The notes below the pieces were generated by a model, which searched no databases, had not been told where the DNA came from, and was given only the letters and a program-made list of their open reading frames with translations. Below, in pieces: positions 1 to 64,000 of a stretch of 64,000 nt of DNA. Numbering within the stretch: position 1 is the stretch's first letter; every line of letters starts with the position of its first letter. The stretch is taken from the NCBI RefSeq assembly GCF_005795905.1, contig NZ_VAWE01000001.1, positions 1,612,001 to 1,676,000 on the forward strand. Reading direction: 5' to 3'. Both the position numbers and the translations under genes were made by a program. The stretch is from Streptomyces marianii (GTDB lineage: Bacteria; Actinomycetota; Actinomycetes; Streptomycetales; Streptomycetaceae).

Positions 1-615
1 CTGACTCCGTCGCAGGTAGGCGACGCGCTGCGCAATACCAAGGAACTGCTGGTCGAGGCCAACCTCACGGCTGGCACGCTGCAGGGACTGAGTCCCACGC
101 GGGCGCTGAACCTGCTAGATCCGCACGATCACGACAAGAGCGAGCTGGAGGACACCTTCCAGCACCCGCGCGACGGCCACAGCCCGCTTCAGATGTTCAC
201 CCGCTTCGACCCCCAGGAGGTTCGCGTCCACGGGGACGTCATCAAGACGCGGGGAACGATGACGTACGAGGTCTCCGCCTCGGGGGAGCTTCTGGTGCAC
301 GCCGACTACACCTTCGTGTACCCGGTCGTGAAGGCCAAGGGCGGTCTGGAAGTGGTGCCGGGGGCCGAGGAAGTGGCCCGGGTGATCGTGCGGCGCCAGC
401 TGACCCTCGTGTCAAGAGACGGGAAGCTCAATCCACGCGAGTATGTGCGGCAGATCGGCAATGACGACTGCCGGGAGCCGAAAGACGGGTTCATCCACCC
501 GCTCTTCTCTCAGGAGGCGGCCAAGGCACCGAAGTGGGCCCCTGTGGATCCCTACGACACCAGCAAGGACATCCAGGCAAACTCTAGCAACTGCTCTATA
601 CCCACCCAGACCTGA
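1..615 (+). CDS. Hypothetical actinobacterial protein, 5' end outside window
   Basis: The frame is open from base 1 to the TGA ending at 615, so the visible part is the last 204 residues of a longer protein. It resembles, from memory, a streptomycete family annotated only as hypothetical or secreted protein, with a DLFSRFDP-like motif (here MFTRFDPQEV, from residue 64) followed by a beta-rich stretch ending in HADYTFVYPVV. The C-terminus contains two cysteines (DDC and SSNC). No catalytic motif is seen. It runs into the insertion-sequence island about 100 bases downstream. The N-terminus, and so any signal peptide or lipobox, is not visible. Function is unknown. Confidence 0.6.
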   Translation: MTPSQVGDALRNTKELLVEANLTAGTLQGLSPTRALNLLDPHDHDKSELEDTFQHPRDGHSPLQMFTRFDPQEVRVHGDVIKTRGTMTYEVSASGELLVHADYTFVYPVVKAKGGLEVVPGAEEVARVIVRRQLTLVSRDGKLNPREYVRQIGNDDCREPKDGFIHPLFSQEAAKAPKWAPVDPYDTSKDIQANSSNCSIPTQT

Positions 616-711
616 CAACCTGCCCGGACCCGATCCCTCCAAGGCCGCACCGCGGCGCAACTTTTCACCGCAGTACTGCCGAGCGCTCTAGTTGACCAAG
701 CAGGCCGACTA

Positions 712-1568
712 AGAAGTCATCTCATTTGGCGAACCTGCGGTAGCAGATGAGGGTGCAGGCGATGCTGGTGAAGGCAAGGAAGTGCTCGGCTTTGCGTTCG
801 TAGCGTCGGTGGAGGCGTCGGCAGGTGGCGAGCCAGGCCATGGTGCGCTCAACGGTCCAACGGTGGCGGCCCAGCCGCTGCGAAGACTCGATCCCCTTGC
901 GGGCAATGCGGTGCGTGATGCCGCGCGCGCGTAACCATCGCCGCAGGTGGGAGTAGTCGTAGCCTTTGTCGGCGTGCAGCTTGTCCGGCCTGCGTCGCCG
1001 ACGCCCTCGGCGGGAGCGGATCGGTGGTATGCCCTTCACCAGGGGGATCAGAGCCTGGCTGTCGTGCAGGTTCGCCCCCGAGATTCCGATAGACAGGGGC
1101 AGACCGGTCCGTTCGGTGATCAAGTGGATCTTCGAGCCGTACTTGCCCCGGTCCACAGGATTCGGACCCGTCAGGTCCCCCTTTTCAGGGCCCGCATGTT
1201 CACCGAGTCGATCGCGCAGCGGGACCAGTCCAACTCACCGCGGGAGCCGAGCTCGTCGAGGACCAGGCGGTGGAGTTTCGCCCACACCCTGGCCTTCGTC
1301 CACTCGGAAAAGCGGCGGTGAGCCGTCGCCCCCGACGGCCCGAACGACGCGGACGGCAACTGCTGCCACGTGCAGCCCAATGTGGCCACGAACACGATCG
1401 CAGCCAGCACCTCCCGGTCACCGTGCCGGCCGGCCACCACCCTGAGGCCGCGACGACGCCTCTGGCACCACCCGCTGGAACAGCTCCCACAACTCGTCCG
1501 GCACCAGCCGCTCAACGATCTCCGTCACGACCCGAAGTTTACCGAGCCAACCAAATGAGATGAATTCT
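712..1568 (-). mobile_element. IS5-type insertion sequence (IS427-like), complete ends
   Basis: Two 18-bp ends form an inverted repeat with one mismatch: 712-729 (AGAAGTCATCTCATTTGG) and 1551-1568, whose complement is AGAATTCATCTCATTTGG. They enclose one transposase region on the minus strand. The trinucleotide TAA lies next to both ends (710-712 and 1568-1570 if the ends are taken one base in), which fits the 2-4 bp target duplications of this group. The element is about 857 bp, normal for IS427-group members. The ends are intact but the transposase has a frame break near its start, so the copy may be non-autonomous. Confidence 0.75.
722..1528 (-). pseudogene. IS5-family transposase, frameshifted
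   Basis: The transposase is spread over three frames. It starts at GTG 1528 (VTEIVERLVPDELWELF), but that frame stops at 1418-1420 after a small indel, and the next part (GDREVLAAIVFVATLGCTWQQLP, then RRFSEWTKARVWAKLH) is in another frame. That frame ends near 1171 (NMRALKRGT). The catalytic part DRGKYGSKIHLITERTGLPL through ADKGYDY to RHRWTVERTMAWL continues in a third frame to 722. The second break falls at AAAAGGGGG, where a -1 slip restores RALKRGDLTGPNPVDRGK. That looks like the programmed -1 frameshift used by this IS group. The first break has no slippery sequence and is probably an inactivating indel. Confidence 0.8.
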
Positions 1569-1627
1569 AAAGCGTGTTGCAGAAGGCTGTGATCTGGCAG
1601 GTCAGGGCCTGGTTCCGACAGTTCTGT

Positions 1628-2340
1628 TCATGCGGCCAGGATGAGGTTGTGCGTGTGGGCGACGGCGCGGACTGCATGGTGGAGACCGTCGCCGTGCCGC
1701 CGCCAGTCCCGGAGGATCTTGTAGTGCTTCATGCGGGCGAAGGCGTGCTCGACACGGGCGCGGACCCTGCGGTGCTCGGCGTTGTCTTCCTCCTCGCTGG
1801 CCAGGAGCGGCCCGCCGGGGCGTTTGCGGTGCGGGACGACGAGTCCGGTGTTGATGTACGCACCGTCGCCCAGGACGGTGATGCCTTCACACTGCTCGGC
1901 CAGGCCGGAATCCCGCCACGCCTTCGCATCGGAGGTGGTGCCGGGCGCCGGCCGGGCCGCGGCAACCACGAGTTTCGTGTCGGCGTCGATGATGACCTGC
2001 ACGTTTGCCGAGAACCGGTAGTTGCGCGAGGAGGCTCCGACCTTACGGTCGCGGACGGGAACCAAGGTGCCGTCCACGATCCAGAACCGATCCGCGGCGT
2101 CGGCGGGGCGAGCGGCCAGCTCGAGGGCGAGCAGGGGCCGCAGCCGCTGGATGACCCAGCACACCGTCGCCGACGAGATCCTGAACAGCGGCGCGAGCTG
2201 CCGCATCGTGAGGTTCGTGCGGTAGTAGACGGCCACCAGCAGGACCCGGTCCGCCAGCGGCAGGCACCACGGCCGGCCGCCACCGGGACGGTTTTTTCGC
2301 CCCGCTGCACCACCTTCAACAGACGTTCAAACTGCCGCAT
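1628..2340 (-). pseudogene. IS5-like DDE transposase with -1 frame change
   Basis: This is a DDE-superfamily (DDE_Tnp_4-like) transposase. ATG at 2340 begins MRQFERLLKVVQRGEK. After a run of six T on the plus strand (2292-2297, AAAAAA in the mRNA) the homologous frame shifts by -1 and continues as NRPGGGRPWCLPLADRVLLVAVYYRTNLTM..., then the HTH QLAPLFRISSATVCWVIQRL. Catalytic-domain motifs follow: DGTLVPVRDRK, YRFSANVQVIIDADT, LGDGAYINTG and ARVEHAFARMKHYKIL. Stop at 1628. The A6 run allows either a programmed slip or a one-base deletion. Terminal repeats were not found with confidence; only a 7-bp match AAGCGTG (1570-1576, complement at 2425-2431) was noticed. Confidence 0.7.
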
Positions 2341-2410
2341 CCGCAACCCCCCACCCGCCGCGGCCGTCGTCCGCTGACGTTGCCCGTCAGCGTTGCCGTC
2401 AAACCGCTGG

Positions 2411-2442
2411 GAGCCCCACCAAGTCACGCTTCGGTGGGGCTC
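2411..2442. repeat. 10-bp perfect hairpin between two IS elements
   Basis: GAGCCCCACC at 2411-2420 is exactly complementary to GGTGGGGCTC at 2433-2442, with a 12-base loop. It lies between the second IS5-like transposase and the left end of the IS1182-type element. It may be a terminator blocking read-through into the transposase, or part of a neighbouring IS end. Confidence 0.45.
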
Positions 2443-2543
2443 CAGGGCGACTCTGTTGCTGAATTGCCTGCAGAGGCACGGGCAGGTCGGCATGATCGTT
2501 GGTGCGGTCGTTCTGTCTGCTCCGGCCGCAGGGGGTTGGCGCG

Positions 2544-4286
2544 GTGTCCATGCGGCCGGGGGGATTGCCGTCCATTCCTGAACAGACGGCCAGAACGGCC
2601 CGTGCGGCCTTCCCTGGTGGGAGCCTGCCCATGCGCGTGCGTGACCACCTTGCCGAGGTTTTCGACGACGCGTTGTTCACCGATGCGTTTCCCGATCGTG
2701 GGGCTCCCGCCCAGTCTCCGGCCCTGCTCGCGCTGGTGACGGTGCTGCAGTTCACGGAGAACCTGACCGACCGGCAGGCGGCGGACGCGTCGCGGGATCG
2801 CCTGTCGTGGAAATACGCGCTGGGCGCGGAGCTCTCCGATGCAGGCTTCGACTTCTCCGCGCTGTCGAAGTTCCGTGCCCGGCTGGTCGGGCACGGCCTG
2901 GAGCGGACACTCTTCGACAGGCTCGTCGAGCACTGCCGCGAGGCCGGGCTGATCAAGGCCGGTGGCAAGCAGCGCACGGACTCCACCCATGTGATCAGCG
3001 CGGTCCGTGACCTGAACCGGACCGAGCTGGCCGGGGAGAGTGTGCGGGCCGCTCTGGAGGCGCTGGCGGTGGCGGCGCCGTCCTGGCTGGCCGGCGTGAT
3101 CGACGTCGCCGAGTTCGCCGAACGCTACGGGCCGCGCGTGGATGGCTGGACGATGCCGGGCTCGAAGACCAAGCGGGACCGGCTTGCCCAGGTCTTCGGC
3201 CAGGACGCGCTGGTCCTGTGCCGGGCGGCCTGGTCCGATACCGCGCCGGTGTGGGTCCGCGAGATCGAGGCGGTGGCCCTCCTGCGGCAGGTCATGGTGC
3301 AGACCTACATCATCCGTACCGATGGCCGGGGACGGGAGGTGATCAAGAAGCGGGACGCCGACGACAGCGGGGTCCCGCCCGGCCATATCCGCCTGGCCTC
3401 CCCGTACGACCCCGACGCCCGCTGGTCGGCCAAGGGCGACGACCTGTTCTGGCTCGGATACAAGGTCCACCTCACCGAGACCTGCGACACCCTCCCCGAA
3501 GCCGAAGCCGAAGCCGAAGCCGAAGCCGAAGCCGAAGCCGAAGCCGAAGCCGTGAGGCTTCCATTACGGCTGATCACGGATGTCCACACCACCGAGGCGA
3601 CCGTTCCGGACGTCAAGGCCACCGCGCCCATCCAGCAGAACCTGGCCGAGCGGCAGGTCGCACCGGGCGAGCACTACCTCGACTCCGGATACCCCTCCGT
3701 CGACCTGGTCGTGGAAGCGGCGGGCCGGGGCATCGGCATGGTCACCCCGCTCCTGGCCGACCACTCCCCGCAGGCCAAGGCCGCCGAGGGCTTCGCCAAG
3801 AGCGCCTTCCGCGTCGACTGGAAGGCCCGCCAGGTCCACTGTCCCCAGGGGGCCACCAGCGCCGGCTGGTACCCGGTCACCCAGCACCGACGAGACGCCA
3901 TCGTGATCGAATTCGCCCGAGCCGACTGCCGTCCCTGTCCCTCCCGGACCAACTGCACCAGCTCGGTCCGCGGTACCCGCATGCTCACCCTGCGTCCCCG
4001 TGAACTCCACGAACGCACCACCACAGCCAGAACCGAACAGGACACCGAGTCCTGGAGGGCCAAGTACGCCCTCCGCGCCGGCATCGAGAGCACCGTCAAC
4101 CAGGCCCTCGACGTCACCGGCATCCGCCAGGCCCGCTACCGCGGGCTACCGAAAGTCACCCTCCAACACGCCTTCTCCGCCACCGCCCTCAACATCGTCC
4201 GCCTCGACGCCTGGTGGACCACCAACCCACTACGCAAGCCCCGCACCAGCCGACTGCAGCGCCTCAGCCACCAACTCGCCGGCTGA
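2544..4286 (+). CDS. IS1182-family transposase
   Basis: This 580-residue DDE transposase starts at GTG 2544 (VSMRPGGLPSIPEQT), with GGGGG eight bases upstream; in-frame starts further up lack this. N-terminal motifs typical of the family are LTDRQAADASRDRLSWKYALG and SALSKFRARL. The catalytic segment has KQRTDSTHVISAVRDLNR, VHTTEATVPDVKATAPIQ and YLDSGYPSVD. The C-terminal part has the Cys motif CRPCPSRTNC and the RAGIESTVNQ segment. Residues about 319-336 are nine Glu-Ala repeats encoded by nine GAAGCC hexamers, between YKVHLTET and the VHTTEATVPD block. This looks like a slippage expansion in a surface loop. The gene seems otherwise intact and possibly active. Confidence 0.88.
   Translation: MSMRPGGLPSIPEQTARTARAAFPGGSLPMRVRDHLAEVFDDALFTDAFPDRGAPAQSPALLALVTVLQFTENLTDRQAADASRDRLSWKYALGAELSDAGFDFSALSKFRARLVGHGLERTLFDRLVEHCREAGLIKAGGKQRTDSTHVISAVRDLNRTELAGESVRAALEALAVAAPSWLAGVIDVAEFAERYGPRVDGWTMPGSKTKRDRLAQVFGQDALVLCRAAWSDTAPVWVREIEAVALLRQVMVQTYIIRTDGRGREVIKKRDADDSGVPPGHIRLASPYDPDARWSAKGDDLFWLGYKVHLTETCDTLPEAEAEAEAEAEAEAEAEAVRLPLRLITDVHTTEATVPDVKATAPIQQNLAERQVAPGEHYLDSGYPSVDLVVEAAGRGIGMVTPLLADHSPQAKAAEGFAKSAFRVDWKARQVHCPQGATSAGWYPVTQHRRDAIVIEFARADCRPCPSRTNCTSSVRGTRMLTLRPRELHERTTTARTEQDTESWRAKYALRAGIESTVNQALDVTGIRQARYRGLPKVTLQHAFSATALNIVRLDAWWTTNPLRKPRTSRLQRLSHQLAG
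3498..3551 (+). repeat. (GAAGCC)9 hexanucleotide microsatellite inside the transposase
   Basis: Nine perfect tandem copies of GAAGCC, in frame, encode (Glu-Ala)9. Being a multiple of three, copy-number changes would keep the reading frame. Confidence 0.95.
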
Positions 4287-4328
4287 AGGATTCAGCAACA
4301 GAGTCCAGGGCTCCGGCAAAGTCGTTGA

Positions 4329-4697
4329 TCATGCTGTCAGGAGCAGGTTGATGGGGCGGCCGGTGTCGCGGGCGTGATGGCGTAGGGCGGCGGCGATGTT
4401 GTGGTGTCCGGCCAGGCGGAGCAGGGTGGTCACGGTGTTGCGCAGGGTGGCCGTGATGCGGGGTGCGTTGCCGGTGCGGATCTGGGAGCGGTCTTCGTCG
4501 AAGGTGACGTCGCGGACCCAGTGCAGGCGGTTCTCGATCTCCCAGTGTGACTGCACCCATGCGGCCAGGATGGCGGGCGGTGCGGTGCGGGCGTCCGCGC
4601 TGGTGATCAGGTAGACGATCTCGACGGTCCGTTTGCCCTTCCTGGTGACGGTGCGCCGCAGTTGGGCGACCTGCGCAGCGGCCGTGAACTCGACCCG
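4329..4697 (-). pseudogene. ISAs1-family transposase, C-terminal fragment
   Basis: The minus-strand frame reads [21 protein letters not shown], then [52 protein letters not shown], and ends INLLLTA with TGA at 4329-4331. The [19 protein letters not shown] block is a hallmark of ISAs1 transposases. About 120 C-terminal residues remain. The N-terminal two thirds are missing, and near 4695 the sequence changes abruptly to a plus-strand methyltransferase frame. Confidence 0.85.
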
Positions 4698-5203
4698 GAT
4701 TCATCGGCTTCTCCCTGCTGGCAGCCGGCCTCTGCGACACGCTGGACCTGGGCGACGTGAACCCCGATGCCGGGGCCGCCGTGGGGCGGACCATCGAAGC
4801 GAACGGCCTCCACGGAAAGGTCCGCTTCCACCTGTCCGACGGGTTCAGCCAGGTGCCCGATGACCTGCGCTGGGATCTGATGGTGGGCAACCCGCCGCAC
4901 GTCAACGCGGTCGCGGCCGCCTCGGACTACCAGCGCAGCCACTCCCCGCTCATCTGGAAAGACACCGACTGGGCCATTCACCGCAGCTTCTACGCCAAGG
5001 CAGCGCAGCGGCTACGGCCCGGCGGCTCCGTCGTCATCCAAGAGAACCACCGGTTCTCCGCCCCGGAGGACTTCACAGAGATGGCCGAGGAGTCCGGCCT
5101 GGAGGTCGTCGGAGCCTTCGAGTGCGGGGCCGGCTACGAGGACTACTACTTCCTGTGGTCCCGGCTGCCCGCGCACGACGACCAATGCAAGCACACTTCA
5201 TGA
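4698..5203 (+). pseudogene. SAM-dependent methyltransferase, 5'-truncated by IS material
   Basis: The frame starts at the IS junction with [21 protein letters not shown] and runs to the stop at 5203, giving about 168 residues of a class I methyltransferase. LDLGDVNPDA looks like the acidic strand-2 region that contacts [14 protein letters not shown] is the NPPx motif of N-methylating enzymes such as PrmC-like or small-domain methyltransferases. The glycine-rich motif I and any start codon are lost. A short open frame could still start at an internal ATG (4757), but it would lack part of the SAM pocket. It precedes panD by 22 bases in the same direction, suggesting it once headed that operon. 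Confidence 0.7.
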
Positions 5204-5225
5204 CACCGCAAGGAGAGACGGCACC

Positions 5226-5642
5226 ATGTTGCGTTCCATGATGAAGTCCAAGATCCACCGGGCGACCGTGACCCAGGCGGACCTTCACTACGTCGGTTCG
5301 GTCACCGTGAGCGCCGACCTGATGGAGGCGGCCGACCTGCTCCCCGGCGAGCAGGTCGACATCGTGGACATCGACAACGGCGCGCGGCTCACCACATACG
5401 TCATCGAAGGTCCCCGCGATTCCGGGGTCATAGGCATCAACGGCGCTGCCGCCCGCCTGATCAGTCCCGGAGATCTGGTCATCCTCATCGCCTACGGGAT
5501 GGTGGCGGAGGACGAGGCCCGGACTCTCAGGCCTCGGGTGGTCTTCGTGGACGAGCACAACAGGGTGGTGAGCCAGGGTCACGAACCCGCAGACGTTCCG
5601 GACGGCTTCGGCCTGCGGTCCGGCAGCCGGGTGTCCTCGTAG
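5226..5642 (+). CDS. panD: PanD-type aspartate 1-decarboxylase
   Basis: This 138-residue protein matches the size of PanD, the pyruvoyl enzyme that decarboxylates L-aspartate to beta-alanine. The self-cleavage site is present: HYVGSVTVS puts Gly24-Ser25 exactly where the proenzyme is cut. [10 protein letters not shown] and the [20 protein letters not shown] block are also family hallmarks. An AAGGAG site lies upstream of ATG 5226. It follows the truncated methyltransferase by 22 bases and precedes an ATP-grasp ligase by 39. No panB or panC is nearby, so the beta-alanine may feed a dedicated product rather than pantothenate. It could instead be the only panD of the genome. Confidence 0.9.
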
Positions 5643-5681
5643 CGGTCGGCCGATTACCAACGAGGGAAGGACATACGGCAC

Positions 5682-6635
5682 ATGAACCCTATGATCACGT
5701 GGATATACGAGTCCGAGGACGCGGATCCGACAGAGGTGGAGGCATTCGAGCGCAGCATCACGCAGCGCTACTCGGTGCTTTCCCGGCCCCGCGGCCTTGA
5801 CTTCCGGGTGATCAGAGCAGCGGAGCTGGTGCCGTCCTCCGTGGGCAGGCCAGTCCTGCGCTACCGCGGCGAGGACCTGCTGGAGCAGCGGCAGTGCTAC
5901 ATCGTCGAAGACATGGCCACCCAACCACAGGGCGGCCAGGCGCTGCGCGCCATCTACCGCACCGTCCAGGCCAGCAGTTCGGTCCTGCTCAACCGCTCGT
6001 TCGACGGCCCCGACTACCTGGAGCGTGACAAGCTCGCACAACTCCAGCACGCCGGCGCGCTGGGCATCCCGACCACGGGAACCATCACGGTGCCGTCCGG
6101 CAAGTACGCCCGCCGGGCGATCGCCGAAGTGCGGCGTGAACTCGGCGACGGCCCCTACATCGTCAAGCCGCGCGAGATGACCGGCGGTTACGGCGTGCTG
6201 CGGGTCGACTCCGATCAGCAGCTGGCGGCGACGATCGACATCGTCGCCCAAACCGGGGCCGGATACATCGTGCAGCCGCTGATCCCGCACTACGGCGACA
6301 TGCGTGTGTTCGTCGCCGACGGCAAGGTCGTGTCCTCTCTGACCCGCCGCCCCCGCCCCGGGGGCTACCTGGCGAGCGTCAGCCAGGGAGGGACCATAGA
6401 GGTGAACCAGGACCACCTGCAGGTCGCTGACTTCTGCAGTCGTATGGCACAGGACCTGCGAGCCGAATGGATGTGCGTCGACTGGCTGATGACCGACTCC
6501 GGTCCCGTGCTCAACGAGTGGAGCACGGCCCATGGCGGCTTCACCATGATGCCGGAGCCGGAACTCGGCAAGGTCGCCGACGCCTTCTTCGGCTGGATCC
6601 GTGGGCGACTGGACGCGGAGGTAGCCCGCCGTTGA
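5682..6635 (+). CDS. RimK-like ATP-grasp ligase
   Basis: This 317-residue protein has an ATP-grasp layout: an N-terminal preATP-grasp region (1-95), LERDKLAQLQHAGALGIPTTGT (about 113-134), the nucleotide-binding loop YIVKPREMTGGYGVLRV (about 155-171), and a metal-binding end with MCVDWLMTDSGPVLNEWSTAHGG (about 265-287). Such enzymes join a carboxylate, through an acyl phosphate, to an amine. Its place right after panD suggests beta-alanine or aspartate as a substrate, which is inference. A GGAAGG site precedes ATG 5682. A strong hairpin follows. It is not obviously a peptide-maturase of the TgmB/MvdC type, because no precursor-like small gene is seen. Confidence 0.85.
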   Translation: MNPMITWIYESEDADPTEVEAFERSITQRYSVLSRPRGLDFRVIRAAELVPSSVGRPVLRYRGEDLLEQRQCYIVEDMATQPQGGQALRAIYRTVQASSSVLLNRSFDGPDYLERDKLAQLQHAGALGIPTTGTITVPSGKYARRAIAEVRRELGDGPYIVKPREMTGGYGVLRVDSDQQLAATIDIVAQTGAGYIVQPLIPHYGDMRVFVADGKVVSSLTRRPRPGGYLASVSQGGTIEVNQDHLQVADFCSRMAQDLRAEWMCVDWLMTDSGPVLNEWSTAHGGFTMMPEPELGKVADAFFGWIRGRLDAEVARR

Positions 6636-6675
6636 GCAGAGGCGTTCCCCCTGGCAGCGTATGACAGGGCCCCAC

Positions 6676-6720
6676 ACGGTCCGCGCCGCACCTGCCGGTG
6701 AGCAGGGCGGCGCGGACCGT
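6676..6720. terminator. Bidirectional terminator between convergent genes
   Basis: ACGGTCCGCGCCG (6676-6688) is perfectly complementary to CGGCGCGGACCGT (6708-6720). It sits between the stop of the ATP-grasp gene and the stop of the convergent MFS gene. Confidence 0.8.
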
Positions 6721-6734
6721 TCTCCGCTGCTGGT

Positions 6735-7979
6735 CTACGCCTTCGGAGCGGGGCTCACAAGCCCGCCCAGGCGTACCGCCCAGACGACCACGGCGGCGAG
6801 AGCGATCGCGATGACGGCCGTGGCCATCCCGGCCTTGATGCCGACGGACACGGTGATGCTGCTGGCCACCAGCGCGCCGAGCGGCACGCCCAGACCCGAG
6901 GACAGCATCCGGCGGGTGGTGTTGACCCGGCCCTGAAGTTCGGCCGGCGTCACCTCCTGGGAGTAGGTCATCGTGTTCACCAAGACGATGAGGTAGGCCG
7001 TTCCCCACACCGTCAGGGCCACCAGCGCGACCCGCCAGTCGGAGGTGAGCACGACGACGAGGCCGAGGAGCGCCCCGACCGGCAGCACCCACAGCAGCAG
7101 GGGGAAGGCGTCGAAGCGGCGCCGAAGCCGAGGCAGCAGCAGCGACCCGCCGATGCCTCCGGCGCTCCAGGCCATGTAGAGCAGGCCGATCCGCCCGTCC
7201 GAGCCGTGGATGCCCAGCCCCCGGTCGGCGAAGACGACCAGCTGACCGACGATCGCGCCGCCGGAGAACGACTGGAGGGTGCCGACCACGGTCATGATCC
7301 GCAGTGTGGGGTGACCGGCCAGGAAGCGGAGGCCTTGGCCGATGGATTCCTTGAAACCCGGCCTCTTGGCGTCCGAGGGCGCGGACCTGCGCGGGACACC
7401 GGTGACCGCCCTGATGAAGAGCGCCGAGACGACGAAGGTCAGGGCGTCGAGCGCGAGCGTACCGGCGGGGCGGAAGAGCATGATGAGGCCGCCCGCGAGA
7501 GCGTTTCCGGCGATGCGGACGACGGTCTCCGCACCGTAGATCGCACTGTTGGCGCGGGCCAGGCTGTCCTTGCCGACGATGTCCGGGACGAACCCGTAGA
7601 CGCCCGCGTCGAAGAAGAGGGCGAGCGTGGACGACAGGAACGCCACCACGACGACATGCCCCGCCGTCAGCACTCCCATGGCCCAGGCCAACGGTATGGA
7701 GCCCAGGCACAGAGCGTTGAGCCAGTCAGCCGCGATCATCAGGGTGCGCCGGTCCACACGGTCCGCGACCGCGCCCGCGATCAGGCCGAAGGCCAGGTAG
7801 GGCAGCGTTCCAGCGGCTGCGACGAGGGCGACCAGCAGGGGCGATCTGCTTTCCTCGAAGACCAGGACGGGGAGCACGACGGTGGTGACGGCGGACCCGA
7901 GGCCGGAAACAGCACGGGAAAGCCAGAAGTTTCGAAATCCAGCGACGCGGCGGAGGGGAACAGTCTGTGAAGTCGACAT
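6735..7979 (-). CDS. MFS transporter (MFS_3/EntS-like exporter)
   Basis: This 414-residue protein has about 12 hydrophobic segments. The MFS signature is in loop 2-3: GAVADRVDRRTLMIAADW, preceded by LPYLAFGLIAG. The later EVTPAELQGRVNTTRRMLSSGLGVPLGAL block is typical of the MFS_3 exporters that move siderophores and macrolide-like drugs. It lies 77 bases downstream of helR on the same strand and converges on the ATP-grasp gene. It could be co-transcribed with helR as an antibiotic exporter, or export the product of the PanD/ATP-grasp set. The sequence does not decide between these. Confidence 0.85.
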   Translation of the reverse strand: MSTSQTVPLRRVAGFRNFWLSRAVSGLGSAVTTVVLPVLVFEESRSPLLVALVAAAGTLPYLAFGLIAGAVADRVDRRTLMIAADWLNALCLGSIPLAWAMGVLTAGHVVVVAFLSSTLALFFDAGVYGFVPDIVGKDSLARANSAIYGAETVVRIAGNALAGGLIMLFRPAGTLALDALTFVVSALFIRAVTGVPRRSAPSDAKRPGFKESIGQGLRFLAGHPTLRIMTVVGTLQSFSGGAIVGQLVVFADRGLGIHGSDGRIGLLYMAWSAGGIGGSLLLPRLRRRFDAFPLLLWVLPVGALLGLVVVLTSDWRVALVALTVWGTAYLIVLVNTMTYSQEVTPAELQGRVNTTRRMLSSGLGVPLGALVASSITVSVGIKAGMATAVIAIALAAVVVWAVRLGGLVSPAPKA

Positions 7980-8056
7980 CTCGTTATGTGTTTCATTCCT
8001 GCAGTGGCGAAATCGTGCGATCGTGAGAACCGGTCGGGTCGGCTTGCGTCAGCTGG

Positions 8057-10486
8057 TCACGTTGCCTCCTGCGCAAGGTGCCTGAGCACGTCCGGCAGGG
8101 GCCCCGGGTGCAGCACGTGCAGGCTCTGACCGGCCCGGGTCAGCGCCACGTAGAGGTCGCTGAGGCCTCGCGCGGAGCCGTCCAGGATTCCCTGGGGATC
8201 TGCCACCACGACGGAGTCGAACTCCAGCCCCTTGACCTGCCGAACGTTCAGGACGACGACGCCCTGTTCGAGGTCGGCGTCCGCGCCCCAGGAGGTGCCG
8301 GGGATCTCTGCGGCGACGGCGGTGGCGAGCCGTTCCAGCGTGGCGGAGGGAACGATCACGGCAACACGGCCGCCCTCGCCGCCCCGCGCCGCCTCGGCCG
8401 CGACCGCGGCGAGTCGGGCCGGGAACTCTTGGGTGGTGGTGCGTTCGCACCGCGGCGGTGCCGCTCCGTCGCGTACCGCACGTGCCGGTGCGAGGTCCGC
8501 GGCGATTGCCTCGAGTACCGGTCTGGAGGCTGACACGATCTCGGCGGGGGTGCGGTAGTTGACCGTGAGATCCTCCCGCCGCCAGCGCGTCCCGAAGAAC
8601 GGTTCGAGGGCCTGCTGCCAGGATGTCGAGCCGGCGGCGTCGCTGGACTGCGCGGCATCCCCGACGATGGTGAAGGAGCGGGTGGGGCAGCGGCGAACCA
8701 GCAGGCGCCACGTCATCGGCGACACATCCTGCGCCTCGTCGGCGATGACGTGGCCGAAGACCCAGGACCGGTCGGCCGCCGCCCGCTCCGCGACGGTGCG
8801 CAGATCGGCCGCCCCGTGCCATTCGGCAAGCTGTTCGGCGGTGACCAGGTCGGCGGCGTTCAGCTGCGCGCCTGCGCCCGCGGTCCCGTCCTCACCGTGA
8901 GAGGCGCGCGCGATGTCCAGGACGCCTTGGGCGTAGTCGCGCTGGGCGGCCCGCCGGGCCGCCGCCCGCTCGGTCTCGGCACGGTCGTCGAAGCCGAGCA
9001 GTTCGGCCGCCTCATCGAGGAGGGACACGTCGGAGAGGGTCCAGGGCGCCGTCGGCTCACGCAGCAGCAGCGCCCGCTCGGCCTCGGTGAGCTGCGGGGC
9101 CGCTTCGGCAAGGCGGTCGGGGTCGGTGAACAGCTCGGTCAGCAGTCCTTCCGGAGTGAGGACGGGCCACAGTGAGTCCATCAGCTTGCGGGCCACCGGG
9201 TCGTGGGGCAGCTTGTCCAGCCAGTCGGCCTTGCGCTCGGCGAACTCGATGGGCTCCTGTGCCCGGATGTCGTAAACGGACACGTCTTCCCCGAACACAC
9301 TGGCCAGATCCTTTCCCACGGCGCGTTCCAGGGCTTCGACGTCGACCTGGTCGGCCAGGACCTCTTCGAAGCCGGCTTCGATGTCGCCGATTACACGGGC
9401 GAGCCGGCCGGCCAGTTCGTCGAAGACGGCCTCACGGAACGCGGGGCGGGCGAGGTTGTGCTGGACCCCGCCCTCGGTGGCCCGGGCCGCCGCGTCGGCC
9501 AGGAACCTGCGCGTCAGCCGGATGAGCTCACCACCGATCGCCACGTCGACGGGGCCCGTGACGGCCGCCTGCCGGGCCCGTACGGCTGTCTCCAGGACAT
9601 CGGCCATGACCAGGCGGCCCTTGATCTCGGCGGCGCCGGGGTGGTCCTCGGCACGCGCCAGGACGCCGGGGTACAGCCCACCGACGGACGACAGCAGCAC
9701 ACTGGTCTCGCCGAGGCCGGGCAGGACCTGGCCGATGTAGTCGAGGAAGACGGAGTTGGGACCTACGACCAGGACACCGCTCCGCTCCAGGCGCTGGTGG
9801 GTGTAGAGCAGGTAGGCGGCGCGGTGCAGGGCCACGACGGTCTTTCCGGTGCCCGGACTGCCCTGGACGACCATGACACCCGCGTGCGGCGAGCGAACGA
9901 TGCGGTCCTGCTCGGCCTGGAGGGTGGCGACGGCGTCCTGCATCCGGCCCGTCTTGCTCTGCCGCAGGGCGGCCAGCAGCGCGGCTTCACCGGAGAGCTG
10001 GATGTCGTCGGGGACGGTCGACACGTCGGCGAACAACTCGTCGTCCACGCGCAGTACGCGGCGGTTCCGCGTGTGCAGGTGGCGGCGCAGCCGTACGCCT
10101 TGGGGAGCCGCCGCGGTGGCGGTGTAGAACGGCCGGGCGGCAGGGGCGCGCCAGTCGATGAGAAGAGGGTCGTCGTCCGGCTCGGCACCGGGTACGCCGA
10201 TCCGGCCGATGTAGAGCCGGTCGCCGGTCATTCGGTCGAGCCGACCGAAGCAGAGGCCGTTCTCGGCGGCGTCCAGCGCGGCCAGTCGCCGGGTGAGCCG
10301 TTCTGCCGTGGCCCCGCGCTCCACCTGCCCCTGAGCGGTGCCGGTGGACTCGCGTAGCACGATGCGCAGTTCCCGGGCGATGTGCTCACGCAGGACCCCC
10401 ACCTGCTGGTGGAGCAGGTCCAGGCGATCCTGTTCGCGTTCCCTATCCGCTTGCTGGGCTGGTCGCTCCAGCGAAGAAGACGTCAT
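8057..10486 (-). CDS. helR: HelR-type RNA polymerase recycling ATPase (UvrD/HelD-like)
   Basis: About 809 residues from ATG 10486, chosen because GGAG lies six bases upstream; ATG 10498 and an earlier in-frame start lack a site. The N-terminus is a coiled coil (ADREREQDRLDLLHQQVGVLREHIARELR) like the arm that HelD proteins insert into RNA polymerase. The Walker A motif is GSPGTGKTVVALHRA, motif II is VIADEAQDVSPMTW, and later helicase motifs include LTVNYRTPAEIV and VVLNVRQVKGLEFDSVVV. HelR of Streptomyces displaces rifamycins from RNA polymerase and confers tolerance. A large insertion between motifs Ia and II (about 290-550) matches the HelD class rather than UvrD DNA helicases. An unusually long hairpin lies about 130 bases upstream. 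Confidence 0.85.
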   Translation of the reverse strand: MTSSSLERPAQQADREREQDRLDLLHQQVGVLREHIARELRIVLRESTGTAQGQVERGATAERLTRRLAALDAAENGLCFGRLDRMTGDRLYIGRIGVPGAEPDDDPLLIDWRAPAARPFYTATAAAPQGVRLRRHLHTRNRRVLRVDDELFADVSTVPDDIQLSGEAALLAALRQSKTGRMQDAVATLQAEQDRIVRSPHAGVMVVQGSPGTGKTVVALHRAAYLLYTHQRLERSGVLVVGPNSVFLDYIGQVLPGLGETSVLLSSVGGLYPGVLARAEDHPGAAEIKGRLVMADVLETAVRARQAAVTGPVDVAIGGELIRLTRRFLADAAARATEGGVQHNLARPAFREAVFDELAGRLARVIGDIEAGFEEVLADQVDVEALERAVGKDLASVFGEDVSVYDIRAQEPIEFAERKADWLDKLPHDPVARKLMDSLWPVLTPEGLLTELFTDPDRLAEAAPQLTEAERALLLREPTAPWTLSDVSLLDEAAELLGFDDRAETERAAARRAAQRDYAQGVLDIARASHGEDGTAGAGAQLNAADLVTAEQLAEWHGAADLRTVAERAAADRSWVFGHVIADEAQDVSPMTWRLLVRRCPTRSFTIVGDAAQSSDAAGSTSWQQALEPFFGTRWRREDLTVNYRTPAEIVSASRPVLEAIAADLAPARAVRDGAAPPRCERTTTQEFPARLAAVAAEAARGGEGGRVAVIVPSATLERLATAVAAEIPGTSWGADADLEQGVVVLNVRQVKGLEFDSVVVADPQGILDGSARGLSDLYVALTRAGQSLHVLHPGPLPDVLRHLAQEAT

Positions 10487-10614
10487 AGAGGACTCCATGG
10501 CAAAGGGACCGGCGTGCGCCGTGGCGCCCGTCGGCCTGGCGTGCCGCAGTGAGGCTGCGGTCGGGACAGGTGGTTCCTCGTCACCGGCATACGGTCGGTG
10601 ACGATCGTGAAAAC

Positions 10615-10657
10615 GGTCGACGTCTGGCCCCGCCAACGGCGGGGTCAGACGTCGACC
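10615..10657 (-). promoter_or_regulatory. Long hairpin in the helR upstream region
   Basis: A 20-bp stem (10615-10634 with 10638-10657; one G-T pair) closes a 3-base loop. It begins 129 bases before the helR start. No gene ends here on either strand, so a simple terminator role is unlikely. It may be a leader attenuator or a dyad operator. Nearby are a smaller dyad TCACCG/CGGTGA (10580-10601) and TCCCC-N7-GGGGA (10673-10689). Confidence 0.7.
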
Positions 10658-10689
10658 GAAGAAGACCGCGGTTCCCCTTGCTCAGGGGA

Positions 10690-11259
10690 GGAGGTCGTTG
10701 TGCTGGTGCGCGTCGGCGCTGTTGTCTGCCGGGGTGTACCCGTCAGCGGGGGTACCCGGGAGCACGGATCTGGAGCAGACCGGAGCAGGAGCGCGATGTG
10801 CGGGCTCCCCGCGTATCCGCCGACACTCGGGCGGACAGGGTGGTCATGCCCCTCGCTGCACCTTGAGCAACTAGTCCAAAGATCGTGGACTGCGAGGAAC
10901 TATAGCAGGTTTCGACGAGATCAGGACATGTCAATCCCCTCAGAACCGGCATCCCTCGCGACGCCGTCCTCCCCCTCCTGCGGAGACAGGAACGAACGCA
11001 CCTTCGGGTCAGCCCCCGGCCCCTCGTCGTCCAGCGGTCTCCATGGAGTGTCTCCCACGGCGGCAACCGCAAGTAGTCGATCGAAACTCCGCTAATGGAA
11101 CGTCCGTGATCAGTAGAAGTTTGCAGCTTCTGTCACATTGCGTCACCGGGCTGGGAATGGACTTCCCGACTGATACACATAACCCGTTGGTGTCATGCGT
11201 CAGGAACTCGTGCGAATTTCACACGTGTTGCGCACGAGCGGCTGCCGGGTCGAAGAGGT
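10690..11259. other. Long intergenic region between helR and the roadblock set
   Basis: About 570 bases with no supportable gene. It includes the lower-GC patch around 10865-10930 with the dyad GTCCA-N7-TGGAC, a plausible promoter region for the minus-strand helR or the plus-strand operon. No recognised element was identified beyond this. Confidence 0.4.
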
Positions 11260-12198
11260 GTGGTGTCGGACAATCGCGAATCCCTTCACCGGGCCGGACA
11301 CGGTGTGCTCTCACTCGCCCTGGCCCAGTGCCGGACCGACAGAACCACCACGGCTCTTCGGGTGCGCGGCCGGCCCGGCGGGGTGTTCCATCTACAGCAA
11401 GGAAGCGTGGTCGCGGTCGAGAGTCCGGGAGCCCCCGGGGTCGAGGCACTCCTGCTGCGCTCCGGCCGGGTGAGCGAGGCGGGCTGGGCAGAGCTGTTCC
11501 CCTCGCGGACCGCCCCGGAGAACCCGGATGCCGGACTCATCGCCCGCGGGCACATAGGCGCGGCCGAGCTTCAGGTCGTCATCGCGATGGCACTGCAGGA
11601 CGCGGTATTCGCCGTCGTCGCGGGAGACATGACCGACTGCGCCGCGGCCCACGACGGCCCGGAGGTCCCGGTAGCGCGCGGCGAGGATCCACTGCGGCTG
11701 CTGGACACCGCCGCCAGGAAGCTCGCAGGACTCGCCGCGCTGCCCTGCGCCGTCCTGCCCGACCGCGAGCGGGTGGTCGCCGGGCACGGTGTCAGCGGCG
11801 CGGCGGAGGAACTGGCGCCGCACAGGCGGGAGATCCTCTTCCTCGCCGACGGCCGGCGCACCCCACGGGACATCGCCTTCGCGCTCGGCCGCGGCGTTTA
11901 CGGCGTGACCGTCGAGGTGTCCCGCATGCTCGGTGAGGGGCTGCTGGAGCGGGCCACGCACGGTGCGGAGGCGATCGGCGTGCCCAAGGTCTGGGCGGAG
12001 CGCGCCCCGGTGCCACGCAGTGCGGCCGCCCCCGGGAACGTCGTGCACGGCGTTGAGGCCCTCCCCCGCCGCACCCCCGGAGCCAGTGGGTTCAGGTCGA
12101 AGACTCTCGTCGCGGAGGAATCCGCAGCGAGCTGGAAAGGGCTCTTTCGGTTCAGGAGCCGTACCCGGGAAGCGGAATTCAGGGTCGCCGACTCCTGA
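11260..12198 (+). CDS. DUF4388-like (PatA N-terminal-type) regulatory protein
   Basis: A 312-residue protein starting at GTG 11260 (or GTG 11263) behind AGAGG. Residues about 14-140 resemble the DUF4388/PatA N-terminal fold, with GVFHLQQGSVVAVESPGAPGVEALLLRSGRVSEAGW reproducing the usual F-x-x-G-x-I-V-x-A pattern. Residues about 195-235 (HRREILFLADGRRTPRDIAFALGRGVYGVTVEVSRMLGEGLLE) look like a winged-helix segment found at the C-terminus of DUF4388 proteins. The last 70 residues are disordered. It precedes two roadblock-type genes on the same strand by 40 bases. Such trios are common in streptomycetes and are thought to belong to small-GTPase-like polarity or signalling systems, but no MglA-type GTPase is present here. 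Confidence 0.7.
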   Translation: MVSDNRESLHRAGHGVLSLALAQCRTDRTTTALRVRGRPGGVFHLQQGSVVAVESPGAPGVEALLLRSGRVSEAGWAELFPSRTAPENPDAGLIARGHIGAAELQVVIAMALQDAVFAVVAGDMTDCAAAHDGPEVPVARGEDPLRLLDTAARKLAGLAALPCAVLPDRERVVAGHGVSGAAEELAPHRREILFLADGRRTPRDIAFALGRGVYGVTVEVSRMLGEGLLERATHGAEAIGVPKVWAERAPVPRSAAAPGNVVHGVEALPRRTPGASGFRSKTLVAEESAASWKGLFRFRSRTREAEFRVADS

Positions 12199-12238
12199 AG
12201 CCCCGGGGAATCATGCACACGCGCGAGGAGGTATATGA

Positions 12239-12613
12239 ATGGATCACGAGGCGTTGGCCGGTGAGATGAAAGGACTTCGTGACCAGATATCAGGAATTAC
12301 CGACACGGTGATCGCCGCGGTGGACGGAATACTCATCGCGGCCGACACGGAGGACGGTATCGAACCCAACGAACTCGCCGCGCTCGCCGCGGCCAGTATG
12401 GGTATCGCCCAGCGTACGGCAGCGGCCACCGGCCGCGGTCCTCTGCGGCGCACGGTGGCTTGTGGAAGCAGGGGCTGCGCCGCGGTCTACCCGGTGGGTG
12501 ACACGGCCCTGATGGTGGTCCTCGGTGACGAAGGACTCGCCGTCGAGCAACTGCACCTGGAGTCCCAGCCGATGCTGAAGCGCATCGGAGCCATCCTCTC
12601 CGAAGGGAACTGA
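12239..12613 (+). CDS. Roadblock/LC7 domain protein
   Basis: A 124-residue single-domain roadblock/LC7 (MglB-like) protein. The pattern ISGITDTVIAAVDGILIAADTEDGIEPNELAALAAASMGIAQRTAAATG is the classic LC7 strand-helix core, followed by VYPVGDTALMVVLGDEGLAVEQLHLES. GAGGAGG lies seven bases before ATG 12239, which selects this start over the out-of-frame ATG at 12235. It overlaps no neighbour and is 6 bases from the next gene, so the two are probably translated together. Homologues dimerise and control Ras-like GTPases; the partner here is unknown. Confidence 0.88.
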   Translation: MDHEALAGEMKGLRDQISGITDTVIAAVDGILIAADTEDGIEPNELAALAAASMGIAQRTAAATGRGPLRRTVACGSRGCAAVYPVGDTALMVVLGDEGLAVEQLHLESQPMLKRIGAILSEGN

Positions 12614-12619
12614 CGAAAC

Positions 12620-13048
12620 ATGGCCACGAAGCGCATCACGGGGTTCTCGGACCAGATCATGGCTCTGGTGAAGGCACTGAGGTCCGAGACTCCCGACTGT
12701 GTCGCGGCCGGTGTCGTCGACATGGCGACGGGCATGCTCCTGTCCTACGAGACCGTCGACACACACCCCACAGAGGTCCTGGACCTGCTTGCGGGAGCGA
12801 CTCTGGACCTGTTCCAGGGGCGCACGGTGCTGATGATCGAGGACGTGTTCAAGGAGCGGCGGGGGGTTCAGAATGATCAGCACTATTTCCAGGAGATCCT
12901 GGTGAACAGTGAGAATCTGACCCACTTGTTCATCCGGATGAACGACAGTCAGGACGTCGTCGCGGTGGCGGTGTGCCGCAAGTCGGTGAACGTGGGCATG
13001 CTCTTCGCCCAGGCCAGGCGCGTGATGAAGGAATACGGCGGGATCTGA
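12620..13048 (+). CDS. Second roadblock-like protein
   Basis: A 142-residue protein lying 6 bases after the roadblock gene. The core PDCVAAGVVDMATGMLLSYETVDTHPTEVLDLLAGATLDLFQG again follows the LC7-like strand-turn-strand-helix layout. The C-terminal half has NLTHLFIRMNDSQDVVAVAVCRKSVNVGMLFAQARRVMKEYG. It is more divergent than its neighbour and may be a heterodimer partner. No catalytic residues are evident. Confidence 0.75.
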   Translation: MATKRITGFSDQIMALVKALRSETPDCVAAGVVDMATGMLLSYETVDTHPTEVLDLLAGATLDLFQGRTVLMIEDVFKERRGVQNDQHYFQEILVNSENLTHLFIRMNDSQDVVAVAVCRKSVNVGMLFAQARRVMKEYGGI

Positions 13049-13185
13049 GCCCCGGGAGGATCCGGGGGCCCGGCCTCCGGATCGTCACTGCCGTCTGCTT
13101 GGACAGCCCTTTGGCGCCGGTGACGGCCCACGGGTCCGCTGCCGGCGTTCGGCGCCCGCCCCGAAGGACCGGCTTCCCGCCGGGC

Positions 13186-13265
13186 GGCGGCCGAGGAGGG
13201 CGCCGGCCGGCTCACCTTCCTCCGCTCCCTCGTCGCCCGCGGCCTGACCGGTGTACAACTCGTCG
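13186..13265 (+). pseudogene. Vestigial IS256/mutator-type transposase fragment
   Basis: The frame AAEEGAGRLTFLRSLVARG followed by LTGVQLVVETSHPGR matches the core of mutator transposases, which read W-x-x-FLRSLxARGLxGVxLVxSDAHxGL. Only about 26 codons are recognisable and the flanks do not continue the homology. It lies in the otherwise empty 13.05-13.4 kb gap. Confidence 0.45.
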
Positions 13266-13405
13266 TCGAAACGTCGCACCCGGGACGCGCACCGCGACGC
13301 GGAGCGCGGACGGTCCGCCCTCCGAAGCCGGCAGCCTGCCGACCGCAGCTCTCCCGGACGTGGTTCCGGCGTCCCGGCCGCCGCGAGGGCCCGCGGAGAC
13401 CGAAC

Positions 13406-13447
13406 GCACCGGGGCCGCCCCGCCCTCTCGGGGGGCGGCCCCGGTGC
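13406..13447 (-). terminator. Strong terminator of the CNNM operon
   Basis: GCACCGGGGCCGCCCC (13406-13421) is perfectly complementary to 13432-13447, a 16-bp stem with a 10-base loop, located 27 bases past the stop of the minus-strand CBS-domain gene. Confidence 0.85.
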
Positions 13448-13473
13448 GAATGCGCGGTCGGAGCGCTCGCCGG

Positions 13474-14499
13474 TCAGGCGACCGCGTCGGGAGCCGGACC
13501 CACCAGTTCCTCCAGGACGTCCTCCATGGTGACGAAGCCGATGACGGTGCCCTTGGTGCCGGTGACGGCGGCGAGATGGGTGCCGGCGCCCCGCATGGCG
13601 GTCATGGTGTCGTCGAGGGGGGTGTCGATGGCGACCTTGATGATGGGGTGGAGGGCCGTGCGCGGGAAGGGCTTCGTGCGGTCGGCGGCGCCGAGCGCGT
13701 CCTTGATGTGCAGGTAGCCCAGGATCGCACCGCTCTCCGCGACCACCGGAAGGCGGGAGAACCGGTTGGCGACGGAGGCCTTTTCCAGGCCCTGGGGGGT
13801 GATTCCGGCGCCGACGGTGAGCATCTTGTTGAGCGGCACCATCACCTCGCCGACCGGCCGGGTGCCCAGTTCCAGCGCGTCCTGCAGTCGCTCGCCGTCC
13901 TCCGGTTCGAGGAGCCCGGCCGCGCTGGAGTCCTTGACCAGGCGGGCCAGTTCGTCGTCGGTGAAGACCGAGGCGACCTCGTCCTTCGGCTCGACCCTCA
14001 GCAGTCGCAGGAGGGCGTTGGCGAAGGCGTTGATACCGAAGACCACCGGTCGCAGGGCCCGGGTCAGCGCCACCAGCGGGGGGCCAAGGAGCAGCGCGGT
14101 CGGCGCCGGGGCGGCGAGGGCGATGTTCTTCGGGACCATCTCGCCGACGAGCATGTGCAGATACGTCGCCAGCGTCAGCGCGATGACGAACGCGATCGGG
14201 TGGATCAGCGCCGCCGGGACGCCGATGGCGTGGAACGGGGGCTCCAGCAGATGGGCGATGGCCGGTTCGGCGACGGCACCCAGCACCAGCGACGACACGG
14301 TGATGCCGAGCTGGGCCGTGGCCATCATCGCGGACAGGTGCTCGATGCCCCAGAGGGTGGTCCGGGCACGCCGGTTGCCCTTGACCGCGGCCGGCTCGAT
14401 CTGGCTGCGGCGCACGGAGATCAGGGCGAACTCGGCTCCGACGAAGAAGGCGTTGGTGACGAGGGTGAACGCACCGATCAGCAGCTGGAGGGTGGTCAT
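13474..14499 (-). CDS. CNNM/HlyC-CorC-type CBS-domain membrane protein (second of pair)
   Basis: A 341-residue protein with a DUF21/CNNM transmembrane domain (about 1-190; TLQLLIGAFTLVTNAFFVGAEFALISVRRSQ, then LVGEMVPKNIALAAP). A tandem CBS pair follows (GTRPVGEVMVPLNKMLTV to GTKGTVIGFVTMEDVLEELVG). It lacks the C-terminal CorC_HlyC domain that its upstream neighbour has. ATG 14499 overlaps the neighbour's TGA by four bases (ATGA), so the two are translationally coupled. CNNM-type proteins are linked to magnesium or cobalt efflux; the older name hemolysin is misleading. Confidence 0.88.
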   Translation of the reverse strand: MTTLQLLIGAFTLVTNAFFVGAEFALISVRRSQIEPAAVKGNRRARTTLWGIEHLSAMMATAQLGITVSSLVLGAVAEPAIAHLLEPPFHAIGVPAALIHPIAFVIALTLATYLHMLVGEMVPKNIALAAPAPTALLLGPPLVALTRALRPVVFGINAFANALLRLLRVEPKDEVASVFTDDELARLVKDSSAAGLLEPEDGERLQDALELGTRPVGEVMVPLNKMLTVGAGITPQGLEKASVANRFSRLPVVAESGAILGYLHIKDALGAADRTKPFPRTALHPIIKVAIDTPLDDTMTAMRGAGTHLAAVTGTKGTVIGFVTMEDVLEELVGPAPDAVA

Positions 14500-15830
14500 C
14501 GGGTCTCCTCCGCGCTCTGCGCCACGGTGACGGGGGCGGTGATGCGGACACGGTCGGCACGGTGGTGCTCGGTGTGGAGCACGGCGAGCCGCCAGCCGTC
14601 GACGTCGAGGCGGTCGGCGGTGGTCGGAATGCGCTCCAGGCGCATGGCGATCAGTCCCGCCAGGGTCTCGTACGGGCCGTCGGGCGCGACGAAGCCGATC
14701 TCCCGGAGCTGGTCGATACGGACGCTGCCGTCGGCGTGCCACACCGGACGGCCGTCGAGCGCGGGCTCGGCGGGCGCCAGGTCGGGCGTCTCGTGGGGGT
14801 CGTGCTCGTCGCGGACCTCGCCGACGACCTCCTCGACGATGTCCTCGACGGTGGCGACACCCGCGGTGCCCCCGTACTCGTCGATGATCACGGCCATGGT
14901 GCGGGCCCTGCGCAGCCGGCCGAGGAGCTTGTCCACGGGCAGCGAGTGCGGCACCAGCAGGGGCGCAGTGGCCAGGTCGGCTATCGGTGTGAGCGGCCTC
15001 TTGTCCTCGTCGAGGGCGAGGACGTCGCGGATGTGCACGGTGCCGATGACCTCGTCGAGGCTGCCCCGGTAGACCGGGAACCGGGACAGACCGGTGGCGA
15101 GGGTGAGGTTCGCCGCGTCGGTCGCCGTGGTCTGCACTGCGAGGGCGCGGACGTCGACGCGGGGTGTCATGACGTTCTCCGCGGTCAGCTCGCCCAGGTG
15201 CAGGGTGCGGACGAACAGCTCGGCCGAGTCGGCCTCGATGGCGCCCTCCCGGGCCGAGTGCCGCGCGAGCGCGATCAGTTCCTCCGGGGTACGGGCCGAC
15301 GCCAGCTCCTCGGCGGGCTCCAGCCCGAAGCGGCGCACGATCCGGTTCGCGGTGTTGTTCAGGTGGTGGATCAGCGGTCCGAAGGCGGCGGTGAAGCCGC
15401 GCTGCGGCCCGGCCACGACCCTGGCCACGGCGAGCGGGCGCGAGATCGCCCAGTTCTTGGGCACGAGCTCGCCGACCACCATCAGGACGACGGTCGAGAT
15501 CGCGACGCCGAGCAGTGTCGACACGGTCGGGACGGCGCCGGAGGGCAGTCCCACCGCCTCAAGCGGGCCGCGCAGCAGGGCCGAGACCGACGATTCCGCG
15601 AGCATGCCGATCACCAGCGAGGTCACGGTGATGCCCAGCTGGGCACCGGACAGCTGGAGGGTGAGGCGTTTCACGGCCTTGAGGGCGCTCTCGGCGCCCC
15701 GGTCGCCGGCCCGCGCCGCCCGCTCCAGCTCACCGCGTTCGACGGTGGTGAGGGAGAACTCGGCCGCGACGAAGACGGCACAGGCAAGCGTGAGCGCCAG
15801 GGCGACGAGCAGCAGGAGCACTTCGGTCAC
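14496..15830 (-). CDS. CNNM/HlyC-CorC-type CBS-domain membrane protein (first of pair)
   Basis: A 444-residue protein with all three parts of the family. The DUF21 membrane domain has FVAAEFSLTTVERGELERAA and VVLMVVGELVPKNWAISRPL. A CBS pair runs from TAENVMTPRVDVRALAV to IIDEYGGTAGVATVEDIVEEVVGEV. The CorC_HlyC domain is at the C-terminus (DGSVRIDQLREIGF...YETLAGLIAMRLERIPTTAD). GTG 15830 is preceded by GGGAGG eight bases away. The two paralogs probably form a heteromeric divalent-cation transporter. Confidence 0.9.
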   Translation of the reverse strand: MTEVLLLLVALALTLACAVFVAAEFSLTTVERGELERAARAGDRGAESALKAVKRLTLQLSGAQLGITVTSLVIGMLAESSVSALLRGPLEAVGLPSGAVPTVSTLLGVAISTVVLMVVGELVPKNWAISRPLAVARVVAGPQRGFTAAFGPLIHHLNNTANRIVRRFGLEPAEELASARTPEELIALARHSAREGAIEADSAELFVRTLHLGELTAENVMTPRVDVRALAVQTTATDAANLTLATGLSRFPVYRGSLDEVIGTVHIRDVLALDEDKRPLTPIADLATAPLLVPHSLPVDKLLGRLRRARTMAVIIDEYGGTAGVATVEDIVEEVVGEVRDEHDPHETPDLAPAEPALDGRPVWHADGSVRIDQLREIGFVAPDGPYETLAGLIAMRLERIPTTADRLDVDGWRLAVLHTEHHRADRVRITAPVTVAQSAEETR

Positions 15831-16104
15831 CGTGCCACCTCCCGGCCCTCGGAGAACGGCGGGCGGGACGGGGCACGGCTGGGACTGGGAGGTTCACCCA
15901 TTGCGGGTCTACTGCTCCTTCGTGGCTCGGTGGACCGGGATCGGCCCTGTTGGGGTCATGGTCGGGACAGTGTCCGCCGAACCATGGTAAAGGAGGGGTA
16001 AAGCAGCTGACCATTCCCTTTGCACTGGCCAACCGTGGCGTTTTCGGCCGTTCCGGGGCCACCCCCGTGTGCGCGGGCCGCGGCGAGAGCTCCGCTCCTA
16101 TGCT

Positions 16105-16120
16105 TCTACATGCGTGTAGA
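16105..16120. promoter_or_regulatory. BlaI-type operator upstream of spo0M
   Basis: TCTACA-TGCG-TGTAGA is a 6-4-6 dyad of the TACAN4TGTA type bound by BlaI/MecI repressors. The same arms recur at 18837-18852, between the blaI gene and terD. This copy is 148 bases before the spo0M start, in a position to overlap its promoter. Confidence 0.75.
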
Positions 16121-16267
16121 CAACGCCAAGGGCGGTACGGGATGTTCCCGCGCTGCGGGATGTTCCCGGCGACGAGGAGCGATGCCCACGGGCCCACCCC
16201 GTCCGTCCGTGCGGCATCCGCCGCGTCGTCCCGCAGGAACCCCGCACACGAAGGAGTGAACGCCACG

Positions 16268-17323
16268 ATGGTGTTCAAGCGACTGCTCGGTTCGATCGGC
16301 GTCGGAGGCCCGGCCGTCGACACGGTCCTCGCCCCCGGAGCCGTCCCGCCCGGCGGCAGCCTCACCGGCGAGGTCCGGCTCGAGGGCGGGGACACCGCCT
16401 TCGAGATCGAGCACATCACCCTGGAGTTCGTCGCCCGCGTCGAAGCGGAGACCGAGGAGACCGACGAAGGGGAGCATGAGGCGGAGGTCGCCTTCGAGCG
16501 GATCACGGTGGGCGGCGGGTTCCGGCTCGACCCGGGCGCGCGGCACGTCGTCCCCTTCGCGGTGACGGTGCCCTGGGAGACGCCGCTGACCGAGCTGCAC
16601 GGGCAGGCGCTCGGCGTCGTGCTCGGTGTGCGCACGGAGCTCGGCGTGGCCGGCGCCCGGGACAAGAGCGACCTGGACCTGCTGGCCGTGCGGCCGCTCC
16701 CGGTGCAGGAAGCGGTCCTGGAGGCGTTCGGGCAACTCGGCTTCGGCTTCCGGTCCGCCGATCTCGAGTACGGGCACATCGGGGGGACGGGGCAGTCGCT
16801 GCCCTTCTACCAGGAGATCGAGCTCACCCCGCCCCCGCAGCACACCCAGGCGGTCGACGAGGTCGAGGTGACCTTCCTCGCCGGACCCGGCCGGGTGGAG
16901 GTGGTCCTCGAGGCGGGCGGGCGCGGAGGGCTGTTCGCGGGCGGGCACGACGCACTGACCCGCTTCGACGTCGCCCACGAAGAGGCCGGCGACACGGACT
17001 GGAACGCCAGGGTCGGCACCTGGCTGCACCATCTGCTGGAGCACCGCTCCGGCCCCGCCGCGCACGGGCCGCACGGGGGCGACGCCACCCACGGCCTGGC
17101 CCACGGCAGCGGGCACGAGGACCACCACCACACCGATCGTCACGGCCACCACCACGGCGGGCACCACGGACCCGGCACGGGCGCCGCCGTGGCCGTCGGC
17201 GCGGCGGGCCTGGCCGTCGGCGCGGGCATCGTCGGCGCGGAGGTGGTGGACGAGATCGGCGACGCCCTCGAGGACGAGGGCCCGGACGGGAGCGACGCGG
17301 AAGGCGAGGGCGAGGAGGACTGA
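16268..17323 (+). CDS. spo0M: Sporulation-control protein Spo0M
   Basis: A 351-residue arrestin-fold protein. Residues 1-245 are the Spo0M domain: MVFKRLLGSIGVGGPAVDTVL, PPGGSLTGEVRLEGGDTAFEIEHITLEFVARVE, FPVPWETPLTEL-like and DKSDLDLLAVRPLPVQEAVLEAF. Then comes a His-rich stretch (about 285-300, HEDHHHTDRHGHHHGGHH) and a short glycine/alanine hydrophobic helix with an acidic tail. The His-rich segment may bind metal and is not part of the core fold. AAGGAG is 11 bases upstream of ATG 16268. Spo0M affects sporulation and stress responses in Bacillus and is widespread in actinobacteria. A BlaI-type operator upstream links it with the blaI and terD genes nearby. Confidence 0.88.
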   Translation: MVFKRLLGSIGVGGPAVDTVLAPGAVPPGGSLTGEVRLEGGDTAFEIEHITLEFVARVEAETEETDEGEHEAEVAFERITVGGGFRLDPGARHVVPFAVTVPWETPLTELHGQALGVVLGVRTELGVAGARDKSDLDLLAVRPLPVQEAVLEAFGQLGFGFRSADLEYGHIGGTGQSLPFYQEIELTPPPQHTQAVDEVEVTFLAGPGRVEVVLEAGGRGGLFAGGHDALTRFDVAHEEAGDTDWNARVGTWLHHLLEHRSGPAAHGPHGGDATHGLAHGSGHEDHHHTDRHGHHHGGHHGPGTGAAVAVGAAGLAVGAGIVGAEVVDEIGDALEDEGPDGSDAEGEGEED

Positions 17324-17324
17324 C

Positions 17325-17392
17325 GGCACGGCGGGCCCTCCCGTGCCCGCGCCACGGCTTGCGGGGAATCAAGGCGTTGCTTCCCTGCAAGC
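17325..17392. terminator. Paired hairpins between spo0M and the M56 protease gene
   Basis: GGCACGG (17325-17331) pairs with CCGTGCC (17341-17347). GCTTGCGGGGAA (17357-17368) pairs with 17381-17392 with one G-T pair. Both lie between the stops of convergent genes. Confidence 0.7.
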
Positions 17393-17394
17393 CC

Positions 17395-18333
17395 TCACAG
17401 CGGCGTCGCGGCCTTCAGCACCAGGAACAGCACCACTGCCGAGTTCGCCGACGACAGCGCGGACACCGCCGCCCCCGCCGCGGCGGTCCAGAGCGCCACA
17501 CCCGCGGCGGTGAAGGCGGGCGGCCAGGTCCCGGCGGGCGGCACCGGCCCCAGCAGAGCGGCGACCCTCCGCGGCACGGGTCCCGTGGCGAAACCGGCCG
17601 CAAGCGGGAACGGGGCGCCCCGGGACACCAGGCCCGCCTTGCCGACCGCCCTGGCCGTCACGCGCCGGTCGCCGATCACCCCGGCGGCCTCCTCGTCCGC
17701 CCAGCGCTCCGCGCAGTAGACGACGGCGGTGCGCAGGGGGCGCAGGAACGGATTGGCGCGGGAGGCCAGCCGGGCCGCGAGGAGATGGCGGTGGTGGCCC
17801 GCGGCCAGATGCGCGCGCTCGTGCGCGAACAGGGCGCGGCGCTCACGCGAGTCGAGACGGGCCAGCATGCCGGTGGACACCACGATCCGGCCGCGCACCG
17901 GGCCCCGGCCGCCGGGCAGGGCGTAGGCGTACGGCGAGTCGTCGGGCAGCACCGCGACGGGGGACGGCGGCAGCCCCTCCAGGGCGCGCTCCGCCCGGCG
18001 CCGGACGCGGTGGTGCCGCCACACCGTACGGACCGCGGCCGCCGCCACGGCGACCAGTGCGGGGATGGCGGCCTTGCCGACGACCTCGTCGTACGGGACC
18101 GCCTCGCGCACCGCGGCGTCGGACCAGGTGTCCGGCAGCGGGTTGCCCGGCAGTTGCGCGGTACCCACCACCATGATGAGGGCGAGGCAGAGGGTGCTGC
18201 ACAGGGCCATCAGGGCGCCGACCCCGGCCAGGAGACGCGTGGCGGTGCGGGGGTGCAGATGCTGCTCGGCGAGGCGTGCGATCGGCCAGGCCGTCAGGGG
18301 CAGCACCAGCGGCAGGAAGACGAAGACGCCCAC
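17395..18333 (-). CDS. M56-family (BlaR1/MecR1-like) membrane metalloprotease
   Basis: A 312-residue protein with an N-terminal pair of membrane segments ([42 protein letters not shown]), a third near residue 90 and another near 290. The zinc site is HERAH at about 168-172 ([18 protein letters not shown]), with the downstream glutamate likely in [10 protein letters not shown]. This is the BlaR1/MecR1 protease core without a penicillin-sensing domain. It follows blaI by 4 bases, the standard sensor-repressor pairing. By analogy it would cleave BlaI in response to an unknown signal. It is usually annotated only as M48/M56 peptidase. Confidence 0.85.
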
Positions 18334-18337
18334 CCGG

Positions 18338-18748
18338 TCACTCCTCGGGATCGTCGTCCGTGTGGCCGAGCAGTTCGCGCAGCACCCGCTCGTCCTCGGG
18401 GGACAGGGAGGTGACGAAGCTGGTGAGCACCGCCTCCCGGTCCCGTTCCCCGTCGAGGACGCGGCGCATGCGCAGCGCGGCGAGCCCCGCCTGGTCGGCG
18501 GTCGCCTCCCAGGCGAACGACCGGCCCTCCCGCTGCCTGGTGACGGCGTTCTTGGCCCGCAGCCGGGACAGGATGGTCATGACGGTGGTGTAGGCGAGCC
18601 GCCCGGGCAGGCGCTCCTGCACCCAGGCGGCGGTGACGGGTCCCGGCGCGGTCCTCAGCACCGACAGCACCTGCGCCTCGAGCTCGCCCTGTCCGCGCCT
18701 GCGTCCACCACCCGCAGGGAGCGAGCCGGCCGTTTCACGGTTGCCCAA
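18338..18748 (-). CDS. blaI: BlaI/MecI/CopY-family repressor
   Basis: About 136 residues from TTG 18748, chosen because AGGGAGG lies five bases upstream. The alternative ATG at 18790 has no ribosome site and would add 14 arginine-rich residues. The winged helix is clear: [65 protein letters not shown]. The C-terminal dimerisation helices have the usual [15 protein letters not shown] 16-bp dyad about 90 bases upstream, and a second before spo0M, are likely binding sites. The gene is divergent from terD and co-oriented with the M56 protease. Confidence 0.9.
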
Positions 18749-18836
18749 CTCCGCCTCCCTCCGGCCTCGTCCGCGGCCTCGCGGCCTCATCGTACTGACC
18801 CACGGCGAGTCGGAGCGCGTCACCGGACGGACAATT

Positions 18837-18852
18837 TCTACACTGCTGTAGA
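18837..18852. promoter_or_regulatory. BlaI-type operator between blaI and terD
   Basis: TCTACA-CTGC-TGTAGA has the same arms and spacing as the site before spo0M. It sits 71 bases before the terD ATG and 89 before the blaI TTG, so one site could control both divergent promoters. Confidence 0.82.
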
Positions 18853-18922
18853 TTTCGAGTGTTCGCAGTTCCGTCGCCCGTGTGCCGCCGCACCCGGGCA
18901 CACACACGTGAGGAGAACCGGT

Positions 18923-19498
18923 ATGGGCGTGAGCCTCGCCAAGGGCGGCAACGTGTCACTGAGCAAGGAGGCACCGGGCCTGAGCGCGGTCCTGGTCGGA
19001 CTGGGCTGGGACGTCCGCACGACCACCGGCACCGACTTCGACCTCGATGCGAGCGCACTGCTCCTGGACGACTCGGGCAAGGTCGCCTCGAACGGGCACT
19101 TCGTCTTCTACAACAACCTCACCAGCCCCGACGGCTCCGTCCAGCACACCGGCGACAACCTCACCGGCGAGGGCGAGGGAGACGACGAGCAGATCAAGGT
19201 GAACCTCGCCACGGTGCCCGCCGACGTCACCAGGATCGTCTTCCCGGTGTCCATCCACGATGCCGAGGCCCGCAGCCAGAGCTTCGGCCAGGTCCGCAAC
19301 GCCTTCATCCGCGTCGTCAACCAGGCGGGCGGGGCCGAGCTGGCCCGCTACGACCTCTCCGAGGACGCCTCCACCGAGACCGCCATGGTGTTCGGGGAGC
19401 TGTACCGCAGCGGCGACGAGTGGAAGTTCCGTGCCGTGGGCCAGGGTTACGCCTCGGGACTGGCCGGCATCGTCTCCGACTTCGGCGTGGCGGTCTGA
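18923..19498 (+). CDS. terD: TerD-family stress/tellurium-resistance protein
   Basis: A 191-residue TerD/CABP protein. It has the family's opening [47 protein letters not shown], the [23 protein letters not shown] calcium-binding region, and FVRVV-like [22 protein letters not shown] near the end. Length and motifs are complete. GAGGAG is upstream of ATG 18923. TerD proteins bind calcium and help tellurite and oxidative-stress tolerance and, in streptomycetes, differentiation. Here it is a lone paralog divergent from a BlaI-type repressor, not within a ter operon. Confidence 0.93.
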
Positions 19499-19526
19499 CG
19501 CGAAGGGCTCCCTCGTACGGCGGAAC

Positions 19527-19571
19527 GCCGCCCCGGGGCGAACGGCAGCGCGCCGTTCGCCCCGGGGCGGC
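19527..19571 (+). terminator. Terminator of terD
   Basis: A perfect 20-bp stem (19527-19546 with 19552-19571) with a 5-base loop, starting 29 bases past the terD stop. Confidence 0.85.
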
Positions 19572-19593
19572 TCCTTCCGCGGCGCTGCGGCAG

Positions 19594-20010
19594 TCAGGCG
19601 ACGAGGGTGACGCCGCCGTCCCTCGGCGGGTCGGTCTCCTGCGACGGCCCGGGGAGCGGACCGGCGGTGGCGGGCAGGGGCATCCGCCCCGCCGCCTCCT
19701 CCAGCAGCGCGTCGGCCCGTTCGATCAGGGCACCGGTCCCCGAGGCGTCGGCGAGCCCGGTGAGCGACACGGTGACCAGCAGCATGGGGATCAGCGCCAG
19801 TACGGCGTAGTACGTCAGTGCCGCGGCCCAGTCGGTGACGTCGCCGTGCCAGGCGGACACCGGCGTCCGGCGCAGGGCGGTGAGCAGATCGCCCCGCGGG
19901 GGCGGCACCCCGCCGCGGCCCAGTCGGTGACGTCGCCGTGCCAGGCGGACACCGGCGTCCGGCGCAGGGCGGTGAGCAGATCGCCCCGCGGGGGCGGCAC
20001 CCCGGACGGG
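19594..20010 (-). pseudogene. YihY/BrkB membrane protein, N-terminal remnant
   Basis: The minus strand reads RGDLLTALRRTPVSAWHGDVTDWAAALTYYAVLALIPMLLVTVSLTGLAD, the first cytosolic and membrane segment of YihY/BrkB proteins. After about 45 more residues with no further membrane segments it stops at 19594, so most of the roughly 300-residue protein is missing. The coding start region is duplicated in tandem by a 92-bp repeat, which is not a multiple of three and puts the upstream copy out of frame. No start or ribosome site is convincing. It lies just past the terD terminator. Confidence 0.6.
19821..20004. repeat. 92-bp tandem duplication in the yihY remnant
   Basis: The segment beginning CCGCGGCCCAGTCGGTGACG at 19821 recurs at 19913 with essentially no changes. 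The lack of divergence suggests a recent duplication. Confidence 0.88.
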
Positions 20011-20472
20011 GTGCCGTCCGGCGCGGGCCCGCAGGCGTGGACGGCGCCCGCGTCGGCCGCTGCTGGTGGTCCTCGCGGACGGCCACGACGCCGTGGACAG
20101 CCGGGGCCACACGGACGGCCCGGGCGCCTCGGACGGAGAGAGCGACCGATGAGCGGCAGTCGACGTGGTGCTGATGGACGTCCCACGCGTCCGGTCACGG
20201 TGCATGTCGTCTCCTGTCGCGGGGGGCGCTCCGGTCCGCGTGCCCGTGCGCGACCGATCGACGCGGGGCGGTCGGCGGCCCCGGACGCCTGCCCGCGTCC
20301 CACCCGGCCATCCGTCCCGCGCGGCCGCCACCGGGCGGGTATGTCGTGGCCCCGGGTGTCCGATGCCGGTAAAAAGATATGGTTGCGGTGGCGGGGACGG
20401 CCTCTGCCTCTGGATCTGCGGCGCTGCCACGGCCCGCGAAATGAGGGTGACCGATTCGGGGTGTCGGAAGGT

Positions 20473-20973
20473 ATGGACGCGAACCACTCTGCTTCCGGGC
20501 CTCGCCGGCGCGACGACCCGGCGGTGGGCCACGAGTTCGTCGAACTTCTCGAGGCCCTGTGGACACGGGGCCGTGAGGTGCCCTACGCCCCGGTCTCCGC
20601 GTCGCAGCTCCGCGTCCTCTACACCCTCGACCGCGACGAGGGGATCAACCTCCGCACCCTGGGCGAGCTGCTGGGATCGGCCCCTCCCTCCGTCAGCCGG
20701 CTCTGCGACCGGCTCGAGGCACTCGGCTTCGTCCGGCGCCTCCCCAGCCAGGTGAGCAGGCGCGAGCTGGAGCTCCATCTGACCAGCCGCGGCCGGACCT
20801 ACCTGCAGGAGCTGCGAAGCCGCAGGGACGCGTCGCTGCTCGAAGTGATCGCCGCGATGACTCCGGCCGCGGCCAGGTCCCTCCTCCTGGGCCTGTCGGG
20901 CTTCCGGGACGCGCTCGGCGAGACGGGCTCCGCACCGGGGCTGCGCCCGGCCGACAACGCACGTTCCGCCTGA
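20473..20973 (+). CDS. MarR-family regulator (paralog 1)
   Basis: About 166 residues with a MarR winged helix: VSASQLRVLYTLDRDEGINLRTLGELLGSAPPSVSRLCDRLEALGFVRRLPSQVSRRELELHLTSRGRTYLQEL. It is close to the next gene over its whole length. ATG 20473 is taken by analogy with that paralog; an in-frame GTG at 20461 would add four residues. Both genes have GATATGGTTGC about 80-170 bases upstream, a possible shared promoter or operator element. Ligand and targets are unknown. Confidence 0.8.
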   Translation: MDANHSASGPRRRDDPAVGHEFVELLEALWTRGREVPYAPVSASQLRVLYTLDRDEGINLRTLGELLGSAPPSVSRLCDRLEALGFVRRLPSQVSRRELELHLTSRGRTYLQELRSRRDASLLEVIAAMTPAAARSLLLGLSGFRDALGETGSAPGLRPADNARSA

Positions 20974-21247
20974 CCGCCCGCCGGGCCCCGTCCGAGCGGT
21001 CCTGCGAGGGGGCGTTCTTCACGCCCGCCACACCGGATCGTCAACCGATCGGCACAAGGATCGGCGGCCGGTCGGGTAGTCGGGGGAGGGATATGGTTGC
21101 CCCCATACCCGCCTCGTGCCCGCGCGACGACGCCGCTCGCCGGAATCCCGGCCACCGGTATCCGTCCGGCGCCGGGGCGCGCGAGGCAGGGGCGCGGCAC
21201 CGGGTCCGCGGCATCGGCGGAGCACGTCTGATTTGGGGTGTCACGGC

Positions 21248-21769
21248 ATGAGCACGAGTCCGGCTCCACACTCGCGGCGGGCGACCGATGCGGCACGAGC
21301 GGCCTGCGACGTCATCGAGATGCTCGAGATCCTGTGGGAGCGGGGCAGGGACACCGCCTCGGCCGTCTCCGCCTCGCAGCTCCGGGTGCTGTACAGCCTG
21401 GAGCGCGCCGACGGGATCAATCTGCGCACGCTCGGCGACGTCCTGGGCTCGGCGCCGTCGTCGGTCAGCAGGCTGTGCGACCGGCTGGAGGCCATGGGAC
21501 TCGTGGAACGCACCCCCAGCCCGGTGAGCCGCAGGGAGCTGACGATCCGCCTGACCGGTCACGGCCGGGCGTACCTCTCGGAGTTGCGCTCCCAGCGCGA
21601 GGAGGTCCTGCTGGCGGCGATCGAGGCGATGGACCCCGCGTCCCGAGCGGCGCTGCTCGAGGGTCTCCACGGATTCCGGGACGCCGTGGTGGCCGACGGT
21701 GACCGCAGCCCCGGTCCGGACGGCGCCGGGAGCGCACGCCAGGACGGCGGTTCCGCGGGGCACGCGTAG
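21248..21769 (+). CDS. MarR-family regulator (paralog 2)
   Basis: A 173-residue MarR protein whose core SASQLRVLYSLERADGINLRTLGDVLGSAPSSVSRLCDRLEAMGLVERTPSPVSRRELTI is nearly the same as the gene 275 bases upstream, including the recognition helix SAPxSVSRLCDRLEA. The pair most likely arose by tandem duplication. GGGG lies about eight bases before ATG 21248. The 21090-21112 region upstream has an imperfect dyad around TATGG and CCATA, which could be its own operator. Confidence 0.85.
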   Translation: MSTSPAPHSRRATDAARAACDVIEMLEILWERGRDTASAVSASQLRVLYSLERADGINLRTLGDVLGSAPSSVSRLCDRLEAMGLVERTPSPVSRRELTIRLTGHGRAYLSELRSQREEVLLAAIEAMDPASRAALLEGLHGFRDAVVADGDRSPGPDGAGSARQDGGSAGHA

Positions 21770-21817
21770 CGGCCCGCGCGACACTCCGCGCCGCGGAGGC
21801 CGTCGCGCCCCACCCGT

Positions 21818-23014
21818 TCAGTCCGCGGTGCCCGCACTGCCGCCGGAACCACTCCCCCGTCCGTACCAGTCGAGGCAGACCACGAGCGCGTCGTCGTCGA
21901 GGGGCTTGTCCCCGCGGTGGCCGGCGAGCTCGCGCAGCACGGCCCCGGGGACCTGGGTGGGCGGGAGCAGGCTCGTGGCGAGCAGCGTACGGGCGAGGGT
22001 CCGCAGGCCGTAGTACTCGCCCGCGGGGGACACCGCCTCGTAGACGCCGTCGCTGCCGAAGACCAGACGGTCGCCGGGGAGCACGGTGAACCGCTCCGGT
22101 ACGTACACCGTCTCCTCGAACATGCCGAGCGGCAGCTGCGCGTCGAACGGGATCGGCTCCACCTCCCGGTCACGGAGCCGCCACAGCCGGGGCGACCCGG
22201 CGTCGATGACCTCGACCTCACCCGTGGCGAATGCGAAGCGCAGCAGGAGCACGGACACATACGCCCGGCCCCGGTAGTGGGCCCAGACGGCCTGGTCGGC
22301 GAGGGCGGCCTGGTCGGCGAGGCCGAGGCCCGCGCGGCGGGCGTTGCGCAGGGCGTTGACGGCGAGATTGCTGAGGAGGGCCGCCTCGATGCCGTCTCCC
22401 ATGCCGTTGGTGACGGCCATGGTGAGGTGGTCGGACGACACGGACCAGTCGTAGTTGTCGCCGAAGATCGCGTAGGCCGGTTCCAGCTGGGCGCCGAGCG
22501 CGAACTCGTCGCGGGCGCAGGCGTGGCCCGGGAGCAGCTGCCACTGCATCTCGGCCGCGAGGGTCAGCCGTGCCGCACGGCGGGCCAGTACGTACAGGTC
22601 CGTGTCGCGCTCCGCGACGAGGATCTCGTGGCCGAGCGCCTCGCAGGCCAGCCGGAGGTCCGGGAGGTCGCCCTCGGTGAAGGCGTCCGCGGCCATCCGC
22701 ACGGTCAGCACACCGAGCCGGTCACCGCGCACGGTGACGGGCAGGTGCACGGCGATCCGGCCGCCGCCGTCCTCGGTGACGTACGGCTCCTGGGAGCCGA
22801 ATACGCGGCCCTCGGGGGTGCCGTGGATCGGCACCGGTTCCGACGGGCCGGTTCCGGGGGCCACGGCCTGCAGAGAGCGCAGTCCGTAGTCGGCCAGCCG
22901 GAGCTCCACCCCGGCGGTGCCGTACCGCTCGTCGAGAGCGGCGCCCACCACGTCGAGCAGGGTGTGGGGAGCGGCACCGCGCAGGGCCTGCTCGAGGGCA
23001 GCGAACTTGTCCAC
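21818..23014 (-). CDS. PP2C/SpoIIE-type serine phosphatase
   Basis: A 398-residue protein. Residues about 15-140 look like a GAF-type sensor (DVVGAALDERYGTAGVELRLADYGLRSLQAV). From about 150 the SpoIIE phosphatase domain begins: MQWQLLPGHACARDEFALGAQLEPAYAIFGDNYDW carries the GD metal-binding pair. GMGDGIEAALLSNLAVNALR replaces the usual DVxGHG block, and VFGSDGVYEAVSPAG with LDDDALVVCLDW gives the later acidic residues. Such RsbU-like phosphatases dephosphorylate STAS antagonists. A divergent STAS gene starts about 290 bases away, a plausible substrate. Starts at GTG 23014. Confidence 0.85.
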   Translation of the reverse strand: MDKFAALEQALRGAAPHTLLDVVGAALDERYGTAGVELRLADYGLRSLQAVAPGTGPSEPVPIHGTPEGRVFGSQEPYVTEDGGGRIAVHLPVTVRGDRLGVLTVRMAADAFTEGDLPDLRLACEALGHEILVAERDTDLYVLARRAARLTLAAEMQWQLLPGHACARDEFALGAQLEPAYAIFGDNYDWSVSSDHLTMAVTNGMGDGIEAALLSNLAVNALRNARRAGLGLADQAALADQAVWAHYRGRAYVSVLLLRFAFATGEVEVIDAGSPRLWRLRDREVEPIPFDAQLPLGMFEETVYVPERFTVLPGDRLVFGSDGVYEAVSPAGEYYGLRTLARTLLATSLLPPTQVPGAVLRELAGHRGDKPLDDDALVVCLDWYGRGSGSGGSAGTAD

Positions 23015-23308
23015 GTCATCCGATTCTCGTCGTGCCGGGAGTACAAGCCCAGCATGCCGTCAGTGTGCACGCATCCAGGGACTTCCGAGGCCACGGACGC
23101 CGGGCACGAACACGTGATTCTACGAACCGAAAGCAACATTTGTCACGCGACAATGATGTACGGGCGGCAACTCAGCCCGGGGAGGTGTGCGAGCGGCGAC
23201 ACGGGGCACACGTGCTCCGGTCAGCACGGGTGTGCGACCCACACCGCGCGGCGCCCGCCACGGACGCGCCGGCCGAACGAACCATCCGAAAGCGGAGGCA
23301 TGTCCCCC

Positions 23309-23677
23309 ATGGAACAGAACCTGGACGTCGAGGTCGAGATCCACGACCCCGGCACGGCGTTGGTGACGATCCGCGGCGAACTGGACGTCGACACGGCGAC
23401 GCTCCTCCACCACCACCTGGCGAACCAGGCCCTCCACGGCCGCCGTCACCTCGTGCTGGACCTGTCCGCCGTGGGCTTCATGGACTCCTCCGGACTGAAC
23501 GTGCTGATACGGGCCACCCGCGAGATCCGGGCGACGGGCGGCGATCTGCACCTGGCCGCACCCGCACCGCCCGTCGCCAAGCTGTTCGACCTCACGGGCC
23601 TGAGCCTGACGACGGCGGTCCACGAGGACGTCGAGGCGGCGCTCACCGCCGTGGCGCGGGCGGGGGCACGGCCGTGA
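23309..23677 (+). CDS. STAS-domain anti-sigma factor antagonist (RsbV/SpoIIAA-like)
   Basis: About 122 residues from ATG 23309, where GGAGG is ten bases upstream; ATG 23300 is only one base from that site. The STAS fold is complete, with ALVTIRGELDVDTATLLHHHL and the phospho-site segment LVLDLSAVGFMDSSGLNVLIRATR, where the serine after Asp is the expected RsbW target. It is divergent from the PP2C phosphatase and probably releases a sigma factor by binding an RsbW-like kinase. Several such kinases are encoded in this window. Confidence 0.9.
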   Translation: MEQNLDVEVEIHDPGTALVTIRGELDVDTATLLHHHLANQALHGRRHLVLDLSAVGFMDSSGLNVLIRATREIRATGGDLHLAAPAPPVAKLFDLTGLSLTTAVHEDVEAALTAVARAGARP

Positions 23678-23793
23678 CGCACCCGGATCCCTGACGAACG
23701 CGGGGCCGGGAGGGCTCCGCGGTACGACCCTCCGACGACTGCCTCGCGCCGGGACGGGACGCCCGGCGCGAGGCAGTCGCGGGAGCCGCGAGA

Positions 23794-24366
23794 TCACCGA
23801 CGGCCCTCGGGCCTTCGGGCCGAGCCGGCGGTGAGGGCACGCGGCGAGCGGGTGGGCAGCGGACCCCCGACGGCGGGCCCGCGTACGCCGGCCTCGCGGC
23901 GGGCCTGCTCCGGATGGCGGCTGCGCCAGTAGGGGTTGTCGTGCGGGAGCCCGCCGCTGACCCGTCCGTACATGCCGAAGGTGACGATCAGCAGGCCCAT
24001 CACGAAGCTGAAGACGACATTGGACATGCCGAAGTCGAGGATGTTGGCGGGACGGCCGAGCAGGAACAGGTGCACGAAACCGCTGAGCAGGAACGACGTG
24101 CCCACGATCATGTTGAGCGTGCTCGCGGCGTTCCCGCCCACGACGGCGCCGCCCAGCAGCAGCAGACCCACGCAGAGGGAGATCAGACTGAGCAGGCCGT
24201 TGCTGGACAGTCCGGCCACCCGCGCGCCGTCGGTCTCGAAGAACCCGAGCCCGTCGGCGAGACCGAGGCAGCCGAAGACCAGCAGGACCGCACCGCAGAG
24301 GGCCGCGCCCACACGGTAGACGGTGGCGAGAGCGTGGTCGACGGGAAGTTCGTCCCTGAGCCTCAC
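23794..24366 (-). CDS. DUF4383-type four-helix membrane protein
   Basis: A 190-residue protein with four hydrophobic segments: VYRVGAALCGAVLLVFGCLG, GLLSLISLCVGLLLLGGAVV, LNMIVGTSFLLSGFVHLFLLG and NVVFSFVMGLLIVTFGMYG. The VDHALATVYRVGAALCGAVLL opening and the NAASTLNMIVG motif are characteristic of DUF4383. The tail HDNPYWRSRHPEQARREAG is cytosolic. No function is established for the family; in streptomycetes it often lies near stress genes. Confidence 0.8.
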   Translation of the reverse strand: MRLRDELPVDHALATVYRVGAALCGAVLLVFGCLGLADGLGFFETDGARVAGLSSNGLLSLISLCVGLLLLGGAVVGGNAASTLNMIVGTSFLLSGFVHLFLLGRPANILDFGMSNVVFSFVMGLLIVTFGMYGRVSGGLPHDNPYWRSRHPEQARREAGVRGPAVGGPLPTRSPRALTAGSARRPEGRR

Positions 24367-24634
24367 TGTGCCCTCCTTCCCGGCCGGGGCGGTTTCCGTT
24401 CCACCCGGCCGGATTCGCGTTCCGCTCCGTCACGGTCCGGCCTTCCTCCGCTCCCGGACCGGTCCTTCCGACTGCAGGCTGCGCCACCGCGGAGCGGCGG
24501 GCGAGTCGCATCGGTGCTGCATCGTTCATCGCGGGCATCCGGGAACGCGCCCCACGCACCTCTCCCTCCCGGCCCCGCGGCGTTCACGGTGACCGGCGGC
24601 GGAGAACCCCGTCCGCCGTCTATAGGCTGAGCGC

Positions 24635-25153
24635 GTGGCGAGTACGAACGAGACGGGGCCGGCGGACGCCGCCACCACCTCCACCGGGGACGGCGCGGCC
24701 GTGGGGGCCGCGGGCCGCGACCTGCGGGCGTTCGCGGTGCAACTGCGCCGTATGAACGGCGAGATGAACCGGCTGATCCACGGGTTCGCGGCCACCCAGG
24801 GACTGCACGCCACCGACATCCAGGCGCTCGCGGCGATCCTGGACTCCGACACCCCCCTGACCCCCGGGCGCCTGCGGGAGCATCTCGGCCTGACGTCGGG
24901 CGCCGTGACGGCCTGCCTCGACCGGCTGGAACGGGCCGGCCACATCCGCAGGTCCCGCGACAGCACGGACCGCCGGGTCGTCCATCTGCACTACGCGGCA
25001 CATGGCAGGGCCGCGGCCCGGGCGCACTTCCAGCCGCTCGCCGAGGCGACGGCGCGCGCCCAGGAGGGCTTCAGCGGCGCCGAACTGGGCGTCGTCCTGC
25101 GCTTCCTGAACGCGATGAACGAGGAACTGGACCGGCTCTCCGGCCGCGGCTGA
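24635..25153 (+). CDS. MarR-family regulator, probably of the MMPL exporter
   Basis: A 172-residue protein starting at GTG 24635. The winged helix is LHATDIQALAAILDSDTPLTPGRLREHLGLTSGAVTACLDRLERAGHIRRSRDSTDRRVVHLHYAAHGRAAARAHF, with the DxRxxRVHL-like wing intact. It is not close to the MarR pair at 20-22 kb. It sits about 290 bases upstream of an MMPL transporter on the same strand, with a 31-bp dyad between. That arrangement fits a drug- or lipid-responsive repressor controlling export. Confidence 0.88.
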   Translation: MASTNETGPADAATTSTGDGAAVGAAGRDLRAFAVQLRRMNGEMNRLIHGFAATQGLHATDIQALAAILDSDTPLTPGRLREHLGLTSGAVTACLDRLERAGHIRRSRDSTDRRVVHLHYAAHGRAAARAHFQPLAEATARAQEGFSGAELGVVLRFLNAMNEELDRLSGRG

Positions 25154-25383
25154 CCGTTCCTCATCGCTGAGCAGGAGTGGTTGCGCCCACTCACCCGACT
25201 CCGAAGACCGGCAGTCGAAGCCCCTTGCGGCGACTCCGCGCGAGCCCATCGGGCCACGGGGCATCCGGCGGCGGCCCGTCCGCCGAAGAGGAACCGGCAC
25301 ACGCCGCACCGTCACGACCGGCCCTCCCTGCGGACGGCTCCGGGCGTCCCCTCCGCGCAGCGGACCCGGCGCATGCCAAACTG

Positions 25384-25414
25384 TTTCAATCATTGAGATA
25401 GTCGATGAGTGAAA
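25384..25414. promoter_or_regulatory. 31-bp dyad upstream of the MMPL gene, likely MarR operator
   Basis: TTTCAATCAT (25384-25393) and ATGAGTGAAA (25405-25414) are an inverted repeat with one mismatch and an 11-base centre, in a locally AT-rich patch. It ends 24 bases before the transporter start. Homodimeric winged-helix repressors bind sites of this kind. Confidence 0.7.
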
Positions 25415-25438
25415 CACTTCGTCCGGGTGAGGTACCGG

Positions 25439-27592
25439 ATGAAGCAACCGCACACAACCGGGAGTGCCATGTCCCCCTCCTCGCGACCGGCCCGCAGGCT
25501 GGTACCGCTCCTCCTGCTGGCCGTCTGGCTCGCCTGCGGAGCCGCCCTCGGCCCGTACGCCGGGAGGCTCGGCGAGGTCGCCACCAACGACCAGGCGGCC
25601 TTCCTGCCCCGCAGCGCCGAGTCCACGCGGGCCGTCGACGCCCGGGAGGCGTTCCGGCAGGACGAAAGCCTCCCGGCCGTCGTCGTCTGGACCGCCGAGG
25701 GCGACGGCGTCGCGGACCCGGCGGTGCGGCGCTCGGCGACCGAGGCGCTCGCCTCGCTCGAGGGAACCCCGGGGACCGCGGGCGCCGCCTCCCCCGCCCT
25801 GCCCGCCGAGGACGGCCGGGCGCTCCAGGGCGTCGTCCAGTTGCGGCCCGACCTGGGCGACCGGCTCCCCGACGTCCTGGCGGCGGTGCGCGAGGCGGCG
25901 GACCGGGTGCCCGGCACGACGGTCCACATCGCCGGGCCGGCCGCCACGCAGGCCGATCTGTCCGACGCGTTCGCGGGGATCGACGGACTGCTGCTCGGCG
26001 TCGCCCTCGCCACCGTGCTGCTGATCCTGCTGCTCGTGTACCGCAGCCTGCTGCTGCCGCTGGTGGTGATCGCCGGCGCGGTCCTCGCCCTGGGCCTGGC
26101 CTGCGCCGTCGTCTACGCGCTCGCCGACCGGGACGTGGTGCGGGTCGACGGCCAGGTGCAGGGCATCCTCTCGATCCTGGTCATCGGCGCCGCCACCGAC
26201 TACGCACTCCTGCTGACGGCCCGCTACCGCGAGGAGCTGGCCGGGGACGCGGACCGGTTCGCAGCCATGCGGGCGGCGCTGCGGCGCTCCGCCGGCCCCG
26301 TCGTGGCGAGTGCGGCCACCGTCGCCCTCGGGCTCCTCGCGCTGCTCTTCAGCGATCTGACCAACAACCGGGCCCTCGGGCCGGTCGGTGCCATCGGGAT
26401 CGTCTGCGCCGTGCTCAGCGCCCTCACCTTCCTGCCGGCCGTACTGGTCCTGCTCGGGCGGGCCGCGTACTGGCCCGCGCGACCCAAGCAGCCGGCCGGC
26501 GAAGGCTCTTCGGCCCGGGGCGTCTGGACGCGCGTGGCCGCTCTGGTGGACCGCGCCCCGCGCAAGGTCTGGGCGGCCACACTGGCCGGACTGCTGGCGT
26601 GCGCCGCGTTCGCCCCGGGGCTCGTCTCGAAAGGGGTGCCCCTGGACGAGATCTTCGTGAACGACGCGCCGTCCGTCACCGCGCAGGCCGTTCTCGGCGA
26701 GCACTTCCCCGGCGGCTCGGGCAACCCGGCCGTCGTCATCGCCGACGCAGGCCGGGTCGGGGACGTGACGGCCGCCGCCGCGGCGACGGACGGTGTGGAC
26801 TCGGCGGCTCCCGCGACCGCCTCCGGGCGCCCCGGCGCGGGAGAGCCGCTGGTGGCGGACGGGAAGGTCCGCATCGACGTCACCCTCAAGGACGCCGCCG
26901 ACAGCGACGCGGCCAAGGACACGGTGGTACGGCTGCGCGACGCGGTGCACGCCGTGCCCGGCGCGGACGCCCTCGTCGGCGGATACACGGCGCAGCAGTA
27001 CGACACCCAGCGGACCGCCGAACGCGACCGCCTGCTCATCGTGCCCGTGGTCCTCGTGGTCATCCTGGCCATCCTGGTCGCACTGCTCCGGTCCGTGCTG
27101 GTGCCGGTGCTGCTCGTCGCGACCGTCGCCCTCAACTTCCTCGCGACACTGGGCGTCTCGGCGCTGGTGTTCCGGGGCGCGTTCGGCTTCTCGGGCACCG
27201 ACGCCTCGGTGCCGCTGTACGGATTCGTGTTCCTGGTGGCCCTCGGCGTGGACTACAACATCTTCCTGATGTCCCGCGTCCGCGAGGAGTCCCTGCTGCA
27301 CGGGACGCGCGAGGGCGTCCTGCGCGGTCTCACCGCGACCGGCGGGGTCATCACCTCCGCGGGCGTGGTGCTCGCCGCGACCTTCGCCGCGCTCGCCGTG
27401 ATCCCGCTGGCGTTCCTGGTCCAGATCGCGTTCATCGTCGCCTTCGGGGTCCTGCTCGACACCCTCGTCGTCCGGTCCCTGCTCGTCCCGGCCCTCGTCA
27501 GGGACATCGGCCGCACGGCCTGGTGGCCCGGGCGGCTGAGCCGCGAGCAGGTGCGCGAGAAGCCGCCCCGGGTGCCGGCTGACATCGCCTGA
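25439..27592 (+). CDS. MMPL-family RND exporter
   Basis: About 717 residues from ATG 25439, which has GAGG seven bases upstream; GTG 25409 lies inside the dyad and is unlikely. The two-fold MMPL layout is clear. In the first half there is a membrane helix, an extracellular loop with DQAAFLPRSAEST, and a helix bundle with GILSILVIGAATDYALLLTARYREEL. In the second half there is LDEIFVNDAPSVTAQAVL then YGFVFLVALGVDYNIFLMSRVREE. The two D-Y pairs (ATDYALL and GVDYNIF) are the proton-relay motif. MMPL proteins export lipids or drugs. It is followed at once by a strong terminator, so it is monocistronic. Confidence 0.92.
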   Translation: MKQPHTTGSAMSPSSRPARRLVPLLLLAVWLACGAALGPYAGRLGEVATNDQAAFLPRSAESTRAVDAREAFRQDESLPAVVVWTAEGDGVADPAVRRSATEALASLEGTPGTAGAASPALPAEDGRALQGVVQLRPDLGDRLPDVLAAVREAADRVPGTTVHIAGPAATQADLSDAFAGIDGLLLGVALATVLLILLLVYRSLLLPLVVIAGAVLALGLACAVVYALADRDVVRVDGQVQGILSILVIGAATDYALLLTARYREELAGDADRFAAMRAALRRSAGPVVASAATVALGLLALLFSDLTNNRALGPVGAIGIVCAVLSALTFLPAVLVLLGRAAYWPARPKQPAGEGSSARGVWTRVAALVDRAPRKVWAATLAGLLACAAFAPGLVSKGVPLDEIFVNDAPSVTAQAVLGEHFPGGSGNPAVVIADAGRVGDVTAAAAATDGVDSAAPATASGRPGAGEPLVADGKVRIDVTLKDAADSDAAKDTVVRLRDAVHAVPGADALVGGYTAQQYDTQRTAERDRLLIVPVVLVVILAILVALLRSVLVPVLLVATVALNFLATLGVSALVFRGAFGFSGTDASVPLYGFVFLVALGVDYNIFLMSRVREESLLHGTREGVLRGLTATGGVITSAGVVLAATFAALAVIPLAFLVQIAFIVAFGVLLDTLVVRSLLVPALVRDIGRTAWWPGRLSREQVREKPPRVPADIA

Positions 27593-27593
27593 G

Positions 27594-27630
27594 CCCCGCC
27601 CGGGACCGAGCGCCCCGGTCCCGGGCGGGG
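27594..27630 (+). terminator. Terminator of the MMPL gene
   Basis: A perfect 15-bp stem (27594-27608 with 27616-27630) with a 7-base loop, two bases after the stop codon. Confidence 0.88.
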
Positions 27631-27714
27631 AACCGTTCCGTGACCCTGCCTGTGATCGCCCTCTCCCCGGGTAGCCGCGCCCGCGTGTCACGCTCGTGGC
27701 GGCCGCGGGCGCCC

Positions 27715-27912
27715 GTGAGGAATGACCTGACGGCGCCCGGTCCGCTCCTGGCGGCGCCGCCCGAGCGCGAACGGACGATCCTCACCCTGCGGTTCGTCCA
27801 TGACATGAGCCGGTCCCGGATCGGCGCCGAGCCGGGGATCTCCCAGACGCACGTGTCCCGATTGCTGCGGCGCGCGCCGTCCCGGCTGTGCACGGAGCCG
27901 ACGCGGGACTGA
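27715..27912 (+). pseudogene. Sigma-70 region 4 remnant (SigB-like)
   Basis: The frame reads LLAAPPERERTILTLRFVHDMSRSRIGAEPGISQTHVSRLLRRAPSRL, the region 4.2 helix-turn-helix of a SigB/F-type sigma factor. It resembles LEERDRRILHLRFVEELTQAQIGEQLGISQMHVSRLL of the intact gene at 29.8 kb. Regions 2 and 3 are absent, and the surrounding sequence has no continuing homology. The key glycine of the turn is replaced (AEPGIS for EQLGIS). It is probably a decayed duplicate rather than a working small protein. Confidence 0.6.
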
Positions 27913-28081
27913 GCGGACCGGCCGCTCCGGGCCCGCACCGGCGACCCCCGGTGTGCGGGCCAGGTGCTTCGGGGCCCCGCCGTCCCGCGCCTCGGGCGCC
28001 GCGCCGGAGCCCCGGTGCGCGGCCGCGCCCGCACCCGCCGTCCCGGACCGCGGGCCCCGCCCGGCCGGGCGACCGCCCCGG

Positions 28082-28864
28082 CTACGGAACCGCCGCGCGC
28101 GCCCCGGGACCGGAGACCGCCGGCACCGGCCCGTCCGCGCGGGGCACGGGCACGTCGTGCGCGAGGGCGTCCCGGGGCTGGAGCAGCGCGTCGGAGACGT
28201 CGAGCAGGGAGAGTCCGTCCCTCGCGCCGGCGGCCTGGAGCATCGACAGCGCTTCGGCGACGGGACAGTCCTCGCGAGCCGCGAGATACCCGGCCGCCCG
28301 GTGGATGCGCTCCCAGCGGGCCGCCCGGGTGTCGGTGGTCCAGACCGGGCAGTCGCACTCGTCGCTGCCGTGCACGGGACGCCAGCGCAGCAGCGCGTCG
28401 AGCGCGAGGCCCGCCGCGTGCTGCCCCTCGGCGATATGAGCGTCCGTCACTTCGGCGCGGACGGTGTAGTACAGGCAGATCACGCCGACCGGCGCACGCT
28501 GGACGTGCAGCGGGAGCGCCAGCATCTGGCGGACGTCGGCGAGCCCCTCGTGGAGCGGCGATCCCGCGCGGCACGGCTCGCCGCGCACGTCCCGGACGTG
28601 GACCGGCCGCATGCGCAGGGCTGCGCTGACGGACGGCCCACCGCCCAGGGTGAACTGCGTCGCCTCGCCGCGAAGGGCCGGTTCGTCGGTGGCGTGGAGC
28701 AGCCTCCAGTGCTCCACGCGGGGCAGGAGCGACAGGGCCGCCCGCTGGGCGCCCAGCGCCTGGGCGAAGGCGGCGCACAACCGCTGCGGCAGGGTTCGGC
28801 GGCCGACTGCCGCGGCGACCGAGACGTCATGGACGATCGACGGTGGTTCCTCCAGCATGTTCAA
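28082..28864 (-). CDS. GAF-ANTAR RNA-binding regulator
   Basis: A 260-residue protein. Residues about 20-150 form a GAF domain (LPQRLCAAFAQALGAQRAALSLLPRVEHWRLLHATDEPA... MLALPLHVQRAPVGVICLYY). Residues about 175-230 match ANTAR: RAARWERIHRAAGYLAAREDCPVAEALSMLQAAGARDGLSLLDVSDALL. ANTAR proteins bind paired hairpins in nascent RNA and act as antiterminators. No two-hairpin ANTAR target was recognised in the window. Start is ATG 28864 or 28858. It has a proline/alanine-rich tail. Confidence 0.85.
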   Translation of the reverse strand: MNMLEEPPSIVHDVSVAAAVGRRTLPQRLCAAFAQALGAQRAALSLLPRVEHWRLLHATDEPALRGEATQFTLGGGPSVSAALRMRPVHVRDVRGEPCRAGSPLHEGLADVRQMLALPLHVQRAPVGVICLYYTVRAEVTDAHIAEGQHAAGLALDALLRWRPVHGSDECDCPVWTTDTRAARWERIHRAAGYLAAREDCPVAEALSMLQAAGARDGLSLLDVSDALLQPRDALAHDVPVPRADGPVPAVSGPGARAAVP

Positions 28865-29118
28865 TTCCCTTCAGCCGTGGCTGCCGTGAGGCGGCAGCCC
28901 CGCGGGCGCGTCCCGGACGCGTGTTCCGGACGTCCCGGGGATGCCCGTTCGTCTACCACGCTCCCGAATGCCTCATGTGCCATCCGCCCGTTCCGTCCCG
29001 CACCGGGCGCATTCCGGCGTTCCGGACGGGAGCCGAACGACTCGCGTCCGTAGCCGCCCAGCGGGCGGACGGCGCAGCACGCCCTGGGCCGTTCGGGTCA
29101 TGCCGGACCGGCCGCGGC

Positions 29119-29143
29119 GATTACCGTCCGCCGTCACGGGTAG
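29119..29143 (+). promoter_or_regulatory. SigB-type promoter match before the DUF2267 gene
   Basis: GATT (29119-29122), 15 bases, then GGGTAG (29138-29143) agrees with the streptomycete SigB-family pattern GNNT-N14-16-GGGTAC/T apart from the last base. It is 73 bases before the gene start. Confidence 0.5.
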
Positions 29144-29215
29144 CCGGTTGATCACGTTCAGTGGCCGCACTGTTCCGGCGCGGGCCGGCAGAACGACCAC
29201 GGCAAGGAGCGCGCC

Positions 29216-29608
29216 ATGAAGAGCCGATTGGAAGCATTGCTGGACCAGGTACGGGAACGGGGCCGCTACGTCAGGCGGCAGGAGGCGGCCAGGGCCGTCG
29301 AGAGCGTCCTGGACGTCCTGGGTGCCCATCTCGTGGGCGACGACCGCAGCGATCTCGCCCGGCTGCTGCCCCACCAGTGCGGCCCGCTGCTGACGGGCGG
29401 CCCGCCCTCCAGCGAACCCCTCACCCCGCGCGGCTTCGTCGCAGCGGTCGCGGCCCGCGACCACGGCGACTTCGGCGAGGCACGGCGCGCCGTCACGGCC
29501 GTGCTCGGCATCGTCGCCGAGGTGGCGGACGACGCCCTGCTGCGCCGCATTCTGACCCAACTCCCCCCGGGCCACGCGGGGTTGTTCGGCCGTACGGAGC
29601 CGGTATGA
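29216..29608 (+). CDS. DUF2267 protein
   Basis: A 130-residue soluble helical protein. RRQEAARAVESVLDVLGAHLVGDDRSDLARLLPHQCGPLLTGG is the signature DUF2267 repeat of a two-helix unit followed by LP-x-x-C/L. A second, weaker unit follows (GDFGEARRAVTAVLGIVAEVADDALLRRILTQLPPGHAGLF). The family is linked to stress conditions but has no known activity. AAGGAG lies upstream of ATG 29216. A SigB-like promoter match precedes it and the sigB gene follows 150 bases later. Confidence 0.82.
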   Translation: MKSRLEALLDQVRERGRYVRRQEAARAVESVLDVLGAHLVGDDRSDLARLLPHQCGPLLTGGPPSSEPLTPRGFVAAVAARDHGDFGEARRAVTAVLGIVAEVADDALLRRILTQLPPGHAGLFGRTEPV

Positions 29609-29684
29609 GCGGGGCGGAAGCGACGGGCGGGTCCTGGTCGGACGGGGTTCGCGAAACCCGACTGCCCGATCGGCGAGCGACGGG

Positions 29685-29709
29685 GAATGCGCTCCGGCAT
29701 CCCGGGTAT
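29685..29709 (+). promoter_or_regulatory. SigB-type promoter match before sigB
   Basis: GAAT (29685-29688), 15 bases, then GGGTAT (29704-29709) fits GNNT-N14-16-GGGTAT exactly. It is 49 bases before the sigB ATG, so the gene may be autoregulated. Confidence 0.6.
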
Positions 29710-29757
29710 GCGGACCGGGCACGGGGGTTGGAGACACGGACGACAGGGGTGGATGGC

Positions 29758-30636
29758 ATGGCAGCCGTGACCGCAGTGACAACCGCGGCACCGGAGAAGA
29801 CGTCGGCGGCCGGGGCGATCGGCATCACGCACATCGCGGACCCGTCCAAGGTGGCTCCCCAGGACGCACGCGACCTCTCCCGTCAGTTCTTCGCCCGGCT
29901 GGCACAGCTCGAGGAGGGCACGCACGAGTACCAGTACGTGCGCAACACCCTCATCGAGATGAACCTGTCGCTGGTCAGGTACGCGGCGGGTCGCTTCCGC
30001 AGCCGGGGCGCGGACGAGATGGAGGACATCGTCCAGGTCGGCACGATCGGTCTGATCAAGGCCATCGACCGGTTCGACCTGTCCCGCGAGGTGGAGTTCA
30101 CCACCTTCGCCGTGCCCTGCATCGTCGGTGAGATCAAGCGCTTCTTCCGGGACACCAGCTGGGCCGTGCACGTCCCCCGGCGGCTCCAGGAGGCCCGCGT
30201 CGAGCTGGCCAAGGCCACCGAGGAGCTGCGGAGCCGGCTCGGCCGGACCCCCACGGTGAGGGAGCTCTCCGAGCTGATGTCGCTCCCGGAGGAGGACGTC
30301 ATCGAGGCCCGCAAGGCCTCCAACGCCTACAACTCCGCCTCCCTGGACGCCGCCCTCACGGGCGACAACACGCAGGACAGCGAGGCGGCCCTGGCCGACT
30401 TCATCGGCGAGGAGGAGGCGGCGCTCGAGCTCATCGAGGACTTCCACTCCCTAGCCCCCCTGATCGCCGAGCTTGAGGAGCGCGACCGCCGGATCCTGCA
30501 CCTCCGCTTCGTGGAGGAGCTGACACAGGCCCAGATCGGCGAACAGCTGGGCATCTCCCAGATGCATGTCTCACGGCTGCTCACCCGCATCATCAAGCGG
30601 CTCCGTGCAGGTCTGCTGGAGACCGGCACCGGCTGA
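29758..30636 (+). CDS. sigB: SigB/SigF-family RNA polymerase sigma factor
   Basis: A 292-residue group 3 sigma factor. Region 2 contains YVRNTLIEMNLSLVRYAAGRFRSRGADEMEDIVQVGTIGLIKAIDRFDLSREVEFTTFAVPCIVGEIKRFFRDTSWAVHVPRR. Region 3 has LRSRLGRTPTVRELSELMSLPEEDVIEARKA. Region 4 has LEERDRRILHLRFVEELTQAQIGEQLGISQMHVSRLLTRI. All are complete. ATG 29758 is used; GTG 29749 in frame is possible. These sigma factors direct osmotic, oxidative and developmental stress genes and are held by RsbW-like kinases. A SigB-like promoter match lies upstream. In S. griseus a SigB-like factor (CrtS) is needed for carotenoid synthesis; whether this gene has that role is not shown. Confidence 0.92.
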   Translation: MAAVTAVTTAAPEKTSAAGAIGITHIADPSKVAPQDARDLSRQFFARLAQLEEGTHEYQYVRNTLIEMNLSLVRYAAGRFRSRGADEMEDIVQVGTIGLIKAIDRFDLSREVEFTTFAVPCIVGEIKRFFRDTSWAVHVPRRLQEARVELAKATEELRSRLGRTPTVRELSELMSLPEEDVIEARKASNAYNSASLDAALTGDNTQDSEAALADFIGEEEAALELIEDFHSLAPLIAELEERDRRILHLRFVEELTQAQIGEQLGISQMHVSRLLTRIIKRLRAGLLETGTG

Positions 30637-30670
30637 GCCGGCGGACGCGCACAGCAGACACACGCACGAT

Positions 30671-30714
30671 CGGCGGTGGCCCCCGGCCCGGCAAGGGCGA
30701 GGGGGCCACCGCCG
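30671..30714 (+). terminator. Terminator of sigB
   Basis: CGGCGGTGGCCCCC (30671-30684) pairs perfectly with 30701-30714; the loop is 16 bases. Confidence 0.85.
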
Positions 30715-30869
30715 TTCGGCGTGCCGTCGGGCCGTCGGCCCGGGACGGGACGTGCGGGTGCCCGCGGGCGGCCCGTCCGGGCCGGCGACCGGGGAGACAC
30801 CACCGCGCGTGCAACACCGAGCGGCCGGATCCGCCCGGACGGCGGCCTCGTGACTACCGGAGCTGCGCG

Positions 30870-31265
30870 GTGACGGGCATACTCCGCACCATGGACGCGA
30901 GCAGCGAAGACCGGCCCCGCGGCGACGTCGGGTTCCGGCAGGACGGAGAGGGTCCGGTGGGCGTCCAGTACGCGGCCGGAGGTGCCTGGGTGATCGCCGC
31001 CAGAGGCGATCTGGACCTGACCAGCCTTCCGCCGCTGGACGCCGCGCTGACCGCCGCGTCCGCGGAGCACTCCCAGGTGATCCTGGACGTCTCCGGCGTC
31101 ACCTTCGGCGACTCGGCCTTCCTGAACCTGATGCTGCGGGTCCATCAGAACGCGGACCTGCGCGTCGCGAGGCCGCAGCCCCAGCTGCGGCGGCTTCTGG
31201 AGATCACGGGGGCCGACCAGGTCCTGGACGTCAGGGACGACCTGGACGCCGTGCCCCGTCCCTGA
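30870..31265 (+). CDS. STAS-domain anti-sigma factor antagonist
   Basis: A 131-residue protein; GTG 30870 with GGAG eight bases upstream is preferred to ATG 30891, which has no site. The STAS core is GAWVIAARGDLDLTSLPPLDAAL and SQVILDVSGVTFGDSAFLNLMLRVHQNADL, with the target serine in GDSAF. It converges on a minus-strand RsbW-like kinase gene 95 bases away. The two may form a cognate pair that controls the nearby SigB. Confidence 0.88.
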   Translation: MTGILRTMDASSEDRPRGDVGFRQDGEGPVGVQYAAGGAWVIAARGDLDLTSLPPLDAALTAASAEHSQVILDVSGVTFGDSAFLNLMLRVHQNADLRVARPQPQLRRLLEITGADQVLDVRDDLDAVPRP

Positions 31266-31359
31266 TGGGGCGCCGGCCGCTCCGGAGCGGCCGGAGCGCT
31301 GCGGGCCGTCGGCGCACCGCGCCGGTCGCGGCGCGGCGGACGGTCCGGCGCGCACGCCG

Positions 31360-31812
31360 TCAGGGGCACACGCGGTCAGGGCAGGACACGCGCACCGTGA
31401 TGCGCTTGCCGACCGGCTCGCGCTCGACGGTGAGTCCCTCGCACAGTGCCAGGACGATCTCCAGTCCGTGCTGGCCGACGCGCCCCGGGTCCGCGGCCCG
31501 CGCGAGGGGAAGCGTCGTGCTGCTGTCCCACACGGTGACCTCGATGCCCGACGGGATCCTCTCCAGGTCCATCGCGCACGGCCCGTGGGCGTACTTGCAC
31601 GCGTTGGTCACCAGTTCCGACACGATCAGCTGGACGGCCCCCACCGTCTCCGATGCGGCTTCAAAGCCGTGCCTGTCCACCAGGAACCGCGTGGCGAAGC
31701 CGCGGGCCTCGGCGATGCTCCCCGGGCCGCCGTCGTACACGGCGCCCGCCCACGCGTCGCCGGCCCATGCCGCGGCAGCCCCGCGGCCCGTCCCGATCAC
31801 ACTCGAACTCAT
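31360..31812 (-). CDS. RsbW-like ATP-binding anti-sigma kinase
   Basis: A 150-residue HATPase_c protein. N-box LIVSELVTNACKYAHGP, G1-like VTVWDSSTTLP and G2 GRVGQHGLEIVLALCEGLTV are all present. The length is that of stand-alone RsbW/SpoIIAB-type kinases. The C-terminal CPDRVCP gives two cysteines. It shares the gap with a convergent STAS protein. Upstream of its start (31813-32223) there are about 400 bases with no gene. Confidence 0.87.
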   Translation of the reverse strand: MSSSVIGTGRGAAAAWAGDAWAGAVYDGGPGSIAEARGFATRFLVDRHGFEAASETVGAVQLIVSELVTNACKYAHGPCAMDLERIPSGIEVTVWDSSTTLPLARAADPGRVGQHGLEIVLALCEGLTVEREPVGKRITVRVSCPDRVCP

Positions 31813-32223
31813 CTGCTGGTCGTCCTGTTCGTGCCTGCCGTCCCTGGGTCGGCGCTCTCCTACCCCGAATCCGCGCGACGGCACCTCCCGGCGGACGGAA
31901 AACGAAACCGGCGGCGAACGCGGGGGGCGCGTCCGGCCGGTCGGTTCCCGGCCGTGTGACGCCGGCGTGCCCGGAACGGCAGGACCGACCGGCACGGCAG
32001 GTGCACGGGCGCTCCTTCGCGGCACGGTGCGCACGGCTGCGCACCTCGTTCGGCTGACGTTCACCAGCCCCCCTCGTCGGATGCCCGGTTCGCCCGGGGA
32101 ACGCTCGGCGCCCCGCACCCTTCGCGCCGCGCCGCCCTCCGAGGCCCGGGCCGAGGGGTCCCAGCCGGGATCCAGGCCCCGCGCCCCCGCCCGGGACCGC
32201 GCGCCACGTGGAGGCGACGTGCT

Positions 32224-32661
32224 TCAGGAGCGGGGCAGCCGCACGACGGTGACGAAGAAGTCGTCGATCTTCCTGATCGCGGCGATGAACTGCTCCAGGT
32301 CGACCGGCTTGGTGACGTAGGCGCTGGCGTGGAGCCGGTAGCTGCGCAGGATGTCCTCCTCCGCCGCGGACGTCGTCAGCACCACCACGGGGATGTGGGT
32401 GAGCTCCGAGTCGGCCTTGATGCGCTCGAGCACCTGCCGTCCGTCGTACTTGGGCAGATTGAGGTCGAGGAGGATCAGGTCGGGGCGCGGGGCGTCCTGG
32501 TGGGCTCCCCTCCGGTAGAGGAAGTCCAGCGCCTCCTCGCCGTCGCGCACCACGTGAAGCGTGTTGCCGATCTTGTTGTCCTCGAACGCCTCGCGGGTCA
32601 TCAGTTCGTCGCCCGGGTCGTCCTCGACGAGCAGGACCTCGATCGGCTTGGTGGCGCTCAT
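32224..32661 (-). CDS. Rcp1-type single-domain response regulator
   Basis: A 145-residue receiver domain. It has the acidic pair LLVEDDPGD, the phospho-acceptor in LILLDLNLPKYDG, the threonine in VVLTTSAAEED and the lysine in AYVTKPVDLEQF. The insertion RRGAHQDAPRPDLI is typical of Rcp1-like regulators that partner phytochrome-type kinases. There is no output domain. ATG 32661 overlaps the kinase stop (ATGA), so the two are coupled and likely cognate. Confidence 0.92.
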   Translation of the reverse strand: MSATKPIEVLLVEDDPGDELMTREAFEDNKIGNTLHVVRDGEEALDFLYRRGAHQDAPRPDLILLDLNLPKYDGRQVLERIKADSELTHIPVVVLTTSAAEEDILRSYRLHASAYVTKPVDLEQFIAAIRKIDDFFVTVVRLPRS

Positions 32662-34370
32662 ACGTTATCTCCAGTGGTGAGGGGCGCGTGGCCGTCACGG
32701 GCCGGGTCCGCTGCGGGGTGCTGCGGTGCCGCGCCCGTGGACTCCGTCTCCGCGGGAGGTTTCTCTGCGGGGACGGCCGGCAGGGTGAAGTGGATCCGCG
32801 CCCCCTCGGACTGGTCGGTGTCGATCCAGATCCGGCCGCCGTGGTGCTCCACGATCTTCTTGCAGAGGGCCAGGCCTATGCCCGTACCGGTGTAGGCGTC
32901 CCGGCCGTGGAGCCGCTGGAAGATCACGAAGACCTTTTCCGCGAACTCCTCCGGGATGCCGATGCCGTTGTCGTCGACACGGTAGTGCCAGGCCGGGACC
33001 TCGCCGTCGTTCTCCGCCTCGACGGTGACGCGGACGAGCGGCGGGAGGCCGGGGGTCCGGAACTTCACCGCGTTGCCGATCAGGTTCTGCCACAGCATCG
33101 TCAGCAGCGTCGGATCGCCGGTCGTGGAGTGGAGGTCGTCCGGGCGCTCGACGACGGCACCCGCCTCCTCCACGGCCGTGCCGAGGTTGGCCAGCGCCCC
33201 TTCCAGCGCGGAGTCCATTCCGACGGTCTCGCTGACGTCGTTGAGCCGCCCCACCCGGGAGTAGGCCAGCAGATCGTTGATCAGGACCTGCATGCGCTTG
33301 GCGCCGTCGACGGCGAAGTCGATGTACTGCTTGGCCCGGTCGTCGAGCTGGTCCCCGTACCGCTTCTCGAGGAGCTGGCAGAACGAGGCCACCTTCCGGA
33401 GCGGCTCCTGCAGGTCGTGCGAGGCGACGTAGGCGAACTGCTCCAGCTCGGCGTTGGAGCGGCGCAGTTCCACCGTCTGTTCGTCGAGGACGGCCGTGCG
33501 CTGGGCGAGCAGTTCCTCACGCTGCTGCGAGGCCCTCAGGGCGTCGAGGACGCGGACGCGCATCGCCTCGACGGCGACGGCGAGGTGCCGGGTCTCCGCC
33601 GGCCCGCCGGGCTCGATGCTGTGCTCGAAGTCGCCGTCGGCGACCCGCTGGGCCGCCGTGCGCAGCCCGTCCAGCGGCCGTCCGACGGCCCGGTGGAGCA
33701 CGACCACCAGCACCGCGACGAACGCGACGAACGCCGCCAGCATCCCGGCGAGGACCCAGTTGTGGCCGGTGCGGGTACGGTGCATCTCCGCCCTGGCGGT
33801 GGTCCGTTCCGCGGTCAGGGTCTCGTTCAGCTCGTCGAACCGCTCACGGAGCCGGTCGAAGGCGACCTTGCTCCGCTGGAGTTCCGTCGTAGCGGACGCG
33901 GGCAGAGTGCCCTGGCGGGCCCGTTCCACGAGCGGCCCGGCGTGGCCGGTCCGCCAGGCCTCGGCCGCCTCCTCCGTCGCCGACACGACGGAGAGCAGGG
34001 CGGGGTCGCCGGCGAGCGCCTCGCGCAGGGCCCGCTCGGCGGACTCCTCGTCCCTCTGCCCCTGGGTGTAGGGCTCCAGCCAGCGGGTGTCCCGGCTGAG
34101 GACGAAGCCGCGCACCCCGGTCTCCTGGTCGATGAGCGCCTTCTGCATCCGGTACGCGTCCACCCGGGCCGGCTGGATGCGGTCGACGAGGTCGTCGGAC
34201 TCGGCGGCCGTCCGGGAGAGCAACTGCGCCCCCACCACGGCGAAGCCCGTCACCACGACGAGGATGGCGGCCAGGACGATCCCCAGCCACATCGGGACGG
34301 TGAGCGCGGTGCGCCGGTCCCGAGCGGGTGGTGCGCCGGTGGGCGTCAGCGGTTCTTCGCGACTGGTCAC
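32658..34370 (-). CDS. CHASE3-HAMP sensor histidine kinase
   Basis: About 570 residues. A membrane helix (MWLGIVLAAILVVVTGFAVVGAQLL) is followed by a CHASE3-like extracellular domain (YRMQKALIDQETGVRGFVLSRDTRWLEPY), a second helix (WVLAGMLAAFVAFVAVLVVVL) and HAMP. HisKA has the FAYVASHDLQEPLRKV form and HATPase_c has QNLIGNAVKF, VDDNGIGIPEEF and GTGIGLALCKK. GTG 34370 overlaps the upstream stop (GTGA), which argues for coupling; ATG 34385 in frame is the alternative. It lies between an RsbU-like phosphatase gene and a single-domain response regulator, both overlapping it. Confidence 0.9.
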   Translation of the reverse strand: MTSREEPLTPTGAPPARDRRTALTVPMWLGIVLAAILVVVTGFAVVGAQLLSRTAAESDDLVDRIQPARVDAYRMQKALIDQETGVRGFVLSRDTRWLEPYTQGQRDEESAERALREALAGDPALLSVVSATEEAAEAWRTGHAGPLVERARQGTLPASATTELQRSKVAFDRLRERFDELNETLTAERTTARAEMHRTRTGHNWVLAGMLAAFVAFVAVLVVVLHRAVGRPLDGLRTAAQRVADGDFEHSIEPGGPAETRHLAVAVEAMRVRVLDALRASQQREELLAQRTAVLDEQTVELRRSNAELEQFAYVASHDLQEPLRKVASFCQLLEKRYGDQLDDRAKQYIDFAVDGAKRMQVLINDLLAYSRVGRLNDVSETVGMDSALEGALANLGTAVEEAGAVVERPDDLHSTTGDPTLLTMLWQNLIGNAVKFRTPGLPPLVRVTVEAENDGEVPAWHYRVDDNGIGIPEEFAEKVFVIFQRLHGRDAYTGTGIGLALCKKIVEHHGGRIWIDTDQSEGARIHFTLPAVPAEKPPAETESTGAAPQHPAADPARDGHAPLTTGDNV

Positions 34371-35647
34371 TTCTGCTGGTTCCATTCGAGGTGGAGGAGG
34401 GCGACGTCGTCGCTGTGGCCGCCGTGGTCGGCCGAGAGGGCGCGCGTCTCCGCGATCACCGCGGTGACGAACTCCTCGGCGGGCCGGCCGGCGTAGCGGT
34501 CGGCGAGCGCGAGCAGGCCGTCCTCACCGAGCCGCCCCCCGTCGGAGCTGACACGCCCCTCGAAGAGTCCGTCGGTGAACAGGGCCAGGCCCCCCGCGGC
34601 GGGCAGGTCCAGATGGTCCTCCCGCCAGTGGCAGCGGCCGTCGGGGAGCAGGCCGAGCGCCGGCCCGACGGCGGTCTCCACGAGCCGCACTCCCCCCGGT
34701 CGCCGCAGCAGCAGCGGCGGGTGACCGGCGCGGACGACCTTGGCCTTCGTGAGGCCCGGGGGCAGTTCCACGGTCGTGACCGTGGCGAAGATCTCGGCGC
34801 CGGTCCGCTCGGCCACCAGGACCTTCTGCATGAGTTCGCACACACCGGTGCCGGTGACACCGGCGAGGGTGAAGGAGCGCCAGGCGACTCTGAGGCACAC
34901 GCCGAGCGCGGCCTCGTCGGGGCCGTGTCCGGAGACATCGCCGATGACGGCGTGGACCGTGCCGTCCGGGGTCTCCACGACGTCGTAGAAGTCACCGCTG
35001 AGCAGACCGAGGGACCTGCTCGGTTCGTACCGGGACACGACCTGCACCCCGGCGCCGTGCAGGAGCGGCGAGGGCAGCAGTCCCCGTTCGAGCCGGGCGT
35101 TCTCCTGGGCGCGCATACGGCTGGCCTCCAGGGCCATCGCCGCCTGCTCGATCTGGCGGCGCTGCACCGCGTATCTGACCGATCGCGCCAGCACGGTGGG
35201 CTCGAAGACGCCCTTGATCAGGTAGTCCTGGGCGCCCGCCGCGACGGCGGAGAGACCCACGCCCTCCTCGGCCAGCCCGGTCAGCACGACCACCGCGGCG
35301 CGGGGCGCCTCGGCCAGCACCTGGCCGACGACGTCCAGTCCCTGGGCGTCGGGCAGGTGCAGATCGAGCAGCACGCACTGGGCGGGAGGGCCGTGCTCGC
35401 CACTCAGCTCCCTCCGCGCCTCGGCCATGGAGCGGGCGCGGGTGAGCCGGACGGCGAGACCGCTGTCGCGGAGGGTCTCCTCCACGAGGAGCGCGTCGCC
35501 GTCGTCGTCCTCGACGAGCAGGATCGTGAGGAAGGAGTCGCCGTCGGCCGCGAGGCCGGCCGGTGACACGCGGGCCAGAGGCACCTGCGGGACCGACGCC
35601 CTCGGCCCCGGCACCTCCTGGCCTTGCCCTCCGACAGGGCTCCTCAC
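34367..35647 (-). CDS. Receiver-PP2C (RsbU-like) phosphatase
   Basis: About 426 residues from GTG 35647, six bases after GGGGAGG; an in-frame ATG at 35662 overlaps that site. The receiver domain has ILLVEDDDGDALLVEETL, CVLLDLHLPDAQGLDVV, VVLTGLAEE and AQDYLIKGVFEP. A linker coiled coil leads to a SpoIIE phosphatase with LLSGDFYDVVETPDGTVHAVIGDVSGHGPDEAALG and LALFTDGLFEGR, ending GGHSDDVALLHL. All metal ligands are present. It heads a three-gene operon with a histidine kinase, suggesting that phosphorylation of the receiver turns on dephosphorylation of an STAS antagonist. Confidence 0.92.
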   Translation of the reverse strand: MRSPVGGQGQEVPGPRASVPQVPLARVSPAGLAADGDSFLTILLVEDDDGDALLVEETLRDSGLAVRLTRARSMAEARRELSGEHGPPAQCVLLDLHLPDAQGLDVVGQVLAEAPRAAVVVLTGLAEEGVGLSAVAAGAQDYLIKGVFEPTVLARSVRYAVQRRQIEQAAMALEASRMRAQENARLERGLLPSPLLHGAGVQVVSRYEPSRSLGLLSGDFYDVVETPDGTVHAVIGDVSGHGPDEAALGVCLRVAWRSFTLAGVTGTGVCELMQKVLVAERTGAEIFATVTTVELPPGLTKAKVVRAGHPPLLLRRPGGVRLVETAVGPALGLLPDGRCHWREDHLDLPAAGGLALFTDGLFEGRVSSDGGRLGEDGLLALADRYAGRPAEEFVTAVIAETRALSADHGGHSDDVALLHLEWNQQK

Positions 35648-36029
35648 AGCCGACCTCCCCATACCCTCGGCCGCACGCGAGCCGTGGGGCGCAAGCAGAA
35701 TACTTGCCGCTCGCGAATAATTGCACTCGCGCGGCTCCTGCTCGACCGTACCGCCCCGATCAGGTCAAACGGCACGTGGATCTTGCTCGATCGCCCTCGC
35801 ACGGCGACGGTGGCGGGCGGCACCCCGGGCCGTGCGGCCCGGAGTGAACCGCGGCCGCGCGGAGGCTCCGCACCGGTCGTGGCCTGCGGTCCGGCGGCGG
35901 GCCGCACCCGGATTCACCCCGGGACGAACGGACGCGGGGATTCCGGAATCGTGGCGGAGGTCACGCCTCGCGGGCGATCCGCGCCTCGGCTCCGCGCGGT
36001 TCATGCCCGGGAACGGAGTGGGTCTTGTC

Positions 36030-36452
36030 TCATCGCCGGCCGGCGGCTCGCGCCGCTCGCCGGCGGCGGCGCCACGCGGCGGCACCTCCCCCCGCGGCCA
36101 CCGCGAGCACGGCGGCGGCGATCCGGAGTGCGGCACGGCCGGTGCGGGCCCGGTCCCCGCGAACGGGCCCGCCGGCCTCCGGCGCGGGAGGCCGTCCGTC
36201 CCCCGGCGCCCGAAGCCCCCCTTCGCCCGTCTCGCGTGCGAGGCGGGCCCACACCCCCGGCGGCGGCGGCCCGACCAGGTCCGAAGGTGTCGCCGAGCGG
36301 ACGGCCCGGACGAGGCGGCGCAGCGAGTCGAGTTCCCCGCGACAGCCAGCGCACGTCCGCAGGTGCTTCCGCACCCGCGGAGCCGCCTCTTCGAGCACGC
36401 CGCCCGCCAGGGCGAGCTCGGCCAGGTCCACCGGATCCAGATGCCCCGTCAC
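36030..36452 (-). CDS. Zinc-finger anti-sigma factor
   Basis: A 140-residue protein from GTG 36452. The N-terminus has the anti-sigma zinc motif: HLDPVDLAELALAGG then RVRKHLRTCAGCRGELDSL (H-x3-C-x2-C). A proline-rich linker and one membrane helix (ALRIAAAVLAVAAGGGAAAW) near the C-terminus follow, ending in an arginine-rich tail. It is divergent from an ECF sigma factor about 490 bases away, the usual pairing in a light- or stress-induced system. It would hold that sigma factor at the membrane. Confidence 0.8.
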   Translation of the reverse strand: MTGHLDPVDLAELALAGGVLEEAAPRVRKHLRTCAGCRGELDSLRRLVRAVRSATPSDLVGPPPPGVWARLARETGEGGLRAPGDGRPPAPEAGGPVRGDRARTGRAALRIAAAVLAVAAGGGAAAWRRRRRAARAAGRR

Positions 36453-36943
36453 CGGTCACCGGCTACCGGTCGCCGTGCGCGCGGGCCGCGGGGCGGACGT
36501 ACGGCGACCGGTGCGCGCTCCCCGCACTCGCCGCCATGCGGGCCCCCGCTGCGGGTTCCACGGCGTCCCGGCATGGGACGTCCTGCGATATCGACGCGTC
36601 CTGTCATCTCGGATGTCCTGTCGTCTCGGCTCGGGGCGGGCCCCCGGAGGACCCCACACCCCGTTCCCGCGGAGGACGGCGTCCGGATGCGGACGGTCAG
36701 GCCGGGCGGACGAGCGCGCCGGACGGACGAGCGCGCCGGACGGACCGGACGATGCCCGGAGGCGCCGCCCTCGAACAATTGCGACGCAGAAACGTTGCAA
36801 GTTGTGGGGCTCCGGCGCGGTGACGAGTCTGACGGTGCTGCGGCGCACGGAAGCGCCCAGGCACGGCAGGCCCGGTCCCCGCGAACGGGCCCGTGCCCGG
36901 AACCAGCGCCGGGCCTGACGGCCCGGCACGAGGAGCCGAGATC
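36453..36943. promoter_or_regulatory. Divergent control region between anti-sigma and ECF sigma genes
   Basis: A 490-base region with no convincing gene. It holds a 17-bp tandem repeat (GGACGAGCGCGCC units around 36709-36742). A lower-GC stretch at 36772-36812 has an imperfect inverted repeat CAATTGCGACG / CGTTGCAAGTTG. Such a patch would suit an ECF promoter or a LitR operator, but neither is proven. Confidence 0.4.
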
Positions 36944-37675
36944 ATGGTCCTTGTCGGATCCGCAAGGCCCCACCGCCTTTCCGCGGTTCCCGGGCCGGGT
37001 GCCTCCCGCCCGGCACCGGGAGCCGACGTACCCCACCCGTCGCCCGGAACCGCCGTCCCCGGCCGGGCGCCCGTGGCCCGCGGCCCCCGTCCGGCCCCCG
37101 GAACCGGCAGCGGAACCGCCCCGGGCGGCCCCCGCGACGACGCCGCGCTGGCGGCCGGGTTCGTCGCCGGCGAGGAGGGGTCGCTCGAGGTCGTCTACCG
37201 CCGCTGGGGCTCCCTCGTGTACACCCTCGCCCGGCGGACCCTGGGGGACGAGCGCGAGGCGGAGGACGTGACGCAGCAGGTCTTCCTCGCGGCCTGGCGC
37301 GGACGCCACGGCTACCGGCCGGGACGGGGCGGACTCGCGGGCTGGCTGGTCGGCATCACCCGCCACAAGGTCGCGGACGCCCTCGCCGCCCGCAGCCGGC
37401 GCGCCGAACTCGTCGCCGCCGCCGGTGCGTTCCTCGCTCCCGCGCCCGGGCCCGCCACCGGTGCCGGTCCCGAGCAGGTGGTCGACCGGGTGCTCGTGCT
37501 GCGCGCCCTGCAGGATCTGCCCTCCGCCCAGCAGCACGTCGTACGGCTCGCGTTCTACGCCGACCTCACCCAGACCCAGATCGCCGAGCGGACCGGACTC
37601 CCCCTCGGCACGGTCAAGAGCCACATGCGCCGCGCACTGCTGACTCTTCGCCGCTCGCTCGCGACGACGGCGTGA
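36944..37675 (+). CDS. ECF sigma factor (LitS-like by position)
   Basis: About 243 residues from ATG 36944 (GGAG eight bases upstream). The first 60 residues are a Pro/Ala-rich disordered extension not usual in ECF factors. Region 2 is AAGFVAGEEGSLEVVYRRWGSLVYTLARRTLGDEREAEDVTQQVFLAAWRGRHGY. Region 4 is LQDLPSAQQHVVRLAFYADLTQTQIAERTGLPLGTVKSHMRRALLTLR. It is 139 bases upstream of crtY on the same strand. In S. coelicolor the ECF factor LitS drives light-induced crt transcription, and this gene is in the corresponding neighbourhood with litR. The link to LitS is by position, not by a diagnostic motif. Confidence 0.85.
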   Translation: MVLVGSARPHRLSAVPGPGASRPAPGADVPHPSPGTAVPGRAPVARGPRPAPGTGSGTAPGGPRDDAALAAGFVAGEEGSLEVVYRRWGSLVYTLARRTLGDEREAEDVTQQVFLAAWRGRHGYRPGRGGLAGWLVGITRHKVADALAARSRRAELVAAAGAFLAPAPGPATGAGPEQVVDRVLVLRALQDLPSAQQHVVRLAFYADLTQTQIAERTGLPLGTVKSHMRRALLTLRRSLATTA

Positions 37676-37814
37676 GGCGTGCTCGCGTCCCGCGGTGCGC
37701 GACACGCACCCGGTGACTGCATCCGCCGGCGGCCCTTTCGCGGAAGCATCGACGGCATGGCCTTCCCACCCGGGAGGGCCGCCGCCGTGCCGTCACCACC
37801 GCGGGAGGACCACC

Positions 37815-39056
37815 GTGCACGACGTGGACGTCGTCATCGTCGGTGCGGGTGCGGCGGGTCTGTCCCTGGCCCACCGGATCACCGCACCGCAGGCGGGAGC
37901 CGGTCCGCGGCTGTCCGTCGCGCTGGTCGACGCCCCGGCCGGGCCGCTGCGCCCGCCACCGCGCACCTGGTGCTTCTGGGAGGAGGCCGGCGGCGAGTAC
38001 GACGACGTCCTCGCGGCGAGCTGGGACCGCCTGCGGGTCACCGCCCCGGACGGTACGGCGGTGACCGTCCGGCCCGCGCCGCTGCGTTACAAGATGATCC
38101 GCTCCACGCACTTCGAGGAGCGCACCGGCACCCTGCTCTCCCGGTCCGGCTGCCTGCGGTACGAGGCCGTCGTCCACCGGGTACGGGATCTGCCCGGCGG
38201 CGGCGCCGAGGTCCGCGGACGGGACGGCACCGGCGCGGAGTTCCGGCTCCGGGCCCGCTGGGCGTTCGACTCGCGGCCGCCGCGGCCGGGTGCCGCCCGA
38301 ACGACGCTGCTCCAGCACTTCCGCGGCTGGTTCGTCCGCACCGCCCGCCCGCGGTTCGACGACGGCGTCGCCGACCTCATGGACTTCCGCACACCTCAGC
38401 CCGGCCGGGGCCTGGCGTTCGGCTACGTGCTGCCGCTCGGCCCGCGGGAGGCCCTGGTGGAGTACACGGAGTTCTCCCCGGCCGTCCTCGGCACCGCCGC
38501 GTACGAACGGGCCCTGCGCCACTACGCCGAGGACGTGCTGGGCCTCGGCCCGTTCCGCGTCACCGCCGCCGAGCAGGGCGTGATCCCCATGACCGACGCG
38601 CGCCTCCCCCGCAGGGCGGGCAGGTCCGTGTTCCCCATCGGCGCGGCGGGCGGCGCGACCCGGCCCTCGACCGGCTACACCTTCGCCGCGGCGCAGCGCC
38701 ACACCCGGGCCGTCGCGGACGCGCTGGCCCGAGGCCGCACCCCGCTGGTCCCCGCGCCGCACTCCCCGCGCTCCCGGTTCATGGACGCGGTGCTGCTGCG
38801 CGCCCTGGACACCGGGCGGGTGGACGGCGCGGCGTTCTTCACCGGGCTCTTCCGCGAGGTGCCGGCGCACCGCCTGCTGCGCTTCCTCGACGGCGGCACC
38901 CGCTGGTGGGAGGACGTCCTGATCGGGTTGCGCACCCCCGTACGGCCGATGCTCAGGACCGTGCTCGAACTGCCCGTGCTCCCCCGCCGCGCCCACGCGC
39001 CCGGCGGGTCCGCGGGGCCCGCGGGGTCCCCCGGGCCCCGACAGCCCGACCACTAG
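37815..39056 (+). CDS. crtY: Lycopene beta-cyclase
   Basis: A 413-residue FAD-dependent cyclase from GTG 37815 with GGGAGGA six bases upstream. The dinucleotide-binding motif is DVVIVGAGAAGLSLAHRI at the N-terminus. Other cyclase blocks are RTWCFWEE (about 55), FDSRPP, QHFRGWFVRT, MDFRTPQ, FGYVLPLGPREALVEYTEFS and IPMTDARLPR with GATRPSTGYTF near residue 290. It turns the ends of lycopene into beta-rings. It heads crtYTU on the plus strand. Confidence 0.93.
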   Translation: MHDVDVVIVGAGAAGLSLAHRITAPQAGAGPRLSVALVDAPAGPLRPPPRTWCFWEEAGGEYDDVLAASWDRLRVTAPDGTAVTVRPAPLRYKMIRSTHFEERTGTLLSRSGCLRYEAVVHRVRDLPGGGAEVRGRDGTGAEFRLRARWAFDSRPPRPGAARTTLLQHFRGWFVRTARPRFDDGVADLMDFRTPQPGRGLAFGYVLPLGPREALVEYTEFSPAVLGTAAYERALRHYAEDVLGLGPFRVTAAEQGVIPMTDARLPRRAGRSVFPIGAAGGATRPSTGYTFAAAQRHTRAVADALARGRTPLVPAPHSPRSRFMDAVLLRALDTGRVDGAAFFTGLFREVPAHRLLRFLDGGTRWWEDVLIGLRTPVRPMLRTVLELPVLPRRAHAPGGSAGPAGSPGPRQPDH

Positions 39057-39109
39057 GCCCGTTGCCGTTGCCCGTTCCCCGTCCCCTTCCGCCGTCCGAG
39101 GAGTTGCCG

Positions 39110-39838
39110 ATGTCCCTGCTGCACGACGCCGACCTGTCGGCGGCGTTCGACCACGCCGCCCGCTCCTACGACCGTATGGTCGCGGCCAATCCCGGCTACC
39201 ACCGCCAGCTCCGGCGCTCCGCCCGGCGGCTCGGACTGCCGGGCGGGGGCGTGGGGATGCGGGTGCTGGACCTGGGCTGCGGGACGGGGGCGTCGACCGC
39301 GGCGCTGCTCTCGGCCGCCCCGTACGCGGAGATCACTGCGGTGGACGCGTCGGAGGGGATGCTGACCCGGGCCCGGCGCAAGTCGTGGCCCCGGAGCGTC
39401 TCGTTCGTGCACGCCGCAGCCGAGGGGCTGGGCGGGGCCGGAGTGACGGGGCCCTTCGACGCCGTCCTCGCGGCCTATCTGTTCCGCAACGTCTCCGACC
39501 CGGACGAGGTACTCGCCCGGGTGCGCGGTCTCCTGGCACCGGGCGGGCGCCTCGCCGTCCACGAGTACACGCTCAGCGGACGGCCGGCGCACCGCGCGCT
39601 GTGGACGGCCGTGTGCCGGGGGCTGGTGCTGCCCGTCGCCCGGTGCTCGGGGGACGGTTCGCTGTACGAGCATCTGTGGCGCAGCGTCGTCCGGTTCGAC
39701 ACGGCGGACGCGTTCGCGGCGCGGATGGAGCGGGCGGGGTTCGCGCGGGTACGGATCCTTCCGATGCCCGGGTGGCACACGGGCATCACGCACACGTTCG
39801 TGGCGCGGGTGCCTGCCGCGGAGGGCGAGGGCGCGTGA
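39110..39838 (+). CDS. crtT: Carotenoid-cluster methyltransferase
   Basis: A 242-residue class I SAM methyltransferase with motif I VLDLGCGTGASTAAL, an acidic residue in ITAVDASEGML, and AAYLFRNVSDPDEVLARVRGLLAPGGRLAVHEY, like UbiE. GAGGAG lies upstream of ATG 39110. It sits between crtY and crtU as in S. griseus and S. coelicolor. Its methylation target is not known; isorenieratene itself needs no SAM-dependent step. It overlaps the next gene by four bases. Confidence 0.9.
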   Translation: MSLLHDADLSAAFDHAARSYDRMVAANPGYHRQLRRSARRLGLPGGGVGMRVLDLGCGTGASTAALLSAAPYAEITAVDASEGMLTRARRKSWPRSVSFVHAAAEGLGGAGVTGPFDAVLAAYLFRNVSDPDEVLARVRGLLAPGGRLAVHEYTLSGRPAHRALWTAVCRGLVLPVARCSGDGSLYEHLWRSVVRFDTADAFAARMERAGFARVRILPMPGWHTGITHTFVARVPAAEGEGA

Positions 39839-41475
39839 ACGGCGGGAGCAGACACACTGGCGCAGGGCCGGGGCGTGCGGACGGCGGCGCGGACGGCCGG
39901 GCCCACGCGGGCGCCGACGGCGCCGACGGGACGGGCGAGGACGCCGTCGCCCGCGGCCGGGACCGGCACTCGCGCGTACTGCCCGCCCGGCCCGGCCGGG
40001 CACGGGTGGACGGATCCGCTCCGCACGCCGGGATCGTGGGCGGCGGCATCGCCGGTCTCGCGGCTGCCACGGCCCTGGCGGAGCGCGGTGTCGCCGTCAC
40101 GCTCTACGAACGCGACTACGGGCTCGGCGGCAGGCTCGCCGGCTGGCCCGTCGAACTGGCCGACGGTTCCGTCGCCACGATGAGCCGGGGCTTCCACGCC
40201 TTCTTCCGGCAGTACTACAACCTGCGCGCGCTGTTGCGCCGGACGGACCCGGGACTGCACTCGCTCACCCCGCTGCCCGACTATCCGCTGCGGCACAGCG
40301 GCGGCATGCTCGACAGCTTCGCGCGCGTGCCGCGCACTCCCCCGCTCAGTGCGCTGGGCTTCGTCGCGCAGAGCCCGTCATTCGGCTGGCGCGGCCTCCT
40401 GCGGATGGACCCCGGCGCCGCGCTGCCGCTGCTGGACGTGCGCGTGCCCCGGATCTACGAGTCGCTCGACACCGTGAGCGCGGCGGACTTCCTCGCCCGG
40501 ATCCGCTTCCCCGAGGCCGCGCAGCACCTCGCGTTCGAGGTCTTCTCGCGCAGCTTCTTCGCCGATCCGCGGGAGCTGTCGGCGGCGGAACTGGCGCTGA
40601 TGTTCCACATCTACTTCCTCGGCTCCAGTGAGGGGCTGCTGTTCGACGTCCCCCGGGAGCCCTTCCCGCAGGCGTTGTGGGAACCACTGGCGGAGTATCT
40701 GCACCGCCGCGGAGCCACGATCCGTACGGCGACGCCGGTCGACTCGGTCGAACCCGCGCGCGACGGACGGCTCACGGTCACCGCGGCGGGCGGCACGACC
40801 ACGCACGACGCGGTGGTGCTCGCGCCGGACACGGCGGGCCTGCGGCAGGTGGTCGCGGCGTCGCCCGGGCTGGGCAGCGCGCAGTGGCGGGCGGGCGTCG
40901 CGGCGCTGCGCACCGCGCCCCCCTTCCTGGTGTCCCGGTTCTGGCTGGACCGGCCCGTGGCCGCGGACCGGCCCGGATTCCTCGGTACGAGCGGCTACGG
41001 CGACCTGGACAACATCAGCGTCCTCGACCGCTGGGAGGGGGAGGCGCACCGGTGGGCGCTGCGGACGGGCGGCTCCGTGGTGGAGTTGCACGCCTACGCG
41101 GCACGCACCGACACGGGCCGGGCGGCCGTACGGGACCGGCTGCTGGAGCAGCTGCACCGCGTCTACCCGGAGACCCGCGGCGCCGGGGTGGTCGACGAAC
41201 GGCACGAATGGCGCGACGACTGCCCGCTGTTCGCCGTCGGCGGCCATGGGGCGCGGCCGACCGTCCGCACCCCCGACCCGGCCCTGATGGTGGCCGGGGA
41301 CCTGGTCCGCACGAACCTGCCGGTCGCCCTCATGGAACGCGCGGCCACGAGCGGCTTCCAGGCGGCCAACGCCCTGCTCGCCCGCTGGGGCGTGCGCGGC
41401 CACCCGCTGCGCACGGTCCCCGCCAGGGGCCGCTCGGCGCTGCTGCGGGCCCTGGTGAGGCTGGGGGCCCGGTGA
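39835..41475 (+). CDS. crtU: Isorenieratene synthase (carotene desaturase/methyl transferase)
   Basis: A 546-residue FAD enzyme starting at GTG 39835, which overlaps the crtT stop (GTGA). The first 60 residues are a Gly/Asp/Arg-rich extension before the Rossmann motif GIVGGGIAGLAAATALAERGVAVTLYERDYGLGGR. Later blocks include SRGFHAFFRQYYNLR, LSAAELALMFHIYFLGSSEGLLFD and ALMVAGDLVRTNLPVALMERAATSGFQAANALL. CrtU desaturates the beta-rings and shifts a methyl group, turning beta-carotene into aromatic isorenieratene. The transcript ends in a repeat-rich region. Confidence 0.93.
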   Translation: MNGGSRHTGAGPGRADGGADGRAHAGADGADGTGEDAVARGRDRHSRVLPARPGRARVDGSAPHAGIVGGGIAGLAAATALAERGVAVTLYERDYGLGGRLAGWPVELADGSVATMSRGFHAFFRQYYNLRALLRRTDPGLHSLTPLPDYPLRHSGGMLDSFARVPRTPPLSALGFVAQSPSFGWRGLLRMDPGAALPLLDVRVPRIYESLDTVSAADFLARIRFPEAAQHLAFEVFSRSFFADPRELSAAELALMFHIYFLGSSEGLLFDVPREPFPQALWEPLAEYLHRRGATIRTATPVDSVEPARDGRLTVTAAGGTTTHDAVVLAPDTAGLRQVVAASPGLGSAQWRAGVAALRTAPPFLVSRFWLDRPVAADRPGFLGTSGYGDLDNISVLDRWEGEAHRWALRTGGSVVELHAYAARTDTGRAAVRDRLLEQLHRVYPETRGAGVVDERHEWRDDCPLFAVGGHGARPTVRTPDPALMVAGDLVRTNLPVALMERAATSGFQAANALLARWGVRGHPLRTVPARGRSALLRALVRLGAR

Positions 41476-41606
41476 GGACGCCGGAACTCGCACGGGGGAC
41501 GACCGGGGAGTGCCGAGGAACCGCCTTCGTACCGGCGTCACTGACCGAAGGGCGCGGCCACCGACCGGCCGTCACGGTCACGGTCATCGTCTCGCCGTCA
41601 CGGTCG

Positions 41607-41786
<180 letters not shown>

Positions 41787-41905
41787 GGGCTTTCACCGGC
41801 GGACGGGTAGGGCACCGGCCGACCGTCAACGTCGCCCCCGCCCTCGCCCACGGGGCGACGCGAGCGCACTGACGGCCGCCCGGAAGAGCGCCGCCCCACC
41901 CGCCG

Positions 41906-42958
41906 TCAGCCCGGGAAACGGCCCGTGCTGCGCAGGTGCCAGCGGCGTTCCGCGTAGGCGAGGTCGTCGCGCCAGAGGCGGGCCGCCGCGGCCCGCATCA
42001 GCGGACGCAGGGCGGGGGCGGCGGCGCGGGCCGCGGCGAAGCCCGGGCGGCCGGAGACGGCGACCACCGCCTCGACGACCGCGGTGCGCGGCCTGCCGAG
42101 GCGGTCGGTTCCGAGCGGCGTGGCATGGGTCTCGACGACGGAGCCCTCCCCCTCGCCGCCGATGATGTGCATGACCACCGTTCGGGGTTCGGGTGCCGTG
42201 AACACCGCCGTGACCGGGACGACGACCCGTCCCGCCACCTTGAACGACACCTCGACCGTGAACGCGTCGCCCTCGTCCGCCGTGCCGGGGCCCCCACCGG
42301 TGCAAGTGCCGGGGCCCGGGGCGTCGACCACCGCGAGGTCGACGAACGAGTACGGATGGAACCAGGAGCCGTGCCAGGGGTCGAGGCGGTTCGCCACCAC
42401 GTCCTCCGGCTCGCAGACTCCCGCACCGGTGTACACGGCTGCCACCGACGCCGCCGGCCGCGGCCGTGCCGGCAGCACCGGCCGTTCCAGCGGCTCCTCG
42501 CCGCCGGCCTCGTCCAGCCGGACCCATGCGAGCACACCGTCGTCGTACGCCGGGAACGGCTCCCAGCCCGCGAACGGCCCGCCGTCCAGGGCGAGTCCGT
42601 GCCAGTGGCAGATGAGTGTTCCGCACCGGACACGGCTGTCGCGCAGGGGCGCTCCCAGGTGAGGGCATGCGCCGGGTCCGGCGACCAGGCGTCCGCCGGG
42701 GTCCCTCCAGGCGACGACTTCGACCCCGGCGACGGTCCGGCCGAAGGGGGCGCCCGGCCGGACGGCGCGGGCGTCGCCGAGGACGTACCAGTTCCCCGAC
42801 GGACGGGCGAGCGCGCGCTTGAGCGCGCTGTCGATCAGTGCCGGGCGGGCGTCCCGCCAGGTGGGCCGCTGGCGCTCCCACACGGTGGCGGGGCGGCGCA
42901 GCCGCAGGGGCAGGCGGCCGCGGCGCGGGCCGGTGCCGGGCGCGGTGGGGCGCGTCAT
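41906..42958 (-). CDS. crtV: Rieske iron-sulfur protein at the crtV position
   Basis: A 350-residue protein. A Rieske [2Fe-2S] domain occupies about 60-160, with the cluster motif CPHLGAPL then CHWHGLAL (C-x-H-x16-C-x2-H). The C-terminal part (from about 170) resembles the DUF5914 region, with [26 protein letters not shown]. An oxygenase-type active site is plausible but no mononuclear iron triad was identified with confidence. Earlier literature calls the gene at this place in S. griseus crtV, a methylesterase. The sequence here instead shows a Rieske protein, so the symbol reflects position only. ATG 42958 overlaps the crtB stop (ATGA). Confidence 0.82.
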
Positions 42959-43971
42959 ACGGCCGTCTCCTCCACGGTCGGTGCGAACGCCTCGTGCCGG
43001 TCCGCCCGTCGGGGCCGGACCGGCTCCGCCGGACGGCGCGATGCGGCGAGACGGGCGGCCGCCACCCGGGTGAGACCGTCGAGGGCGACCGCCGCCCGGC
43101 GGGCCGGAGCGACGACGGCGCGGCGGTGCACGCACGCGTACCCGTCGTCGGCGACGGCCTTCAGGATGCCGCCGTACAGGACGAACGCGGTGCGGATGCA
43201 GGGCCTGGACACCGGGTCCAGCATGGGTAGTCCCGGTGCCGCCTCCCGGTACACGCTCCGGGTGAGCGCGGCAGCGGCCCTGAGGGCCCCGGTGATGCGG
43301 GGGTCGCGCCGGCCCGTGGCACGGCTCCAGAGCAGCAGGTTCCGGTCCACGCCGTGCGCGGCGAGCAGATCGGCGGGGAGGTAGACGCGTCCGCGGTCCA
43401 GGTCCTCGCCGACGTCGCGCAGGAAGTTGGTCAGCTGGAAGGCGACTCCGAGGGCGGCGGCGTGCGGAGCCGCCTCCTCTCGGGGGACGACTGTGCCGAG
43501 GACGGGCAGCATCTGCAGTCCGATCACGGCGGCGGAACCGTGCATGTAGCGGTGCAGTTCGCCGTAGTCGGCGTAGTCCGTCACCTCCAGGTCGCTGCGC
43601 ATCGACGCGAGGAAGTCGGTGAAGTGGCGGTGGTCGATGCCGTAGCGGCGGGCGGTGTGCGCGAGCGCGTGGACGACGGGCTCCGGGCTGCGGCCGACGC
43701 GCAGCCCGGAGTCGAGGCGCTCCGACAGCCGTCGCAGCGCGGCCGCGCGCTCGGCGGTGGTGGCGCCGCTGTCGAGGTCGTCCACGATGTCGTCGGCCCA
43801 GCGGGCGAAACCGTACAACGCGTGGACGGCGGGGCGGCGTTCGACGGGCAGCAGCCGGGTGGCGAGGAAGTACGTCCGGCCGTGGCGGGCGTTGAGCCGG
43901 CGGCAGTCGGTGTAGGCGGCGCGCAGATCGGGGTCGGTGATCCCGGCGGCGTCGAGTTCCCGGCGCGTCAT
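42955..43971 (-). CDS. crtB: Phytoene synthase
   Basis: A 338-residue trans-isoprenyl diphosphate synthase of the head-to-head type. The aspartate-rich motifs are [13 protein letters not shown] (about 50-62) and [20 protein letters not shown] (about 160-180), with [21 protein letters not shown] between. It condenses two GGPP to phytoene. Both neighbours overlap by four bases (ATGA) with the reading order crtE, crtI, crtB, crtV. Confidence 0.94.
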
Positions 43972-45590
43972 GCGGTACCGCCTTTCGGAGTGCGGAGGGT
44001 GTCGGCCGGGGCCCTGCCGGGCCGGGCCGTACCGGTGCCCCCACGGCCGTTCGCGGAAGCGGGCGGACGGTGCGCCGCGCCGGCGGTAGGGTGCGGTCCC
44101 TTCGCGGCCCGGTGCGCACCCGTGATGCGGGCGGCGGCGAGCTTCCCCGAGATCAGCACGGTGGGAACGCCGACTCCTGGCGTGGTGCCGCAGCCCGCGA
44201 CGACGGCGTTCTCGGTGCCGTTCACGAGGTTGCGCGGCCGGAACGGTCCGGTCTGGGCGAAGGTGTGCGCGACGGAGAACGGGGTGCCCGCGGCGTGGCC
44301 CTGACGGGTCCAGTCGGCGGGCGTGACCAGGCACTCCTCCTCGACGGCCGCGTCGATACCGGTGAGGCCGCGGCGTTCGAGCTCGGCGAGAAGACCGGCC
44401 CGGTAGCGGGGGGCCAGATCCTGCCACTGCGCCGCGCCGGGGCCGACCTCGGTGTTGGGACAGGGGGCCAGGATGTAGTGGACGTGCCGGCCGGGCGGTG
44501 CCAGGTCCGGGTCGGTGGCGGTGGGCCGGGTGATGAGGAGGGACGGGTCCGTCATCAGGTGCCCGGTGCGCGTCAGTTCGCGGAACGTGCTCTTCCAGGC
44601 GGCGCCGAACGAGATGGTGTGGTGCGCCAGGCCGGGCCAGGTGCGGTCGGTGCCCGCGTGCAGGACGACCGCGGACGGCGAGTGGCGCAGCTTGAGGGGC
44701 CGCCGGGGCTCGCGGCCGAGGAGCCGGTAGGTGGCCGGCAGGTCGGGGGTGAGCACGACGGCGTCACAGGGCAGCCGCTCCCGGTCGGTCACCACGGCGG
44801 TGATGCGTTCGCCGGTGCGCTCCAGCCGCGTGACCGTCCGCCCGTACAGGAGGGCCGCGCCCGCGTCGGCCGCGGCACCGGCCATGGCGCTGGGCACGGC
44901 GTGCACTCCGCCCCTCGGGAAGTGGACCCCGGCGACCGTGTCCATGTAGGCGATGACCGCGTAGGCGGCGAGGGCCCGGGACGGGGCGACTCCGGCGTAG
45001 AGGGACTGGAACGAGAAGACCCGGCGCAGCCGTTCGTCACGGAGGAAGCGCCCCACCCTGGCGTCGAGCCGGCCGAAGCCGCCGAGTGCGGCGAGACGGG
45101 CGAGGTCGGGCGTGAGCAGTTGCAGCGGCGAGTCGAAGTTGGCGTCGATGAACCGGCCCATCTGCACCCGGTACAACCTCTCCAGCCAGCCGCGCAGACG
45201 CCGGTAGCCGACCGCCTCGCGCGCGCCGGCGAAGCGCTCGATCTCCGCCTCCATGGCCTCGGGCCGGGTGTGCACGTCCAGGACGCTTCCGTCGGCGAAC
45301 GCCGCCCGGTACGCCGGGTGCAGCGGGACGAGTTCCAGCCTCTCCTCCAGCGTGTCGCCGACCGCCGCGAAGGCGTCGGCGAGGAGACCGGGCATGGTGA
45401 CGACGGTCGGTCCCGTGTCGAAGCGGTAGCCGCCCTGCTCGATCCGGCCCGCCCGGCCCCCGGGCAGGAGGTCGCGCTCGACGACGGTGACGCTGCGGCC
45501 CGCGCCGAGGAGGTGCAGGGCGGCGGACAGGCCCGCGAGCCCGGCTCCCACCACCACGACGTGGTCGGTGCGGCCCCTGACGGTCCTCAT
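43968..45590 (-). CDS. crtI: Phytoene desaturase
   Basis: A 540-residue FAD oxidoreductase. The N-terminal Rossmann motif is [53 protein letters not shown] follows, and the C-terminal CrtI signature is [29 protein letters not shown]. It converts phytoene to lycopene. The last 35 residues are a Gly/Pro-rich tail. ATG 45590 has GGAG six bases upstream and overlaps the crtE stop by four bases. Confidence 0.94.
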
Positions 45591-47281
45591 CGGCTGCTCC
45601 TGTCCGCTGTCGCAACCCACGGGCGCCGCGCGGCCGGTCCACCGCCCGGTCGGACACGCCGGGCGGCCGGGTGCGGATGGGTCACGGGGTTCGCGGGCGC
45701 GGCGGCGGGGGTGGCGGGAACGGGCCCCGGCGCGGCGGCCGTCGGCGTCGCGGGAGCGTCCGCGGCCGAGCGCACCGGCCCGTCGGCCGCAGACGTGGCG
45801 GGAGCTTCCACGGGCGGCCCCACGGCTGCGGCCGACGGCGCCGGACGGGCGGGCACGGACGCTCCGCACGGCCCCGGCCCGGCGGACGCGGCGGACACCG
45901 CCGCGTCAGGCGTCACGCCGTCGTCCGCGGCCGGGATCACCTGTGCGGCGGATGCCTCGGACGTGGCCCCGGCCGCGGGGACAGGCCGCCCGGCGGGCGG
46001 CGCTTGCGCCGCCGAACTCGGCGGTACGGCGGGCACCGGACCGGCCGTGGAACCGGTGGGGGCGGCCGCCGCGGCCAGCAGTGCCCGCAGCCGACGTGCC
46101 GGGGCCGGCTCCAGGGCGGCCGCGGCGAGCCGGCGTTCACCGGCCGCGAGCAGCCGCCCGATCCGCTTCTCCACGGCCTCCAGGGCACCGGTGTCCGTGA
46201 GGACCTCACGTACCCGCAGCAGCCGGTCCTCCGTCAGATCCGCATTGCCGAAGGCACCTTCGAGGACGGCCAGTGCCGCGCGGTCCCGGCGGGACCCGGC
46301 CCGGGCCCGGGCGACCGCGACGAGATACGTGGGCTTCCCGGAGCGTATGTCGTCACCCGACGGTTTGCCGGTGAGGAGGGGGTCGCCGAAGACGCCCTCG
46401 ATGTCGTCGCGGAGCTGGAAGGCGGTACCGGCGTACCGGCCCGCCGCGCACAGGTCGAGGACCGTCCGCGGGTCGGCACCCGCGACCGCCGCACCGAGGG
46501 AGAGCGGCCTGGCCACCGAGTACAGAGCGGTCTTGAGGCAGGCGGTGAGGATCGCCCGGGCCGCGGATCGGGAACCGGTCGCCTGCCCGTGGAGGTCCAG
46601 GTACTGGCCCGCGACCATCTCGGTGCGCATGGCCCGCCAGTTCTCCAGCACGCCGTTGCGGACGGCGTCGCCGCCGAAGTCCGTCCCGGCGACGATGTCG
46701 TCGGCCCAGGCGAGGGCGAGGTCGCCGGCCAGGACCGCCGCGGAGGACGCGAACGGGGCCGCCGCGGTGGCCGGTGACACGGCGGAGGGGTACCGGGCGG
46801 CCAGCCGGGCGTGGAACGAGGGCCCGCCCCGGCGGCGCGGCGAGCCGTCCATCACGTCGTCGTGGACGAGCGCGCAGGTCTGGATCAGCTCCAGCGCCGC
46901 GGCCGTGCGGAGCGCCGCGGGCGTCTCCGGCGCCGCTCCGCCGCAGGCCCGCATCGCCCACCACAGGAAACGGGAGCGCATCCGCCTGCCCCCGTCCAGG
47001 GTGAACCGTGCCACGGGCGCGGCCACGTCCGCCGCGAAGTCGCCGTCGAGTACGGCGGCGCCCGCCACCCGTTCCCTCAGCAGGAGGTCCAGCTCCCGTC
47101 CCACCGCAGCGGGTACGTCGGCGTCCACAGCGGCGGGTACGTCGGCGCCCCCCGCCCCGCAGGAGGGCCCGTCCGTCCCACAGGTCGGGGCCGTCTCACG
47201 GTTCGGAACCGTCCCCGGGTACGGGGCCGTCCCGGGGTTCGGCCCGGTCGGGGTCGGTGTGTGTGGCCCCGGTCGGTGCAT
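45587..47281 (-). CDS. crtE: Geranylgeranyl diphosphate synthase with long Ala/Pro tail
   Basis: A 564-residue protein, about 150 longer than usual. Residues about 60-410 are a complete polyprenyl synthase: the first aspartate motif LVHDDVMDGSPRRRGGPSFH, the second QLRDDIEGVFGDP in the DDxxG form seen in actinobacterial CrtE, and GKPSGDDIRSGKPTYL. Residues about 411-564 are low-complexity Ala/Pro/Gly/Ser with no homology, and 1-48 is a similar Pro/Gly/Thr-rich extension. GGAGG is five bases before ATG 47281. It makes GGPP and heads crtEIBV. The tail could come from fusion with non-coding DNA after loss of an earlier stop. Confidence 0.92.
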   Translation of the reverse strand: MHRPGPHTPTPTGPNPGTAPYPGTVPNRETAPTCGTDGPSCGAGGADVPAAVDADVPAAVGRELDLLLRERVAGAAVLDGDFAADVAAPVARFTLDGGRRMRSRFLWWAMRACGGAAPETPAALRTAAALELIQTCALVHDDVMDGSPRRRGGPSFHARLAARYPSAVSPATAAAPFASSAAVLAGDLALAWADDIVAGTDFGGDAVRNGVLENWRAMRTEMVAGQYLDLHGQATGSRSAARAILTACLKTALYSVARPLSLGAAVAGADPRTVLDLCAAGRYAGTAFQLRDDIEGVFGDPLLTGKPSGDDIRSGKPTYLVAVARARAGSRRDRAALAVLEGAFGNADLTEDRLLRVREVLTDTGALEAVEKRIGRLLAAGERRLAAAALEPAPARRLRALLAAAAAPTGSTAGPVPAVPPSSAAQAPPAGRPVPAAGATSEASAAQVIPAADDGVTPDAAVSAASAGPGPCGASVPARPAPSAAAVGPPVEAPATSAADGPVRSAADAPATPTAAAPGPVPATPAAAPANPVTHPHPAARRVRPGGGPAARRPWVATADRSSR

Positions 47282-47453
47282 GCGATCCTCCGCGTCGGTC
47301 GGTTGCTGTCACTCGTCCTTCCGCGGAGGGGCGGCGTTCGGATGCGCCCGGCACGGCGCGCGGCGGGGAGGCCGATGCCGACCAGTCGACCACGCCCAGG
47401 CGCGATCCACGGCAGCACACGGGCGGACGGGAGCCCGCTTCCGCCCGATTGCC

Positions 47454-48126
47454 TCATTCGCCGTGCGCCGGGGCCGTCCCACGTCCCCTCGCCCGCGTCG
47501 GCGGCCAGGCGCTCACGATCCGGTGCCGGGCGGCACCGGACACCGGCCGTCTCCACCACCCGGACGCGGCCTCGCGGCCGCCCACCCCGCCGTCCGGCCC
47601 ACCACCCGTACCGGGCGGCGCCACGGTCCCGGCCCGCGGCGGCTCAGGGCGCCGACCGCCCGCGCCGACGCTCCTGCTCCAAAGCCGCAGGCTCTCGCTC
47701 CGCCGTTCGGCCGCCCAGGCGGCGAACTCCTCGCGGGGCACGAGGAAGCCCCGCGGGCAGCACGTCGACGTCCGGCAGCCCGGCGACGAACCGGGCTGCC
47801 GCGTGCGAGGTCGGGTGGCGGGCCGTCGTACGGCTCCTCCCCGCGGCGCGGGCCAGCCCTTCCCGGTAGGTGTCGGCTTTCACGTACCGGACCCGGTCGC
47901 CGAGTGCGGCGGCGCGGTGGCACATGGCCGAGAGCACGAGGTGGGCCTCGGCGCGGTGGAAACTCCGCCGGCGGAACGCGGCACGGGACTCGATCACGAC
48001 GATCGGCCCGTCCTCGTCGGGTCCGTCCACTCCGGGCCCGGTGAAGCGGGGGCCGAGCCGGGCCCCGAAGAGCAGGTGCGCACGGGGCCTACCGGGCGGG
48101 CGGGGGCGTTGTGCACGACCGGACAT
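47454..48126 (-). pseudogene. FeS-type photolyase/cryptochrome-related gene, frameshifted and truncated
   Basis: ATG 48126 has AGGAG six bases upstream and lies 11 bases after litR. The first 125 codons match the N-terminus of deoxyribodipyrimidine photolyase-related (FeS-BCP) proteins: HLLFGARLGPRF, IVVIESRAAFRRRSFHRAEAHLVLSAMCHRAAALGDRVRYVKADTYREGL, HAAARFVAGLPDVDVLPA. Near 47755 the homology shifts frame by one base to RGFLVPREEFAAWAAERRSESLRLW, and within about 20 codons it is lost. Intact members are about 500 residues, so the FAD and iron-sulfur domains are missing. The ribosome site and start are still good, which suggests recent decay. An intact class I photolyase is encoded 2.5 kb upstream. 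Confidence 0.8.
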
Positions 48127-48137
48127 GGACGCTCCTG

Positions 48138-49211
48138 TCAGCGTGGGAGCAGTGCCTCGACGACGTCCACCGCGGAACCCAGGCCGTGCAGCCGCAGGGA
48201 CCCCGGGTACGCGCCGCCCGCCCAGCCGGGTCCGGCGAGGAGCACGGAAGTACGCTTCCGCGCGCCCTTCACGCCCCAGTGGATGCCGGAGACGATCCGC
48301 ACCAGCGACCGGTCGGCGGTCGACCGGGACTGGGCCCAGAGCACCACGGCGGCCGGGCCCAGACGGCGTACGGCCTCGTGGAGCGCGTCCGCGGGCAGTG
48401 CGGGCCCGAACATCCGGGCGGGCAGACCACGTTCCCCCAGCGCCGCGGCCAGCGCCTCGACGGGAAGGCTGTGCTGCTCGCCGGGTACGCAGGCGAGCAG
48501 CACGGGCGGCGCGTCGGGCCGTTCCGCCGCGGCTCGTACCCGGCGCAGCGCGGACGACACGTGCCAGGACAGCAGATGTTCGACCTCGACGTAACGCTCG
48601 CCGGACGTCGCCCATTTGCGCCCCACGGCGTGCAGGGTCGGGGCGATGACCTCCTCCCAGGCGACGACGAGACCGTGCTCGGCGAGCACGGCGTCCAGCA
48701 GGGCGTCGACGGCCGGGGCGTCGAGACGCACGGCGGCGCGGGCCAGCCCCCGGCATTCCTGCCGTACGTCCCCGAGGGGCAGGGCGTTGGGTCCGCCCGG
48801 CGTGTGCGAGGCGGGGGCGTTGTGCTGCCCGGTCGGCGCGGCCGGTCCGCGGCGCAGCGTCGTCGCGGGGGTGCTCATCGCCGCGCGCGCGGCCTCGGCG
48901 GGCGGGACGCCCTGGGCGGTGAGCCGGCACATCTCCTCGAGCCGGGCGATGTCCTCGGGCGTCCAGCGGCGGTGCCTGCCGTCCTCGCGCGTGGCGGGGC
49001 CGATCGCGTAGCGCCGTTCCCAGGACCGGAGGGTCGTGGGCGCGACACCGAGCCTGCGGGCGACCGCGCCGGTGCTGAGCGCGGCGGTGACACCGTCCTC
49101 TGCCGGGCCCTGCGGGCCGCTGTCGGCCTTCACCAGGCCCATGGTACGGCGCGGGGCGCGGCCCACCGCCGCGGCGGACGGGCCGCCGTCGTGGTCCGGG
49201 CGGCCGTTCAC
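48138..49211 (-). CDS. litR: LitR-type B12-binding MerR regulator
   Basis: About 357 residues from GTG 49211, which overlaps the upstream TGA (GTGA). ATG 49142 is possible but has no ribosome site. The MerR helix-turn-helix is LSTGAVARRLGVAPTTLRSWERRYAIG then TREDGRHRRWTPEDIARLEEM. The C-terminal half is a B12-binding fold: VIAPTLHAVGRKWATSGERYVEVEHLLSWHV matches the W-x-EH cap region of CarH/LitR, and LLACVPGEQHSLPVEALAAALGERGLPARMFGP the cobalamin lower-ligand loop (E-x-H). LitR/CarH proteins repress carotenoid genes in the dark and release DNA when light breaks the adenosyl-cobalt bond. It is 11 bases from a photolyase-like pseudogene and close to crtE. Confidence 0.9.
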   Translation of the reverse strand: MNGRPDHDGGPSAAAVGRAPRRTMGLVKADSGPQGPAEDGVTAALSTGAVARRLGVAPTTLRSWERRYAIGPATREDGRHRRWTPEDIARLEEMCRLTAQGVPPAEAARAAMSTPATTLRRGPAAPTGQHNAPASHTPGGPNALPLGDVRQECRGLARAAVRLDAPAVDALLDAVLAEHGLVVAWEEVIAPTLHAVGRKWATSGERYVEVEHLLSWHVSSALRRVRAAAERPDAPPVLLACVPGEQHSLPVEALAAALGERGLPARMFGPALPADALHEAVRRLGPAAVVLWAQSRSTADRSLVRIVSGIHWGVKGARKRTSVLLAGPGWAGGAYPGSLRLHGLGSAVDVVEALLPR

Positions 49212-50461
49212 CGTGCCCGCCCGGCCAGTACCTCCCGGGCCGCGCGGGTCCCGGAGGCCATGGCGCCCTGGACCGAACCCGTGGCCCGGTGGTCGCCGCA
49301 GACGTGCAGTCCGTCGGCGATCCTCGTGGTGCGGCTCAGCGGCCACGGCGGGTCCATGGCGGGGAGGGCGCCCCGCACGGTGCGGGCCGCGAGGAGCTCC
49401 CAGCCGCCGGTCTGCGTCCCGTACACCTCGGCGAGCACGTCGCGCAGCGATTCCTCGCTGCCGGGGGCGTCGGCGCCGAGCACCGAGGTCGAGACGAGCG
49501 CACGGCCGTCGGGCGCGTAGCCCGGCACCACCTCGGACAGCACCGCGGTGTTGAGGAAGCGGCCCGCCGAGTCGAGCAGCAGCGTCGGTTCCCTCAGCGG
49601 CGGGGCGGCCGCCGCGTGGTGGTACGTCGTCACCGTGCGGGTACGGGTCGGGTCCACGCGGGGGAGGAGGGCCGAGGCGGTGGCGGCGTCGGTGGCGACC
49701 ACCACGGAGGGTGCGGTACGCACCGATCCGTCGGCCAGCGTGACACCGCCGTCGGTGACGGCGGACACCGGCGCCCCCGTCTCCACGGTGCCCGCAGGCA
49801 GTCCGCCGGCGAGCTGGGCGGGGACGGCCCCGATGCCGGCGGCGGGCAGCGTCATGCTGCCTCGGACGAAGCTGCGCCAGACCAGGTGGAACATCCTGCT
49901 GGTCGTGCGCAGTCCGTCCTCCAGGAACACACCGGCGAGGAACGGGCGCACGAGACCGTCCACGACCTCCGCGGACACACCGGCCCGGGAGAGCTCGGTG
50001 AGCGTCGTGTGCTCGGGGAGCCCCTTGAGCACACGCGGTGGCAGCAGGGTGTCACGGGCCGTCAGGGCGCCGAGGGCCAGCAGGTCGCGTACCGGGACGC
50101 GGCGGCCGGTGACGAGGGCGGCGGCGTCGCGGGGCCGGCGGGTCGGATCGCAGAACCGGATCCTGCCCTGCGGTGTGTGCACCAGGACGCCGGGGGTGAA
50201 GGGCCGCAGCCGCAGGTCCGCCAGTCGCAGCCGCCGCTTGACCTGGGGGTAGGAGGTGTTGAACACCTGGAAGCCGCGGTCCAGCAGGAAGCCCCGGCAG
50301 CGGTCGGTGCGCATCCGGCCGCCGACCGCGTCGGAGGCCTCCAGCACGGCCACCGAGAGGCCCGCCGCGGTCAGGTCGAGGGCGCAGGTGAGGCCGGCCA
50401 GGCCGGCTCCCACGACGATCACGTCGGTGTGCGTCCCGTGGGGCCTCTTCATCGCTGTCAC
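49208..50461 (-). CDS. FAD-dependent oxidoreductase (amine-oxidase/desaturase fold)
   Basis: A 417-residue protein with an N-terminal dinucleotide motif [64 protein letters not shown] and the C-terminal GLHVCGDHRATGSVQGAMASGTRAAREVL follow. This is the NAD(P)/FAD oxidoreductase class found beside litR in streptomycetes. The substrate is unknown; a carotenoid or a flavin-linked role is plausible. Start GTG 50461 (GAGG three bases away) or ATG 50452. It overlaps litR by four bases, so the two are translationally coupled. Confidence 0.85.
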   Translation of the reverse strand: MTAMKRPHGTHTDVIVVGAGLAGLTCALDLTAAGLSVAVLEASDAVGGRMRTDRCRGFLLDRGFQVFNTSYPQVKRRLRLADLRLRPFTPGVLVHTPQGRIRFCDPTRRPRDAAALVTGRRVPVRDLLALGALTARDTLLPPRVLKGLPEHTTLTELSRAGVSAEVVDGLVRPFLAGVFLEDGLRTTSRMFHLVWRSFVRGSMTLPAAGIGAVPAQLAGGLPAGTVETGAPVSAVTDGGVTLADGSVRTAPSVVVATDAATASALLPRVDPTRTRTVTTYHHAAAAPPLREPTLLLDSAGRFLNTAVLSEVVPGYAPDGRALVSTSVLGADAPGSEESLRDVLAEVYGTQTGGWELLAARTVRGALPAMDPPWPLSRTTRIADGLHVCGDHRATGSVQGAMASGTRAAREVLAGRAR

Positions 50462-50611
50462 CGTCCTCGGTGTGTGGTGGGTGTGCGGTCGGTGCCGGTG
50501 TGCGGGTCGGTCCGGGTGTGCCGTCCGGGAGTCCGGTACTTCACGGCGGTCCGGTGGCCCTCGCCGCGTCGCCGGGTGCGCACCGGCCGCGTGTGGCGCT
50601 CGCGCGTGCGG

Positions 50612-51994
50612 TCAGCGGGTGCCGCGGCCCTCCCTGAACCGGGCCAGTCCGTCGCCGAGCGCCACGATCGGACCGGGGTAGTCCAGCCGGGCACGGTCGG
50701 CGCCGGGCAGTTTCCAGGGTTCGTGGACGGCGGATCCTCCGACGTCCTCCAGTTCCGGCACCCAGCGGCGCACATAGGCGCCGTCGGGGTCGTAACGGTG
50801 GGCCTGGCGGACGGGGTTGAGCACCCGGTTGGGCCTGGTGTCCGTCCCGGTGCCCGCCACCCACTGCCAGTTGAGCTGGTTGTTCGCGAGGTCGCCGTCG
50901 ACCAGCAGCTCCAGGAAGTACCGGGCGCCGACGCGCCAGTCGACGTACAGCGTCTTGGTGAGGAAACTCGCGGCCAGCAGCCTGCCGCGGTTGTGCATCC
51001 AGCCCTCGTGGCGGAGCTGGCGCATCGCGGCATCGACGACCGGGTAGCCGGTGCGGCCGTTCCTCCATGCCTCGATGTCGGCCCCGGCCTCCTTCGCGGA
51101 GCGCCAGCGGTCGTGCCGGGGCCGGTAGTCGGCGGCGGCCGCGTCCTGCCGTGCGGCGAGCACCTGGTGGTGGAAGTCGCGCCAGCACACCTGTCGTACG
51201 AAGGCCTCGGCACCCGGCCCGCCGGCGGCCCGGGCCCGGTGGACGGCCTCGGCCGGGGAGAGGGTGCCGAAGTGCAGATGGGGCGAGAGCCGGGACGTCG
51301 CGTCGCCCGCCAGGTCGTCGTGGCGCTCGTCGTAGCGGGAGAGACCGCCGCGTGCCCAGGCGTTCAGCCGCTTGCGCGCCTCGCGTTCGCCACCGCGGGC
51401 GAGTCCTTCCGACACTCCCCCGGCCTTCTCGGCGTCCGTGCGGGAGGGCACCGGCTCGGAGCGGATCCCGTCGGGCACCAGGACCGTGCGCGGCGCCGCG
51501 AGCACGCCCCGGATCTCCTGCTGCGACCAGCGGCGGTGGTACGGCGTGAACACGGCGAAGTGGTCCCCGCCGGACGGGACGACGGCCCCGGGGGCGAGGG
51601 CGGTGACGACCGCGTCGTGGACGCGCAGCGTGCGGCCGTCCTCCTCCAGCACGGTGCGCAGCCGCTCCTCGCGTGCGTGCGCGTAGCCGCTGACGCCGGC
51701 CGCCATGTGCACTTCGACGGCGTCCGCCTCCCGCGCGACCGCACGGACCTCCTCGACGACGTCACCGGAGCGGACGACGAGCCTCCCGCCCCGTTCGCGC
51801 AGTCCTTCGTGGAGGTCGGTGAGGCAGTCGGCGAGGAACGCGCGCCGGTTGGGAGGCGCGAATCCCGCGGCCTCGACGCGGTCGTCCCGTACGAACAGCG
51901 GCACCACCCGGTCCGCCGCCGCGAGTGCGGAGCGCAACGGCGGATGGTCGTGCAGGCGCAGGTCGGAGGTGAACAGGACGACCGCGGCGTTCAT
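50612..51994 (-). CDS. phr: Class I CPD photolyase
   Basis: A 460-residue DNA photolyase. The antenna domain is VVLFTSDLRLHDHPPLRSALAAADRVVPLFVRDD. FAD-binding blocks are RLSPHLHFGTLSPAEAVHRA, FVRQVCWRDFHHQVLAAR, WRNGRTGYPVVDAAMRQLRHEGWMHNRGRLLAASFLTK and LVDGDLANNQLNWQWVAGTGTD. The tryptophan path and the conserved Asn near FAD (DLANNQLNWQW) are present. It repairs UV-induced cyclobutane dimers with blue light. It lies in the same direction as the FAD oxidoreductase and litR, which fits light-induced expression. About 150 bases separate it from the FAD gene. Confidence 0.93.
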   Translation of the reverse strand: MNAAVVLFTSDLRLHDHPPLRSALAAADRVVPLFVRDDRVEAAGFAPPNRRAFLADCLTDLHEGLRERGGRLVVRSGDVVEEVRAVAREADAVEVHMAAGVSGYAHAREERLRTVLEEDGRTLRVHDAVVTALAPGAVVPSGGDHFAVFTPYHRRWSQQEIRGVLAAPRTVLVPDGIRSEPVPSRTDAEKAGGVSEGLARGGEREARKRLNAWARGGLSRYDERHDDLAGDATSRLSPHLHFGTLSPAEAVHRARAAGGPGAEAFVRQVCWRDFHHQVLAARQDAAAADYRPRHDRWRSAKEAGADIEAWRNGRTGYPVVDAAMRQLRHEGWMHNRGRLLAASFLTKTLYVDWRVGARYFLELLVDGDLANNQLNWQWVAGTGTDTRPNRVLNPVRQAHRYDPDGAYVRRWVPELEDVGGSAVHEPWKLPGADRARLDYPGPIVALGDGLARFREGRGTR

Positions 51995-52248
51995 GGGACT
52001 CCAGGCTGGGGCGGATGGGATGGATGGAATGGATGGCGCGGACGAGACGGTCCGGTGCGACGGTGGCCGTGGGCACCGGCCGTCCGGGGCGGCGCGTTCC
52101 TCGGGACGTCCGTGTGGACGGGCCGTCCGAGGCGGGCCCCCGGGGGACCGGCTCACGCGCCTCGGGACGCTCCCGTACGGTTCTTCCGCCGGAAGGCGCC
52201 TGCCGGATGCACGGCGTCCGGGGCGGCGCGCGAAGTCGCCGGAAGGCG

Positions 52249-52310
52249 GCGGAAGGTACCCGGGGGTCGCAGGGAGTCGGCGGAAGGTACCCGGGGGTCG
52301 CAGGGAGTCG
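52249..52310. repeat. 31-bp tandem repeat between phr and the SDR gene
   Basis: A 31-bp unit beginning GCGGAAGGTACCCGGGGGTC occurs twice in tandem. A related short run (GGATGGAATGGATGG) lies at 52014-52040. The 400-base gap otherwise shows no gene. Confidence 0.85.
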
Positions 52311-52403
52311 GCGGAGGGTCCCGGAGGCCGCGGGCAGGTCCCGGAGGCCGCACGGAAGTCCCGCCGTGCCGCACCGCAGGAGGGCAGGACGGCAGGACGG
52401 CGG

Positions 52404-53969
52404 TCAGCGGACACGGGCCGACGGGGTGCTGTCCGGCGCGGGCCCGGTACCGTCGGGGCCGTCGGGGCCGGCCTTCGCGGCGGCGCGGGCGATATTGCGT
52501 GCCATGCCGCCGAACACGACGGCGTGAAAAGGGGAGACGCTCCACCAGTACACGTGCCCGAGCAGTCCGCGCGGATGGAACAGGGCCCGCTGCCGGTAGC
52601 GGCTGCGGCCCCCCTCGCCGCGTTCGGCCCGCATCTCCAGCCACGCGAGACCCGGCAGCCTCATCTCGGCCCGCAGCCGCAGCATCCGGCCCGGTTCGAT
52701 CTCCTCGACCCGCCAGAAGTCCAGCGAGTCGCCGACCCTCAGCCGTGCGGCGTCCCGCCGGCCTCGGCGGAGCCCCACGCCGCCGACGAGCCGGTCGAGC
52801 CAGCCCCGTACCGCCCAGGCGAGCGGGAAGGAGTACCAGCCGTTGTCGCCGCCGATCCCCTCGATGACGCGCCACAGGGCCTGCGGCGAGGCGTCGACGT
52901 CGAGCGCGCGCCGGTCGGTGTAGAGACTGCCCCCGGCCCAGTCCGGGTCCGTCGGCAGCGGGTCGCTCGGAGCCCCGGGCAGCGCGGCGGAGGACCACCG
53001 GGTGGCGACCTGCGCGTCGCGCACCCGCTGGAGCGCAAGTTCCAGGGCCCGGTCGAAGCCGAGGGGGGTGCCGGGCGGATCGGGGACGTAGCGGGCGATG
53101 TCGTGCTCGCGGCAGACCACCTCGTGGCGCAGCGACTCGGCGAGTGGCCGGGCGAGGGCCGGCGGCACGGGCGTGACCAGGCCGATCCACAGACTGGACA
53201 ACCTCGGCGTCAGCATCGGCACGCCGAGGATGAGGCGCCTCGGCAGCCCGGCCACCTCGGCGTAGCGCCGCATCATCCGCTCGTACGTCATCACGTCCGG
53301 CCCGCCGATGTCGAAGGGCCGGTTCACGTCCGCAGGCATCCGGGCGCTCCCCACGAGGTAGCGCAGCACGTCCCGGACGGCGATCGGCTGAACGCGGGTG
53401 CTCACCCAGCTGGGGGTGACCATCACGGGCAGCCGCTCGGTCAGGTAGCGGAGCATCTCGAAGCTGGCGGAGCCGGAGCCGATGACCACCGCGGCACGCA
53501 GCACCGTCGCGGGCACGGGTGAGCGGAGGAAGATCTCGCCCACCTCGGCGCGGGAGCGCAGATGCGGCGAGAGCTCATGGCCGGGCACCTCCGCGGGCGT
53601 CAGCCCGCCCAGGTAGACGATGCGCCCCACGCCCGCCTCACTCGCCCGCCCGGCGAACGCCCTGGCCGCCTCGCGGTCGGCCTCCTCGAAAGACGGCCCG
53701 GAGCGCAGCCCGTGCACGAGGTAGTAGGCGACGTCGACGCCGCGCAGCGCCTCCCCGAGCGAGTCCGGGTCCGTGACGTCACCCCGTACGGTCTCCACCC
53801 GCCCCGCCCATGGATGGTCGCGCAGCTTCTCCGGCGAGCGGGCCATACAGCGGACCCGGAACCCGGCGTCCAGCAACTCGGGCACCAGCCGGCCGCCGAC
53901 GTAGCCGGTCGCACCCGTCACGAGACAGCGCGGGCCCTCGGTGTTCCGGCCGTTGCCCTGTCCGCTCAT
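52404..53969 (-). CDS. SDR-family NAD(P)-binding protein with DUF2867 domain
   Basis: A 521-residue protein. The N-terminal 300 residues are an atypical SDR/NmrA fold with CLVTGATGYVGGRLVPELLDAGFRVRCMAR, DVAYYLVHGL and RIVYLGGLTPAE. From about 320 a DUF2867 region follows (RALDVDASPQALWRVIEGIGGDNGWYSFPLAWAVRGWLDRLVGGVGLRRGRR, LDFWRVEEIEPGRMLRLRAEMRLPGLAWLEM). The family is common beside photolyase and litR in streptomycete light clusters; its reaction is unknown. GGAGG is five bases before ATG 53969. Four 34-bp repeats lie directly upstream. Confidence 0.87.
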   Translation of the reverse strand: MSGQGNGRNTEGPRCLVTGATGYVGGRLVPELLDAGFRVRCMARSPEKLRDHPWAGRVETVRGDVTDPDSLGEALRGVDVAYYLVHGLRSGPSFEEADREAARAFAGRASEAGVGRIVYLGGLTPAEVPGHELSPHLRSRAEVGEIFLRSPVPATVLRAAVVIGSGSASFEMLRYLTERLPVMVTPSWVSTRVQPIAVRDVLRYLVGSARMPADVNRPFDIGGPDVMTYERMMRRYAEVAGLPRRLILGVPMLTPRLSSLWIGLVTPVPPALARPLAESLRHEVVCREHDIARYVPDPPGTPLGFDRALELALQRVRDAQVATRWSSAALPGAPSDPLPTDPDWAGGSLYTDRRALDVDASPQALWRVIEGIGGDNGWYSFPLAWAVRGWLDRLVGGVGLRRGRRDAARLRVGDSLDFWRVEEIEPGRMLRLRAEMRLPGLAWLEMRAERGEGGRSRYRQRALFHPRGLLGHVYWWSVSPFHAVVFGGMARNIARAAAKAGPDGPDGTGPAPDSTPSARVR

Positions 53970-54053
53970 GCGAACCTCCGATTCCCGCGGGCGCTCCGCT
54001 GCTGATCCCCTGCCGGTCTGCCCCAGTCACCTTGCCCTCTGCGGAGTGCTTCC

Positions 54054-54195
54054 GCTCGGGGAGGGACGGCGGATGCGTTGCGGTCCCGCTCGGGGAGGGA
54101 CGGCGGATGCGCTGCGGTCCCGCTCGGGGAGGGACGGCGGATGCGTTGCGGTCCCGCTCGGGGAGGGACAGCGGATGCGTTGCGGTCCCGCTCGG
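54054..54195. repeat. Four 34-bp iterons upstream of the SDR-phr-litR operon
   Basis: A 34-bp unit beginning GCTCGGGGAGGGACGGCGGA occurs four times in tandem (54054, 54088, 54122, 54156), with one or two changes, then a partial fifth copy. They begin 85 bases before the SDR start. They are not CRISPR-like because there are no spacers. Confidence 0.93.
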
Positions 54196-54395
54196 AAACC
54201 GCGTGGGACCGCGCAGCGCCGACGCGGCCGCTCCACCGGTGCCCCGGCTGCTCCCGGCCGACCGGCGGGCCGTCTTCCGCCGTTGCCGCGCGAGCGGGAC
54301 GGGACGGGGGCGGGAGCGTGCCGGGCGGCGCTCGGGACGGCCGCGGGCAGGGCCCCGGCCGAGGTTTGCGCCACGCACCCCCGGTCAGACGCAGA

Positions 54396-54407
54396 ACACG
54401 TACGTGT
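54396..54407. promoter_or_regulatory. 12-bp palindrome upstream of an RsbW-like gene
   Basis: ACACGTACGTGT is a perfect palindrome 28 bases before the ATG at 54435. A repressor operator is plausible; no family assignment is made. Confidence 0.4.
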
Positions 54408-54434
54408 CGTCGCGTACGCAAGGAGCGGTGGAGG

Positions 54435-54872
54435 ATGTCTGCTGATGAAATGACCGGGACCAACCGCCCGGAAGCCGTGCTGCCGCGCACCCCCTCACAG
54501 GCGCGCACCAGGGTGGAGGCGTTGCTGCGGGAGTGGCTGCTCCCCGCCGGCGGGGCTCCCGACGACACGCACGTGGTCGGCGACGCCGTCCTCGTGACGT
54601 CCGAGCTCGTGACCAATGCCCTCCGGCACGGCGGCGGTCTGACGAGCTTCGACGTCGAGATGACCGACCAGGGCTGCCGGGTGAGCGTCGGCGACCGCAG
54701 CGACCGGCTCCCGGAGCTCGCCTCCTCCCGGGACGACAGCGGCAGGCTCCGCGTCGGGGGGCACGGCTGGCGCGTGATCCGCAGGCTGGCGCGGAGTATC
54801 ACGATCACCCCGGAGTCACACGGGGGGAAGCGCGTGAGCGTGCTGATCTCTCTGGCCCGAGGCGCGGCGTAG
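54435..54872 (+). CDS. RsbW-like ATP-binding kinase
   Basis: A 145-residue HATPase_c protein. The N-box is VTSELVTNALRHGGGLTSFDVEM, and the ATP-lid motif is LRVGGHGWRVIRRLARS. AAGGAG is nine bases upstream of ATG 54435; the GGAGG touching the ATG is too close. Similar in plan to the protein at 56.1 kb, and divergent from the light operon across the 34-bp repeats. It is probably a sigma-regulating or orphan regulatory kinase of the type abundant in Streptomyces. Confidence 0.85.
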   Translation: MSADEMTGTNRPEAVLPRTPSQARTRVEALLREWLLPAGGAPDDTHVVGDAVLVTSELVTNALRHGGGLTSFDVEMTDQGCRVSVGDRSDRLPELASSRDDSGRLRVGGHGWRVIRRLARSITITPESHGGKRVSVLISLARGAA

Positions 54873-55175
54873 GGCCCGGGCGGGCCGTACCGGCCGGGCG
54901 CCCGCGGTACGCGGACGCAACGCGACGTCTTCCCGGACGCCCCGCGACTCCCCGGGTGCTCCGCGGTCTCCGGGTACTCCGTGGCTCCCGGGCACCCCTT
55001 CCGCCTCCGGGGTGCCCCGCAGTCGAAACCGAGCCCTCCGCCTCGGTGAACACCCTTCGTGGAGCGGATGTTTACCCGCAGCGACGCCGGTAACGCTCAG
55101 TAGTACATGGTCACCGAGGGAGACGAATGCTTACCGACAGATCCCTTGGGACAGATCCCCGCAGAGGAGGAAGTC

Positions 55176-55712
55176 ATGTCGATCAGTGCGCTGGCCATCC
55201 TCGGGGTGGCGGCCGTCATGATCCTCGCACTCGCCATGGCACGGCCCGTGCGGCGCGCACACCCCGGGCGCTTCCGTCATCGGCTCGTCACGCCGCGGCT
55301 CAAGCCGATGAGCCGGAGCGAGGCCGAGCAGTACCTGGCCCAATGGGCCGTGATCTCGGGCCAGTTCGTGGAGTCGCCCGGCGGGGCGACCATCAGGGCC
55401 CATGAACTGCTGGAGACGGTGGCCACCGCGCGCGGCCTCCCCACCGCTTCGCACGAACTCCGGACGCGCGCCCTGGGCACCCTCTTCCCCGGTCACGCCG
55501 AGGCCGCCGGCCGACTGCGCGCCGCCTCGGGGCAGGCGGCGGCGGGGAAGGCGGACGCCGAGAGCCTGCGACAGGCCATGCTGGCGGGCCGCGCGCTGCT
55601 CACGGAGTTGCTGGCCGCGGCGCCCCGCGTCCCCGACATCGCCTCCGTCCCGCAGCGGGGGGTCCCGGCCGGGCGAGTTCCGCCGCAGCGCTCGGCAACC
55701 CTCCATCCGTGA
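55176..55712 (+). CDS. Membrane-anchored protein of unknown function
   Basis: A 178-residue protein from ATG 55176 with GAGGAGG five bases upstream. One N-terminal helix (ISALAILGVAAVMILALAM) is followed by a positively charged stretch RPVRRAHPGRFRHRL, so the rest is probably cytosolic. The segment MSRSEAEQYLAQWAVISGQFVESPGGATIRAHELLETVATARGLP looks helical and occurs in small streptomycete membrane proteins. No function can be named. Direct 9-bp repeats begin right after its stop. A weak SigB-like match (GTTT-N14-CGGTAA, 55070-55093) lies upstream. Confidence 0.65.
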   Translation: MSISALAILGVAAVMILALAMARPVRRAHPGRFRHRLVTPRLKPMSRSEAEQYLAQWAVISGQFVESPGGATIRAHELLETVATARGLPTASHELRTRALGTLFPGHAEAAGRLRAASGQAAAGKADAESLRQAMLAGRALLTELLAAAPRVPDIASVPQRGVPAGRVPPQRSATLHP

Positions 55713-55820
55713 GAGGTCCGTGCCTCCGTGCGATCCGTGCGATCCGTGCGGTCCGTGAGGTCCGTGAGGTCCGTGAGGTCCGTGAGGTCCGTACGTCAGT
55801 GAGATCCGTACGTCAGTGAG
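55713..55820. repeat. 9-bp and 18-bp direct repeats after the membrane-protein gene
   Basis: Units GATCCGTGC, GGTCCGTGA and similar recur about nine times, followed by two copies of a unit around GATCCGTACGTCAGTGA. They fill the start of a 430-base gap that has no other supported feature. Confidence 0.85.
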
Positions 55821-56145
55821 GTGCGCCGTCAGCCCGTCGTGAGATCCGCTGTTCGACGGCATCCACGCCAACGCGGGAGGCCGCGTGCCCGTGAGGTCCG
55901 CCCGTCTCCGACGCGGTTCCGTGGAGAACGGCCCCACAGCCCACGTGCGGCGCCGGAGCGGCGCGTCCCCGACCAGGGGCCGCGCCGCTCCGCACTCCCG
56001 GGAGGGCGATCGGGGGCCGGCAGCAGTGCCTCGGGGAACCGCCCGAGACGGACGACACCGCGCGAACACCCTTCGGCCGCTGGGTGAAGAAGGCATCCTT
56101 CTGGGTAAGCGGCGTTCTCGAACGAAGAATTGCGCGGGGGTGAAC

Positions 56146-56586
56146 ATGCTGTCAGGCGACGTGGCCGGCGAGCGGCACCAGCCTTCGCGGCCCTCGGTGC
56201 CGACGGGCGCGTCCGCCGCCCGCGGTCGGGTCGAACGGCTGCTGGAGGACCGTTTCCGGGAAGCGCCCCAAGTCCGGCCGCAGGCCGCGGTGCTGACGGA
56301 TGCTCTGCTGGTCACCTCGGAGCTGGTGACCAACGCGATCCGGCACGGAGGCGGGGTCACCGGCTTCGCGGCACGGGTGACCGACGAAGGGCTGGAGCTG
56401 ACGGTGCGGGACCGCAACCCCGCCGTGCCCGTCGTGCGCCTCCGACCGGACGGGCAGACGTTCCCCGTGGGCGGCTACGGCTGGCCCCTCGTCCAACGAC
56501 TCGCCACACGCATCCACATCACCCCGCTGCGCGAGGGGAAGAGCATCACGGTCCTGCTCCCCCTCGGCCCGCGCTCTCCGGCCTGA
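56146..56586 (+). CDS. RsbW-like ATP-binding kinase
   Basis: A 146-residue HATPase_c protein with N-box VTSELVTNAIRHGGGVTGFAARV and lid FPVGGYGWPLVQRLATRI. It shares the layout of the kinase at 54.4 kb, including DALLVTSELVTNA. The N-terminal 25 residues are disordered. It is the third stand-alone RsbW-like protein in the window. No STAS or sigma gene is adjacent. Confidence 0.85.
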   Translation: MLSGDVAGERHQPSRPSVPTGASAARGRVERLLEDRFREAPQVRPQAAVLTDALLVTSELVTNAIRHGGGVTGFAARVTDEGLELTVRDRNPAVPVVRLRPDGQTFPVGGYGWPLVQRLATRIHITPLREGKSITVLLPLGPRSPA

Positions 56587-56824
56587 ACCAGCACGTCATT
56601 CAGGCTGATGTGCGCCGGATGACGGCGGTTGCATGGGAAAGCCGCGTGCCGGCCGAACCGCCCAGCTCCCGGGTGCCCCGGCGGGCCACCGACGGATCAT
56701 CGGCCCCGGAGCAGGGGCCCAGGGACGTCGCGCGACACGTCCGGCTCCCCTGTCGCCCGTGACGCCCGCCCCGCGTCACCACCCGCGGGCGTCCGTGCCC
56801 CGCGAGCCCGGGGTACATTTGCTG

Positions 56825-57012
56825 ATGAGCGGCCGGGTCGTCCGCGGCCACCCGTCCGGCACCGCGCAGGACGTGCAGGACACCATGGAGTTCAGTGCCC
56901 TGCACGGGATCCGCCGGACGATCGGACCGTGCCGCTGGGCCGGGCCGACGAGGCGTACCGGAAGATGATGTCGGGCAGCGCGCGCTTCCGCATGGTGCTC
57001 ACCACCGGCTGA
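56825..57012 (+). pseudogene. Zinc-type alcohol dehydrogenase, C-terminal remnant
   Basis: One frame gives MSGRVVRGHPSGTAQDVQDTMEFSALHGIR; a second frame continues VPLGRADEAYRKMMSGSARFRMVLTTG. Together they match the last 60-70 residues of AdhP-like dehydrogenases (GTAxDVQDTMEFSALHGIRP and EAYxKMMSGxARFRxVLTTG). There is a frameshift between them and nothing of the catalytic domain remains. Confidence 0.75.
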
Positions 57013-57130
57013 CGGGCCGGCACCCGGCGATGCGCCGACCCAGCCGTCCCCGGGCCCGCTCCGCGCGAGCCTGCGGCGGCGGCACCGACCGCGACGCTTT
57101 CCCCCGCACCCTCTTGAGCGGATGTGACAC

Positions 57131-57940
57131 ATGACCACTGCACGAGACCTGATGATCACCGCCATGGACGTGGCGCCCAGCCGCCCCGTCACGCAGGGCG
57201 ATCTGTCGCTCGCGCTCGCGGGAGCGGAGGTCGTCGACCTGCTCGCCGCCGAGGCCGTCACCCTGGACGGCGACCGCATCGTGCCCGGTCTCGGACCCGC
57301 CACGGGCGATCCGCTGCTGGCCCAGGCCGTGTCGTCGCTGGTCCGCGAGGCGCCGTACGAGCTCGTCGGCGACTGGCTCTGGCGACGGGGCAGGGGCCTG
57401 TCCGCGGCGTATCTGGCCGCGCTCGAGGCGGAGGGGCTGTTCGGCCGGCCACGCCGCCGCGGGCTGCGCTTCCGGGCCGGCCGCGAGGCGCCGGCAGATT
57501 CGGCGGACCGGCGGGCGGCGGCGGAACGTCTGGCCTCGGACGAGCCGGTCCTGGCCGCGCTCGCGTCGGCCGTCGGAATCCGCGACGACGGCGTGGGCGG
57601 CGGCGAGGAGGGACCGGACCGCGAGAAACCCGTCCACCCCGAGAGCCCCGAGAGCCCCGAGAACCCGGAGAACCCCGAAACCGGGTACGAGGGCCGGCAC
57701 GAGACCGGGAGCGGGGCCGGAACCGGGAGCGAGGGCGGCCGTGGGACCGGCGGTGACAGGGCGGGCGACGGGACCGGGACGGGCGGGCTCCAGGAGGGCT
57801 CCGGTGGCTTCCCGAGCGTGTCCGACGACGTGGACACGGTGCTCGCGGCCGTGCTCGACGCGCTGACGCAGTTGGAGGCCATGAGGCAGCGTCGCTCCGT
57901 CGAGCAGGCCGCGTTCGACAACATCTGGCGAGGCGACTGA
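57131..57940 (+). CDS. GPP34 (GOLPH3/Vps74-like) family protein
   Basis: A 269-residue protein. Residues 1-110 and the C-terminal 45 match the actinobacterial GPP34 family: TARDLMITAMDVAPSRPVTQGDLSLALAGAEVVDLLAAEAVTLDGDRIVPG and LAAVLDALTQLEAMRQRRSVEQAAFDNIWRGD. Between them (about 165-235) is a low-complexity insert encoded by short repeats (PESPESPENPENPET, then Gly/Thr-rich). In eukaryotes GOLPH3 binds phosphoinositides; the bacterial role is unknown. Streptomycetes have several paralogs. Confidence 0.85.
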   Translation: MTTARDLMITAMDVAPSRPVTQGDLSLALAGAEVVDLLAAEAVTLDGDRIVPGLGPATGDPLLAQAVSSLVREAPYELVGDWLWRRGRGLSAAYLAALEAEGLFGRPRRRGLRFRAGREAPADSADRRAAAERLASDEPVLAALASAVGIRDDGVGGGEEGPDREKPVHPESPESPENPENPETGYEGRHETGSGAGTGSEGGRGTGGDRAGDGTGTGGLQEGSGGFPSVSDDVDTVLAAVLDALTQLEAMRQRRSVEQAAFDNIWRGD

Positions 57941-58130
57941 CGCGGCGGCGGTGCCGGACCCCCGTCACCGGTCCGTCCGCCGCCCCGCCCGCTCTCCGGC
58001 CTTCCGAGACGGCCGTCCGGCACCCCGGCGCAACGCGGGAGCGGCCGGAGCCGTACCGGCCCGCATCCGGAACGGCCGGTCGGCATCCCCGGGTACGACC
58101 GCGTCTGCGGCCGCCGCGATCGGAGCGGCT

Positions 58131-59603
58131 TCAGGAGACGGCGTCCCGGACCGGCTGACGGCCGTGCGGGCGGGCCAGGTTGTCCGGGAGCAGGACGAGC
58201 CTGAGCTGCTCCTCCGTCAGCAGGCCCTTGGCGAGGACGAGTTCGTGCACGCTGCGGCCGGAGCTCAGCGCCTCCTGGGCGACGGCGGTGGCCTGTTCGT
58301 AGCCGATGTGCGGGTTGAGCGCGGTCGCCAGGCCGATGGAGCGGGTGACGAGGGCTGCGAGGTGGTCCCGGTTGGCGGTGATGCCCGTGACGCAGCGCTC
58401 GGCGAGCGTCAGGCAGCCGGCCCGCAGATGGGTCAGGCTCTTCAGCAGACTGTGGGCGATCAGCGGTTCGAAGGCGTTGAGCTGGAGCTGCCCCGCCTCG
58501 GCCGCCATGGTCACCGCCATGTCGTTCCCGATGACCTCGAAGGCGATCTGGTTGACGACCTCGGGGACCACGGGGTTCACCTTGCCGGGCATGATGCTCG
58601 AACCCGCCTGCACCGGCGGCAGGTTGATCTCGGCGAAGCCGGCCCGCGGGCCGCAGGACAGCAGCCGCAGGTCGTTGCAGGTCTTGGAGAGCTTGACGGC
58701 GATCCGCTTGAGGACGCCGGACAGCTGGACGAACGCGCCGGCGTCCTGGGTGGCCTCGACGAGGTCCTCGGCGACGGTCAGCGGCAGGCCGGTGATGGTC
58801 CGCAGGTTCCGGGCCGCCAGCGCCGCGTACCGCGGGTGGGCGTTGAGTCCGGTACCGATGGCCGTGCCGCCGAGGTTGATCTCCCGGATGAGCTCACGGG
58901 CCTCGGTGAGTCGCTTGTGGTCCTCGCCGAGCATGACGGCGTATGTCGCGAACTCCTGGCCCAGGGTCATCGGGACCGCGTCCTGGAGCTGCGTACGGCC
59001 CATCTTGAGGACGTCCGCGAACTCCGCCGCCTTCGTGTCGAAGGCCCCGCGCAGCACCTCCATGGCGTCCAGCAGCCGCTGGGCGGCGAGGTCGAGGGCG
59101 ATCTTCACGGCGGTGGGGTAGACGTCGTTGGTGCTCTGGCCGGCGTTGACGTCCTCCAGCGGGTGCAGCCGGGCGTACTCGCCCTTGCGGTGGCCGAGGA
59201 GTTCCAGGGCCCGGTTGGCGACGACCTCGTTGGCGTTCATGTTCGTCGAGGTGCCCGCACCGCCCTGGATCACGTCGACGACGAACTCGCGGTGCAGCTT
59301 CCCGGCCCGTATCTCCTCGCACGCCGCCACGACCGCGTCCGCCTTGGCGGGGTCCAGGAGCCCGAGTTCACGGTTGGCGAGTGCCGCGGCCTGCTTGACG
59401 GAGGCGAGGGCGGTGACGAGGTCCGGGTAGGCCGAGACGGCGGTGCCGGTGATGGGGAAGTTCTCGGCGGCCCGCAGGGTGTGGATGCCGTAGTAGGCGT
59501 CCGCGGGGACGTCGCGGTCGCCGAGCAGATCGTGCTCGCGGCGGAACGCGCCGGGGGCCTCGTCGCGCGGGTCGTCGGGGTGGGCCTGGTCGTGCGTGGG
59601 CAT
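58131..59603 (-). CDS. aspA: Aspartate ammonia-lyase
   Basis: A 490-residue member of the fumarase/aspartase family. The signature GSSIMPGKVNPVVPEVVNQ (about 327-345) holds the catalytic serine. Other marks are YYGIHTLRAAENFPITG near the N-terminus and GGAGTSTNMNANEVVANRALELLG (about 110-133), which aspartases share with fumarase C; the LRAAENFPITG form favours aspartase. It converts aspartate to fumarate and ammonia. It follows the asparaginase gene on the same strand after 178 bases, so asparagine could be taken to fumarate. Confidence 0.92.
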   Translation of the reverse strand: MPTHDQAHPDDPRDEAPGAFRREHDLLGDRDVPADAYYGIHTLRAAENFPITGTAVSAYPDLVTALASVKQAAALANRELGLLDPAKADAVVAACEEIRAGKLHREFVVDVIQGGAGTSTNMNANEVVANRALELLGHRKGEYARLHPLEDVNAGQSTNDVYPTAVKIALDLAAQRLLDAMEVLRGAFDTKAAEFADVLKMGRTQLQDAVPMTLGQEFATYAVMLGEDHKRLTEARELIREINLGGTAIGTGLNAHPRYAALAARNLRTITGLPLTVAEDLVEATQDAGAFVQLSGVLKRIAVKLSKTCNDLRLLSCGPRAGFAEINLPPVQAGSSIMPGKVNPVVPEVVNQIAFEVIGNDMAVTMAAEAGQLQLNAFEPLIAHSLLKSLTHLRAGCLTLAERCVTGITANRDHLAALVTRSIGLATALNPHIGYEQATAVAQEALSSGRSVHELVLAKGLLTEEQLRLVLLPDNLARPHGRQPVRDAVS

Positions 59604-59663
59604 GGCGCTGGGGACTTTCGTGTCGGGTGACTACGCAGGGGAGGTGGCGAGGGAGGGGCGGGG

Positions 59664-59789
59664 CGGGGATGCGGGCGGGAGCGGGTGCTACACCCGGGAC
59701 GGGATGCGGGCGGGAGCGGGGCCGCACCCAGGTCGGGGATGCGGGCGGGAGCGGGGCCGCACCCAGGTCGGGAGCGGGTGCTACACCCG
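59664..59789. repeat. Repeats and twin hairpins between asparaginase and aspartase genes
   Basis: A GATGCGGGCGGGAGCGGG unit recurs three times, and the perfect small hairpin CGGGTG-CTA-CACCCG occurs twice (59682-59696 and 59775-59789). The second copy overlaps the asparaginase stop codon. Confidence 0.8.
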
Positions 59790-60800
59790 CGCCAGGTCCG
59801 CGGGCCGGACGTCTGCGGCCGCCGGTTCGCCGAGCGCATGGCGCAGCACCCGTTCCCGCTCCCGGGGGTCCGCGGTGGCGAGCAGCGCGCTCAGCACGGC
59901 GATCCGGGCCTGCCCGGCACGGAACGTGCCGGTCGGCACGGCGCCCGCGGCCACCAGGTCGACGGCGCCGCCGTGCGTGTAGATCTCGGTGACCGGGCCG
60001 GCCTGGACCCGGGTGGTCAGGGCGACGAGCACGCCGCGGGAGGTGGCGGCGGCGACGGCCTCGGCGATCTCCGGGGTCGCGTTCCCGGCCCCGGTGGCCA
60101 CCAGGACGACGCCCTGGGCCCCCGCGTCCAGCGCGGCGTCGAACAGCAGGGCGTCCGCGTCGCAGTGATGCATGACCATGTCGACGCGGGGGGCCGTCTC
60201 CGGGACGGCGGGCAGCGCGAGCGCGGCGGGGCGCTCCGGCCGGCGCAGTACGGACACCCGGCCGAAACCGACGTTGCCGAGGCGGGTGCCGGAGGGGTCG
60301 GCGAAGGCGTCGGGGGCGAGGGTCTGCGTCTTGACCGTGCCGCGGGCCGGGTGCACCTTGCCGTCGAAGGCGATCACGACGCCCAGACCGCGGGTCGTCG
60401 CGGCGGTCAGCAGGGCGTCGTGGAGATTGCCGGGACCGTCGCCGTCCGTCGCCCCGAGCGGGAGCTGCGCGCCGGTGAAGACCACCGGTCGCGGGTCGTC
60501 GTGGTGGAGGTCCACGAGGAAGGCGGACTCCTCGAGCGTGTCGGTGCCGTGGGTGACGACGATTCCGTCGACACCGGGGTCCGCGAGCACCTCGTGGACC
60601 GTGCGGAGGAGGGTCAGCTGATGGTGGGTGGTGAGCCGGGGGCTGTTCACACTGAAGAGGTCCACGACCTCGACGCTGATGCCCTCCGGCAGCGGGGCGG
60701 TGGCCATGACCTCTCCCCCGTTCGCGTCGGCGGCGAAACCGGAACCCTGCCAGCGGCTGGCTATCGTCCCTCCGGTGCTGATGACGACCATGCGTCCCAC
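59781..60800 (-). CDS. L-asparaginase
   Basis: A 339-residue asparaginase/glutaminase-family protein. It has GRMVVISTGGTIAS near the N-terminus (first active-site threonine) and DGIVVTHGTDTLEESAFLVDL (second site, T-D pair). FTGAQLPLGATDGDGPGNLHDAL and the C-terminal VVLVATGAGNATPEIAEA complete the fold. GTG 60800 is selected by AGGAGG seven bases upstream. It has no signal peptide, so it is probably cytoplasmic. It heads the operon with aspA, divergent from an AsnC regulator. Confidence 0.9.
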   Translation of the reverse strand: MGRMVVISTGGTIASRWQGSGFAADANGGEVMATAPLPEGISVEVVDLFSVNSPRLTTHHQLTLLRTVHEVLADPGVDGIVVTHGTDTLEESAFLVDLHHDDPRPVVFTGAQLPLGATDGDGPGNLHDALLTAATTRGLGVVIAFDGKVHPARGTVKTQTLAPDAFADPSGTRLGNVGFGRVSVLRRPERPAALALPAVPETAPRVDMVMHHCDADALLFDAALDAGAQGVVLVATGAGNATPEIAEAVAAATSRGVLVALTTRVQAGPVTEIYTHGGAVDLVAAGAVPTGTFRAGQARIAVLSALLATADPRERERVLRHALGEPAAADVRPADLARV

Positions 60801-60954
60801 GGTGCGTCCTCCTTCGTGCGGCGTCGTGCCGCAGTGGGGCGGCTGTTCCGACGGGGCACGCGGCCCGGCCTCGCTCATGGCGCCGGCCGGGCAGCGCCCC
60901 ATGGCTGGCTCCGGGGGGTGGCCGGAGCAGTCGACGCAATCATAGGAGTTACAG

Positions 60955-61015
60955 GGCGCAATTTGATCGCTGCTTCAACCCTGCCTGGCCGAGAAGTGTG
61001 GGGGATAATTGCGCC
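60955..61015. promoter_or_regulatory. Inverted repeat in the asparaginase-asnC divergent region
   Basis: GGCGCAATT (60955-60963) and AATTGCGCC (61007-61015) are perfectly complementary, 43 bases apart, in a locally AT-rich region. The right arm abuts the AsnC start codon. This fits a pair of half-sites for an Lrp/AsnC regulator controlling both directions. Confidence 0.65.
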
Positions 61016-61471
61016 ATGGACGAGATCGACAGGGCAATCTTGCGCGAGCTCCAGAACGACGGCCGGCTGAGCAACCAGGAGTTGGCGCAGCGCGTCGGCC
61101 TCACGCCGTCGCCCTGCATGCGCCGCGTACGGCAGCTGGAGCAGGACGGCGTGATCCAGGGCTACCGGGCGGTGATCGACCCCGATGCGGTCGACCGGGG
61201 GTTCGAGGTGCTGGTCTCCATCGAGGTGGCGCGCGACCGCGAGGTGGTCGAGTCCTTCGAGTCGGCCCTGCAGGACATCCCGGACGTCATCGAGGCGCAC
61301 CGCCTGTTCGGCAGCCCGGGGTGCCTGCTGCGGATCGCGGTGAGCGATCTCCGCGCCTACGAACGGCTGTGGATCGAGAAGCTGACGGCGCTGTCCGGCG
61401 TCACCGAGGTCAACTCCCAGATCATCATGAAGCGCATCAAGGAAGCCCGGGGACTTCCGGTGGACGGCTGA
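61016..61471 (+). CDS. Lrp/AsnC-family regulator
   Basis: A 151-residue protein from ATG 61016 (GGGGGA ten bases upstream). The N-terminal HTH is DEIDRAILRELQNDGRLSNQELAQRVGLTPSPCMRRVRQLEQDGVIQGYRAVIDPDAV, a typical Lrp form. The RAM domain has FEVLVSIEVARDREVVESFESALQDIPDVIEAHRLFGSPGCLLRIAVSDL. It probably responds to asparagine or aspartate and regulates the divergent asparaginase-aspartase operon. Confidence 0.92.
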   Translation: MDEIDRAILRELQNDGRLSNQELAQRVGLTPSPCMRRVRQLEQDGVIQGYRAVIDPDAVDRGFEVLVSIEVARDREVVESFESALQDIPDVIEAHRLFGSPGCLLRIAVSDLRAYERLWIEKLTALSGVTEVNSQIIMKRIKEARGLPVDG

Positions 61472-61892
61472 GGCGGTCCACGCGGGGTTCCGGCGGGCCC
61501 GGCACGCAGTACGGCCGCCGGCCGGCGCGCCAGGTGCCTGCCCGGCATCCGCCGTATGTCCTCCCCTGTCCTCCCCGTCCAGCAGCACCCGCCCCGTGGT
61601 GGGGCGCAGCCCCGGCAGACCGTGCGCAACGGGCGGACAGCAGGAACTTCGGGCGTGTGCCCATCATGGGAGTGGGTCCTCTCACCGCGGTAGGGAGCCG
61701 GAGGGCGGCCGGGCCCCGGCGGGTCCGGGCGCGGTCGCGCCGGACCGCCGGGGAGGAGCTACCGGCGCCGCTCCGGAGGAACGGTCGCTACGGTCGGCGG
61801 AAGTGGTGGGACGTCAGTCGGAAGCGGGCGTACGCCGCCTGACGCGGTCGCACGTCCGCAGGGCGCGCTCGTGAGGCGAGGGGCCCGCCGGC
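61472..61892. other. Intergenic stretch without recognised content
   Basis: About 420 bases between the AsnC gene and the convergent ferredoxin-like gene. No conserved frame, hairpin terminator or repeat was identified with confidence. Confidence 0.5.
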
Positions 61893-62294
61893 TCAGCCGG
61901 CGTCACGGAGCCGCCCGGAACGGACGCGCCGTGGCGGGGTGAAGGCGTACAGCCCGAGGATGTCCGGCATCTCGGCGAGCCCCGGCCCGCCCGCGCGTAC
62001 CCACGCGGCCACGTCCTCGGTCGCGGCCGGATCGTTCACCAGTCCGAACCAGACCGGACGCCCGCCCGCGGCCCGGCCCTCGGCCGACGGCTGCACGACG
62101 ACGACGTTCGCCTGGTCGCACACGTCCAGGCAGTCGGAGATCCGCACCGGCGCCTGTTCCGCGAGACGCGCGGTCTGCTGCGCGTGGTCGACTCCGGTCA
62201 CCTTGGGACTGCCGCAGCAGCAGTCCCGGCACACGACGACCCGGCACGGCACCGGGCCGGTGTCCACTGGTCCCCTGGGCACGACGACAAGCAC
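61893..62294 (-). CDS. (2Fe-2S) thioredoxin-like ferredoxin, B12-riboswitch controlled
   Basis: A 133-residue protein from GTG 62294. The cysteine pattern VVCRDCCCGSPKV then ISDCLDVCDQANVVVV matches thioredoxin-fold [2Fe-2S] ferredoxins, with an extra pair of cysteines near the first ligand. Homologues in actinobacteria lie beside cobalt-uptake or cobalamin genes. A cobalamin riboswitch lies directly upstream on the same strand, and its ribosome site is buried in a TCCCC-GGA-GGGGA hairpin (62295-62307). It is therefore expected to be repressed when B12 is abundant. No cobalt transporter is adjacent here. Confidence 0.82.
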   Translation of the reverse strand: MLVVVPRGPVDTGPVPCRVVVCRDCCCGSPKVTGVDHAQQTARLAEQAPVRISDCLDVCDQANVVVVQPSAEGRAAGGRPVWFGLVNDPAATEDVAAWVRAGGPGLAEMPDILGLYAFTPPRRVRSGRLRDAG

Positions 62295-62307
62295 TCCCCT
62301 CCGGGGA
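62295..62307 (-). promoter_or_regulatory. Hairpin sequestering the ferredoxin ribosome-binding site
   Basis: On the minus strand TCCCC-GGA-GGGGA folds over the GGAGG site right before the GTG start. This is a likely expression platform for the upstream riboswitch. Confidence 0.65.
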
Positions 62308-62329
62308 AATCCGCCCCAGTCAGCTCGAG

Positions 62330-62500
62330 GAGGCGACCGCGTGAGTCTCCTGGCTCTCGGGTCACCGCTCGCCCCGGCCTTCCCACCCGCATCCGGGCAG
62401 TGGTCCGTTCGGGGTCCGCTCGCCGATCACAGTGGCGGGACCGCGCCGGATTCACACCGGCTTCCTCGTTCCGCCGTCGCCTTTTACGGCGGACATCATC
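62330..62500 (-). ncRNA. Cobalamin (B12) riboswitch
   Basis: On the minus strand the aptamer core reads GGAAGCCGGTGTGAATCCGG, then CGGTCCCGCCACTGTGA, matching the GGAA-x-CGGTG-x-AATCCG and CCCGCxACTGT elements of cobalamin riboswitches. About 80 bases downstream the second conserved block GAGCCAGGAGACTC appears (complement of 62343-62356). Order, spacing and strand all agree with a class I/II cobalamin aptamer. It precedes the ferredoxin-like gene. Confidence 0.9.
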
Positions 62501-62751
62501 GCAGAATCCCGTGCCGTGTCCACGCCGCGTCCGGATCCGGCGGCCCGGACGACCCGTCACGCCCCGCGGCCGGGACCACGGAGAGCCGTCGGCCGTACCG
62601 CGAACGGACGCCCACCGGTGGCACCCGAACACCGGGCGAACCAGGCTGACAACACCACATACTGCAAAAAACGCGGTAATCAACCGGAAAACGAGGCAAA
62701 GGAACGGTAATGTTCGGCCCGGCGCAGCACTGACATCCAAGGAGTCCGGCG

Positions 62752-63150
62752 GTGATCTCACGTGTGTCAGCGGGCGTTCTGCTGATCTGCGCGGTGCTGC
62801 TGCACGTGGTGACTCCGCTGTGCGCCACCCCTGACGCACCCCGGGCCGAGGCGGCCGTCGTCTCGACCGAGAACAGGAACCCCCACACCGCGGCCGTGGT
62901 CGTCCGCGCCGACGGCGCCGGGCTCCACCACGACGAGTACGACCCGCGCAACCATCCCTCGCGGCTGACCCCGCTCGGCGCCCAGGCCCCCGCCGGCCCC
63001 GGCTACGGGAACACGGGCCACGGCGGCGGCGCCCCGGACGAGACGACGGGCCCCCCGCGCGGTACGTCGGCCTGGACCGCGAGACACAGCCGGAACCCGG
63101 GCGCCGCACCGGCGCCGACCCTGAGCACCCTGCAGTCGTTCCGCTGCTGA
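62752..63150 (+). CDS. Small secreted protein
   Basis: A 132-residue protein from GTG 62752, with AAGGAG about eight bases upstream. The N-terminus is a signal peptide (ISRVSAGVLLICAVLLHVVTPLCA) with a likely cut after TPLCA or nearby. The mature part is Gly/Pro/His-rich and disordered (VVRADGAGLHHDEYDPRNHPSRLTPLG). It has a C-terminal cysteine. It is preceded by an unusually AT-rich 80-base stretch, likely its promoter. Function unknown. Confidence 0.7.
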   Translation: MISRVSAGVLLICAVLLHVVTPLCATPDAPRAEAAVVSTENRNPHTAAVVVRADGAGLHHDEYDPRNHPSRLTPLGAQAPAGPGYGNTGHGGGAPDETTGPPRGTSAWTARHSRNPGAAPAPTLSTLQSFRC

Positions 63151-63331
63151 CCGGCAGGTGCGCCACCGGACGCCGACCCTCCCCCCGAGCCGCCGGGACA
63201 CAGCCCCCGCGCGCCCCGGGACGGACGTCCGGTGCGGCCGACGCCCTCGTCACGAGGCGTCAGGGCCACCGCGGCGCACCCCTCTTCGACGAGGCAGACC
63301 CGTTCCGCATCGAAGAGACCGAGGTACGACC

Positions 63332-63934
63332 ATGCAGTCACTCATCGAGCACGCCCGGCAGTTCCCCGCGCGGATCGCGGGCCAGCAGGACGCCTACGCG
63401 GCGCTCGCGCGGGGGCAGCGGCCCCAGGCGCTGTTCATCACCTGTTCCGACTCCCGGGTGGTCCCTTCGCTGATCACCGGCGCCCGGCCCGGCGACGTGT
63501 TCGAGGTACGCACCGCCGGGAACATCGTCCCGCCCTGGCAGCCGCGGGCGGCCTGCGCCGTCGGGGGCAGCCTGGAGTTCGCCCTGGAGGCCCTGGAAGT
63601 GCCCGACATCGTCGTGTGCGGGCACTCGCACTGCGGCGCCGTCCAGGGCCTGCTGCGGGAGCAGGACGTCCGGAGCATGCCGCTGGTACGGCGCTGGCTC
63701 ACCAGGGCGGGGCACCGCACCGGGCACGACGCGCCCGAGCCGTCCACGGGCGAGGAACTGACGCCCGCCGTGCAGCGGCACGTCCTCACCCAGCTCGGCC
63801 ATCTGCGGACCTACCCCTGCGTCGCCCGGCGGCTGGACTCGGGCCGGCTGCGGCTGCATGCCTGGTTCTACACGGTCGAGTCCGGCGAGGTCCTCGCCTG
63901 CGCGGCGGACGGCCGCACCTTCCGGCCCCTGTGA
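63332..63934 (+). CDS. Beta-class carbonic anhydrase
   Basis: A 200-residue protein. Zinc ligands are in ITCSDSRVVPSLITG (Cys, with the Asp-Arg pair) and VVCGHSHCGAVQGLL (His-x2-Cys). VRTAGNIVPPW is the usual active-site loop, followed by EFALEALEVPDIVVCGHSHCGA. It is shorter at the N-terminus than plant-type enzymes and typical of bacterial ones. It makes bicarbonate from carbon dioxide. No SulP-type bicarbonate transporter is seen before the window ends. Confidence 0.93.
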   Translation: MQSLIEHARQFPARIAGQQDAYAALARGQRPQALFITCSDSRVVPSLITGARPGDVFEVRTAGNIVPPWQPRAACAVGGSLEFALEALEVPDIVVCGHSHCGAVQGLLREQDVRSMPLVRRWLTRAGHRTGHDAPEPSTGEELTPAVQRHVLTQLGHLRTYPCVARRLDSGRLRLHAWFYTVESGEVLACAADGRTFRPL

Positions 63935-64000
63935 TCCGGGCCGGCACCCCGGCCGCCGGCGCCGGCGGCCGCGCACCGCGGTGCCCGCCGCACCGGCCCG

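Follow-up and report, generated by a model that had tools for sequence, protein, structure and literature searches.

A BlaI-family repressor and a BlaR1-like protease without a sensor domain as the predicted controllers of spo0M and terD in Streptomyces marianii

Which genes and which signal does a BlaI-family repressor serve when it lies, together with a membrane protease, between spo0M and terD? The question was raised by a locus in a 64,000-nucleotide stretch of the S. marianii genome (hereafter the window), for which an earlier note had proposed that one BlaI circuit governs both genes. The order of features was a CNNM/CBS gene (minus strand), operator 1, spo0M (plus), the protease gene (minus), blaI (minus), operator 2 and terD (plus). 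The annotated parts were as follows.

16099..16104, plus strand: -10-like box TATGCT of spo0M, directly 5' of operator 1 and the same in three close relatives
16105..16120, no strand: predicted operator 1, TCTACATGCGTGTAGA, exact match
16268..17323, plus strand: spo0M, Spo0M family, 351 aa (Pfam PF07070, E 1e-72)
17395..18333, minus strand: BlaR1-like membrane zinc metalloprotease without sensor domain, 312 aa, GTG start
18338..18748, minus strand: blaI, BlaI/MecI/CopY-family repressor (Pfam PF03965 Penicillinase_R, E 1.6e-23)
18789..18794, minus strand (18794-18789): -10-like box TACGAT of blaI, 42 bp from operator 2
18837..18852, no strand: predicted operator 2, TCTACACTGCTGTAGA, exact match
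18849..18854, plus strand: -10-like box TAGATT of terD, overlapping the right arm of operator 2
18923..19498, plus strand: terD, 191 aa (Pfam PF02342 TerD, E 3.6e-87)

The two 6-4-6 dyads with shared arms TCTACA and TGTAGA described in the earlier note were both found as exact matches, at 16105-16120 and 18837-18852. The first does lie upstream of spo0M, but not exactly before it, as its end is 147 bp ahead of the ATG at 16268. The second lies between the divergent blaI and terD as described; it overlaps the -10-like box of terD and stays outside that of blaI. Among the matches listed, the nearest named relatives of BlaI came from S. wuyuanensis (93%) and Streptomyces sp. I6 (94% over residues 7-150), and that of the protease from Streptomyces sp. 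HNM0645 (97%). No RNA element near the CNNM gene or spo0M was found in an Rfam scan of 13000-21000 (matches up to E 0.1), and no consensus promoters or terminators were found in 15830-19000. PADLOC gave no match for the 4 proteins, and an anti-phage system was rejected on this ground.

The genome scan for the 16-bp motif TCTACA-N4-TGTAGA that had been proposed as a check was run on all 9,010,366 bases of the genome. There were two exact matches, both in the window, and none of the reversed control pattern; the chance expectation from the base composition of the window was about 0.017 per genome. With up to two mismatches, just the two exact dyads were found in the window, and 100 shuffles of the window gave a mean of 0.09 dyads, none of them reaching two. 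Sites with at most one mismatch were no commoner than the control (9 vs 9, counting both exact ones); as a class they were therefore rejected as further regulon members. Of the seven inexact sites, only C1:217210, with one mismatch, adjoins a regulon gene (it precedes the gene for a 73-aa protein and a second spo0M); it is perhaps an extra operator here, but stays a candidate in view of the equal count for the control. The genome had 3 spo0M matches and 13 TerD matches. One gene of each kind is served by an exact site, the terD of the window being the only one of the 13 beside such a site, and the third spo0M (C1:6762609) had no exact or listed near site nearby.

Outside this genome the motif was frequent. 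The genus sample of 121 genomes contained 200 exact sites in 75 genomes and the reversed pattern 3 times in 3 genomes (G005, G048, G081); the partly overlapping order sample of 293 genomes contained the motif in 201 genomes of 8 of the 9 genera and the reversed pattern in 4 (G285, G287, G340, G372). The 200 sites were fetched as 143 regions plus the window, and genes were called by a codon-usage script. Outside called genes lay 196 of the sites; of the 4 inside, 2 were within calls of the 73-aa gene that were over-long (L124, L253), so these two may be upstream of that gene as well. Nine sites, including those 4, faced no called start within 400 bp. That the dyads are chance palindromes would agree with the count of one-mismatch sites in this genome, but the excess of exact sites over reversed ones across the 121 genomes, their position outside genes and their recurrent targets make the probability of this explanation practically negligible. 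Judged by its conservation in sequence, TCTACA-N4-TGTAGA is a conserved operator class.

The target of a site was defined as the gene whose start is at most 400 bp away and which faces away from the site, and targets were named from a Pfam scan of 20 representatives, which covered part of the single-copy targets. The most frequent targets were blaI (66 sites), terD (55), a terB-like gene (46), spo0M (17), a tatA-like gene (15), an acyltransferase gene (11) and a DedA gene (10). LytR-CpsA-Psr (9 sites), CNNM (8), the 73-aa gene without Pfam match (7), a membrane gene without match (5), GlsB-like, ion channel and UppP genes (4 each), PAP2 (4+2) and MarR (3) followed, and the remaining targets were single cases. 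The window's own genes grouped with the spo0M, blaI, terD and CNNM clusters and with the protease cluster. The median distance from site to start was 62 bp for terD, 61 bp for terB, 61 bp for spo0M and 103 bp, widely spread, for blaI. The 20 representatives included one PBP and no beta-lactamase, and the outputs in the window were spo0M and terD, in agreement with the earlier expectation of an output other than beta-lactamase. Judged from the predicted sites, the circuit takes in more than two promoters when species are compared, and may do so within this genome as well.

Co-occurrence analysis connected the sites with BlaI. BlaI was searched in 80 of the 121 genus genomes (all 46 motif-negative and 34 motif-positive ones) with at most 48 candidates scored per genome, and some absences may be false. 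Matches at E<=1e-15 were obtained in 34/34 motif-positive and 21/46 motif-negative genomes (Fisher p 1.9e-8), and close matches (E<=1e-38) in 29/34 and 12/46, respectively. The 5 other motif-positive genomes had more distant BlaI proteins only; in three of them (G018, G051, G038) the site lay directly beside the distant BlaI gene, and a site adjoined divergent BlaI paralogues in G018, G051, G009, G014 and G029. The motif thus belongs to a wider BlaI group, beyond strict orthologues. None of the 25 genomes without a BlaI match carried the site. The absence of sites there is not due to missing targets, because all 25 keep a close TerD, nor to the lack of any BlaI-family protein, because the other BlaI-family regulator of the S. 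marianii genome was matched in 24 of the 25 (23 at 72-86% identity). This other regulator adjoins an lsr2-like gene, a name read from the ORF.

Among 80 named loci picked by BlaI similarity, 57 had an exact site (91 sites in 883,023 bases; reversed control 0). The site was present in 40 of the 41 loci with terD (>=70% identity) or spo0M and in 17 of the 39 loci without them; terD, blaI, the protease gene and spo0M were all present in nine of the 80. The best BlaI matches on plasmids were at most 69% identical. In 22 of the 80 loci there was no TACA-N4-TGTA whatsoever, and upstream of blaI in these loci no other spacing of the half-sites and no dyad common to more than two loci was found. The circuit may have been gained and lost, or another site may be used there.

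The 22 site-less loci would also fit a different regulator that binds the sites, with blaI merely a neighbour or a further target, as would the 75 of the 200 sites whose fetched region has no BlaI-cluster gene; the binding of BlaI itself is predicted from sequence. The targets in the BlaI-free regions are of the same kinds, which suggests action in trans. The confinement of the site to BlaI-matching genomes, its position beside divergent BlaI paralogues, and the TACA/TGTA half-sites that the available source excerpts report for BlaI, MecI and CopY make a different regulator quite unlikely. Comparative genomics strongly supported the core of the earlier proposal, joint control of spo0M and terD by a single BlaI with an output other than beta-lactamase; binding, cleavage and induction are predictions, and the proposal as a whole was supported in part.

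The position of the predicted operators suggested how they could act. With sites oriented by target, TATGCT or TATACT abutted the 5' side of the operator at 13 of the 17 spo0M sites, and TGTAGATT (TGTAGA then TT) was read at 44 of the 55 terD sites and 11 of the 15 tatA sites, where TAGATT, overlapping the right arm of the operator, can serve as a putative -10 box. Both arrangements were present in the window (TATGCT at 16099-16104, TAGATT at 18849-18854). In three close relatives (L012, L013 and L014), the spo0M 16-mer including its spacer and the preceding 10 bases were identical to those of the window. Operator 2 was present in L012 and missing along with terD from L013 and L014, which both kept the -10-like box on the blaI side. 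A box of the form TAnGAT or TAnCAT (TACGAT, TAGGAT etc.) upstream of blaI was found in 49 of 80 loci, of which 27 have a site and 22 lack one; the 80 comprised the window and 79 of the named loci, with one more locus unscored for want of the anchor. The distance from this box to the operator ranged from 16 to 256 bp over the 27 loci. Strict autorepression of blaI was doubted, because in the window 42 bp separate the conserved box from the operator, and because the box persists in the 22 site-less loci. Operator 2 would mainly be that of terD, with blaI presumably transcribed from its own promoter. The start of blaI is more likely the TTG at 18748 behind GGAGG (136 aa) than the ATG at 18790 (150 aa), as judged from the GGAGG and the -10-like box; BlaI residue numbers below follow the 150-aa form.

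The Penicillinase_R domain of the window BlaI scored 83.7 bits, above the curated cut-off of 22.6. The solved structure that best matched it in a profile search was 2g9w (9e-12), which we take to be M. tuberculosis BlaI (Rv1846c). Phe125 was invariant in 30 of 30 BlaI sequences and aligned with the Phe of the Asn-Phe of MecI, in a weak alignment (E 0.69). According to the available excerpts, S. aureus BlaI is cleaved between Asn101 and Phe102, and BlaR1 has its own cleavage site at Ser283-Phe284. The residue preceding Phe125 was mostly Ser in the 30 sequences, which resembles the latter site.

The protein encoded after blaI matched Pfam M48 (PF01435) above the cut-off (2.4e-13) and M56 (PF05569) below it (20.2 bits vs the curated 31); NCBI labels the proteins closely related to it as M56 family metallopeptidases. 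The motifs H171ExxH175 and E209xxxD213 were invariant in 62 protease sequences. The protein has 4 hydrophobic segments and ends at residue 312, just past the fourth, and no Pfam sensor domain, including a C-terminal extracellular penicillin-binding sensor, was found in it. In a model of moderate quality its best structural match was S. aureus BlaR1, so that a resemblance to the membrane fold of BlaR1 is moderately indicated. The earlier description as a BlaR1-like protease held for the motifs and perhaps for the fold, but the sensor of BlaR1 is missing.

Alternatively, BlaI may repress these genes but leave the DNA on binding a ligand, in the way that copper frees CopY, or through the action of a protease other than this one. 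The missing sensor domain is consistent with this, as is the sole NCBIfam match of BlaI, CopY_TcrY, although it was far under its cut-off, and gene neighbourhood by itself is no proof of cleavage. Against it stand the protease cluster, which follows 64 of 78 blaI genes, the invariant catalytic motifs and the invariant Phe at the putative scissile site; the window BlaI also has no cysteine, hence no CopY-type Cys-X-Cys. Release by a ligand or another protease was considered unlikely.

Lacking the sensor, this protease has no BlaR1-type domain with which to bind a beta-lactam, and such binding cannot be the signal. Beta-lactams could still act through a separate penicillin-binding protein: one site (L138) faces a transglycosylase/transpeptidase gene, and the protease is BlaR1-like apart from the sensor. 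The missing sensor domain, the absence of beta-lactamases from the 20 scanned representatives, which covered part of the single-copy targets, and the recurrence of ter, tatA, DedA, UppP, PAP2 and LytR-CpsA-Psr genes make this very unlikely.

The outputs were more simply read as an envelope-stress response. "Sporulation control" proved to be a gene name only, and Spo0M as a sign of it was rejected, given the third spo0M away from any listed site; the other genes fronted by sites and B. subtilis point to envelope stress. In B. subtilis, sigma-W responds to envelope stress, and YceC-E belong to the TerD family. According to the source excerpt, spo0M is one of the genes whose expression drops most when sigW is mutated (core sigma-W), and the yceC-H operon is secondary sigma-W (PMC3498285). 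Since spo0M and TerD genes are in the sigma-W regulon and the sites front lipid-carrier and wall-polymer genes elsewhere, envelope stress is, by analogy, the simplest reading.

We therefore propose as probable that envelope stress prompts the sensor-less BlaR1-like protease to remove BlaI, so that a ter/spo0M/wall regulon is derepressed. The sites, their conservation, the co-occurrence with BlaI and the motifs come from sequence, and the fold from the moderate model; from these we infer binding, repression, cleavage and the nature of the signal. BlaI dimers, bound to TCTACA-N4-TGTAGA, would block RNA polymerase; the operator of spo0M immediately follows the -10-like box on its 3' side, and that of terD covers the box. 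The gene after blaI would supply the membrane-and-protease module of BlaR1 without the beta-lactam sensor. Envelope stress would probably be sensed via the first transmembrane segment and the conserved first extracellular loop (residues 57-82), and the protease would cut BlaI, most likely before Phe125. Elsewhere in the order, the same predicted operator class would front a larger envelope-type regulon (terB, tatA, DedA, LytR-CpsA-Psr, UppP, PAP2, CNNM). A further, tentative and rather doubtful reading is that the protease directly reads the state of the membrane or of undecaprenyl-linked wall intermediates through this segment and the highly conserved 26-residue loop. Through BlaI, Ter proteins and Spo0M would then be tied to the recycling of the lipid carrier (UppP, PAP2, DedA) and the attachment of wall polymers (LytR-CpsA-Psr). 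The whole would be a general envelope-stress switch of Streptomyces and its order, in which a repressor-protease pair takes the part that sigma-W has in Bacillus.

Compared with known systems, the predicted circuit resembles S. aureus BlaI-BlaR1/MecI-MecR1 in its BlaI-family repressor, gluzincin membrane protease (HExxH, ExxxD), TACA/TGTA half-sites and conserved Phe at the putative scissile site, but differs in lacking an extracellular beta-lactam sensor, in its outputs (terD, spo0M and envelope genes) and in its 4-nt operator spacer. M. tuberculosis BlaI, the best structure match, is only moderately similar; the excerpt on this actinobacterial repressor extends its regulon past blaC (atp, sigC, ftsQ), and ter and spo0M are not among the targets named there. 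CopY/CopR are in the same Pfam family as BlaI but sense metal, whereas the window BlaI is cysteine-free and has a protease neighbour. The CopY-type operator is, in the source excerpt, also a palindromic TACA..TGTA (TACANNTGTA; PMC7253601), with a spacer of 2 nt compared with 4 nt at both window sites. The B. subtilis sigma-W regulon shares spo0M and the yceC-H operon, in the excerpt cited above, but is controlled by an ECF sigma factor and not by a repressor-protease pair. No prior description of a BlaI-ter-spo0M regulon was found among the literature matches listed, a set outside which most subscription papers lay.

Little is understood of what the widespread Ter and Spo0M proteins do. A conserved switch that governs them along with genes for the lipid carrier and wall polymers would offer a way in, since finding the trigger of the protease would reveal the stress that they answer. 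If true, the circuit would also suggest an envelope-sensing device in the BlaI-BlaR1 mechanism, with the beta-lactam sensor as one possible add-on to it.

Ten of the 200 exact sites (TCTACA-N4-TGTAGA) faced DedA genes, and a consensus was built from these. This consensus of the sites preceding DedA genes contained a degenerate second operator about 19 bp beyond the first; therefore, the sequence suggests that paired dimers may occupy the DedA-type sites.

Two BlaI-protease loci were present in S. wuyuanensis (L028 and L012), and spo0M and the sites were found at both of them. Genome G034 had seven exact sites, and their positions were the same as in S. wuyuanensis. At the BlaI loci of Kitasatospora and its kin (L029, L030, L033, and L057), no recognisable operator was found, and a TTAGGATG box was retained upstream of blaI.

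Two further features were located in the window:
19820-20003: perfect 92-bp tandem duplication where a 104-aa reading frame begins
20524-21769, + strand: two similar MarR-family genes in tandem

The BrkB/YihY family domain was matched in the 104-aa frame by its first part alone (residues 3–56 of 259), so this BrkB/YihY gene looks truncated.

Elsewhere in the S. marianii genome, near C1:217000, one gene lay upstream of the second spo0M:
L005:1243-1425: conserved 73-aa protein

Pfam analysis of this protein gave no match; it was a repeated member of the regulon in other genomes (seven sites).
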